Positions 1-43,727 of a stretch of DNA of 43,727 nucleotides are shown here, in pieces; the stretch's first letter is position 1; every line of letters starts with the position of its first letter. Below the pieces are notes generated by a model. The model ran no database searches and had not been told where the DNA came from. It saw only the letters and a program-made list of their open reading frames with translations. The DNA is from Deltaproteobacteria bacterium (GTDB lineage: Bacteria > Desulfobacterota > Dissulfuribacteria > Dissulfuribacterales > QOAL01). The stretch covers positions 1-43,727 of the forward strand of contig JALSQG010000078.1 in the NCBI GenBank assembly GCA_026985565.1, written 5' to 3'. Both the position numbers and the translations under genes were made by a program.

Positions 1-63
1 CGGCACTTCTCGGTGTCGGCAGCCCTCCAAGCTGTTCTGGACAAACAGGTAATAGGCGTCTGA
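1..63 (+). CDS. Possible 3' end of a truncated CDS (reads ...RHFSVSAALQAVLDKQVIGV*)
   Basis: Frame open from base 1 to TGA at 61-63; too short to identify. Confidence 0.3.
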   Translation, partial: RHFSVSAALQAVLDKQVIGV

Positions 64-150
64 AACTTGCCATTTCAATGATCTTATCATCAGGCCTTGA
101 AAGCCCATCATACCTGCAACATATGCCAAGGAGGCAGCCACTAACAAGAA

Positions 151-1212
151 TCAAAACAGACCTTCTCCTTCGAATATAACCGAAGGCTCATCTGGGCTGC
201 GCTCTTCCACACGTCCAATAAGAAATGGCTCTTCGTTCAGGGCCTTTAACTGGAGCATGATGTCCTGGGTCTGGGAGGCGGGCACAAAAAGTATTAGCCC
301 AATGCCGCAGTTGAATGTCCTTAGCATCTCTTCCTCTGGTACGTTTCCCTCCTTCATAATGAATTTGAATACAGGATGAACATACCAGCTTCCCTTTTTT
401 ATGATTGCCTTGCACTTTTTTGGCAAAACCCTTGGAATGTTGTCCTGAAAACCGCCGCCGGTTACGTGGACAATGCCGTGGATCTTAAAGCTCTTAAGTA
501 GATTAAGAATCGTCTTTACATAGATACGGGTTGGAGTAAGAAGGATCTCGCCAACACTTTTCCCAGAAAAGGCGTCAGGGGTGTCAGAGACGCCAAGCCT
601 GAGATCCTTGAAGAACAGCTTTCTTACCAAGGAATAGCCGTTACTGTGAAGACCTGAAGAGGCAACACCTATTATTTCATGTCCAACGCCTATGTCAGAA
701 CCATCAATTATCTCGTCTCTTTCAACCACCCCTACGGAAAAACCCGCAAGGTCATATTCGTTGTCAGGATACATACCAGGCATCTCGGCCGTTTCTCCTC
801 CGATCAGTGCACAGCCGGCAATCTTACACCCCTTGGCAATGCCTTTTATTACAGAGGTTGCAACATCCTCCTCAAGCCTTCCTGTTGCGAAATAGTCGAG
901 AAAAAAGAGCGGCGCAGCACCGGTCACGGCTATGTCATTTACACACATGGCGACAAGATCAATGCCAACCGTGTCATGAACTCCAGTCATGAATGCGATT
1001 TTGAGCTTTGTCCCAACCCCATCGGTTGACGATACGAGCACAGGATTTCTGTATTTTTCCTGATCAAGGGCAAAAAGGCCTGCAAAGCCACCAATTTCAG
1101 TAATAACTCCCTTGGTATGGGTGGAAGAAACAAGATCCTTTATGGAGTCAACTAGACGGTTTGCCTTGTCTATATCCACACCTGCCTCGGCATAGAGGGA
1201 TTTTTTATTCAC
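151..1212 (-). CDS. purM: Phosphoribosylformylglycinamidine cyclo-ligase (AIR synthetase)
   Basis: PurM motifs YAEAGVDIDKAN, STDGVGTKLKIA, GETAEMPGMY, HVTGGGFQDNIPRVLP. The 405-aa ORF is over-extended; likely GTG start at 1212 after GGAGAAGGAG. Confidence 0.95.
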   Translation of the reverse strand: MNKKSLYAEAGVDIDKANRLVDSIKDLVSSTHTKGVITEIGGFAGLFALDQEKYRNPVLVSSTDGVGTKLKIAFMTGVHDTVGIDLVAMCVNDIAVTGAAPLFFLDYFATGRLEEDVATSVIKGIAKGCKIAGCALIGGETAEMPGMYPDNEYDLAGFSVGVVERDEIIDGSDIGVGHEIIGVASSGLHSNGYSLVRKLFFKDLRLGVSDTPDAFSGKSVGEILLTPTRIYVKTILNLLKSFKIHGIVHVTGGGFQDNIPRVLPKKCKAIIKKGSWYVHPVFKFIMKEGNVPEEEMLRTFNCGIGLILFVPASQTQDIMLQLKALNEEPFLIGRVEERSPDEPSVIFEGEGLF

Positions 1213-1348
1213 AACTCCTTCTCCGTTCCTTGGTTCAAATAAGATTTTATTCCGTGTTGCATATATGATATTCTGCCTAAAAGGCAGCCGCAATGTCTGA
1301 ATTCTTTCACAAAGTGCGGTAATAAAGAAATTCCAAGAATTAGGCCAA

Positions 1349-1876
1349 ATGACCATAGATTTTACCAAAATACCAGTTGGACCAGATCATCCAATGGAAA
1401 AAAAGATCAAATGGGCCAAGCGCATATACAGTACATTTGGTTCCAGGCTACTTGAAGACGAAACAGTAAGGTCTATGCTCGAAAAGTACGAAAGGAGCAT
1501 AGATAACAACTGGAAGGTGATGGAACAGGCCGGCGTTGTTGAAGAATGCACCAGATGCGCTCTTGAAGACGGGGGGAGCTGTTGCGGAAGTGGCATAGAA
1601 AACAAGTTCGATGTGGTAAATCTTCTTATAAACCTGCTTATGAAGGTAAGCCTTCCCAAAGGGCCATGGGATCCGACGGGATGCTGGTTTCTTGGGGAAA
1701 GAGGCTGTCTAATCAAGGCGAGACACGTCATATGTGTAAACTTCATCTGTCGCCGACTCTATGACAGGCTTGATAAAGAGGCAATAAGAAGGGTCCAAAA
1801 TGCCATGCAGCAGGAGACAGAATATGGTTTCATGTTGGAAGAATACCTGAAGATCTGGCTTGCGAGAAATGGATGA
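1349..1876 (+). CDS. YkgJ-like cysteine-cluster (metal-chelating) protein
   Basis: Conserved Cys cluster CTRCALEDGGSCCGSG plus CWFLGERGCLIKARHVICVNFIC. Confidence 0.55.
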   Translation: MTIDFTKIPVGPDHPMEKKIKWAKRIYSTFGSRLLEDETVRSMLEKYERSIDNNWKVMEQAGVVEECTRCALEDGGSCCGSGIENKFDVVNLLINLLMKVSLPKGPWDPTGCWFLGERGCLIKARHVICVNFICRRLYDRLDKEAIRRVQNAMQQETEYGFMLEEYLKIWLARNG

Positions 1877-2411
1877 GAAAGAACGCAGATATCATGAAAA
1901 ATGGATGGCACAGGCCCTTGGTCTTGCCAAAAAGGCCCTTGCGGCCGGCCAGTTTCCTGTTGGATGTGTGCTTGTAAGCCGGGACGAGATCGTGGGTGTA
2001 GGAAGCAGGCTCAACAGCAACGGCGCCTTACAAAACGAGCTTGATCATGCAGAAATACTTGCCTTAAGAGACTGGGTAAGCCGTGGCAGACCTGGCCAGA
2101 AGGTCATTGCCTACTCCACACTTGAGCCCTGTCTCATGTGCGCTGGAGCGCTATTGATAAGCGGGATAAGGTCCATTGTCTTTGGCTATGAAGACGTTAT
2201 GGGTGGAGCATGCGGACTTGACAAATATGTGCCTTTTTCTGCCTCTAAGGGCAAGGCCGTTTGTGCCCCACTGTACCGGGACGCTCAAGTAAAAGTAATT
2301 CCAGGCATACTTAGAAATGAGAGCCTGGCCCTCTTTAAGGCCTATTTTAATAAGAATAACAACTACTTGAAAAATACACTCCTTGAAGAGTACACCTTGA
2401 AGGCCAAATAA
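1869..2411 (+). CDS. TadA-like cytidine/adenosine deaminase family protein
   Basis: HAE motif (DHAEILAL) and PCxxC (EPCLMCAGAL); ORF track starts at 1860 but the ATG at 1869 is preferred. Confidence 0.8.
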   Translation: MDEKERRYHEKWMAQALGLAKKALAAGQFPVGCVLVSRDEIVGVGSRLNSNGALQNELDHAEILALRDWVSRGRPGQKVIAYSTLEPCLMCAGALLISGIRSIVFGYEDVMGGACGLDKYVPFSASKGKAVCAPLYRDAQVKVIPGILRNESLALFKAYFNKNNNYLKNTLLEEYTLKAK

Positions 2412-2434
2412 ACCAAAAGAGAATTAGAACAGAT

Positions 2435-3463
2435 ATGATAAAAAGAAGAACCGTACAGTTTCAGCCAAACTCCAGAAACCTTTTCTTTCACATCCTTACT
2501 GCATGCAACCTCAAATGTGCCCACTGTTACATAAATCGTGAGCAGCATGGTACCAGGACCCTTGATGAATCAACCATAAAGAAGTGGCTCAAGCTCTTTT
2601 CAATCTCGGCTGGTTCCAAAACTATAAAAAGTGTGGAAGATACAAATGTTGTGTTTCTTGGGGGTGAGCCAACCTTGAATCCGGCGCTTCCAGAGGCCAT
2701 TAAAGAGGCAAGACGCCTCGGTTATGGCTCCGTCACAGTTGATACAAACGGATATCTGTTTCATGACATCCTGGATAAGGTCACCCCTGACGAGGTGGAC
2801 TATTTCAGCTTTAGCCTCGATGGCTCCTCCCCAAGTGTAAATGATCCAATAAGGGGAAAAGGCAGTTTCGATACCTGCACAGCCGGCATTAAAAAGGCTG
2901 TAGAGAAGGGATTTAGTGTAAGTGCCATCTTTACCGCAAGCTCAAGAAACATCAGTAATCTTCCCAAGATGCCTTCCCTTTTAAAGGGGCTTGGTGTGAG
3001 CAGGTTTTTTATCCAGGTCATCGGTATAAGAGGCAATCCAGCAAAAAGAGAAGGCAGCAGCCTCCAGCTTACAAAGGATGTCTGGGAATCAGTTGTACCA
3101 GAGACAGCAAGGAAGGCAGCAGCCCTTGGCCTTATTTGCCACTATCCAAAGGTGTTTCTTAAACAGGATGAACCTTTTGAATGCGCAGGCATTGTGGCGG
3201 AAAACTACTTTTTGTTTCCTAACGGCAGGGTCTATACCTGCCCCTTGTGTGAGGATTACCCGCTCCACGCCTTTGAGATTGTAGACGACAGACTCGTCAA
3301 AAGGCCACCTCTTACAGAGACAGAGCTTTTCTCCCTTAGCATTCCGGAAGGATGCGTCATGAATAAACTTTTTCATCCTGCAAACATCAAATATGACAAG
3401 GATGGAGTGCCTTCCTACAAAATAGCCTGCTGTATGTTGAAAGAAGAGGTATGTCTGAGCTGA
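2435..3463 (+). CDS. Radical SAM protein with Cys-rich C-terminal (SPASM-like) region
   Basis: CX3CX2C motif (CNLKCAHC), GGEPTLNP, C-terminal NGRVYTCPLCED. Confidence 0.85.
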   Translation: MIKRRTVQFQPNSRNLFFHILTACNLKCAHCYINREQHGTRTLDESTIKKWLKLFSISAGSKTIKSVEDTNVVFLGGEPTLNPALPEAIKEARRLGYGSVTVDTNGYLFHDILDKVTPDEVDYFSFSLDGSSPSVNDPIRGKGSFDTCTAGIKKAVEKGFSVSAIFTASSRNISNLPKMPSLLKGLGVSRFFIQVIGIRGNPAKREGSSLQLTKDVWESVVPETARKAAALGLICHYPKVFLKQDEPFECAGIVAENYFLFPNGRVYTCPLCEDYPLHAFEIVDDRLVKRPPLTETELFSLSIPEGCVMNKLFHPANIKYDKDGVPSYKIACCMLKEEVCLS

Positions 3464-3651
3464 CGTGTCAAACGGAGTTTTCGTTTTTCAGACGATATCA
3501 GCCTATTTATATAATCATTATTGCTTTTATTTTCACAATTAACACTTCCAAACAATTCTTATTAAAGACCAAATTATTGTCGATGAGCTATTAAAATAAC
3601 GTCACTATATATTTCAAGCTTTCTTTTTTATGCGAAGTTAAAAAGCAATTC

Positions 3652-6549
3652 ATGAAAAGTCCAAAGTTCAAACACAATATCCAAGTATTTCTACCCCTTA
3701 GCTTTTTAGCGATGATGGTGATGGTTGTGGTGGTAGTTATTTACTCGGCTCAACATTTTATCAAACCCATGCTTCTGAAAGAGAAGCAATCAACCATGAT
3801 TGATGCGGGTAGGGGAGTGGTGTACAAGATCAACAGCATGTTAGGACAGGCAGAAAATGCAGCCTCCCTCATGAGCTATACTGCAATGAGTCTTGTCCCG
3901 AATCAGGCCGCCATCAAAAAGACAATTCCTGGAGTGTTCGATATAGATTCCCTGGCAGGTCTTTCTGCAGGCGGGGGAATATGGCCAGAACCTTTTCTTT
4001 TGGATCCGAAAAAGGAAAAAGCGAGTCTCTTTTGGGGACGCAATCGCAAGAGCGAGCTGATTTTTTATAATGATTATAATGTCTCTGGTTACCATCATGA
4101 AGAATGGTACGTCCCGGTGAGATTTGTGAAAAAAGGAAGGGCCTACTGGTCCCGTTCTTACATCGATCCTTATTCCCACGAACCAATGATCACCTGTGCC
4201 ATACCAATGACGAAAAAGGGACGGTTCAGAGGTGTTGCCACTGTAGATCTTAAACTTGCTGGGCTAAAGAGGCTTTTTTCTCGTGTCTCCAAAGAAATAA
4301 GAGGTTACATATTTGCAGTAGATAGGAATAACAGATTTATAGTATTTCCCAGGGAAGGGCTTGTGCAACTTAAGGGAAAAGACCATAGAAAAGGCCAAAT
4401 CCAGAAATTCATTACTAGCAAGGAATTCGCTAAAAGGCAGCCCGAATTTGCTCCTATCGCAGAAAAGCTCGAGAAAATAAACCAAAACATAATCAGTATT
4501 GCACAAAAACATGGCTCAGTCCACAGTATTTCCAAGAAAATTTATGAGAATGCCCAGGATATCTCCAAGCAGGAGGCTCTGCTTATTGCCGCAATATTAA
4601 CAGACCCGTTAAATCAGACGATTTCTCACAACCACAGAATTGAAAGTTTCAAAGTGCAAAAGGACGTGCTTTTTCATAAACCATCCACCATCTCCATATT
4701 TCTTTTGCCAGAGACTTACTGGAAGTTAGTGGTCACAGTTCCTGATGAGATAATGATGACCCCAGTAAATTATGTAACAAACAAACTTATGTTATTCCTT
4801 GCGATATTGATAGTTTTGGTACTGTTCCTGGCAGGAACATCTTTGTACCACCATATATTATTGCCACTTAAACGCATTACAACACAGTTAAAGCATATTG
4901 AAAAAAACTCAGAAGACCTGTCTGTGGAATTAGATATACCCTCAAATAACGAGCTTGGAGAATTGGCATACTACTTTAACTTGAGAACGAAGGCCTTAAG
5001 AAACAGCGAGGAAAAATATAGGACTATCTTCAATGGCGCAAGCGAAGGAATAAGTATGAGCACCATTGATGGGGATTTCATTACGGTAAATCCTCGTTTT
5101 GCCCGAATTTTTGGCTATGATAGCTCAGAAGAATTGGTAAGCAATGTCAAGACACATGATTTATATGTCAATCTAGCTGACAGAGAAAATATTCTTTGGC
5201 GCATAAAACATGGAAAAGGGCCAGTTCATACAGAAGTTTGGTTTAAAAAAAAGGATGGATCACCAATTCTAATATCCTTGAATATTGCTCCCGTTACCGA
5301 TAAGAAGGGAGAGATAAAGTACCTTATTGCAATGATCCAGGATATAACTCGAACCAAGCAGCTAGAAGATGAACTGCGACATGCCCAAAAGATGGAGGCA
5401 ATAGGTACCCTTGCCGGAGGTATTGCTCATGACTTCAATAATATTCTGGCTGTAATTTCAGGCTACACAGAGCTGGCCATAATGAAGGCTAAGGGCGTTC
5501 CAGAGGTTGAGAAGTTTCTAAAACAAATTGAGCTTGCATCGATAAGGGCCAAGGAGCTAGTAAGTCAGATCCTTGTTTTTAGTCGATATTCTGATGTAAA
5601 AAGACAAGTTCTAAATGTGTCTGATACGGTACAGGAGGCATTGAAACTTCTCCGTTCCACATTGCCGGCAAACATTCGCATTGATGCAGCGCTGAAAAAC
5701 ACGGGGGCAGTTTTAGCTGATCCATCAGAGCTCCACCAAATAGTGATGAATCTCTGTACGAATGCCTATCACGCTATGCGTCCAAAGGGTGGCATTCTTA
5801 GGATCAGACTCAGCCAACAGATTGTCTCGCATGACTATGGTGTAAAATTCAATGTGGAACCTGGAGAATTTGTGGTGCTCGAGGTGGAAGATACCGGTCA
5901 TGGAATGGATAAGGATACGTTGGCCAAGATATTTGAGCCATATTTTACCACCAAAGGACAGAATGAGGGAACCGGGCTTGGCCTTGCCGTGGTGCATGGA
6001 ATTGTCAAAAAGCTTGGTGGATTTATAGAGGTCAAAAGCATACCCTCAAACGGTTCCTGCTTTAAGGTTTATTTACCGGTAGCTGAGGACAGGGGAAGCG
6101 GGCCGCAAGACCATAAAAAGTCTGAGAGCGGCAATCCTTCATTTTATAGTGGTTACAAGGTAATGTTTGTAGATGATGAAGAGATGATATGTTCAATATT
6201 CAAGATACTACTGGAAGATGTAGGATGTGATGTAAAAATCTTTACAGATCCAGTTAAGGCCTTAAAGCTCTTCGCAAAGAATCCGTTGGCTTGGGATCTG
6301 CTGATTACAGATATGACTATGCCGGGCATGAGTGGTACAGATTTTATAAAAAAGGCTCGAAGGCTTAACAAGAAACTTCCAGTTGTCTTGTGTAGCGGTT
6401 ACAGTGAAGTTCTTTCAGACGAGCTTATAGAAAGCCTTCATATTGATGCCTTTCTTCCAAAGCCAGTGCAAAGCACCGAGTTGCTCAAGACCCTTTCAAA
6501 GATCTTTGCCCACAGCAAAAGAATATCAACAGACGTAGATGAATCTTGA
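3652..6549 (+). CDS. Hybrid sensor histidine kinase: Cache, HAMP, PAS, HisKA, HATPase, REC
   Basis: Two TM helices flanking a Cache-like region; PAS; H-box GGIAHDFNNILAVISGY; G boxes; C-terminal receiver with LLITDMTMPGMSG. Confidence 0.93.
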   Translation: MKSPKFKHNIQVFLPLSFLAMMVMVVVVVIYSAQHFIKPMLLKEKQSTMIDAGRGVVYKINSMLGQAENAASLMSYTAMSLVPNQAAIKKTIPGVFDIDSLAGLSAGGGIWPEPFLLDPKKEKASLFWGRNRKSELIFYNDYNVSGYHHEEWYVPVRFVKKGRAYWSRSYIDPYSHEPMITCAIPMTKKGRFRGVATVDLKLAGLKRLFSRVSKEIRGYIFAVDRNNRFIVFPREGLVQLKGKDHRKGQIQKFITSKEFAKRQPEFAPIAEKLEKINQNIISIAQKHGSVHSISKKIYENAQDISKQEALLIAAILTDPLNQTISHNHRIESFKVQKDVLFHKPSTISIFLLPETYWKLVVTVPDEIMMTPVNYVTNKLMLFLAILIVLVLFLAGTSLYHHILLPLKRITTQLKHIEKNSEDLSVELDIPSNNELGELAYYFNLRTKALRNSEEKYRTIFNGASEGISMSTIDGDFITVNPRFARIFGYDSSEELVSNVKTHDLYVNLADRENILWRIKHGKGPVHTEVWFKKKDGSPILISLNIAPVTDKKGEIKYLIAMIQDITRTKQLEDELRHAQKMEAIGTLAGGIAHDFNNILAVISGYTELAIMKAKGVPEVEKFLKQIELASIRAKELVSQILVFSRYSDVKRQVLNVSDTVQEALKLLRSTLPANIRIDAALKNTGAVLADPSELHQIVMNLCTNAYHAMRPKGGILRIRLSQQIVSHDYGVKFNVEPGEFVVLEVEDTGHGMDKDTLAKIFEPYFTTKGQNEGTGLGLAVVHGIVKKLGGFIEVKSIPSNGSCFKVYLPVAEDRGSGPQDHKKSESGNPSFYSGYKVMFVDDEEMICSIFKILLEDVGCDVKIFTDPVKALKLFAKNPLAWDLLITDMTMPGMSGTDFIKKARRLNKKLPVVLCSGYSEVLSDELIESLHIDAFLPKPVQSTELLKTLSKIFAHSKRISTDVDES

Positions 6550-7180
6550 ACGTGTGCTCGAAATCGTTGAGAAACAGGTGAAAGGGAGCAGTGCACCCGT
6601 TTTCACCTTCGAGCAGGTGCAGACAAGGGATCCTTTCAAGGTATTGGTTGCAACCATTTTATCTTCACGCACAAAGGATGAAGTTACAACAGTTGTGGCA
6701 AAACGTCTTTTTGAAAGGGTAAAGAGCCCGTCAGATCTTAAAAGATTTTCCACTGAAGAGTTGGAGAACCTGATCTATCCAGTTGGATTTTATAGAAACA
6801 AGGCCAAATTTCTTTCAGGGCTTCCGAAAGCACTTGAAAGGTTTTCTGCGCGGGTGCCATCTACCCTTGAGGAGCTCCTTACAATTCCTGGTGTTGGCAG
6901 AAAGACTGCAAATCTTGTCCTTGCAAGGGCCTTTGGAAAACCTGCCATTTGTGTGGATACCCATGTGCATAGATTGGTAAACATGTGGGGATTTGTGCGT
7001 ACCAAAAGGCCTGAAGATACAGAAAGGGCCCTAAGGAAGCTTCTTCCCAAGAAAAAGTGGTCGGCGGTCAATCCCTTGCTTGTTTCCTTTGGTCAGAGCA
7101 TATGCAGGCCTTCGTTTCATAACTGCCGTATCTGCTGCCTGAAGGATTGGTGCCCTAAGGCCAAAAGGGAAGAAAAGTGA
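6539..7180 (+). CDS. nth: Endonuclease III
   Basis: HhH TIPGVGRKTANLVLARAF, VDTHVHRL, and [4Fe-4S] motif C-X6-C-X2-C-X5-C at the C-terminus. Confidence 0.95.
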   Translation: MNLERVLEIVEKQVKGSSAPVFTFEQVQTRDPFKVLVATILSSRTKDEVTTVVAKRLFERVKSPSDLKRFSTEELENLIYPVGFYRNKAKFLSGLPKALERFSARVPSTLEELLTIPGVGRKTANLVLARAFGKPAICVDTHVHRLVNMWGFVRTKRPEDTERALRKLLPKKKWSAVNPLLVSFGQSICRPSFHNCRICCLKDWCPKAKREEK

Positions 7181-7320
7181 GTTGTTAAGCATCAGATTTT
7201 TTCACATCCATTTGAAATGGACATAGATCATGGGCCATGCACCAAAAGAAAATGGTTCCAAGCCGTTTTGAAACGGTTGTCTATCAGGAAGGACAGGTCT
7301 TACTTTTCTTCACCTTGTGC

Positions 7321-7728
7321 CTAATTCTTTGATACGTCCTTATCAGTCTGTTTGGTCCTTTCAAGAGTCGATTCTGTTTCATCAACAGCTACAGGCCTGT
7401 GGGACTTTTTGATTATGGGTCTTTCATATCTTGTGCCAAACTCTCCAAGGGGCCTTTTAAAGGTGAACCAGGCAGGGTAGTCTATCATCTGTCTTTTGGC
7501 TGAACCTACGCTTCCAGAGGGAATGGTAAATGGAAGGGTTACAATGAAAAATGCAGATCCAATGACAGTGGAGGCAAGCCCAAGGGGGCGGGCAAGAACT
7601 CCATCTGCCATCATTGCTACTGGTTCATGGCCGACCCTGTATCTGACAGGGGCCGAAAAGACCGGATTTGCCAAAAAACAAAGACCGATGAACAGACAAA
7701 GAATCAGGGCAAATATGCGCTTTTTCAT
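7321..7728 (-). CDS. Small exported hypothetical protein (135 aa)
   Basis: Signal peptide MKKRIFALILCLFIGLCFLANPVFSA; SD AAGGAG upstream of the ATG. Confidence 0.7.
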   Translation of the reverse strand: MKKRIFALILCLFIGLCFLANPVFSAPVRYRVGHEPVAMMADGVLARPLGLASTVIGSAFFIVTLPFTIPSGSVGSAKRQMIDYPAWFTFKRPLGEFGTRYERPIIKKSHRPVAVDETESTLERTKQTDKDVSKN

Positions 7729-7752
7729 ATCAGACTCCTTTCACACATATAG

Positions 7753-8856
7753 ATGAATATTACTACAGTAGATTCAATAATACAAAAGGCCATAAAAGAG
7801 CGACTCTTTCCAGGTGCTGCCCTCGGTATTTATTCACAGGATCTTGGCATACTTTGCAAATACTACGGACGTCACACCTTTGTCCCCTGGAGTCGAAAGA
7901 TAGATCAGGACTCTGTCTTTGACCTTGCCTCTGTTACCAAACCCCTCTGCACAGCCCTCGCCGTGGCAACCATGATGTCGGAAGATAAACTACAGCTTAA
8001 CCAGCCGGTTACGGATTTTTTCCCGGATGCACCATTAGACAAATGGAACATAACCCTGCGTCATCTCCTTTGCCACAGCTCCGGCCTTTCGGCCTGGATG
8101 CCCATTTATAAGTCTCTTTCAAAAAGAGGGAAAAACCATTTGACAAATGCCAAGACAAGGGCCTGCGAAATAATACTATCAACGCCCCTTGCCTATGAAA
8201 CAGGAAGCAAGAGCATCTATAGCGATCTTGGTTTCATTTTGCTTGGAAGAATCGTTGAAATTTCATCTGGACTGCCCCTTTGGCACCTTGTCAAGAAAAG
8301 GATCTACGAACCCCTTGGCCTTACGTCCTTTACATCCCCTTTGCCAAAGGGCGATTCTTTCTCAGAAATTATGGTGCCTACGGGCTATTGCCCCATAAGA
8401 AAGCGCATCTGCTGGGGTGAGGCAAACGATATAAATGTTTGGTCCATAGGGGGCATATCCGGCCACGCTGGCCTTTTTTCAAATCTTGAGGATACCTTAA
8501 GGCTCACCATCGCCATAATGAACGCCTATAACGACAAGGGCAAAGGGATTGCCTCCATAAGAGGCAGGCTCATTTGTAAATTTCTCGACTACAGATCCCC
8601 GAACCCCGACATTCAGTGGGCCCTTGGATTTGACCGACCAAGCCTTCAGGGCTCTTCAAGCGGTGATCTTTTTTCCCAAAATAGTGTTGGGCACCTTGGT
8701 TATACAGGCACGTCCTTTTGGATTGATCTTCAGGAAGGGATATCTGTTGTATTCCTTTCTGCCAGGACATTTCCGAGGGACATTCCCTCAGACAAAAAAA
8801 GAATGAAAAAATTTAGAAGGTCCCTCCACAATGAGATCAGGAAGGTCCTGGGCTGA
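7753..8856 (+). CDS. Beta-lactamase-family serine hydrolase (class C / esterase-like)
   Basis: SxxK (ASVTKP), YSDLGF, HLLCHSSGL, GHLGYTGTSFWID. Confidence 0.9.
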   Translation: MNITTVDSIIQKAIKERLFPGAALGIYSQDLGILCKYYGRHTFVPWSRKIDQDSVFDLASVTKPLCTALAVATMMSEDKLQLNQPVTDFFPDAPLDKWNITLRHLLCHSSGLSAWMPIYKSLSKRGKNHLTNAKTRACEIILSTPLAYETGSKSIYSDLGFILLGRIVEISSGLPLWHLVKKRIYEPLGLTSFTSPLPKGDSFSEIMVPTGYCPIRKRICWGEANDINVWSIGGISGHAGLFSNLEDTLRLTIAIMNAYNDKGKGIASIRGRLICKFLDYRSPNPDIQWALGFDRPSLQGSSSGDLFSQNSVGHLGYTGTSFWIDLQEGISVVFLSARTFPRDIPSDKKRMKKFRRSLHNEIRKVLG

Positions 8857-8882
8857 TCATGACCCCAAAAAACGAGGTAATT

Positions 8883-10088
8883 TTATAGGCCAATCAGATT
8901 ATAGATCCTGACCGGCCTTTTGGTGGCCATCCTTACTGCCTTTGCCTTGTTGAAAAAATATCTGCCTATTGGTTCATCAAAAGGTACAAGGTATATCGTC
9001 CCCTTTGGAAAGGGTGTTTCTTCTTGGAGAAGCTCAAAGAGCTCTGTCCAATGGGAATGAGGAAGGCCTTGGTTTACTAAAATATTTAGGCTTATTTCAA
9101 CTTGCGGAAATCTTTGGTTAATCAGGTTTATAAAATGCCATGCGGCCATGACCCTATCTTTTGAAACAGGCTTTTTCAAAAGGGCGACAGTGGTTTCATC
9201 AACAGATTCGATACCCACATTTATGAAATAGTTAAGGCCACTTTCTTCAAGATGGCTGAAAAATGAAATATCCTTCTTTAATAAGGAATCTGCACTTGCA
9301 AAGAGGAAAACATTCTTTATCCAGGGCATTTTTTCTCTGACAAGCGCTATTGCGTAGAAAATCAACTCATCAGACACTCCAAGGGCATCCTGATTCCCGA
9401 AAAACACGCCTTTAAACATGGTTTTTTCATCCCTTAGGGTGTGAAGAAGCCTGTCTGTCTGTGACTCTATCTCCATTTTGGTGCGCGGGCTATGATCCGT
9501 GCCATCCTTGAAACGGCAAAAACCGCAGTTGTAGAGACAGCCTGTGGCAAGGATTACAGGAAACACGTCATAGTCACAAAGCATGCAATCTGGTGGAAGC
9601 ACGTTCACCTTTGCCCTTAAAAGCGATGGAAATTTGACAATAAAGAAACGATTCCAGAATCTAAGCCCGCCTATGACCTTGCCCCACAAAGGGTCTTTTT
9701 CCTCAGCTCCTGCATTAGCACCTGCCAAAGCCTCCATCTTGGAAAGGGCCATTTTTGCCGCAACCCTTTCATTGACATTATTGGCACTTACATCACGTTG
9801 TGGCCCAAGCTCAATCGGTACATAGAATTGGTGAAAGAGGCTTGCGAGATCTCCGTACCCCAGACTCGAATAATAAAGAGGCCTGCCAGAAAGGGAAATC
9901 TTTAACCATTCGGCAGGATTTGGCCAACACTTCTTGGCCTGGAGGAAAATGGGTCTCCAGGCCAAGGAAAAATGGATGGTCAAATCCTCTGTCTCCACAT
10001 GGTGATACCTGGCAGGGCGAGCAGGAAAGCTGAAATTGCCGCACTCTTTCTGACCTTGTCTGTTGGTCCTTATTAGTACTTCTTGCAT
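8883..10088 (-). CDS. Radical SAM protein
   Basis: CX3CX2C (CLYNCGFC), INVGIESVDETT. Confidence 0.85.
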   Translation of the reverse strand: MQEVLIRTNRQGQKECGNFSFPARPARYHHVETEDLTIHFSLAWRPIFLQAKKCWPNPAEWLKISLSGRPLYYSSLGYGDLASLFHQFYVPIELGPQRDVSANNVNERVAAKMALSKMEALAGANAGAEEKDPLWGKVIGGLRFWNRFFIVKFPSLLRAKVNVLPPDCMLCDYDVFPVILATGCLYNCGFCRFKDGTDHSPRTKMEIESQTDRLLHTLRDEKTMFKGVFFGNQDALGVSDELIFYAIALVREKMPWIKNVFLFASADSLLKKDISFFSHLEESGLNYFINVGIESVDETTVALLKKPVSKDRVMAAWHFINLINQRFPQVEISLNILVNQGLPHSHWTELFELLQEETPFPKGTIYLVPFDEPIGRYFFNKAKAVRMATKRPVRIYNLIGL

Positions 10089-10238
10089 TTTCAGGATCTA
10101 TTATATCTTGCCGATAAAAACTAAGAGAAAAAATGTGCAAAAATCTGCTGTAGCAATTATTTTCTTTAAATTGGACAGGATCTTATAACACTAACCGACT
10201 CTTTTGTCCGGGTTATCTAAGCTGTAGAAGACTTTTAA

Positions 10239-11384
10239 ATGCAAGGGGCTTTTGGGCTAAAATCAAAATGGCATAATCGTGACGTTATTTATCTCCTTTT
10301 TCTTTGTGCATCGATTTTTATCCTTGCAGGCTGCAACAAAGACACGCAAGAAGTGCGCATAGGTCTTTCTGTCAACCTTACAGGCTATAGCGGTACACCT
10401 GCAGAAGATATGAGGGATGGAGCAACCCTTGCCGTAAAGGAAATAAACAAACAAGAAGATTCTCTAAGACTCCGGCTGATAACCAAGGATGACAAAAATA
10501 GTCCCCAGGGGGTCAAGGCAGCGGATGAAGAACTCATAGCAGCCGGTTGTCCGGTCATAATCGGTCATAGCTACTCTGAGAACACACTGATGGCCTATCC
10601 CATTGTAACAGGGGCAAACAGAATACTTATAACTGCCTATACTGCCACAACTAAGCTCTCTGACAAGGATGACCTCTTTTTCCGTACATCTGTTGACAAC
10701 AGCCTCTATGCAAAGGCCTTTGCAAAACTTTTTAGAGAAAGGAACTTAAGGGACATTGTAACTGTAATGGATGTTTCTAATCCGAGCTTTTCCCTTGACC
10801 TTTATAAAAGCATCAAAAAAGAATTCAATGGAGCCATGGTTGGTATCAGCATCGATGCCAGGGGTAGGGTGGAATGGGACCGGATAATCAGAAAGATTAA
10901 AGAAAAAAGACCGCAGGCCGTATTGATGGCAACTGAGGTGAAAAGTACCGCCATCTTGGCCCAAAAACTAAAAGAAGCAGGCTATAAGGGATCTTTCTTT
11001 GCAACCATCTGGGCACAAGGACCGTCTCTTTTGACCTATGGTGGTCATGCCGTAGAGGGTCTTTCTATCGTCACCTTTGTAAAACCCCGCTACCACAATA
11101 AGCTTTACCGCCATTTTGAAAGACAAATGGAACAACAGTTCTACAAAAAGGCAACTCCTAAGGCCGCAAGGGCATACGAGCTTGTTTCCATCCTGCATGA
11201 GGCCATAAAGGGGTGCAAAGGGCGGGTAAACGATACAAAGTGCATAAAAAATCGTCTGTTAAATGGCCACTACCACTCCCTAATGGGCCCTTTGAAATTC
11301 AATAGGTTCGGAGATGTGTTAAGACCAATATACCTGGTGACAGTAAAGGGAGGGGATTTCCATCTTGAAAAACGGATACTGTAG
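10239..11384 (+). CDS. Branched-chain-amino-acid-type periplasmic substrate-binding lipoprotein
   Basis: Lipobox-like FILAGC; IGLSVNLTGYSG; DDKNSPQGVKAADEELIAAGCPVIIGHSYSENTLMAYPIV. Confidence 0.85.
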   Translation: MQGAFGLKSKWHNRDVIYLLFLCASIFILAGCNKDTQEVRIGLSVNLTGYSGTPAEDMRDGATLAVKEINKQEDSLRLRLITKDDKNSPQGVKAADEELIAAGCPVIIGHSYSENTLMAYPIVTGANRILITAYTATTKLSDKDDLFFRTSVDNSLYAKAFAKLFRERNLRDIVTVMDVSNPSFSLDLYKSIKKEFNGAMVGISIDARGRVEWDRIIRKIKEKRPQAVLMATEVKSTAILAQKLKEAGYKGSFFATIWAQGPSLLTYGGHAVEGLSIVTFVKPRYHNKLYRHFERQMEQQFYKKATPKAARAYELVSILHEAIKGCKGRVNDTKCIKNRLLNGHYHSLMGPLKFNRFGDVLRPIYLVTVKGGDFHLEKRIL

Positions 11385-11462
11385 GCAAGCTCGCTTGTTC
11401 ATCTTTAATCTTGTTGGCAGGTTTTCCTGCATGGTTGAAAATCAGGGAATTGGATTATCCAT

Positions 11463-12602
11463 ATGAAAAAGGGGAACGGAAAATATCTCGCAGTCTTCGT
11501 CGCTTTTGTGGTCCTGATAGTTGGTCTGGTATTAGGCTATGAAAAAAAGATCAGGCACAGCCCTGTCAAGATAGGCTTAGCCATTAATCTCAGCGGGGCC
11601 GGGGCAAGCAGGGGCCTTGCAATCAAAAGCGGAATAGTCGTTGCCGTTAGACAGATAAATGCTTCTGGCGGGATAAACGGGCATCCCCTGGAACTTGTCG
11701 TTGCAGATGACAAAAATACCCAAAAAGGAGTATATGAGGCCGACAGAAAGCTTCTTGACCAAGGCTGCCCGGTAATCATCGGTCACGGCAGTTCAAGCAA
11801 CACACTCCTTGCCTACCCAGTAGTTACTGGTAGAAACAGGCTCCTTATCACTGGCTGCACTGCCACCACAAGGCTATCTGGAAAGGACGATCTTTTCTTC
11901 AGAACCTGTGTGGACAACTTCGTTTTTGCAAGGACCTTTTCTAAAATCTTTGAAAAAGAAGGCATAAGAAGCGTCTCAATTCTGGCAGACAAGTCAAACC
12001 AGTCGTTCACTTCCGATTTAGTCCAGCAGCTTGAAAGGACCTTTCGGGGCCATTTACATGTAACCTCAATGAACAGCAAGAACGAGGTCGACTGGGAAAA
12101 AAACGTTGACGACATGCTAAGATCAAACCCAAAGGCAATACTTCTTCTTGTCAACCCGAGAAATACTGCCATTTGCCTTCAAAAGCTTAGGGCAGGAAAT
12201 TTTAAAGGCCCCATTTATGCAACGCCCTGGAGCATGGGTAAGGCCCTTTTCGCCTATTCTGCCAGCGCCATAGAAGGGTTAAAGATTGTTTCAATGCTTC
12301 CGACTCTTTGTGACAATAAAAGATTTAAGCAGCTGGACAACCAAATGGGAAGACTATTTCATTGTGAGGCAACAATGTGTTCCGCCAGGGCATATGAGCT
12401 TGCCATGATCGTTGCCGATGCAATGAAAAGGTGTGGGGAAAGGGTTTCGGATCCCTTGTGCATCAAAGAAAAACTGCTCTCAGGCACATATAACTTTCTT
12501 GCAGACCAGATTCATTTTGACAGGTTTGGAGACATGCACAGACCACTTTATGTAATGGAGATAAAGGGAAAGAAGCCTGTCGTGAAGGAGCGCATTATTT
12601 AG
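11463..12602 (+). CDS. Paralogous periplasmic substrate-binding protein, N-terminally membrane-anchored
   Basis: Same architecture as the upstream gene (VIIGHGSSSNTLLAYPVVTGRNRLLITGCTATTRLSGKDDLFFRTCVDN). Confidence 0.87.
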   Translation: MKKGNGKYLAVFVAFVVLIVGLVLGYEKKIRHSPVKIGLAINLSGAGASRGLAIKSGIVVAVRQINASGGINGHPLELVVADDKNTQKGVYEADRKLLDQGCPVIIGHGSSSNTLLAYPVVTGRNRLLITGCTATTRLSGKDDLFFRTCVDNFVFARTFSKIFEKEGIRSVSILADKSNQSFTSDLVQQLERTFRGHLHVTSMNSKNEVDWEKNVDDMLRSNPKAILLLVNPRNTAICLQKLRAGNFKGPIYATPWSMGKALFAYSASAIEGLKIVSMLPTLCDNKRFKQLDNQMGRLFHCEATMCSARAYELAMIVADAMKRCGERVSDPLCIKEKLLSGTYNFLADQIHFDRFGDMHRPLYVMEIKGKKPVVKERII

Positions 12603-12606
12603 TCCC

Positions 12607-15168
12607 ATGAAACATCGGGCATCTATAGCAAACCAGTTTACACGATATACATGGATTATTGGCATAATCTCTTGTATTGCAGTGCTTTTCATCACTATAA
12701 ATTCGGAGATCAGCCTACTAAAGAGACAGGCTGCCATTGAGATCTCAAGGATCTATGACGCCGCAGAAATAGAGGTGGACAGATTCTTTTTTAAGGACCA
12801 GATCCTTGTTACATATCTTAATGAAAAGGCTGCCACGATCCCTGATAAGCAAAGGCTAAAATGGATAGGTGACAACCTGAGGCAGGGAGAAAATCGGGCC
12901 ACCTTTGTTATTTTGGACAAAAAGGGAAGGATTGCCTATGTAAGCGACCCCAACGATGAGCAGTATCTGGGCCTTGACTTTTCAAACCTTGAATATGTCA
13001 AATCTCGACAAAAGGTTTCAGGGGTTCATCAGTCCTTTTTTACATCACGTCCTGTTGTAACCATATCCTATCCATTAAGGGACGGCCTTTTACTAATAGA
13101 AAAGGACGTCTTCCAATTGGCCCAGGGGTTGAAAGGTCTTCCAAGGCCATCTGTGGACGGATCAACGGTCTTTATACTAAATCGTCAAGGCACGGTCATT
13201 TATCATCCAAATACCGAACTAATAAAGACCAGGGAGAATCTTCTTAGCACATTTGGCAGTTGGACCGGTCCAGACACATATGGATTCTTTAACGTCATGA
13301 AAGATGGTGCAAGATACTGGTGCATGAAAAAGTGCTTTAGCAGGCCAAATACCTGGACTTTCTATGCCGCAATTCCAGAAACCAAGATCGTCCCATATCT
13401 ATGGCACCATGTATGGCCCATTGCCATGACCATATTTGTTATTTTTATGGCAGTCGTATTATTCGTGGATTCCATAATCAATAAAGGTATATCTATACCT
13501 GTTAAACGAATTTCAGAATGGCTTTCCAATATAGATCCCCTCAATCCTGAAACTACGAAGAACTCTTCGCTACCAATTGTCAGCAGCCAGGAACTCTACT
13601 CTATAGTGCAAAGTGCCAGACAGATGCTTGATACCATAAAGAGCAAGAATGCGGAGATCACCAAGCGGGACGAACTGTTTCGCACTGTCATTGAGTATGC
13701 AGCGGATTGGGCATACTGGCTGGATGAAAAGGGGACCTTCAAATATAACTCCATAAAATGCAGGGACATCACGGGTTATTCCCCGGAAGAGTTCCAGGAG
13801 GACCCCGATCTTCTTATAAGAATCATTCATGAAGACGACAGAGCACGCTTTAAACAGCACATGGAATCAGTCGTTGGGACGAAACCCCACAGAAACATGG
13901 AGTTTCGAATAGTTACGAAGGACGGGCGCATTAGGTGGATCAGCCACAACTGTAATAAGATATTTGACGGATCTGGAAACTTTATGGGAGTAAGAGGAAG
14001 CAACCTTGACATAACTGACCAGAAATTGGCATCGGAAGAGCTTTCCAAGATAGAAAAGCTGGAATCCCTGGGTGTTGTTGCAGGAGGCCTCGCTCATGAT
14101 TTCAATAACATGCTCACTGCCATCCTTGGTAACATTTCCCTTGCGCTAATGGAGGCGGATGCCTCCAGCAATCTCCACAAAAGGCTTCAGGTGGCGGAAA
14201 AGGCCTGCCTCAAGGCCCAGAGTCTAACTCAACAGCTTCTAACCTTTGCCAAGGGAGGAACACCGGTAAAAAAACCGTCTTCACTCAAGCGCATTATTCT
14301 TGAAACGGCTGAATTCAGTCTGAAAGGCTCAAATGTGGCCTGCAGATTCGACTTTGACCAAGACCTTTGGATGGTGGAAGTTGATCCTGGACAGATCAGC
14401 CAGGTCCTTCAAAATCTCATTCTTAATGCGGATCAGGCCATGCCAAATGGAGGCATTCTAAGGATCAAGGCACGAAACATGAAGATTGATGGGGAGACTG
14501 CCGAACTGGCTCCAGCAGGCCGTTACGTTTGCATAACCGTTCAGGATGAAGGCGTTGGCATCCCAAAGAAGCTTCTTTCAAAAATTTTTGATCCCTACTT
14601 CACCACCAAGGAGCATGGAAGCGGCCTTGGGCTGGCAGTCTGTTTTTCTGTAATAAGAAAACATGGCGGATACATAAAGGTGGAATCAGAGCAAGGAAAA
14701 GGGTCAAGCTTCCATGTCTTTTTGCCTGCCCTTGACAAAACGGCTAAGGAACATGACGAAAGGCAAAACACCTTGGCAGAGATGGCAAAAGGCAAAAAGA
14801 TTCTGATAATGGATGATGATCCCAATATATTGCAGCTTCTTCAAGAAGGACTTAAGTATCTTGGACTTAAGGCAGAAACTGCAACCGATGGCAATGAGGC
14901 AATCAAGAAGTATGAAAAGGCCTTGAAAGATGGGGACCCATATGATGCCGTGATAATGGATCTTACAGTGCCAGGAGGAATGGGCGGAAGAGAGGCACTA
15001 AAAAGACTCCTTGAGATAGATCCTGATGCAAAGGTTATCGTATCAAGTGGCTATTCCAAGGACGATACAATTACAAACTACAAACGCTACGGCTTCTGCG
15101 CATCCCTTCCAAAACCATACAAGTTAGAAATGCTTAATAGCGTTCTTCTGTCCGTGTTTTCTGCCTAA
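12607..15168 (+). CDS. Hybrid sensor histidine kinase: Cache, PAS, HisKA, HATPase, REC
   Basis: Two TM helices, PAS, H-box AGGLAHDFNNMLTAIL, HATPase, C-terminal REC (AVIMDLTVPGGMGG); 4 bp after the second binding-protein gene. Confidence 0.92.
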   Translation: MKHRASIANQFTRYTWIIGIISCIAVLFITINSEISLLKRQAAIEISRIYDAAEIEVDRFFFKDQILVTYLNEKAATIPDKQRLKWIGDNLRQGENRATFVILDKKGRIAYVSDPNDEQYLGLDFSNLEYVKSRQKVSGVHQSFFTSRPVVTISYPLRDGLLLIEKDVFQLAQGLKGLPRPSVDGSTVFILNRQGTVIYHPNTELIKTRENLLSTFGSWTGPDTYGFFNVMKDGARYWCMKKCFSRPNTWTFYAAIPETKIVPYLWHHVWPIAMTIFVIFMAVVLFVDSIINKGISIPVKRISEWLSNIDPLNPETTKNSSLPIVSSQELYSIVQSARQMLDTIKSKNAEITKRDELFRTVIEYAADWAYWLDEKGTFKYNSIKCRDITGYSPEEFQEDPDLLIRIIHEDDRARFKQHMESVVGTKPHRNMEFRIVTKDGRIRWISHNCNKIFDGSGNFMGVRGSNLDITDQKLASEELSKIEKLESLGVVAGGLAHDFNNMLTAILGNISLALMEADASSNLHKRLQVAEKACLKAQSLTQQLLTFAKGGTPVKKPSSLKRIILETAEFSLKGSNVACRFDFDQDLWMVEVDPGQISQVLQNLILNADQAMPNGGILRIKARNMKIDGETAELAPAGRYVCITVQDEGVGIPKKLLSKIFDPYFTTKEHGSGLGLAVCFSVIRKHGGYIKVESEQGKGSSFHVFLPALDKTAKEHDERQNTLAEMAKGKKILIMDDDPNILQLLQEGLKYLGLKAETATDGNEAIKKYEKALKDGDPYDAVIMDLTVPGGMGGREALKRLLEIDPDAKVIVSSGYSKDDTITNYKRYGFCASLPKPYKLEMLNSVLLSVFSA

Positions 15169-16567
15169 GGATAGCCTGCCTACACTGATTTATAAAGTTT
15201 GACACAAAAACCGAACGTATGAAGTCTGCACCCGCTGTCGTATGCGGATGGTATGGCAAGCAAAAAGACGCCATGGCCTTCATATCAAGGCCAGATCCAG
15301 CTTCATCTGGGTAGATCAGCCTGTATCGCCCTTTGGCCCTTGGCCTTATACCATCTAAGACCGTCTCTTCCGATGCATCTACATAGCTTAAGGAAAGGGA
15401 AAGAATGGGCCTCATCACGGACAAATGGCCATCAACTCCAAGACCAAGTTCGACAGGTGCCCAGCGTCTCTTTTCAAATCCAGAAAACCAAAGCCCCGGG
15501 AATAGACCACCGTTAATCTTGTCTTTCATGAAGGGCTTAAATGAAAAACCACTGTTCATATCTGCCCACTCGGTGATCTGTTTTTCTACTTCACTGCTTC
15601 CCTGAACTGCAAGAAAAAGCCACTCTTCGGGATCTGGAGCGTCTTTTCTTAAAAGAGACCGTCCCTGATCCCAGAATGACCAGGCTGCATGACAGGTTTC
15701 ACATTCTGCCTTGCACACTGAAGATTGAAGATGCCCTATCCTTTCTGACAGACTGATATGACATTTTACACAGGAAGGCCTTTGGGGCCCTGAAGCTTCC
15801 ACGTGGAACTCTCTTTTTTCATGACAATCGGTACAGGAAAGGCCTTTTCTGAAATGGATATCTGGCTGCATCTCTATCCATTCGACACCATATGGCCTTT
15901 TCACATGTCTTCCCCTTTCAAGAGGCGCCCTGAAATCTTCTGGATAATCCTTTTCAAAGCGGCCCACATAATCCCAACCTGTAAAGTTTCCGTAATGACA
16001 CGAAAGGCAGTTGGCAGTCTCAGGCGGTCTGAATAAATGACTTACCTTTCTTCCCGTTTTCATATGACAGGAGGCGCAGCCCTTTCCTCGCCTCACCCCA
16101 CTGTAGTCATCTCCTTCATAGAAAGGGTGGCACCTTAGGCATCTCCTTGCAAGAAGATCCATCACCAGTTCCTTTTCAGTGGCAGGCCTTGAAACTGCAT
16201 GAATCTCTTTCAACCTTGGAGCAGATGCCCCTGGGAAAAATGCCTGCCATACCATTCCAATCTCATTATCAAGGTTATAGTGACTTGAATGCGAAATACT
16301 TAGGATCTCACTTCGGTGACAGCTACCACAAAACCTTCCGGCATTTTCAGGGGAAGCTGGCCATCTTTCAAGGCCTTTATGTGCCTTGGCTTTGGAACCG
16401 GCTTTGGCATCACCCTTATGACAACTTGTGCAAGAAAACTGGTGATTTTCATCAAGGGTGATCTCATGACAGATAAGGCAGCCATTTTGCCCTGTTTCTG
16501 TCTGGCCGCAGTGGCTACACGCAGCAAGAAAAAGCGCCACAAAACAGATCTGCCACCAGGTACGCAT
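15134..16567 (-). CDS. Multiheme c-type cytochrome, probable lipoprotein
   Basis: Nine CXXCH motifs counted; N-terminus MRTWWQICFVALFLAACS has a lipobox-like LAAC. Confidence 0.88.
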   Translation of the reverse strand: MRTWWQICFVALFLAACSHCGQTETGQNGCLICHEITLDENHQFSCTSCHKGDAKAGSKAKAHKGLERWPASPENAGRFCGSCHRSEILSISHSSHYNLDNEIGMVWQAFFPGASAPRLKEIHAVSRPATEKELVMDLLARRCLRCHPFYEGDDYSGVRRGKGCASCHMKTGRKVSHLFRPPETANCLSCHYGNFTGWDYVGRFEKDYPEDFRAPLERGRHVKRPYGVEWIEMQPDIHFRKGLSCTDCHEKREFHVEASGPQRPSCVKCHISLSERIGHLQSSVCKAECETCHAAWSFWDQGRSLLRKDAPDPEEWLFLAVQGSSEVEKQITEWADMNSGFSFKPFMKDKINGGLFPGLWFSGFEKRRWAPVELGLGVDGHLSVMRPILSLSLSYVDASEETVLDGIRPRAKGRYRLIYPDEAGSGLDMKAMASFCLPYHPHTTAGADFIRSVFVSNFINQCRQAILRQKTRTEERY

Positions 16568-16596
16568 CTATAGCCCCCGTTTAATTCTTATCTCAA

Positions 16597-16608
16597 GGCC
16601 TTAAGGCC
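16597..16608. repeat. Perfect palindrome GGCCTTAAGGCC upstream of the cytochrome start
   Basis: Read directly. Confidence 0.6.
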
Positions 16609-16761
16609 AAACATAAAAAACAGATCAACCTTCAGACTTCCCGAATACACCCTGTCAGTTAAGCATTGAAGGGGGGCAATCTCAAGCATAAATAAGGTGA
16701 ATGATTGCAGGGGATCGCGACGATTGTGAGAGAAAAACGTCCTCAAGCCCAACACACATTC

Positions 16762-16790
16762 TTGACAAGAAATAGAGCCACTTCTATATT
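16762..16790 (+). promoter_or_regulatory. Sigma-70-type promoter for tRNA-Gln: TTGACA-N17-TATATT
   Basis: -35 TTGACA 16762-16767, -10 TATATT 16785-16790, 16 nt before the tRNA 5' end. Confidence 0.8.
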
Positions 16791-16806
16791 TGAATTCAAG
16801 TGCTGC

Positions 16807-16880
16807 TGGGGGATCGTCTAATGGCAGGACGGTAGACTCTGGATCTACTAGTCTAGGTTCGAATCCTAGTCCCCCAGCCA
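16807..16880 (+). tRNA. tRNA-Gln, anticodon CTG, CCA encoded
   Basis: Cloverleaf folds: acceptor TGGGGGA/TCCCCCA, anticodon stem GTAGA/TCTAC with loop CTCTGGA, T arm CTAGG-TTCGAAT-CCTAG, then GCCA. Confidence 0.96.
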
Positions 16881-16942
16881 TCTTTATTAACAATCATCTC
16901 CAGGCAGAAGAGGCGTCTTATCAATAATGGAGAAAATCCCCT

Positions 16943-17575
16943 ATGGGTCAAATCTCACCAGGACAAAACCAACCCAGGGCATCCACACCTCGTCTCAGAA
17001 TACTTCTTGCAGAAGATGACCGATCTGTGGCAGATGGCTTTCGTGCCATTTTGGAAAGTGCTGGCTACAATGTTGTAGGGGTTGCATACAATGGGGTAGA
17101 GGCGGTTGAAAAGACCGCTGAGCTAAATCCCAACATGATCCTCATGGACATAAAGATGCCCTTGCTTGATGGGCTCGAGGCTGCCAAACAGATAAACAGC
17201 ATACCAGGCCAGAACATCATTCCGATCATACTGGTTACTGCATATGCAGAAAAACATCTGGTTGAAAAGGCCAAAGGTAGAGGGGTCTTGGGCTATCTGG
17301 TTAAGCCTGTTCACGTGGATGATCTCGTTCCAGCAATTGAAATGGCCCAATCCATAGCCCAGACCATAAATGCCCTTGAAGGCGTTGTTGAAAACCTGTC
17401 TGAGGAACTTGAGGCAAGGAAGCTTCTTGAACGCGCAAAAGGCATCCTCATGAAACATCTGTCAATTGACGAAGAAAAGGCCATGAGAATGATGCAGAAA
17501 GAGGCAAGGCGTCAGCGCATCAAGCTAAAGGAGCTTGCAAGGGCCATAATCGCTTCCCACTCTGTCCTTTCCTGA
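16943..17575 (+). CDS. Response regulator with receiver plus ANTAR RNA-binding domain
   Basis: REC (NMILMDIKMPLLDG) and C-terminal ANTAR helices LLERAKGILMKHLSIDEEKAMRMMQKEARRQRIKLKELARAII. Confidence 0.93.
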   Translation: MGQISPGQNQPRASTPRLRILLAEDDRSVADGFRAILESAGYNVVGVAYNGVEAVEKTAELNPNMILMDIKMPLLDGLEAAKQINSIPGQNIIPIILVTAYAEKHLVEKAKGRGVLGYLVKPVHVDDLVPAIEMAQSIAQTINALEGVVENLSEELEARKLLERAKGILMKHLSIDEEKAMRMMQKEARRQRIKLKELARAIIASHSVLS

Positions 17576-17805
17576 ATGTTAAAAAGCCGCCCATCCGGTT
17601 TGCAGCCACTAAATTAGGCCAGAGGTCATTGCCCGGGCTGAAACCAAACTTCATTCCCAATTTCTATCATTTCACATCACATCTAAGTGGTGCAGTTATC
17701 TTTCACAAAAATCGTCACTTTTATCAATTTTTGTCATCTTGGTGCCGATAACAAAAAAGAGACAAACAATTTTTGAGCAATTATCGTCGGGACCCAGGAG
17801 AGAAA

Positions 17806-19248
17806 ATGTATTCGAGTGCACTAATAGATGAACAGACAGGTTCTACCCTTAATCCCCAAAGGCCAAAACTCCTAATAGTCGATGATGATCCCAGTCTTCG
17901 GGAATTTCTTGAGATCTTTCTGGCCAAGGAAGGCTATAAGGTGGACTCTGCAGAATCGGGGCAGCAGGCCCTTGAGCTTGTAAGAAAGGGAACATACAGC
18001 CTTGTAATAACAGATGTTAGGATGCCTGGCATGGATGGTGTTGAGCTTTTGAAACAGCTTAAGGCACTCGATGCCGGCATGCCGGTGGTTTTGGTGACTG
18101 CCTTTGCCTCCCTTGACGCAGCTGTAGCCGCCATGAAGGAGGGGGCTTGGGACTATCTTACCAAGCCGTTTAAGATAGAAGAACTTAGGGAGGTAATAGA
18201 AAACGCCCTGTCTTCCCGGCAGAATCCGACTATCAAGACAGTCGACAGGAAAAATCAGATTTATCGGCTGGACAGTATGGTGGCAAGCAGCCCTGCCATG
18301 CTAAAAATCTTCCAGCTTGTTCAGCGTGTGGCCCAAAGTCCCTCTTCGGTCCTAATCACAGGTGAAAGCGGAACCGGAAAAGAGCTCGTTGCAAGGGCCA
18401 TTCACAATCTCAGTGACAGGAAGGACAAGCCTTTTGTGGTGGTCAATTGCGGCGGGATACCAGAAAACCTTATTGAAAGCGAGCTTTTTGGCCACAAAAA
18501 GGGGGCATTTACAGGTGCTGAACGTGACAAGCCAGGACTCTTTGCCCTTGCAGACAGTGGCACCATATTTCTTGACGAAATTGGCGAGCTCCCTCTGATA
18601 ATGCAAGTAAAACTGTTAAGGGTCGTACAGCAAAGATCCTTTATCCCAGTTGGTGGCACCGAGTCCATACAAACAGATTGCCGCATCATTGCTGCAACAA
18701 ACAGAAATTTGGAAGAAGAGGTAATGGCAGGTAACTTCAGGGAAGACCTGTTCTACAGGTTAAATGTGATCCACATCGGGATGCCGCCACTTAGAGAGAG
18801 AAAGGAAGACATTCCCCTTCTGGTGCAATATTTCCTTGAAAAGTATTCAAAACTCCATGGCAAAAAGGTTCAGGGCATCTCCAGTTTTGCCCTTCAGGCC
18901 CTTATGGAATATCCCTTTCCAGGAAATGTCAGGGAACTTGAGAATATCATTGAAAGGTGCGTTGCCCTTTCAAGCTCTACCCTGATATTGCCAGAAAGCC
19001 TCTACATAGCAAAACGCAAACATAGGGACGAGTTTCAGTGCAAAAACGGCAGCCAATCCCAGCAGCCATTCATACCAGAGATCCCAGAGGAAGGGCTTGA
19101 TCTGGATGCATATCTTGAACAGATAGAGAAAAACCTTCTCCTTAAGGCCCTTGAGCGAACAAATGGCAAGAAGAAAGAGGCCGCAAGGCTCTTAAAGATA
19201 AACTTTCGCTCATTCAGATATCGGCTTTCAAAATATAACATGGGTTAA
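17806..19248 (+). CDS. Sigma-54-dependent response regulator, PilR/NtrC type
   Basis: REC, GESGTGKELVARAIH, GAFTGA, C-terminal Fis-type HTH; ATG at 17806 with SD AGGAGAG preferred over 17773. Confidence 0.92.
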   Translation: MYSSALIDEQTGSTLNPQRPKLLIVDDDPSLREFLEIFLAKEGYKVDSAESGQQALELVRKGTYSLVITDVRMPGMDGVELLKQLKALDAGMPVVLVTAFASLDAAVAAMKEGAWDYLTKPFKIEELREVIENALSSRQNPTIKTVDRKNQIYRLDSMVASSPAMLKIFQLVQRVAQSPSSVLITGESGTGKELVARAIHNLSDRKDKPFVVVNCGGIPENLIESELFGHKKGAFTGAERDKPGLFALADSGTIFLDEIGELPLIMQVKLLRVVQQRSFIPVGGTESIQTDCRIIAATNRNLEEEVMAGNFREDLFYRLNVIHIGMPPLRERKEDIPLLVQYFLEKYSKLHGKKVQGISSFALQALMEYPFPGNVRELENIIERCVALSSSTLILPESLYIAKRKHRDEFQCKNGSQSQQPFIPEIPEEGLDLDAYLEQIEKNLLLKALERTNGKKKEAARLLKINFRSFRYRLSKYNMG

Positions 19249-19256
19249 TACGAACA

Positions 19257-20921
19257 GTGGATTCAAAGACCGATACCAGACTGTTTCTTTTAGTGACGGC
19301 AGGGCGTCTGCTGATTTTTGTTCTTTTGGTGATGGCAGGGGCCATATTCCCTGGTTCTTTTGTAGGTGAGGTCAGATTATCATATCTGTCTTGCCTGTTG
19401 GGATGTGCCTTTTTTCTCACCCTCATATGGATCTATTGGTTCCAGAAAAAAGGTCTTAGCGACCAACTCAAGGGCGCCCAAACGGTCACAGATGTGCTCC
19501 TTGCCACAATGGCCGTGTATCTGACAGGTGGAATATTAAGCCGTTTCAGCTTTCTCTATTCCATTGCCATAATAACATCCTGCCTTCTCGGGCCCAAAAG
19601 GGCTGGGACACGATCTGCCCTTTTAAGCACGCTTTTTTATGCCATTGTATGCATAGTGACGAGAAATCAAGCCCCTTCCCTTGAGGAAGCGGCCTTTACT
19701 TTTTTCCTCAACATGGCTGCCTTCAACACCATTGCCCTTCTTGCCCTGAGTCTTTCAAAGAGGCTTAGAAACGTGGAGGAAAAACTCAAAGACACCACAA
19801 AGGATATGCACCTTCTTGAAGAAATCCAGCGTCACCTTGCAAACAGCCTCAGATCCGGACTCATAACAGTCGATGTGAACGGGCGCATACTTTATTACAA
19901 CATAGCCGCCCACGAGATACTCGGCCAGGTGGTAACAAACTCTTATGGTAAGTATGTAAAGGACCTCATCCCTGGTTCGGAAAGACTCCTGTCTTCATGT
20001 CACGGACAAAGTGCAACAGGAGACAGAAGAGAACTCGGATTAATGGTGAATGACAAAAAGATGATACTTGGTATCTCCTGTTTCAAGATATTCGATCATA
20101 TGGGAGAGCTCTTGGGTCATGGACTCATATTTCAGGACATAACGGAGATCAAGGCCCAGGAAGAACGACTGAAGCTCATAGACCGACTTGCTGCCCTTGG
20201 GGAGATGGCAGCTGGCCTTGCCCATGAGATAAGAAACCCCCTTGCCTCAATTTCTGGTGCGGCAGAATATCTTGGCCAGAGCGGTCTTGTCATGCCGGAA
20301 GGTCAAAGGCTCCTTTCCATAATAGAGAGGGAAGCAGAACGTTTAAGCCAGCTGACAAACTCGTTTCTGCTCTACGGAAGGCCTGAGAGAAAAAGGTCAG
20401 AGACAGTAAATCTGAAGGATGAGTTTTCTGCTGCCCTGATACTTCTTAAGCAAAGAAAGAGGCTTTCACAGGCAGTAGTGGAAATGGATGTTCCAGACGA
20501 TCTGGAGATAACCGTAGACGGAGACATGTTGAGACAGGTTATATTAAACGTGCTTCTAAATGCCTTTCAGGCACTACCGGAAGAAAAAGGGCTTGTCAGA
20601 ATCGTCGCAACCTCTACAGATGACGAAGTGCAAATAGAGATAGAGGACAACGGCCTTGGCATATCACCTGAGACGCTAAAAAAGATATTCAATCCCTTCT
20701 TTACTACAAAACCAGAGGGTACGGGCCTTGGCCTTTCAATAGTTCACAGGATAGTGACAGAGCTTGGTGGAAACATACAGGTAAATTCGGAGCCATATAC
20801 AGGCACAAGATTCACCATTACCCTGCCGCTACGAAAAGAGAAGGAGACTCCCCCTGAGAAAGAGATCCTTGCCTACGAGGCTGCCAGTAGTTTGAGCGCG
20901 CGGAATCTGTCCATGTCGTAA
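19257..20921 (+). CDS. PilS-like sensor histidine kinase
   Basis: Multiple N-terminal TM helices, PAS, H-box AAGLAHEIRNPLASISGAAEYL, HATPase GTGLGLSIVHRIV; directly downstream of the PilR-like gene. Confidence 0.88.
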   Translation: MDSKTDTRLFLLVTAGRLLIFVLLVMAGAIFPGSFVGEVRLSYLSCLLGCAFFLTLIWIYWFQKKGLSDQLKGAQTVTDVLLATMAVYLTGGILSRFSFLYSIAIITSCLLGPKRAGTRSALLSTLFYAIVCIVTRNQAPSLEEAAFTFFLNMAAFNTIALLALSLSKRLRNVEEKLKDTTKDMHLLEEIQRHLANSLRSGLITVDVNGRILYYNIAAHEILGQVVTNSYGKYVKDLIPGSERLLSSCHGQSATGDRRELGLMVNDKKMILGISCFKIFDHMGELLGHGLIFQDITEIKAQEERLKLIDRLAALGEMAAGLAHEIRNPLASISGAAEYLGQSGLVMPEGQRLLSIIEREAERLSQLTNSFLLYGRPERKRSETVNLKDEFSAALILLKQRKRLSQAVVEMDVPDDLEITVDGDMLRQVILNVLLNAFQALPEEKGLVRIVATSTDDEVQIEIEDNGLGISPETLKKIFNPFFTTKPEGTGLGLSIVHRIVTELGGNIQVNSEPYTGTRFTITLPLRKEKETPPEKEILAYEAASSLSARNLSMS

Positions 20922-22141
20922 TTGGTAAAAAGCCTAAAAAAGATTGTGTTATTGGTTAAAAGTGGATCCATTGAACGTGAAACCACCCCCTGGTCTTCCA
21001 GTCTGTCCCATTCCAAAGTACCTGGAATTGGGGAGAACTCGGCAAGATACGGTCTAACCCCAAGAGCCTTTACATATCTTATGGACTCTTCCACTTCGTC
21101 AAGGTCCTGACCCGGCAACCCCACAAGCAGATATACGCCAATGGCAGAGGGTTTCATGCCAGCCTTAAGAAGATGACTGATTGCCCTTTCAAGATCTACG
21201 CTGCTGACCTTGCCGCCTGTCTCTTTCTGCCTGTTGGCATTCACTGTCTCAAGGCTAAGCCGAACACTTTTAAAGCCTGCCTCCACAAGCCTTTTAGCAA
21301 CCTGTTCATTTATCAAACGTGCATGAAGGCCATTTGGGGTGTGAAAGGAGAAACGAATCTGTCTCCTTTCGAGTTCATCCAAGATAGGCCCTAATCTCTG
21401 GTTAAAATCCACCAAAAGCGCATCGTCGTAAAAGGCAACCTGTCTCACTCCAATCCTTTTTAGATGCATCAGTTCCCTGATAACCTCATCCACTGGCCTT
21501 TGACTGAAGCGGGGAGCCAATATTCGGGAAGCACAGTAAGTACAACGAAACGGGCAGCCTATGGCGGTTCTGACTGCACAGTAGTCTACCCCATCCCAAA
21601 TCGGCAACTTGTACCACGCCCTTTTGTCCTTTTGCAGACCTGACAGGCCGAGAAAATTACAGATCTTTTCCTTGTTGACCTCAAGGGATCCCTTACATAC
21701 AAGATCAACTTGGAGGTTGCTCCGAGCATGTTCTGTCCAAAGCGTGGCATAAATCCCGCCAAGGATTATGGGAACATTTCCAATCTCCTTTCTGATTTCC
21801 TTAACTACCCAGCTTATACCAGGATACCAGTATGACATGACAGATGTGATAAAGACCGCATCAAACCTGCCAGATTGGTGTAACCTTCTTCTGAACTCTG
21901 ACCTTTCTATTCCGTATCTGGCAAAGCTTCTTTTGATAGGTAGCTTTGTTGATATTGGCAAAGATACCTGTTCCCTTCTGAACCTTCCGGGGGCCTTAAA
22001 AGGGGAAAGACAGTCCAGCAGAATAACCTGTTCCCCAAGGGAGTCGAGCCACTCTGCCACTGCATAAAGGCCAAGGGGCCTTACCCAGAAATTGAATGCT
22101 GCAAAATCTGCTATCCAGGGATTTACAAGAAGAAGACGCAC
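20873..22141 (-). CDS. B12-binding-domain radical SAM protein
   Basis: CX3CX2C (CPFRCTYC) after an N-terminal Rossmann-like B12-type region. Confidence 0.85.
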   Translation of the reverse strand: MRLLLVNPWIADFAAFNFWVRPLGLYAVAEWLDSLGEQVILLDCLSPFKAPGRFRREQVSLPISTKLPIKRSFARYGIERSEFRRRLHQSGRFDAVFITSVMSYWYPGISWVVKEIRKEIGNVPIILGGIYATLWTEHARSNLQVDLVCKGSLEVNKEKICNFLGLSGLQKDKRAWYKLPIWDGVDYCAVRTAIGCPFRCTYCASRILAPRFSQRPVDEVIRELMHLKRIGVRQVAFYDDALLVDFNQRLGPILDELERRQIRFSFHTPNGLHARLINEQVAKRLVEAGFKSVRLSLETVNANRQKETGGKVSSVDLERAISHLLKAGMKPSAIGVYLLVGLPGQDLDEVEESIRYVKALGVRPYLAEFSPIPGTLEWDRLEDQGVVSRSMDPLLTNNTIFFRLFTNYDMDRFRALKLLAAS

Positions 22142-22147
22142 ACCTTT

Positions 22148-23077
22148 TTAGTAACCAGAACGTCTGTCTATGAAGTAGTTGCTACCCTCAAGGGCCTTTA
22201 CCTTTTTCTTCAGCTTTGCTGCAGTTGCTGCCACCTGACCATAATGGGAATATTTCCCTGGCTCGCACGGAACAACCGCTATGGAAAGGGATGTGAGGGG
22301 AAACCTTCTTTCGTTTCCCTGCCTGTCTGTTGAGGTGAAATAGCCAGCTTCGATGTCGTCTTCATCAAGAAAAAGAGGAATAAGGGCATTAAAATTATTT
22401 ATCACATCCTGACAAACCGGTTCTGCCTCATTGTTAGGGACATGGAATACGAAATCGTCCCCGCCAACGTGTCCAACAAACCCGTTGCTACCACAGTGCT
22501 CTTGTACGACGTTTACCAATATGCGCCCAACCATCCTTATGACCTCATCCCCTCGGGAGAAGCCATACTTGTCATTGTAAGGCTTGAAGTTGTCTATGTC
22601 CACGTAACACACAGCATGATCTGCCTGCTCATCCAGCATGTTCTGAATGCTTTTTAAAATGGAAGAGTTGCCAGGAAGCTTGGTAAGGGGGTTGTTGTCT
22701 GCCACCCTGTGGGCACGTGCAAGAGAAAGTTCTATCCGTGTAAGAAGCTCCTCTATGGTTGCCTGGCTTGAAATCACATCGTCCACTGAATAGGCATCCC
22801 AGTCAAGCCCGGTAGCAATATCCCTTTCAGAGACAACAAGAATAATGGGCATGAGGGCAAGCTGGAGATTGTTCTTGAGGGCTGCAATCACCTCTCTGTC
22901 AAGATTACGCTCAAGACCCTTTTCGATTATCAACAGATCAGGCGGGTCAGACAAGATGGTCTCAAGGGCACGAGCTACATCCTGCTTATAGCTCACAAGG
23001 TGTCCCTTTGCCTCGAGACAAAGCCTTTCATCCTGTCTATTGAAGGTGTTGGATGTTACAAGGGCAAGTCTTGCCAT
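22148..23077 (-). CDS. Diguanylate cyclase-type protein (GGDDF) with degenerate receiver domain
   Basis: GHVGGDDFVFHV; N-terminal receiver-like fold. Confidence 0.85.
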   Translation of the reverse strand: MARLALVTSNTFNRQDERLCLEAKGHLVSYKQDVARALETILSDPPDLLIIEKGLERNLDREVIAALKNNLQLALMPIILVVSERDIATGLDWDAYSVDDVISSQATIEELLTRIELSLARAHRVADNNPLTKLPGNSSILKSIQNMLDEQADHAVCYVDIDNFKPYNDKYGFSRGDEVIRMVGRILVNVVQEHCGSNGFVGHVGGDDFVFHVPNNEAEPVCQDVINNFNALIPLFLDEDDIEAGYFTSTDRQGNERRFPLTSLSIAVVPCEPGKYSHYGQVAATAAKLKKKVKALEGSNYFIDRRSGY

Positions 23078-23083
23078 TATCTG

Positions 23084-23929
23084 TCAACCATCAAGCTTGA
23101 TTTCCAAGGTAAAGTCCTGAAGCTCCATGAGCTTTTCATCAAGCTCGGCAATAACCTCTTTCATCTGGCTCTTTGTTAGCTTTATTCGCTCCCAGGCGGC
23201 GTGATCAAGGGCCGGCACCCAAGGATCCCCACCACTTCCAAAGCCCAAGGCCCTAATGAGTATATCGGAAAAGTGAACAATTGCTGCAATCTCCTTAAAG
23301 TCCGGGGCCTGCTCTGGTTTATGATGATATTCTATGGGAAATACCAACCTTTCTGGCAGGTTCCACTGCCTGGCAAGGATACCTCCTATCTCGCCATGTC
23401 CAAAGCCTATGCGTTCCTTTTCCACCTGACGCATGTAGAGGCCCTTTTCCTCCGCCTCCTCTACTATTGCCTCATACTCGTCAGGAAGTTCGGACCTTAT
23501 CACTATCTTTCCAAGGTCATGGATAAGGCCTGCTGTGGAAACCTCTTCCGGATTTTTTATCTGGCGCAGTTTGGCAATGATGCCACAGGCAGTGGCACAG
23601 CCAAGGGAGTGCTCAAAAAGCCCAACATCTGAGGCCTGCATTACCTCGAAAATCGAAGAGGTGACAATGAGGGTCTTTATGACATTGAAACCAAGAAGAA
23701 CTATGGCATTTGAGACAGTGCTTATCCTTTGAGGGAAACCAAAGAAGGAAGAGTTCACCATCTTAAGGAGCTTGCTCGTAAGCACCTGGTCTTTCTCTAT
23801 GACCTTACCAAGTTTTACAGCGGTGATCTCCTCATCCGCCACCATCTCGTTTAATTTTGACACTATTGGCGGAAGAGTTGGCAGGGACTGGATGTCATTT
23901 AGCCTTTTTCTTATCTCTGCCTTGTCCAT
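23084..23929 (-). CDS. HDOD domain protein
   Basis: LPTLPPIVSKLNEMV, KLLKMVNSSFFGFPQRISTVSNAIVLLGFNVIKTLIV, GLIHDLGKIV. Confidence 0.9.
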   Translation of the reverse strand: MDKAEIRKRLNDIQSLPTLPPIVSKLNEMVADEEITAVKLGKVIEKDQVLTSKLLKMVNSSFFGFPQRISTVSNAIVLLGFNVIKTLIVTSSIFEVMQASDVGLFEHSLGCATACGIIAKLRQIKNPEEVSTAGLIHDLGKIVIRSELPDEYEAIVEEAEEKGLYMRQVEKERIGFGHGEIGGILARQWNLPERLVFPIEYHHKPEQAPDFKEIAAIVHFSDILIRALGFGSGGDPWVPALDHAAWERIKLTKSQMKEVIAELDEKLMELQDFTLEIKLDG

Positions 23930-24273
23930 TACTTGGCTTCCTTCTTGAGCTTTTCCAGAAACTCTGCACCCTTTTCTTCAACTACCCAATATTCGCCAAT
24001 AAGATGCTTGAGTGCCCGCAGAACCGGGTCAGATGAGACCTTGGAAAAACGGTTGTCAAGCTCCTTCAACCTTTCAGCAAGGGACTTTTCTCCTGGCATC
24101 CGTACCGGGTGACCCTGAACACTCAGGACTAAGACCCCCTGGTGCCGCAGCCTGACAATGAGCTCTTCACTGAGTTTAGTGCCAGCTCCGCAAAGGATCT
24201 GCCCCTCAGGGGTAACTGCATCCTTTGCAAGCACCATATCTGCCTTTGCAAGTTTTATGGGTATCCTTTGCAT
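23929..24273 (-). CDS. Small protein resembling the N-terminal module of HD-type signalling proteins
   Basis: MVLAKDAVTPEGQILCGAGTKLSEELIVRLRHQGVLVLSV; start/stop overlap (TAATG) with the HDOD gene. Confidence 0.65.
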   Translation of the reverse strand: MQRIPIKLAKADMVLAKDAVTPEGQILCGAGTKLSEELIVRLRHQGVLVLSVQGHPVRMPGEKSLAERLKELDNRFSKVSSDPVLRALKHLIGEYWVVEEKGAEFLEKLKKEAK

Positions 24274-24283
24274 ACGAGGTTTC

Positions 24284-25747
24284 CTATGTAAGATCCGGCC
24301 ACCTGTTGTTTAGCCCAAGACCCTTTTCAAGATTACTTGCTGCTGTAAACAGAATTTCTTCTTGCAAATGGCCTGCCATAAGTTGAAGGCCTATAGGAAG
24401 GCCATTTTGGTCAAATCCACACGGCAGGGACAGGCCTGGAATACCTGCAAGATTTACAGGTATGGTGAAGATGTCTGAAAGATACATCTTTAACGGGTCA
24501 TTTACCTTCTCGCCAATCTTGAAGGCAGTGGTCGGGGCTACAGGTGCTGCAATAACGTCACACTCCTTGAACGCCTTTTTGAAATCATCAACAATGAGGG
24601 TGCGTACCTGGGAGGCCTTCTTGTAAAAGGCGTCGTAGTAACCGGCAGACAGGCAGTATGTGCCAAGCATGATCCTCCTTTTAACCTCTGGACCAAACCC
24701 TTGGGCCCTTGTCTCTTTATACATATCCATGAGATTTGAATAATCCTTGGCCCTGAAGCCATACTTCACCCCGTCATAACGGGAAAGATTGGAGGAGGCC
24801 TCTGCAGTGGCGATTATGTAATAGGTTGCAATGGCATATTCCGTATGGGGAAGCGAGATGTCCACAAGTTCTGCACCCATATCCTGCATGACCCTGAGGG
24901 CTTGTCTGATACTGCCTACAACTTCCTCCTGTACCCCATCGATGAAGTATTCCTTCGGTATTCCTACCCTTAGCCCCTCCATTGCCTGCCTGCATGCCTT
25001 GGCAAAAGGGGGAACAGGCCTTGGAAGACTTGTGGAATCCCGGCTATCATGACCAGCCACTGCCTCAAGAAGAAGGGCAGCATCCTCCACGCTTCGTGTA
25101 AGTGGGCCGATCTGATCAAGGGAAGATGCAAAGGCGACAAGCCCATATCTTGACACCAGCCCATAAGTCGGTTTAAGGCCCACAACGCCACAGTGAGATG
25201 CAGGCTGTCTGATTGAGCCACCGGTATCGGAGCCAAGGGATGCAACACACATCCTGGCTGCAACCGCTGCGGCAGAGCCACCACTTGAGCCTCCTGGTAT
25301 TCTGTCAAGGTCCCACGGATTTCTTGTTTCAAAAAAGGCAGAGTTTTCTGTGGAAGAACCCATGGCGAATTCATCCATGTTCAGCTTTCCAAGCATCACT
25401 GCCCCCTGTTCTGCCAATCTTTCCATTACAGTGGCGTTAAAAGGAGGCCTGAAATCCTTTAGCATCCTGGATGAACAGGTTGTGGGAATCCCTTTTGTGC
25501 AAATCACATCCTTTATGCCCAATGGAATACCTGTAAGGGGGCCTGCCTTTCCCTTTTTTATCATCTCGTCTGCTGCTTTGGCCTGGGAAAGGGCCACCTC
25601 TTCAGTCACTGTAACATAGGCCCTCACCTTCTTATCCACAGCCTCGATCCTGTCAAGATACTGTGTGGTAAGCTCCTGGGCGCTTACCTTTCCTTCGTCC
25701 ATGGCATTTCTCAGCTCGGAAATACCCATATCCAAGACATCTTTCAT
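24284..25747 (-). CDS. gatA: Asp-tRNA(Asn)/Glu-tRNA(Gln) amidotransferase subunit A
   Basis: Amidase signature [53 protein letters not shown]. Confidence 0.96.
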
Positions 25748-25787
25748 GCGCGTTCTCCCGAAACAGCAGGACCTGACAAAGGCCCGT

Positions 25788-26075
25788 TTAGATTATCCTT
25801 GGCACTACAAAGGCACCTTCTTCGCTTTCAGGGGCATTTGCGGTAACTTCCTCTATTGGAAGAGACGGCTTGACCACGTCTTCCCTGAAGCAGTTAACGA
25901 TTTCAATGGCCCTGTAAGTAGGCTCCACGCCTTCGGTATCAAGAGACTCAAGTTTGCCAACAAACCTCAAAATGGCATCGAGCTGATTGGTAAACTCTTC
26001 AAGTTCATCCTTGGAAAAGCGCAGCCTTGCAAGCTGTGCAACATGTTCCACTTCCTCAACTGTTATATGTGCCAT
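25788..26075 (-). CDS. gatC: Asp/Glu-tRNA amidotransferase subunit C
   Basis: [45 protein letters not shown]; 40 bp upstream of gatA. Confidence 0.94.
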
Positions 26076-26128
26076 CTTTTGCTCCTGACAAATTCGTAAC
26101 AGAAGTCACTGTGTTATGGTTACATAAA

Positions 26129-26134
26129 ATTATA
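26129..26134 (-). promoter_or_regulatory. Candidate -10 element TATAAT upstream of gatC
   Basis: Perfect TATAAT on the minus strand 54 nt before the gatC start; no clear -35. Confidence 0.4.
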
Positions 26135-26173
26135 CCGTATGAACAGACAAAAAAAGTGCCTTTTACAAAAAAA

Positions 26174-27907
26174 TCAAAAGAGACTCTTCTGCTTCTTTTT
26201 AAGAGATGGTTTTTTCCTGTTGGCCTTCTGCTGATCTTTGTGCAGGTAGTCGTTTATCTTGGTCAAAAAGGCCGATGGCCCTGTCTCTACCCTCCTCCCA
26301 TATATTTTTCTCCTTTTGGAACTTGTAAGGAACAGGTGCTCAGCACTCCTTGTTAGGCCCACATAAAAAAGGCGCCTTTCTTCATCAAGGTCACTATCCT
26401 TCCAGGGTAATACGTCCTGGTCCAGGCCACAAAGAAACACGATGGGAAACTCAAGCCCCTTTGATGCGTGAAGGGTCATGAGGGTGACGGCCTCCACAGA
26501 AAAGTCAAGCTCATCTTGCTCTTCCTTAAAAATTAAAGACAAAGGCGCCTTAGAGCGTAAAAGCCCAATGATTTCTCTAAGTTTTTGCTTTTCCTGGTCC
26601 CCAACAGAAATATTTAGCCTTGCCTCAAGCTGCTTTAAGAATTCGTCTTGAAGACTTCCCTGTTCAATTGCCTCTTTGAGCTGATTTATAAGAAATACTG
26701 CCTCTTTTTTCTTGATCCCAAGCATCTTGATATGAAAATCTTCTGTACGCCCTTCAAGGAGTGCGGCAAGGTGCCTGATTGCAAAGAAGAGCCTGCTAAC
26801 CTTTCGCCTTTGTCTAAAGGGCGTGTGAAAGGGTATGCCTTGACGCAAAAGGGCAGATACAAGCGGCTCTGACATGAAACGTGCCCTGTACAAGATACAA
26901 ACATCAGAAAGGCTCCTTTGTGCATCAGCGGCACCAGTTGCCGCGTTTAGACTTTCAAAGCTTGTACCCCCTACAAGCCTGTCTATCTGGCCTGCTATCC
27001 ATGCTGCCTCCCTTTCCTCGTTTTCAAAGCACTTGTAAACTATACCTTCACCCGTCCCTTTTTGTGAAACAAGGCCACTGTCTTCTCCAATGAAAGAAGA
27101 GGCCGCATCGAGTATCCTTTGGGGGCACCTGTAGGCCTTAGATAGACGCACTGTCTCAACCGGCCCAAGCTCGTTCCTAAACCTTTCCATAAACCTTGGG
27201 CTTGCACCTCTAAATCCGTATATTGCCTGATTGGCATCTCCTATGGCAGTGATCAAGGAGGATCTTGCCAAAAGACGTACCAGATGAAACTGAAGCTGGC
27301 TCACATCCTGAAACTCATCCACAAGTACATAGCTCAAGTACCCTGAGCCGTTTTTCTCTACTATCTCAACCGCCCTTATGATGAGATCATCATAGTCCAT
27401 AACATCATACTCAGACAAAAGTGCATGGTATGACTCCCACAAGGCAAGAAGCTCTCCTTCAGCCTCGTCAATCTTTGGCTTATACTGCTGTTTCAACAAA
27501 AGAAGCCTGTCTTTAAGCCCTTTGTCCCTGCCCTTTATACCAGCTGCCTCCAAAGCCTCCCTCAATAGTTGCCGCTGCTCATCTTCTCCCATCACATAGG
27601 GGCGTTTTTTTGTGCTGTTTAATACCAGGGAATAGGCCCAGGAGTGAAACGTGCCCACAAAGGGCAGCCTGTCTAAACCCAAACGAGAAAGGCGCTCTTT
27701 TATCTCACTTGCTGCCTTGTTGGTAAAGGTAACGGCCAGTATCCCTTCAGGCCTTGTGCCCTCATTTAGAAGATGAAAGATCCTTGAGACAAGCACCCTT
27801 GTCTTTCCCGTGCCAGGCCCGGCAATCACAAGCAGATGTGTGCCCTGGGAGCAGACCGCTGCGCGCTGTTCATCATTTAGGGTGGCTAAGAGATCCTGAT
27901 TATTCAA
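26174..27907 (-). CDS. UvrD/Rep/PcrA-family ATP-dependent helicase
   Basis: VIAGPGTGKTRVLVSRI, VLVDEFQDVSQLQ, VTLMTLHASKGLEF; TTG start at 27907 preferred over the 27997 extension that overlaps the upstream CDS. Confidence 0.92.
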   Translation of the reverse strand: MNNQDLLATLNDEQRAAVCSQGTHLLVIAGPGTGKTRVLVSRIFHLLNEGTRPEGILAVTFTNKAASEIKERLSRLGLDRLPFVGTFHSWAYSLVLNSTKKRPYVMGEDEQRQLLREALEAAGIKGRDKGLKDRLLLLKQQYKPKIDEAEGELLALWESYHALLSEYDVMDYDDLIIRAVEIVEKNGSGYLSYVLVDEFQDVSQLQFHLVRLLARSSLITAIGDANQAIYGFRGASPRFMERFRNELGPVETVRLSKAYRCPQRILDAASSFIGEDSGLVSQKGTGEGIVYKCFENEEREAAWIAGQIDRLVGGTSFESLNAATGAADAQRSLSDVCILYRARFMSEPLVSALLRQGIPFHTPFRQRRKVSRLFFAIRHLAALLEGRTEDFHIKMLGIKKKEAVFLINQLKEAIEQGSLQDEFLKQLEARLNISVGDQEKQKLREIIGLLRSKAPLSLIFKEEQDELDFSVEAVTLMTLHASKGLEFPIVFLCGLDQDVLPWKDSDLDEERRLFYVGLTRSAEHLFLTSSKRRKIYGRRVETGPSAFLTKINDYLHKDQQKANRKKPSLKKKQKSLF

Positions 27908-27908
27908 A

Positions 27909-29657
27909 TTATCTTTTTGTCGGTTTCTTTTCCAGTATTTGGAGATTGAACAGGTGTCTCTTGATCTTTTTGGTAGAGGTCTTTGGAAGTTCCTCATTTA
28001 TTACATGAAAGGACTTTATCCGCTTGTAGGAACCAAGTTGTCTGTTTACCTTCCTCACCTCCTGATCCATTAGGCCAAAAAGGCCCTCTTCACTCAAGTC
28101 CTCCTGGCCCTTTAACTGGGCTATGATTTCAAAATCAGGCACTATGACTGCACAAACCTCCTCACCGCCACTTGATACCTGTTTGCCATAAACCATGGAC
28201 TCAAGAATAATGGGGCTCTTGTTTAAAAGGGCCTCTATCTCCTCTGGATAAACATTTTTGCCAGCAGAGGTCACGATAAGATTCTTCGCCCTTCCGCATA
28301 TGTGCACATAACCATCTTTGTCAACAAAGCCCAGATCTCCAGTGTAAAGCCATCCCTCCTCATCAAGGACCTGGCGAGTTGCCTTTTCATCGTTTAGATA
28401 GCCCTTCATAATCATTGGTCCTTTGAAGGCAAGCTCCCCCACACCCTGGGAATCAGGCTCTGAGACCTTGACCTTTACCCCTGGAAGTGGCGGGCCAACA
28501 CTTTCATTCTTGGGCCGATCCAATGGATTCAGGGTCAAAACCGGGCTTGATTCAGTGAGCCCATACCCCTGTATCATGTCTATACCAAGCCTTCTGAAAA
28601 AAAGAGGAACATAAGGGGGAAGGGCTGCGCCCCCCGAGACGAAATAGCGTATGGTGTCAAGGCCTGCCTTTTTCCTGAGAGAGCGAAAAAGGGCCTTTCC
28701 AAGACCGGGATTCCCTGCCCGTTCTGCCGCAAGCACAAGATTCCAAAGGGTCTTGAATACAAGCCGTCTGTGAACAGGTGCCTTTTCTATGGCCCTTTGT
28801 ATCCCTTCCATCATCTTCTGAAAAAGAAGCGGCACCCCGAGCATGACCGTCCCTCTGCAGAAGCGAAGATCTTCCATGATGTAACGGGAACGAAGGCTTC
28901 TTGCATATGTCACATGGCAACCGCAGTAAAGGGGCAATAAAAAGCCGGCAGTGCATTCGAAGGTATGGTGCATGGGAAGCACAGACAAGAAGCGTTCCCG
29001 GCATATATCAACTGCCATCTCACAGGCAATGCAGTCGGACATGATATTCCAGTGAGTGAGCACAACCCCCTTTGGAACCCCTGTGGTTCCAGAGGTAAAT
29101 ATTATTGCAGCGATGTCATCTTTTACTACCGATGGAAGATCCCTGTCTGTTGAGTTTTTGGACAGGGCCATCACCTCTTCCATGGACATGATCCCCTTGC
29201 CCCAATTTCCTTCCTGCCAGTCCATGCACACAATGTGCCTTGGCAGGGGAAAACCCTTTGGCAGCTCTTCAAGAACTTCCAGGTACCTTGGGGCCACGAA
29301 TGCGGCCTTTACCTTTGCCTTTGCTATGAGCTGTTGTTTCTCGTTTTCACTTAGAAGGGAATCTATGGGGACGTTTATGCAGCCGGTAAAAGCTGCTGCA
29401 AGGTAGGTCTTTGCCCACTCAGGGGAGTTATTCCCAAGGATGGCGATCCTGTCGCCTTTTTTGAGCCCAAGGGAAAGCAGGCCTCCTGCCAGGGCGAGGA
29501 CATCTTCAAGAAGCTCCCTGTAGGTTATGGTCCTGTCTCGGTCTTTCTCTCTCGCAGTCAAGGCCGGCCTCTCTGGATAAAGAGCGGCCGACCGCTTTAA
29601 CATCTCTGGTATTGTGAGGGGTAAACCCTTCTTTTTGGCTTCTTCTAAAAGCTCCAT
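27909..29657 (-). CDS. AMP-dependent acyl-CoA/acyl-ACP synthetase (FadD-like)
   Basis: AMP-binding motif IIFTSGTTGVPKGVVLTHWN, GYGLTESSPVLTLNP, YTGDLGFVDKDGYVHICGR. Confidence 0.93.
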   Translation of the reverse strand: MELLEEAKKKGLPLTIPEMLKRSAALYPERPALTAREKDRDRTITYRELLEDVLALAGGLLSLGLKKGDRIAILGNNSPEWAKTYLAAAFTGCINVPIDSLLSENEKQQLIAKAKVKAAFVAPRYLEVLEELPKGFPLPRHIVCMDWQEGNWGKGIMSMEEVMALSKNSTDRDLPSVVKDDIAAIIFTSGTTGVPKGVVLTHWNIMSDCIACEMAVDICRERFLSVLPMHHTFECTAGFLLPLYCGCHVTYARSLRSRYIMEDLRFCRGTVMLGVPLLFQKMMEGIQRAIEKAPVHRRLVFKTLWNLVLAAERAGNPGLGKALFRSLRKKAGLDTIRYFVSGGAALPPYVPLFFRRLGIDMIQGYGLTESSPVLTLNPLDRPKNESVGPPLPGVKVKVSEPDSQGVGELAFKGPMIMKGYLNDEKATRQVLDEEGWLYTGDLGFVDKDGYVHICGRAKNLIVTSAGKNVYPEEIEALLNKSPIILESMVYGKQVSSGGEEVCAVIVPDFEIIAQLKGQEDLSEEGLFGLMDQEVRKVNRQLGSYKRIKSFHVINEELPKTSTKKIKRHLFNLQILEKKPTKR

Positions 29658-30859
29658 CTAAAAGAGGTTCCAATGACATGGGCCTGACCCTTGTATGTGC
29701 CGTCGAGACCTGGTGTCATGGGAGAAGTGCCTCCATTTTCCACCAAAACGTAGGTGTAAGAGGCGTCAATCCCCATGTGTTTGTAGTTCCAACCGAGACC
29801 AACACTAAACACATGGCGGTCGTTGGTAGGAAGGGTCGGCTCCCTGTACTTGTTCTTTATTGGGGATTTGTCGTAGGCATATGCTGCCCTGAATTGCCAC
29901 ATGGAGTTGTAGGTATATTCAGCCCCAAACTTGAATGCCCATGCATCTTCCCAGTTTCTTGGCACACTGACTACACCAGGCTTTCCTGTCCCCGGGGCCT
30001 TTGCATACACAAAGTCAAGGCTGTCATAAGAAGACCAGTCTGTCCAAACTATGTCCATGGAGAAGGTAAAATTCTTTACTGCAGTGGTGGCCACACCAAT
30101 GGATACCGTGCGGGGAAGGCTCACATCAAGCCACATATCTGACTTTGGAAAGGGGGGAATGCTCATGGAGTAGCGTGCTGTGCCTCTAAGCCCAAGATCA
30201 ACCTGGGAATGATAGGTGACTCCAAGGCTCCAGTCCTTTATCGGCTTTGCCATCATGGAGACGGTGTAGCCATATGCCCAGTCCTCTCCCTTCATGTTTG
30301 ACTTTAGTCCTGGCACCTTGGGACTGACTGCCCTTCTCATGTCAGCGGTTGCATAGACGAAGTTTGGACCAGCCGAAAAGGAAAGCCAGTCAAAGGGCTT
30401 AACAGCAACTGCCGGAGAGATGAAAAGACAGCGAAGCTCTGTATAGACTGCATAATATTTTCCGCGCCAATCGTTACTCCATTCGGTGGTAAGCCCGTAG
30501 GGCACGTTTATGGCCATGGAAAGGCCAAACTTGTCACCAAGGGGCATTGCACCATAAACATGGGGCAAAGGATAGACCTTGTCTTTCATGTCTGCACGAT
30601 AATTGTCTGACTCAAGCTTCATCTGAGGAATCACTGCTGACATACCCGTCATGAACTTGGGGCCATCAAGCATAGCAGAGACTGCTGGGTTGAACCAGGC
30701 GCTTTCAACAACATCTGCCCTTGCAGTCATGGCTGCGCCAAGACCGGCAGTCCTTGCAGAAAGCTCGTTAAAGAGCTGAAAGCCAGCACCATATGCGCTA
30801 CCAAAACAAAAGATGCTCACGAAAAAAATGATGAAAGGCGTTAACGATTTCTTGTGCAT
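29645..30859 (-). CDS. FadL-family outer-membrane transport protein
   Basis: Signal peptide, GAGFQLFNELSARTAGLGAAMTARADVVESAWFNPA; C-terminal aromatic residue F. Confidence 0.9.
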   Translation of the reverse strand: MHKKSLTPFIIFFVSIFCFGSAYGAGFQLFNELSARTAGLGAAMTARADVVESAWFNPAVSAMLDGPKFMTGMSAVIPQMKLESDNYRADMKDKVYPLPHVYGAMPLGDKFGLSMAINVPYGLTTEWSNDWRGKYYAVYTELRCLFISPAVAVKPFDWLSFSAGPNFVYATADMRRAVSPKVPGLKSNMKGEDWAYGYTVSMMAKPIKDWSLGVTYHSQVDLGLRGTARYSMSIPPFPKSDMWLDVSLPRTVSIGVATTAVKNFTFSMDIVWTDWSSYDSLDFVYAKAPGTGKPGVVSVPRNWEDAWAFKFGAEYTYNSMWQFRAAYAYDKSPIKNKYREPTLPTNDRHVFSVGLGWNYKHMGIDASYTYVLVENGGTSPMTPGLDGTYKGQAHVIGTSFRWSF

Positions 30860-30904
30860 GTCTTGTCCCTCCCTTTGGACTATTACACTTTTGGGCGTCC
30901 CTTA

Positions 30905-30940
30905 TTCAATCCTTTCGGCTCCCCTTCCAAAAGGATTGAA
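30905..30940. repeat. 11-bp perfect inverted repeat TTCAATCCTTT-N14-AAAGGATTGAA upstream of the FadL-like gene
   Basis: Arms 30905-30915 and 30930-30940. Confidence 0.75.
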
Positions 30941-30994
30941 CACAAAGCCCTTTCCACAAACAAATGTCAATCATGAATTTATAATTAGAAACTG

Positions 30995-31945
30995 TTACAT
31001 TTTCAAATAAATAATGGAAATATAGGCCAAATATGCAAAAAGAAGCATGAAACCATCCCTTCGAGAAAGATACCCATCTTTGAAAAGAGGTATAAGCACA
31101 AGACTCAAGGCTGCCATCACAGGAAAGTCTGCAACGAGCACATGATGGTTAATAGGGATAGGCCTTATTAGGGCTGCTATTCCAAGAACGCCACAGGTGT
31201 TTGCAAAGTTGCTTCCAATAACGTTTCCTATGACAAGCCCTGACTCCCTTCTCCTGATGGCTGAAATGGTGCTTGCAAGTTCTGGAAGGGATGTACCCAC
31301 TGCGGTTAAGCTAAGTCCGATGATAAGTTCAGGACAGTTAAAAAAGCGTGCAATGGACACGGCTCCCTGGATCAGAAGGTGCGAGCCAGAAATAAGGGCA
31401 ATGAAACTTAAAGCTATAATAGTGGAACGTACCATGAACCGTGGATTTTCATGGTATGTCTTTTCCACTGTAATTCCAGAGTGAGAGTAAGACGTACGGT
31501 TTTCAACAAGAAAATAAAGATATACACAAAATGACAGGAGCAGGATGACTGCCTCAGGCCTTGAAAGCACCTCGAACCATGCGGCAAGTCCCATCAAAAT
31601 GACAGACATGACCAGAAAGGGAAGTTCCACCCTTGCAATTCTACGATGAACAGGGAAGGGCCGTATTATGGCAGCTGCGGCCAGAACAAGACCTATGTTG
31701 GCAATATTGCTTCCTATTATGTTACCAACTGCAAGATCTGCCTGTCCGCGGATATTTGCCATTACTGTAACAAAAAATTCTGGTGCAGAGGTCCCAAAGG
31801 CAACCACGGTAAGGCCGATAATCATAGGACTTACACCCAGACTCCTTGCAATTATTATACAGTTGTCAGTGAGAAATTCGGCTCCACCGACCAAAAGGGC
31901 AAGGCCGGCACAAAGCTTTGCAAAAGAAAAAAGTAGTACAGTCAT
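30995..31945 (-). CDS. Calcium/sodium antiporter, CaCA family
   Basis: Paired alpha repeats: VVAFGTSAPEFFVTVMANIRGQADLAVGNIIGSNIANI and LTAVGTSLPELASTISAIRRRESGLVIGNVIGSNFANT. Confidence 0.93.
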   Translation of the reverse strand: MTVLLFSFAKLCAGLALLVGGAEFLTDNCIIIARSLGVSPMIIGLTVVAFGTSAPEFFVTVMANIRGQADLAVGNIIGSNIANIGLVLAAAAIIRPFPVHRRIARVELPFLVMSVILMGLAAWFEVLSRPEAVILLLSFCVYLYFLVENRTSYSHSGITVEKTYHENPRFMVRSTIIALSFIALISGSHLLIQGAVSIARFFNCPELIIGLSLTAVGTSLPELASTISAIRRRESGLVIGNVIGSNFANTCGVLGIAALIRPIPINHHVLVADFPVMAALSLVLIPLFKDGYLSRRDGFMLLFAYLAYISIIYLKM

Positions 31946-32054
31946 GGTGGATTCATTCTGTTTGTGCCCAAAAACCGCTCTTGCGCATGATATGCAACTT
32001 TCCTATCAAGAAGACTTAAAAATGCTGACTGGAGATTCTTAACACCTTCCCCAT

Positions 32055-32084
32055 CAATAAAAAAGGCCCCTCGTGGGGGCCTTT
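32055..32084 (-). terminator. Rho-independent terminator downstream of the HAO-like gene
   Basis: Stem AAAGGCCCC (62-70)/GGGGCCTTT (76-84), loop TCGTG, followed on the minus strand by a T-rich run. Confidence 0.85.
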
Positions 32085-32118
32085 GATTAAATAAGACTTT
32101 GTCTTTATAATCTATGTC

Positions 32119-33429
32119 TTACATCTTGCCTTTGTGGTTTGCCCGCATCTGGGCGGCAAGCTCCTTTATCTCACCAAGGTCCTTGCTCATCATGGACCAA
32201 CCATACCAGTAAGCATAATCAGGATTTACATGGAAGAATGCCTGATATGCCCTCATCCTGTGCTTCATGTACATCTGAAAGAGTACCTGCTCTATGTAAG
32301 AAAGATTCTTATCCATGGATTTATAACTGTCACTTGAGGCCTTGGGATAGTCTGTCCTCATGAAATAGAGAAAATCAGGAAAAGCAAATGGCTGATCGGC
32401 GCGTTTCTTCAAGATTCCATCCTTGTACAAGCCTGCCACAATCTTGATGCCTTCAGCAAGGAGGATGGTGGTCTTCTTTATCATCTCATCCCCCATCTTC
32501 ATCTGTGCGCGCACATAGTTTTCAGAATGACATGTGGTACACCTTTTTATCATCTTTTCCCTTTCGGTCTCCCAGGACTTCTGGTCAAGCTTTGCCATCT
32601 GGACTGCCTTTACAGCAGCGAGACGGGCAGTTGGCTTCCCGGTTTCTGGATTAAGGACGCCAAGGGCCTTAAGAAGCCATACCTGGGCATCTGCCCACTC
32701 CTTGTCCTTTATGGGAAGACGTACGCCAAGAAAACCCCACGCAGTTCGGTTTTCATGGGTGCCATTTGGAAGATGGCAGAACTGACAAGTTGGTGCCTGG
32801 GCATCCTTTGGAAGGAAACCCTGTACCTTGGCAAAGTAACGCTCGCCGTGCTTTGAGGATGACCACATCTCCCATTGAGGGTGGTCATAACCCATGTGGC
32901 ACTGCTGACATGCCCTTGGATTCTGCGCCTCTTTCTTGGAAAAGCTGTGGCGGGTGTGGCACTCATCGCAGGAGTTGGTCTGATAACGATAACCCTTTGC
33001 AAGTTGATCCTTTTTCTGTGCCTCTGTCTTTATGCCCATGTTGTGGCATCCGCCGCAGCCCCTTCCGCCTTCCATCAGCTCATCTGGCTCAACATGGGTG
33101 ACAGGAAGGGCATTCAGGGTCGTCCAGCCAAACTGATGCTTGCCCTTTTTAAAAGAATTAAACTGCTCTTCATGGCACTCTGCGCACTTGTGCTCATCTG
33201 GAAGGACAACCTTGTCCACATCCTTTGCGCTGGTGTGTTTGTCACCATGGCAAACATCACAAGTTACATCGTTCTCAGCATGTTTGCTCACAGACCAATC
33301 CTTGACCTGCCCTGGCGAGATCTTCTTGTGACAGTCAATACAGACGTTCCCTGCAAACACAGAGCCTGCAATGAGACTGACCACAAAGAAGAAGGCCAAA
33401 GAACTTACATAGCAAAAACTCTTCTTCAT
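32119..33429 (-). CDS. Octaheme hydroxylamine-oxidoreductase-like cytochrome c
   Basis: Eight CXXCH motifs; CGGCHNMGIK...CDECHTRHSFSKKEAQNPRACQQCHMGYDHPQWEMWSSSKHGERY pattern; signal peptide. Confidence 0.87.
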   Translation of the reverse strand: MKKSFCYVSSLAFFFVVSLIAGSVFAGNVCIDCHKKISPGQVKDWSVSKHAENDVTCDVCHGDKHTSAKDVDKVVLPDEHKCAECHEEQFNSFKKGKHQFGWTTLNALPVTHVEPDELMEGGRGCGGCHNMGIKTEAQKKDQLAKGYRYQTNSCDECHTRHSFSKKEAQNPRACQQCHMGYDHPQWEMWSSSKHGERYFAKVQGFLPKDAQAPTCQFCHLPNGTHENRTAWGFLGVRLPIKDKEWADAQVWLLKALGVLNPETGKPTARLAAVKAVQMAKLDQKSWETEREKMIKRCTTCHSENYVRAQMKMGDEMIKKTTILLAEGIKIVAGLYKDGILKKRADQPFAFPDFLYFMRTDYPKASSDSYKSMDKNLSYIEQVLFQMYMKHRMRAYQAFFHVNPDYAYWYGWSMMSKDLGEIKELAAQMRANHKGKM

Positions 33430-33519
33430 AGCTCCTTCTCCTTTCTCCTTTTTTGTTTGTGTTAAATTTTAGATGAAAATTATTGAAAAGTAAATTGTAA
33501 ACTAATTGATCACCCGCCA

Positions 33520-34251
33520 TCAGGGCATTTCAACTCCCTCTCTTATGACAGGCCCCTTTATTCCTATAACTGTATAGTTGATGGTTTGGACCTTACCTGC
33601 CTTCTCTATGGCCTTTTTTAGGATTCCAAGCATCACCGAGCAGCAGGGCACTTCCATTATGACTGTAGATATTGAGCGTATATTATTTTTTATAAATATT
33701 TCTTTGAATTTTTCAACATATTCCTGTTGATCATCAAACTTGGGACACCCCATGAGTATCACCTTTCCTTTTACAAATCGCTCATGAAAATCCGGGCAGG
33801 CAACAGCCGTACAGTCTGCTACAACAAGCAGATCTGCCTGATTCAAAAAGGGGGCATGGGGCGGTACAAGACGAATCTGTATGGGCCAGTGGCCAAGGAG
33901 TGATTCCTTTTCCCTGATATAGTCTGGCCTGTTGGCACATTCACAAGAAACCGGGCCAAGATCCATAACCTTTGAAGAGGGGCATGAAGAACCTTTCTGC
34001 CCGGTCTTTTTGGCCAAATAATCATGTACTGCCTCTTCATCAAAGTCCTCTGCCTCTCTTTCCACTATCTGAAGGGCCCCTGTAGGACATTCCCCAAGGC
34101 ATGCACCCAGGCCATCACAATATTTTTCTGCTACAAGACGCGCCTTTCCATTAACTATCTCTATTGCCCCTTCTTCACATGCAGGCACACACTGACCACA
34201 ACCGTTACAAAGCTCTTCGTCTATGTGGATAATCTTTCTAAGTTTTTTCAT
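33520..34251 (-). CDS. Ferredoxin-type 4Fe-4S protein (243 aa)
   Basis: Two Cys clusters CNGCGQCVPAC and CDGLGACLGEC, plus additional conserved Cys C-terminally. Confidence 0.88.
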   Translation of the reverse strand: MKKLRKIIHIDEELCNGCGQCVPACEEGAIEIVNGKARLVAEKYCDGLGACLGECPTGALQIVEREAEDFDEEAVHDYLAKKTGQKGSSCPSSKVMDLGPVSCECANRPDYIREKESLLGHWPIQIRLVPPHAPFLNQADLLVVADCTAVACPDFHERFVKGKVILMGCPKFDDQQEYVEKFKEIFIKNNIRSISTVIMEVPCCSVMLGILKKAIEKAGKVQTINYTVIGIKGPVIREGVEMP

Positions 34252-34315
34252 ATTTTTCCTTTCCGCAAAGATCTGGACTTTTTGACTCTAAAATATTCAA
34301 GATGCAATGGATAAC

Positions 34316-34331
34316 ATTGACTTAAGTCAAT
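34316..34331. promoter_or_regulatory. 16-bp perfect palindrome ATTGACTTAAGTCAAT, candidate CRP/FNR-superfamily operator
   Basis: Located in the divergent intergenic region between 34251(-) and 34354(+). Confidence 0.65.
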
Positions 34332-34353
34332 ATACCTTTTAGGAAGATGTCTC

Positions 34354-35679
34354 ATGAATCAGAAACCTGCTGCCATAAACTCCATCTGGCTCGGAATGAT
34401 ACTTGTTGCAACGATAACCGCTGCCTATACAGGAAAGATGGATGCAGTAACAAAGGCTTCCTTCGACTCGGCAAAGGCAGCAGTCACCCTTGCAATTCAT
34501 CTTATAGGTCCCATGGCTTTGTGGCTTGGGCTCATGAAGGTTGCTGAAGATGGAGGCATGCTTAGGGCCATTGCAAGGTTCATAAGGCCCGTCATGGTAA
34601 GACTTTTCCCGTCAGTGCCACCAGAGCATCCTGCCATGTCTGCAATGATAATGAACATGTCTGCCAATGCCCTTGGCCTTGGAAACGCTGCCACTCCCAT
34701 GGGAATAAAGGCCATGAGAAAGCTGAAAGAGCTTTCCTGCAAGGAAGGGGTGGCAACAAATGCCATGTGTCTATTTCTTGCCATCAACACTTCCAATGTC
34801 ACACTGCTTCCACTTGGCGTAATCACAGTGAGGGCGGCTGCCGGATGTCACAGGCCTGCTGACATTCTTTTTCCCACCCTGCTTGCAACCTCGATCTCCA
34901 CCTTGGTTGCAATAGTTGCGGCTAAGTGGCTTGAAAAAAGAGGCGGCCAAGACCCTGTGATAAGCCCTGGGGACTTGGAGGCCTTCGTGCATACAGATGA
35001 AGAATTGGACATGGATGGAAAAGAAAAAAGAGAGGAAGAAGGCCATTTTTCCGTGTCTTTATGGGGAAAAATCTTCATAGTCATTGCAGTTTCTGCCTTT
35101 TGCTTTGCCTCCCTGACAAGGCTTTATGAAACCTGGAGCAAAAACGGCCTCTCCTTTGAAAATGTCGGGCAACTGTCATCCTGGCTTATTCCCATACTTA
35201 TCTCTTTTTTTCTCATTTATGGATTCCTCAAGGGGGTAAGGGTGTATGAAAGCCTGACAGTAGGGGCAAAGGAGGGCTTTGATACTGCCGTACGGATAAT
35301 ACCCTTCATGGTGGCTATATTTGTCGCAATAGGGATGTTACGGGCAAGCGGTGCAATGGATCTGTTTGTAAGGCTTCTTTCACCAGTAGTTAATCTTATT
35401 GGCATGCCTCCTGAGGCACTTGCCATGGCACTTATGCGGCCCCTTTCCGGAAGCGGCGCCTTTGGCATAATGTCTGAGATTGTAAACAGGCAGCCAAACA
35501 GCTTTCTCTCCTTTGTTGTCTCTGTTATGCAGGGTTCAACAGAGACAACCTTTTATGTGCTTGCAGTCTATTTTGGCTCAGTTGGCATAACCAAGACCCG
35601 CCACGCATTAAGTGCTGCCCTACTTGCAGATGCGGCAGGAATTCTTGCCTCTGTCTGGCTTAGCAGGCTCTTTTACTAA
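34354..35679 (+). CDS. Nucleoside-recognition (Gate) domain membrane protein, SpmA/SpmB-like fusion
   Basis: Two halves with NMSANALGLGNAATPMGIKAM (SpmA-like) and RPLSGSGAFGIMSEI (SpmB-like); multiple TM. Confidence 0.85.
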   Translation: MNQKPAAINSIWLGMILVATITAAYTGKMDAVTKASFDSAKAAVTLAIHLIGPMALWLGLMKVAEDGGMLRAIARFIRPVMVRLFPSVPPEHPAMSAMIMNMSANALGLGNAATPMGIKAMRKLKELSCKEGVATNAMCLFLAINTSNVTLLPLGVITVRAAAGCHRPADILFPTLLATSISTLVAIVAAKWLEKRGGQDPVISPGDLEAFVHTDEELDMDGKEKREEEGHFSVSLWGKIFIVIAVSAFCFASLTRLYETWSKNGLSFENVGQLSSWLIPILISFFLIYGFLKGVRVYESLTVGAKEGFDTAVRIIPFMVAIFVAIGMLRASGAMDLFVRLLSPVVNLIGMPPEALAMALMRPLSGSGAFGIMSEIVNRQPNSFLSFVVSVMQGSTETTFYVLAVYFGSVGITKTRHALSAALLADAAGILASVWLSRLFY

Positions 35680-35738
35680 AAAGAGAAAGCAAAAATCAAT
35701 CTTCTCTTGCTGTCTTACTTATGCAAATGAGGCCTTTT

Positions 35739-35783
35739 GCCAGGGGCCTTTGGCCTTACCTCGCCTTAGCCCCTGGCCTTTTT
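35739..35783 (+). terminator. Rho-independent terminator
   Basis: GCCAGGGGC (39-47)/GCCCCTGGC (69-77), then CTTTTTC. Confidence 0.7.
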
Positions 35784-35790
35784 CTACGGA

Positions 35791-37239
35791 TTAAGGGATG
35801 GTAAATCTTTGGATGTTTAAGGTGATACCGTTTATGTCCACTGTTGCATGGGATGAATCAATGAAATTTATGGTAATATTTCCTGCCTCACCAGCTACCA
35901 TCCAGGGCTGTTTGTAATAGTCGCAAAGAAAACACTCCCCATTATGCCATCCGTTTAGAACCCCTGTATATGTCTGGGCTCCATCCGGGAAAGCACCACT
36001 CGTTGTCCACCACCTTGGAGCTCCATTGTCGCCATAGTTGTACCAGACAAGCACAAGTGTTCCGCCCCTTGCCTCTATGAAAAAACCCATACCATTGTAA
36101 GCAGGATCGTACCACCAGCCTGTAAGGTTTCGGGAATCTGGATCGCCTGGCGAAAAGTCCCGCATGAACCGTACCAGATGTTTGGATTTAAAAGGAAGCG
36201 GGCCCAGATAATACATATAAAAATTGATAAAGTCGTTAGAATCATCGTTGAAGCTGGTGTAATTAAACCATGTCTCCATTCGGAAAGGCCGCTCTGATAC
36301 TACAGGCTGACTGTAGGCATCGCCCCATGGCCAGCCTTCCCACTTTTGGGCACGGCAGGATACAGATGCAAGCCTGGTCACATTTCCGCTACAGGCCACC
36401 CAACTTGTGGCATTGTCTTCTGCAGTTTCATTTCCTGAGCTGCTGTGTCGTTCAAAGCTGAACCAGGCAATAAATGCCTTCTGCCCCTGCATTTCTATGG
36501 CAACACCGTTTCCTGGTTCATTTCTGTCATACCATAGGCCTGTCAAACGTTCCTGGAAGTTTGGAGGCCAAGCCGTTGTTATGGGGCCTGGCCTGTTAGC
36601 ATAAAGAACAAAGTTGTCTATACCCAGGGTTGTGTTTCCTAAATTGGAAGAATAAAGCCTGATTTCAACCGTATAAACATCAGACATGGTTTCACTAAAA
36701 GATGGGCTGGAAGGCTCCTGTTGCCAGCCCGCTGCCTTTGCCTCGGCATCGGTCCAATTGGGGTTTATTGGTACGTCAAAATGCACCCATTCGCCCAGGG
36801 GAAGAACAGGAGACATGTGTGTTGTAGTAAGAGGTGTATAACTCAATCGGTAATACCAACCGTTATACCTGGCATCGTGATACCTTACGCGAAAGGCCAC
36901 CCAGGTGACCTGGCCAGACACCAGCTTAAGATCAAATGAGACTTGGTTTACCCCTGCTGCCGTATAATTGCCTGTATAGCGGTAACTTTCATTAAGGGCG
37001 CCTATGGTATTTGATGGATTGCCACCGGGCTTGCTGGTTGATGATAGATAGCCTGCAGGATTACCCCCTGGGCTTGCCACGGAGACCTGCGTCCAAGCCG
37101 TGTTGCCCTTCCAGTCATTAAGCGAACCGCCATCCCAGTAGTCACTTGAAGCAATTGCGCCGAGGGATTCACTACAGTAAACACAAAATGGTATCAAAAA
37201 AATAAAGACATAGGTGATTAATTTTAGCAAAGCCTTCAT
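35791..37239 (-). CDS. Secreted protein: beta-sandwich-like N-terminus plus two copies of a W/Y-rich repeat
   Basis: Signal peptide; internal repeats RLTGLWYDRNEPGNGVAIEMQG... and NLTGWWYDPAYNGMGFFIEARG... Confidence 0.75.
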   Translation of the reverse strand: MKALLKLITYVFIFLIPFCVYCSESLGAIASSDYWDGGSLNDWKGNTAWTQVSVASPGGNPAGYLSSTSKPGGNPSNTIGALNESYRYTGNYTAAGVNQVSFDLKLVSGQVTWVAFRVRYHDARYNGWYYRLSYTPLTTTHMSPVLPLGEWVHFDVPINPNWTDAEAKAAGWQQEPSSPSFSETMSDVYTVEIRLYSSNLGNTTLGIDNFVLYANRPGPITTAWPPNFQERLTGLWYDRNEPGNGVAIEMQGQKAFIAWFSFERHSSSGNETAEDNATSWVACSGNVTRLASVSCRAQKWEGWPWGDAYSQPVVSERPFRMETWFNYTSFNDDSNDFINFYMYYLGPLPFKSKHLVRFMRDFSPGDPDSRNLTGWWYDPAYNGMGFFIEARGGTLVLVWYNYGDNGAPRWWTTSGAFPDGAQTYTGVLNGWHNGECFLCDYYKQPWMVAGEAGNITINFIDSSHATVDINGITLNIQRFTIP

Positions 37240-37280
37240 TCTTTCTATCCCTCCTTATAATAAACTGATTGTCTTTACCA

Positions 37281-38726
37281 TCAGGGTGTTGGTTCCTCCA
37301 CCGTTCCAGCGCAGCCGTAGGTCCAGTCTCTGAACAGATCCCACAGAAACCAGGCAGAAAGTATTGGCCTTCTAAAACCCTTATAGTAACCCCACTGTCT
37401 AAGCAAAGACCCGTCTGAGGCATAGTCGTTTAAAACAACTGCTCCTCCCCATGCCCCCTCATAGGTCCACAATGTTTCAAGCTCTCTATTTTCAAGATCC
37501 ACATAAACAAGTTCAAAATCCAGATTTCGTCTATCTTCTGGGATATCACTTGAAGGGTTGGACGGATACCCTGAACCGCTATCACTTTGTGTGACGTGAT
37601 ACCCTCCTTCATCCACCTTATCTTCCGCGTCATAATCAGGAGGGGTGATAACCGGGTCGAATTCAAAAGGATTTTCACATCCTGTGGCACAAAGTGCGAC
37701 CAAGAAAAGTATTAAAGACGCAGGTAGGATGATTGCTGAGTCAAGAATGACTTCACCCCAGCTTGAACCACCGGTTATAGTCCGATCCGAAGGCCCGGGT
37801 GAAAGGGAGCCGTTTTCTATGTCCTCTGTTGAGAATAATCCTCCATTCATAATACTTATATTTTGCTCCGTTGGTTCAAAATAGCAATTATGTCTGCCAA
37901 GAGAAATATAAACTACAGGATGGGTATCAATGCCTAAATCCGCATCCCGTTCCTTTGTAACAGACTCCCATCTACGAAATTCGCTATAACTTGCAGTAAA
38001 ATAAAAGGCAGCTTTCCAATTATCAGAATAAATCCACGGAATAACTTTTTTGTAATAAACGGCAAATAGAGGCTGATTGCCAGGATCTCTCACATCGATC
38101 CCACCACTTTCATCAATGACAGGAGGTGGAAAGATGATAGAAATTCCCGACCAATCCCCTTCTGCCTCAAATTCCGGTGACTCATATGCTGGGAAGTACA
38201 TATAGTAGTTGATTATAAGCCCTCCTTCTGCTAAGGCAGCCCTTAATTCCTTGTCTCCACCCTTACATCCTGGCTGATTGACTAAATGGCTATTGATAGC
38301 CTCATTGGCCCTGCATACAGAGGCATAAATAGTCAGACGAGCAGAAATTTTACCTGAGGAATAAAGCTCATAGATATCATCTATCAAGGGGACAGGAAAT
38401 TTGTGAAGAATACCATCTATCTCCTCGGTCTTCTCCTCTACACCGCACACCGTCATAAAATATTCTTTAGAGGCAGAAGACAAATCCATGATGGGGTCTA
38501 TCAACCCCGTATCCCTTACAAGAACAGCACTTGGCTCTACGTCTGGACTGGTGGCCTGAAGCCTCCAAAGAGATGAATTTCTTACCGCCGACATCAAGTC
38601 CACGGGAAAGAACCGTTCTTGCGGATCAAAATAGAGTCTTGGTGCAAAGGCCCTGGCAAGTTTTTCATAGGCGTCTTTTATTAAGGGATTGTTCTGTTTG
38701 CATCCTGAGTCTAATCTTCCACCCAT
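37281..38726 (-). CDS. Vps62-related-like protein with internal TM segment
   Basis: AFAPRLYFDPQERFFPVDLM, EAEGDWSGISIIF, HPVVYISLGRHNCYFEP resemble Vps62-type motifs; hydrophobic AIILPASLILFLVALCATGC. Confidence 0.55.
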   Translation of the reverse strand: MGGRLDSGCKQNNPLIKDAYEKLARAFAPRLYFDPQERFFPVDLMSAVRNSSLWRLQATSPDVEPSAVLVRDTGLIDPIMDLSSASKEYFMTVCGVEEKTEEIDGILHKFPVPLIDDIYELYSSGKISARLTIYASVCRANEAINSHLVNQPGCKGGDKELRAALAEGGLIINYYMYFPAYESPEFEAEGDWSGISIIFPPPVIDESGGIDVRDPGNQPLFAVYYKKVIPWIYSDNWKAAFYFTASYSEFRRWESVTKERDADLGIDTHPVVYISLGRHNCYFEPTEQNISIMNGGLFSTEDIENGSLSPGPSDRTITGGSSWGEVILDSAIILPASLILFLVALCATGCENPFEFDPVITPPDYDAEDKVDEGGYHVTQSDSGSGYPSNPSSDIPEDRRNLDFELVYVDLENRELETLWTYEGAWGGAVVLNDYASDGSLLRQWGYYKGFRRPILSAWFLWDLFRDWTYGCAGTVEEPTP

Positions 38727-38748
38727 TTCTTTCTCCCTTTATATCCCT

Positions 38749-39813
38749 TTATGCATTTTTAAAAAGTTGCTTCAGCGCCTCTTGGCTGCTCCTAAGCTCG
38801 GGGAAAATAATAAGCATCAATTCTTGCATCCTTTTGTAATGTGGCCCTTCTCTTGCGCACATCCTGCTTAACTCTACCAATTCTTCAAACATCTCTTCCG
38901 CACTTCGTGCACCTCCATATACCTTCTTCAGGTGACGGAAAAGTCTCTTCAGGATTTCCACAGCTTTCCCTACGTCTAAACTGCAACACCATGCCTGCCT
39001 CAATTCGTCTCCAAAGCGTCTCAAAATTGCCACTTCCTTGGGGCTGTCACCTCTGATTCGGTTTAGCATCTTCCGGAGCAAAGCTAACTGCTGTAGCATG
39101 CACTTGGTGATTTCTTGCTGCTCTTTGGCAGGAAGTTTCCTTAGCAGAAATTCGAGCTCGCGCCTTGCGCTTAATTGCAATGGGGTCAGTTTTCGTCTGC
39201 AATACAATATTTCCAGAGCATCACGCCAAATATCTTCTTGATTTCGCCTCTCTATCCTTATATGACCAATATCTCCCTGAAAGGTGTAACGATGATCGCC
39301 TCGTGGCCAATGGCCTATGGTAATGACCTGGCGAGGCTGTGCCACCTTGTACGACATCTCAAAACTGGAACCAACCACTCTATTGTTCAGTACCAACTTT
39401 GCTAAACTTACCCCGTCATATTCGAAGCATACCCGTGACCACTCATTCATGGGCACCTGCGCTGAGCGACTGTGAGGTCCTTTCCAGTTGGCACCATCAA
39501 AAACGGTTCCACTGAGACATCCATCCGACTCGATGAAAAAGGCAAAGGACATCCAGCCTTCTACGATGTTGTAACGGTGGGTTATCTGTCTTGGCCGGAT
39601 AAATGCCTGGACCTTGAGGGCAGCAAATCCTTGCAAGCTATCGTTGATGACCGGGATCTCTATCTGGGCATCAGGGCCATTTAAGCTCACATAGCCGTCA
39701 TGCGAAGAGATTGCACCTATCATTGTGCCGTGGTTGTGAAATGGGGAATTGTCTAATACACGATTGCCGCTAAAGCGGTCCATGGTAAGATCACAAACAA
39801 TGGTCCAGCTCAT
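38749..39813 (-). CDS. LamG / concanavalin-A-like domain protein with helical C-terminal region, no signal peptide
   Basis: LDNSPFHNHGTMIGA, SLNGPDAQIEIP, WSRVCFEYDGVSLAKLVLNNRVVGS, FQGDIGHIRIE; ATG at 39813 preceded by GGAGGTGG. Confidence 0.75.
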   Translation of the reverse strand: MSWTIVCDLTMDRFSGNRVLDNSPFHNHGTMIGAISSHDGYVSLNGPDAQIEIPVINDSLQGFAALKVQAFIRPRQITHRYNIVEGWMSFAFFIESDGCLSGTVFDGANWKGPHSRSAQVPMNEWSRVCFEYDGVSLAKLVLNNRVVGSSFEMSYKVAQPRQVITIGHWPRGDHRYTFQGDIGHIRIERRNQEDIWRDALEILYCRRKLTPLQLSARRELEFLLRKLPAKEQQEITKCMLQQLALLRKMLNRIRGDSPKEVAILRRFGDELRQAWCCSLDVGKAVEILKRLFRHLKKVYGGARSAEEMFEELVELSRMCAREGPHYKRMQELMLIIFPELRSSQEALKQLFKNA

Positions 39814-39842
39814 AAACCACCTCCGCACATTTTTCAAAAAAA

Positions 39843-39871
39843 ATTATATCACCAAAAACTTTTCTGGTCAA
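39843..39871 (-). promoter_or_regulatory. Near-consensus sigma-70 promoter TTGACC-N17-TATAAT for the LamG operon
   Basis: -35 at 39866-39871, -10 at 39843-39848, minus strand. Confidence 0.8.
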
Positions 39872-40000
39872 AGACCACACGACCACATGAACTCAGGAAA
39901 AAATCGAGACACTTTTTCATAACCGATTGTAGTTGCAGGTGGTTTATGTAAGTGGTATTGCACCAGTAAAGCATGGACGCTCGGGGGAGGTGGATGCTAT

Positions 40001-41797
40001 ATGAAAAGATACGGTATCCTTGTTATTCCCTTCATACTGTTTTCGGTTATTCCTGTTTGGGGCCAACCGTTTACACCCTTCAAGGTGGAGAAAATACCGG
40101 GTACCTACTATTACACTCCTTCTGCCTCATCTAAGGAATTTGCCGTCTTTGGATATGTGAGCAAGATCACTCCAACCCCTTCCGAAATAGAAGCAGAAAA
40201 AAGGCGTATCAGTGCCATTATAGACGAAAGTGTGAGGACGAATTATGGCTCATGGCAAAATATGGATAGGGCCTTTAGAAAAGAAGGTCATAAGACCCTT
40301 GATGAGATAGAGGCCAAGGCCCCTTCCTGGCTTCGCTACCTTTTGCCCCCGACCCTTATAAAGGAGACCGTCCCTCTTTTCATAAAAGGCGCCCTTTTGT
40401 ACGCAAAGGCCCATCCAGAGGCTATGCGGGAGCCAGTTGGAAATGTTGGAGAAACCGGCATTTTGGTTGTGGATAAAGGGGGCAGTGTTTCAAAGATACC
40501 CCTTGGCATCAATGCCCCTGTGGTATCTATTTCAATTTCAAAAAATGCAAGACTTGCAGCCGTATTGACAGATATGGGCGTTGAAGACGAAAAGGGCCGT
40601 CTTCATCCGCTTGGTGAAATATCAATCATAGATCTTGACATAAAAAAGCGAGTTCGCTCCTGGATTTTTGCAAATATTGCACAAAGAGTGGCCTTTACGC
40701 CCCTTCCAAATGTGATTGGCTTTGACTGTTATAAGGATATGAAAGATTTGAGCAAAAGGCAGCTTTGTTTCTTGAATTTAAAGGACGGCAACCTTTTGAA
40801 ATATCGATTTGATTTTTGTGCAGGCGGCTCAGGAGACATCTTTGGTAAAACTATTCATTACGATGGATTCATTTTTCACCCAAGGGAACCTGTGGTTGCC
40901 CTTTATAACGGCAAGGCACAGTATGAAATTTGGAAAATATCAACCAAAGAGCGCATCTTCAGGGTCAGAAGCGGACACCCTTTTGTTTTTGCCAGTATGC
41001 ACCCCTGGGCTTTTACAAGCCTTGGACAGCTTTGGGATTACAGAAGCGGCAGGTTGCTCCACAGGGTAGACCTTCCTCAGAAGGCCAGTTTTTTGCAGCA
41101 AGCTATCTTTTCATCCAAGGACCAGAGGCTTTTTTGTTATGACCTTGGGCGTCTTAGGTGCGTGGACATAGACACAAGAACAGGCAGGGTAAAGAACATT
41201 AGAACATCTGCAAAAAGGGGAGGCCTTTTCTTCCTTTTGCCTGAAGAGCGGTATTTGGCAAGCTTTGTTCCAAATGGAGGCCTTGTTTCCTACAAAGGGC
41301 GCTACCTCAGGCGGCAGCGGCTTTGTCTTAGGATCTTAAGAAGCAAGGATCTTGCATGGGTCCAGGACATATGCATGGCAAATCAATCAACTGTATTGGA
41401 CGGAGCCGCAGCGGGAAATATAGTGGCAGTCTCAGACTTTGAAAGCCTTCACTTATTCGTTGGCCCTGATAGGCCCTTACCTCAAGAACATCCCAGTTCC
41501 ACAAACCAAAACCTGTCTGTCCTTGAACAGATAGCTGCCAATCCCCAGGCCTTTGCTGGCAAAATCATAGAGATTGACGGATGGGCATGGGGATGGATGT
41601 CAAGGCCTCCCAGAGAAGTCTCCATGAAGAATCTGGCTTTTGCCAAAGGCAATTACGGCAGCAGGAATCATGGCACATTTACAGACGGCAGGATATGGAT
41701 CTTGTACCCAGTTCCAGTCAACTTCTCAGGCCCGCTTCATGTAAAGGCAAAAGTAGAGATAACCCCTTTTGGATGGCAACTTACACCCGTCCGTTAA
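40001..41797 (+). CDS. Exported protein, possible beta-propeller with C-terminal OB-like segment
   Basis: Signal peptide MKRYGILVIPFILFSVIPVWGQ; repeated beta-rich segments; SD GGGGGAGGTGG. Confidence 0.65.
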   Translation: MKRYGILVIPFILFSVIPVWGQPFTPFKVEKIPGTYYYTPSASSKEFAVFGYVSKITPTPSEIEAEKRRISAIIDESVRTNYGSWQNMDRAFRKEGHKTLDEIEAKAPSWLRYLLPPTLIKETVPLFIKGALLYAKAHPEAMREPVGNVGETGILVVDKGGSVSKIPLGINAPVVSISISKNARLAAVLTDMGVEDEKGRLHPLGEISIIDLDIKKRVRSWIFANIAQRVAFTPLPNVIGFDCYKDMKDLSKRQLCFLNLKDGNLLKYRFDFCAGGSGDIFGKTIHYDGFIFHPREPVVALYNGKAQYEIWKISTKERIFRVRSGHPFVFASMHPWAFTSLGQLWDYRSGRLLHRVDLPQKASFLQQAIFSSKDQRLFCYDLGRLRCVDIDTRTGRVKNIRTSAKRGGLFFLLPEERYLASFVPNGGLVSYKGRYLRRQRLCLRILRSKDLAWVQDICMANQSTVLDGAAAGNIVAVSDFESLHLFVGPDRPLPQEHPSSTNQNLSVLEQIAANPQAFAGKIIEIDGWAWGWMSRPPREVSMKNLAFAKGNYGSRNHGTFTDGRIWILYPVPVNFSGPLHVKAKVEITPFGWQLTPVR

Positions 41798-42057
41798 ACC
41801 CAGATTATGCACTTCAAATGCCTGAGAAAAGGATTTTATTAGAATAATTAAATGGTTATCCTCATCTTTTTACGTAATTGTCTTCACCCAAAAGGTGAAT
41901 CTTTTTTGGTCATTAAATCTCAGGCATTTGAAGCCGCAAGGGGCTCGCAAGTTTACCGAATCTGCTTTGTTGTCGGACACTTGAAGTACCAAAGTACGTC
42001 TGCGTGTCCTCCGCCTCGCATCTTCGGCAAACTTGCGAGCTGCATAATCTGGGTTAA
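41794..42057. repeat. Structured element with terminal inverted repeats and two internal stem arms (three-way junction)
   Basis: TTAAACCCAGATTATGCA/TGCATAATCTGGGTTAA; CTTCAAATGCCTGAGA/TCTCAGGCATTTGAAG; GCTCGCAAGTTTACCGAA/TTCGGCAAACTTGCGAGC. Confidence 0.85.
41883..41908 (+). terminator. Terminator-like hairpin TTCACC-CAAAA-GGTGAA followed by TCTTTTTT
   Basis: 6-bp stem plus T tract, 86 bp after the stop of the 40001-41797 gene. Confidence 0.55.
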
Positions 42058-42081
42058 AGAACTCAAATGCTACATAATGGG

Positions 42082-42555
42082 TTAAAAACGCCTCTTGTGC
42101 GCCATCTGAAGGCCTATATATGCCTCCCTATGCTTTTTCAAGACATCTTTGGCATTAGACCCCTTTGGCAAGCTCGATGTAACTTTCTTTGCCCACCTTT
42201 TCCATTCATCATAGGACATGGACTTTCTGACCCTGACATATTTATCAAAATCGTTGGCAATGGCAGTACAGAAACAACGCATGCAACAGATATATTCCTC
42301 GTTGGCTCTTATCTTTGCCACGTCTAAATTCCCTTCATTCAAGGCTTCAAGCAGACATACATGCCTTTCAGCATAGAAATTGAAGACAGGGCCTTGCCTG
42401 TCATTTTCTTTTGAATCACAGGGGAAACAGCATGCCTTTCTGGGGCAGAAGGTTCCGCCGTCTTGATTTGGGCATGAAGCCTGTATTTCAAGCAAGGCGT
42501 TACAAACCAATTGACCAATTGAAGAATAATAAGATTTTTCTTCTGTTTTTTTCAT
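42082..42555 (-). CDS. Cys-rich hypothetical protein (157 aa)
   Basis: Cys-rich CPNQDGGTFCPRKACCFPC and YICCMRCFC; 66 bp downstream of the AAA+ gene. Confidence 0.65.
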   Translation of the reverse strand: MKKTEEKSYYSSIGQLVCNALLEIQASCPNQDGGTFCPRKACCFPCDSKENDRQGPVFNFYAERHVCLLEALNEGNLDVAKIRANEEYICCMRCFCTAIANDFDKYVRVRKSMSYDEWKRWAKKVTSSLPKGSNAKDVLKKHREAYIGLQMAHKRRF

Positions 42556-42621
42556 AAATCGTCTCCCTTGTTTTAACAGTTGAGAGGGGCTGGGCCCCTC
42601 GTCTTCAAGCTTTTCTCCCTC

Positions 42622-43727
42622 TTAATGTTTGGCAGTAAATCCCACGCGTCTTTTAGTAGGCTTGGTTGCAAGCTGCTGCCAGGGATCCTGCTCCAAGTGA
42701 TAATCATTCTTGTTCAAGAGCTTTCCCAGCAACAGCTCCTTTTCAATAGAGGCAAGCAGGTGTCGAATGCTCATATCTTCATTTGTCTTTAATATCCTTT
42801 CTGCCCTTTTTTTGATCCTTTGCTCGCCTATTTTATTGGTTGCAACAGAGGACATTTTTTCTTTATAGATCCTGGTTACAACCGCAATTTTTTCTTGCAC
42901 AGAATAGGGCGTGAATGGGATAAGATCTAACCTGTCCCTTAATTCTGATATTTTCTCAATCATCAGGTGATTATTTCCGCCTGCCACCACAAGGAGCCGT
43001 TTTCTTAGGTCGTGGGGAACGGTTCGAAAAACTCCATTCAAGAAATGGTCTTTAAGAGGCGCTGATGGATCGAAAAGATTCAGCATAAGACCAATGTTAG
43101 TTCCGATACCCTTCTCAAGTTCATCTATGAAAATGAAGGCAAGATCATTTCCATCTGAAACAAGTAACTTTGCAATCATGCCTGGTTGGGCATTTGAATA
43201 AATGCATTCGGTTCCAATCAAATCACCCTCAAGGCCTGTGACGTGTAAACCTGTAACATCGTGCCGACAAACCGCCCTGTAAAATCCCGTGCTTATTCCG
43301 CATATGTTCATTGCTTCTACGAGAGACTCCACCAGGTATGTCTTGCCCGTACCAGGAGGGCCTACAAGAAAAGGCGCTTTCACAACATCCGAACCAGTCA
43401 ATTTGGCATAGATGTAAAAAACGAGATCCATTATTTCCTGTTGCCTGCATGGTACCTTCCTCGATATGGCTTTCATAAGCCTTTTCAGAAATCTTAGGCC
43501 ATCCTGCTCTGATTTGAAGAAGGTGGGTCCTTGTTTCTGGAAGACAGCAAGATTTCTGGCATCTTGAATAAAACCTCTCGCCCTACTTTCCACATCAGAG
43601 TCAAGACCTTGATTGTTCAAGCTATCTGCCAAACGCTGCTTCAGTGTATAATTGGCCGGACATTTACATTTTTGCGCCCTGTCTATAAGTTCCTTAACAA
43701 TGTTTTTTTGTTTTGATGTTTTGCTTT
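42622..43727 (-). CDS. AAA+ ATPase, Lon-like AAA module, 5' end truncated by the window edge
   Basis: Walker A LVGPPGTGKTYLVES, Walker B LAFIFIDELEK, LMLNLFDPSAPLKDHFL; reading frame stays open beyond the 43632 start in the ORF track to the window end (…SKTSKQKNIVKELIDRAQKCKCPANYTLKQRLADSLNNQ). Confidence 0.85.
   Translation of the reverse strand, partial: SKTSKQKNIVKELIDRAQKCKCPANYTLKQRLADSLNNQGLDSDVESRARGFIQDARNLAVFQKQGPTFFKSEQDGLRFLKRLMKAISRKVPCRQQEIMDLVFYIYAKLTGSDVVKAPFLVGPPGTGKTYLVESLVEAMNICGISTGFYRAVCRHDVTGLHVTGLEGDLIGTECIYSNAQPGMIAKLLVSDGNDLAFIFIDELEKGIGTNIGLMLNLFDPSAPLKDHFLNGVFRTVPHDLRKRLLVVAGGNNHLMIEKISELRDRLDLIPFTPYSVQEKIAVVTRIYKEKMSSVATNKIGEQRIKKRAERILKTNEDMSIRHLLASIEKELLLGKLLNKNDYHLEQDPWQQLATKPTKRRVGFTAKH

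Follow-up and report, generated by a model that had tools for sequence, protein, structure and literature searches.

A putative IS1380-type MITE with conserved structured modules at the stop codon of a Dissulfuribacterales gene

The window, that is, the whole stretch of DNA analysed here, comprises 43,727 nt of a Deltaproteobacteria bacterium contig (JALSQG010000078.1). Near its right end, two convergent genes at 40001–41797 (plus strand) and 42082–42555 (minus strand) flank a 255-bp element (41799–42053), which lies 1 bp from the former and 28 bp from the latter. The element is bounded by a perfect 13-bp terminal inverted repeat, reading CCCAGATTATGCA at 41799–41811 on the plus strand, where it is common to all copies of the family, and recurring as its exact reverse complement at 42041–42053 on the minus strand (TGCATAATCTGGG on plus). 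Outside the repeats, the same 5 bp, TTAAA, are found at 41794–41798 and 42054–42058 as an unstranded target-site duplication. Because the TAA stop codon of the gene upstream lies within the left duplication, the insertion left that gene's reading frame intact. The first-pass annotation had placed the region between convergent genes, which the flanking ORFs bear out, and had described an outer pair of repeats at 41794–41811 and 42041–42057. Both were located there, and their one-base difference in length is explained by the 13-bp terminal repeat together with the 5-bp duplication TTAAA. The 255 bp contain no transposase ORF and are crossed only by a fortuitous frame of 77 aa; no sigma-70 promoter was found inside the element. 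Just to its right, CTACATAATGGGTTAAA at 42070–42086 resembles the right end of the element, TGCATAATCTGGGTTAA, and may be the remnant of an older insertion.

Between the terminal repeats lie two structured arms, both read here on the minus strand, whose stems, linker and inner hairpins all proved to be present as first proposed, the stems at the coordinates given. Arm 1 is closed by a 16-bp stem, with the first strand at 41812–41827 forming a perfect complement to the second at 41918–41933. Its loop holds a small hairpin, TTCACC...GGTGAA (41883–41899, minus strand; helix 6, 81% of cells paired), which recurs in the family while the surrounding loop does not. A 9-nt linker, CCGCAAGGG (41934–41942, minus strand), separates the arms; in the family alignment, other subfamilies carry CCCGNAGGG instead, which is able to form a mini-hairpin. 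Arm 2 is a 98-nt hairpin (41943–42040, minus strand; helices 2–4) and the best-conserved module of the family, matching our covariance model R1 with 114.4 bits. Its stem pairs 41943–41960 with 42023–42040 at 17 of 18 positions. The conserved core motifs CAACAAAGCAGAT (41960–41972) and AGATGCGAGGCG (42012–42023), both on the minus strand, are the same motifs that were recovered in the multi-phylum pattern scan described below. Further inside are a GGACAC/GTGTCC hairpin (41975–41980 and 42004–42009) and GTAC-CAAA-GTAC at 41986–41997. RNA folding gave z-scores of −8.9 for the plus and −10.8 for the minus strand. On both strands the fold outscored 200 of 200 dinucleotide shuffles and is therefore far beyond chance, as the first reading of the sequence had supposed. 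At the element, no Rfam family matched at the gathering threshold, and a search of four copies gave no credible match up to E = 1. The sole Rfam match in the window is a tRNA gene at 16807–16877 on the plus strand.

Copies of the element were sought in the host's own assembly (2.08 Mb in 209 contigs) and in related genomes, where the first-pass annotation had advised looking for multiple copies. The own assembly holds a second copy, identical at 255 of 255 positions, and four diverged ones, all at unrelated sites; the two identical copies imply recent movement. The target duplications at these six copies are TTAAA, TTTAA, TTAAA, ATTAT, TTTAT and ATTAA. At the site of one of them (C132), four sister species (G002, G003, G005 and G008) are empty, their alignment running continuously through a single TTTAA, and the site of another (C15) is likewise empty in related species. 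Empty orthologous sites were thus recovered for these two copies and not for the locus of the window copy. Of 60 related genomes searched, 32 had matches to the family, which was found in 15 of 33 genera and spans the order. From these and additional loci, 67 distinct elements were gathered, each having the arm-2 core and both of its ends; 44 of them are exactly 255 or 256 bp long, and 51 are flanked by perfect 5-bp duplications with the consensus WTNAW, in which the T at position 2 and the A at position 4 are present in all 51. A duplication of TTAA had been anticipated; the duplication itself stands, and its sequence is the 5-bp WTNAW rather than TTAA. The neighbours differ at every copy. 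A shorter, 124-bp form, consisting of arm 2 between two terminal repeats, was found four times, twice with perfect duplications. In addition, a lone perfect CCCAGATTATGCA end (L015, G000:C160:5118-5130) lies without a partner beside an A/T-rich site and is possibly a solo end or a remnant. Carriage by plasmids or phages was considered and rejected, no match being found.

The three stems are conserved across the family, and the compensatory changes that the initial annotation had suggested looking for are indeed present. In an alignment of 31 elements all three stems are kept, with 92.4% of 2,135 cells paired and double-sided changes in 35 of 69 pairs; when the partners are shifted by one, two or three columns, pairing falls to 29–43%. 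In the arm-1 stem (helix 5), 96% of cells are paired and 11 of 17 pairs show double changes. Between subfamilies, the arm-1 stems share little sequence and retain their pairing. Changes in the arms were also mapped, by crude Fitch parsimony, onto a tree of 55 elements. On internal branches 56 of 74 changes keep the pair (Watson-Crick or G-T), whereas at the tips 55 of 114 keep it and 59 break it. This contrast is what constraint on replicating lineages, together with the decay of dead copies, would be expected to produce. The MITE arms also show a raw strand asymmetry (75 G-T versus 22 A-C cells), which we do not treat as main evidence because it shrank to 62 versus 38 when counted by parsimony as tree events (p = 0.02).

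The ends of the element point to the IS1380 family as its source. Transposase genes or relics of this family (PF13701) occur in several genomes of the order, and at relics in five of them (G009, G015, G027, G028 and G036) the ends differ from those of the MITE by one or two bases, with the sequence CCC(A/G)(A/G)ATTATGCA or slight variations on it. Two MITE-type ends in G009 are 1.64 kb apart and enclose a broken transposase. About 9 of 11 flanks of the IS relics fit WTNAW when read by eye. As the relics have these terminal repeats and follow almost the same target rule, mobilisation of the MITE in trans by such a transposase follows as the likely route. The expectation of a parent transposon with the same ends was therefore borne out in part: relics with shared ends exist, but ends identical to those of the MITE were not found around any intact transposase gene. 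The one intact PF13701 element studied in detail (L092) has ends that are related but not the same (CCTGAATAATTCA). The 209 contigs of the own assembly gave no PF13701 match; the source may have been lost or may be missing from this fragmented assembly.

The presence of several copies, their target duplications, the empty sites and the IS relics that share the ends all agree with the original suggestion of a MITE-like or IS-end-derived repeat. We conclude that 41799–42053 is very probably a non-autonomous IS1380-type MITE, mobilised in trans and carrying structured modules that fold from one strand. The insertion would have hit the upstream gene precisely at its stop codon and duplicated TTAAA, and the MITE was most likely moved in trans by an IS1380-family transposase recognising the 13-bp ends. 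The two structured modules that it carries may matter for the spread of the element itself or for its being tolerated. They would fold, either as RNA or as ssDNA, from a single defined strand, which in this copy is the minus strand. The host genes on either side would make no systematic use of the element. A structured RNA had been among the early proposals; for the two arms it is plausible, while the outer pair behaves as a transposon end.

The position of the window copy between convergent genes, close to the ends of both, raises the question of whether the pair has adopted it as a bidirectional terminator or mRNA 3′-end element, as the first-pass annotation also considered. On the plus strand, T-rich sequence follows the inner hairpin of arm 1, and the hairpin scores there as terminator-like. 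However, the count of terminator-like structures in the region was 1 against 0.6 expected, and the family, as judged by simple ORF calling, lies between 17 divergent, 31 tandem and 12 convergent gene pairs, with 12 elements in the same and 19 in the opposite orientation to tandem genes. With no preference for arrangement or orientation, a host terminator is unlikely, and we regard this reading as highly improbable. Given this lack of bias, we favour a function that serves the element itself rather than the genes beside it. The same data bear on a fixed, non-mobile gene for a structured non-coding RNA or riboregulator of the neighbours. The strong fold, the covariation and the strand-specific G-T bias of the arm-2 superfamily would suit such a gene, but each copy has different neighbours, the copies are flanked by 5-bp duplications and orthologous sites were found empty, all of which contradicts it; nor is there an Rfam match. 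We consider a fixed gene refuted by the mobile copies, their duplications and the empty sites, and assign it almost no probability.

Two further alternatives concern the origin of the pairing and of the ends. Quasi-palindrome correction is known for imperfect palindromes and introduces double changes in one step. Template switching within the element could in this way produce arm pairing and covariation without selection or functional meaning, and the modest strand bias of the tree events in the MITE set fits this process. Conservation of the internal-loop motifs across phyla, in addition to the stems, argues against it, as do arm-1 stems that differ along their whole length, with little sequence in common between subfamilies, and still pair, and a G-T excess in arm-2 hairpins (177 versus 53 A-C; 81 versus 14 by hairpin, among the 118 in the matches listed) that is unexpected from a symmetric DNA process. 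We therefore judge template switching unlikely as the explanation of the pairing, though it deserves some weight. That the ends derive from another IS family, their likeness to IS1380 relics being a coincidence of A/T-rich ends, could be argued from the lack of an intact partner with identical ends. Against this, PF13701 relics in five genomes have 13-bp ends that match those of the MITE (in G009 on both sides), and the relics mostly follow the WTNAW rule as well; a coincidence of this kind seems very unlikely.

Arm 2 extends beyond the MITE. Its covariance model matched 51 of 198 genomes of the phylum, and its two loop motifs, searched as an exact degenerate pattern for which we estimate about 0.2 matches by chance, matched at least 119 stretches. 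Among the matches listed, record names include Deltaproteobacteria, Nitrospirae, Rokubacteria, Aminicenantes and Omnitrophota, as well as Acidobacteria, Chlamydiae, Bacteroidales, Pseudomonas, Guyparkeria and others; many of these records represent metagenome bins and may be mislabelled. Across the phyla, the arm-2 core shows strong covariation. When 82 hairpins were aligned to the model, 92% of cells were paired, compared with 32–43% for slid partners, in an alignment that leans towards its own model. A model-free count, with the strand set by the motifs and not by the stems, was made on the 118 hairpins among the matches listed: the G-T excess given above is found in register, while slid registers gave G-T/A-C counts of 180/156, 158/124 and 219/147. 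Although the count ignores relatedness, this excess points to a strand-specific, single-stranded, RNA-like fold.

Five loci (L257, L285, L325, L360 and L300) hold arm-2 elements of 216–256 bp with other terminal repeats, of the CCTGAATCCGTGA or CCTAAATTCTGCA types, and four of the five have perfect 5-bp duplications that are not WTNAW. Elsewhere, in records of Pseudomonas, Variovorax and Bacteroidales, arm-2-type hairpins with longer stems and without recognised terminal repeats have ordinary chromosomal genes on either side (L264:7212-7294, L296:7109-7190 and L263:7030-7112); the genes flanking the L264 hairpin, from a reading of their proteins, are presumably purH and purD. A Mu-like prophage as carrier of the Pseudomonas and Bacteroidales hairpins was rejected, given the ordinary chromosomal setting of L264 and the absence of a phage match in L263. 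In L306, two inverted hairpins lie about 0.9 kb apart and could have bounded a transposase, but the frames between them are host-like only. Tentatively, and with somewhat less than even confidence, we propose that arm 2 represents an undescribed structured element of many bacterial phyla, with the motifs AGATGCRAGGCG and CAACRMMGCAGAT in internal loops and freely varying stems, which would fold from a single strand as RNA or ssDNA and would repeatedly have been carried between differing transposon ends. 'Undescribed' is provisional: neither the motifs nor a matching description was found in open-access text, the literature that the search covered. By eye, no integron attC-like R/L boxes (GTTRRRY) were noticed in the core motif.

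MITEs are usually seen as eroded transposon ends around meaningless filler. What lies between the ends of the MITE described here is a conserved structure of three stems that shows compensatory change, varies little in length and is found order-wide, with one arm across phyla. This makes it testable whether a non-autonomous element spreads better, or is better tolerated, with a structured RNA or ssDNA cargo, and annotators can use the arm-2 motif to recognise a large class of dispersed hairpins that lack an Rfam family. Compared by description, Chunjie of Geobacter uraniireducens (235 bp; review PMC10969869) is similar in size, terminal repeats, direct repeats, intergenic location and copy number; the emphasis here is on conserved nested stems, compensatory change and near-constant length. 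REP/RAYT repeats, which are palindromes tagged with GTAG or CGTC (PMC3733652), are likewise dispersed and intergenic, and the core of arm 2, where it stands without terminal repeats, is similar to REPs. Arm-2 hairpins, by comparison, are 98–120 nt long and have two conserved internal-loop motifs, and no such end tag was noticed.

With IS1380-family insertion sequences (PF13701, DDE_Tnp_1_4), the MITE shares terminal repeats starting with CC, 13-bp ends that match relics of the same order and a 5-bp A/T-rich duplication. It differs in lacking a transposase ORF and in measuring 255 bp against about 1.6 kb, and its two structured modules were not seen in the IS1380 relics examined. At three loci (L099, L103 and L381), the IS1380 leader region contains a GGAAAGGAGGC-type stem and, after it, ACCAAAAAGGTGAC or a slightly altered form; the arrangement is similar to the inner hairpin in arm 1 of the MITE. 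CACCAAAAAGGTGA is common to this hairpin and the IS1380 leader, and descent of the hairpin from the leader may be taken as a lead.
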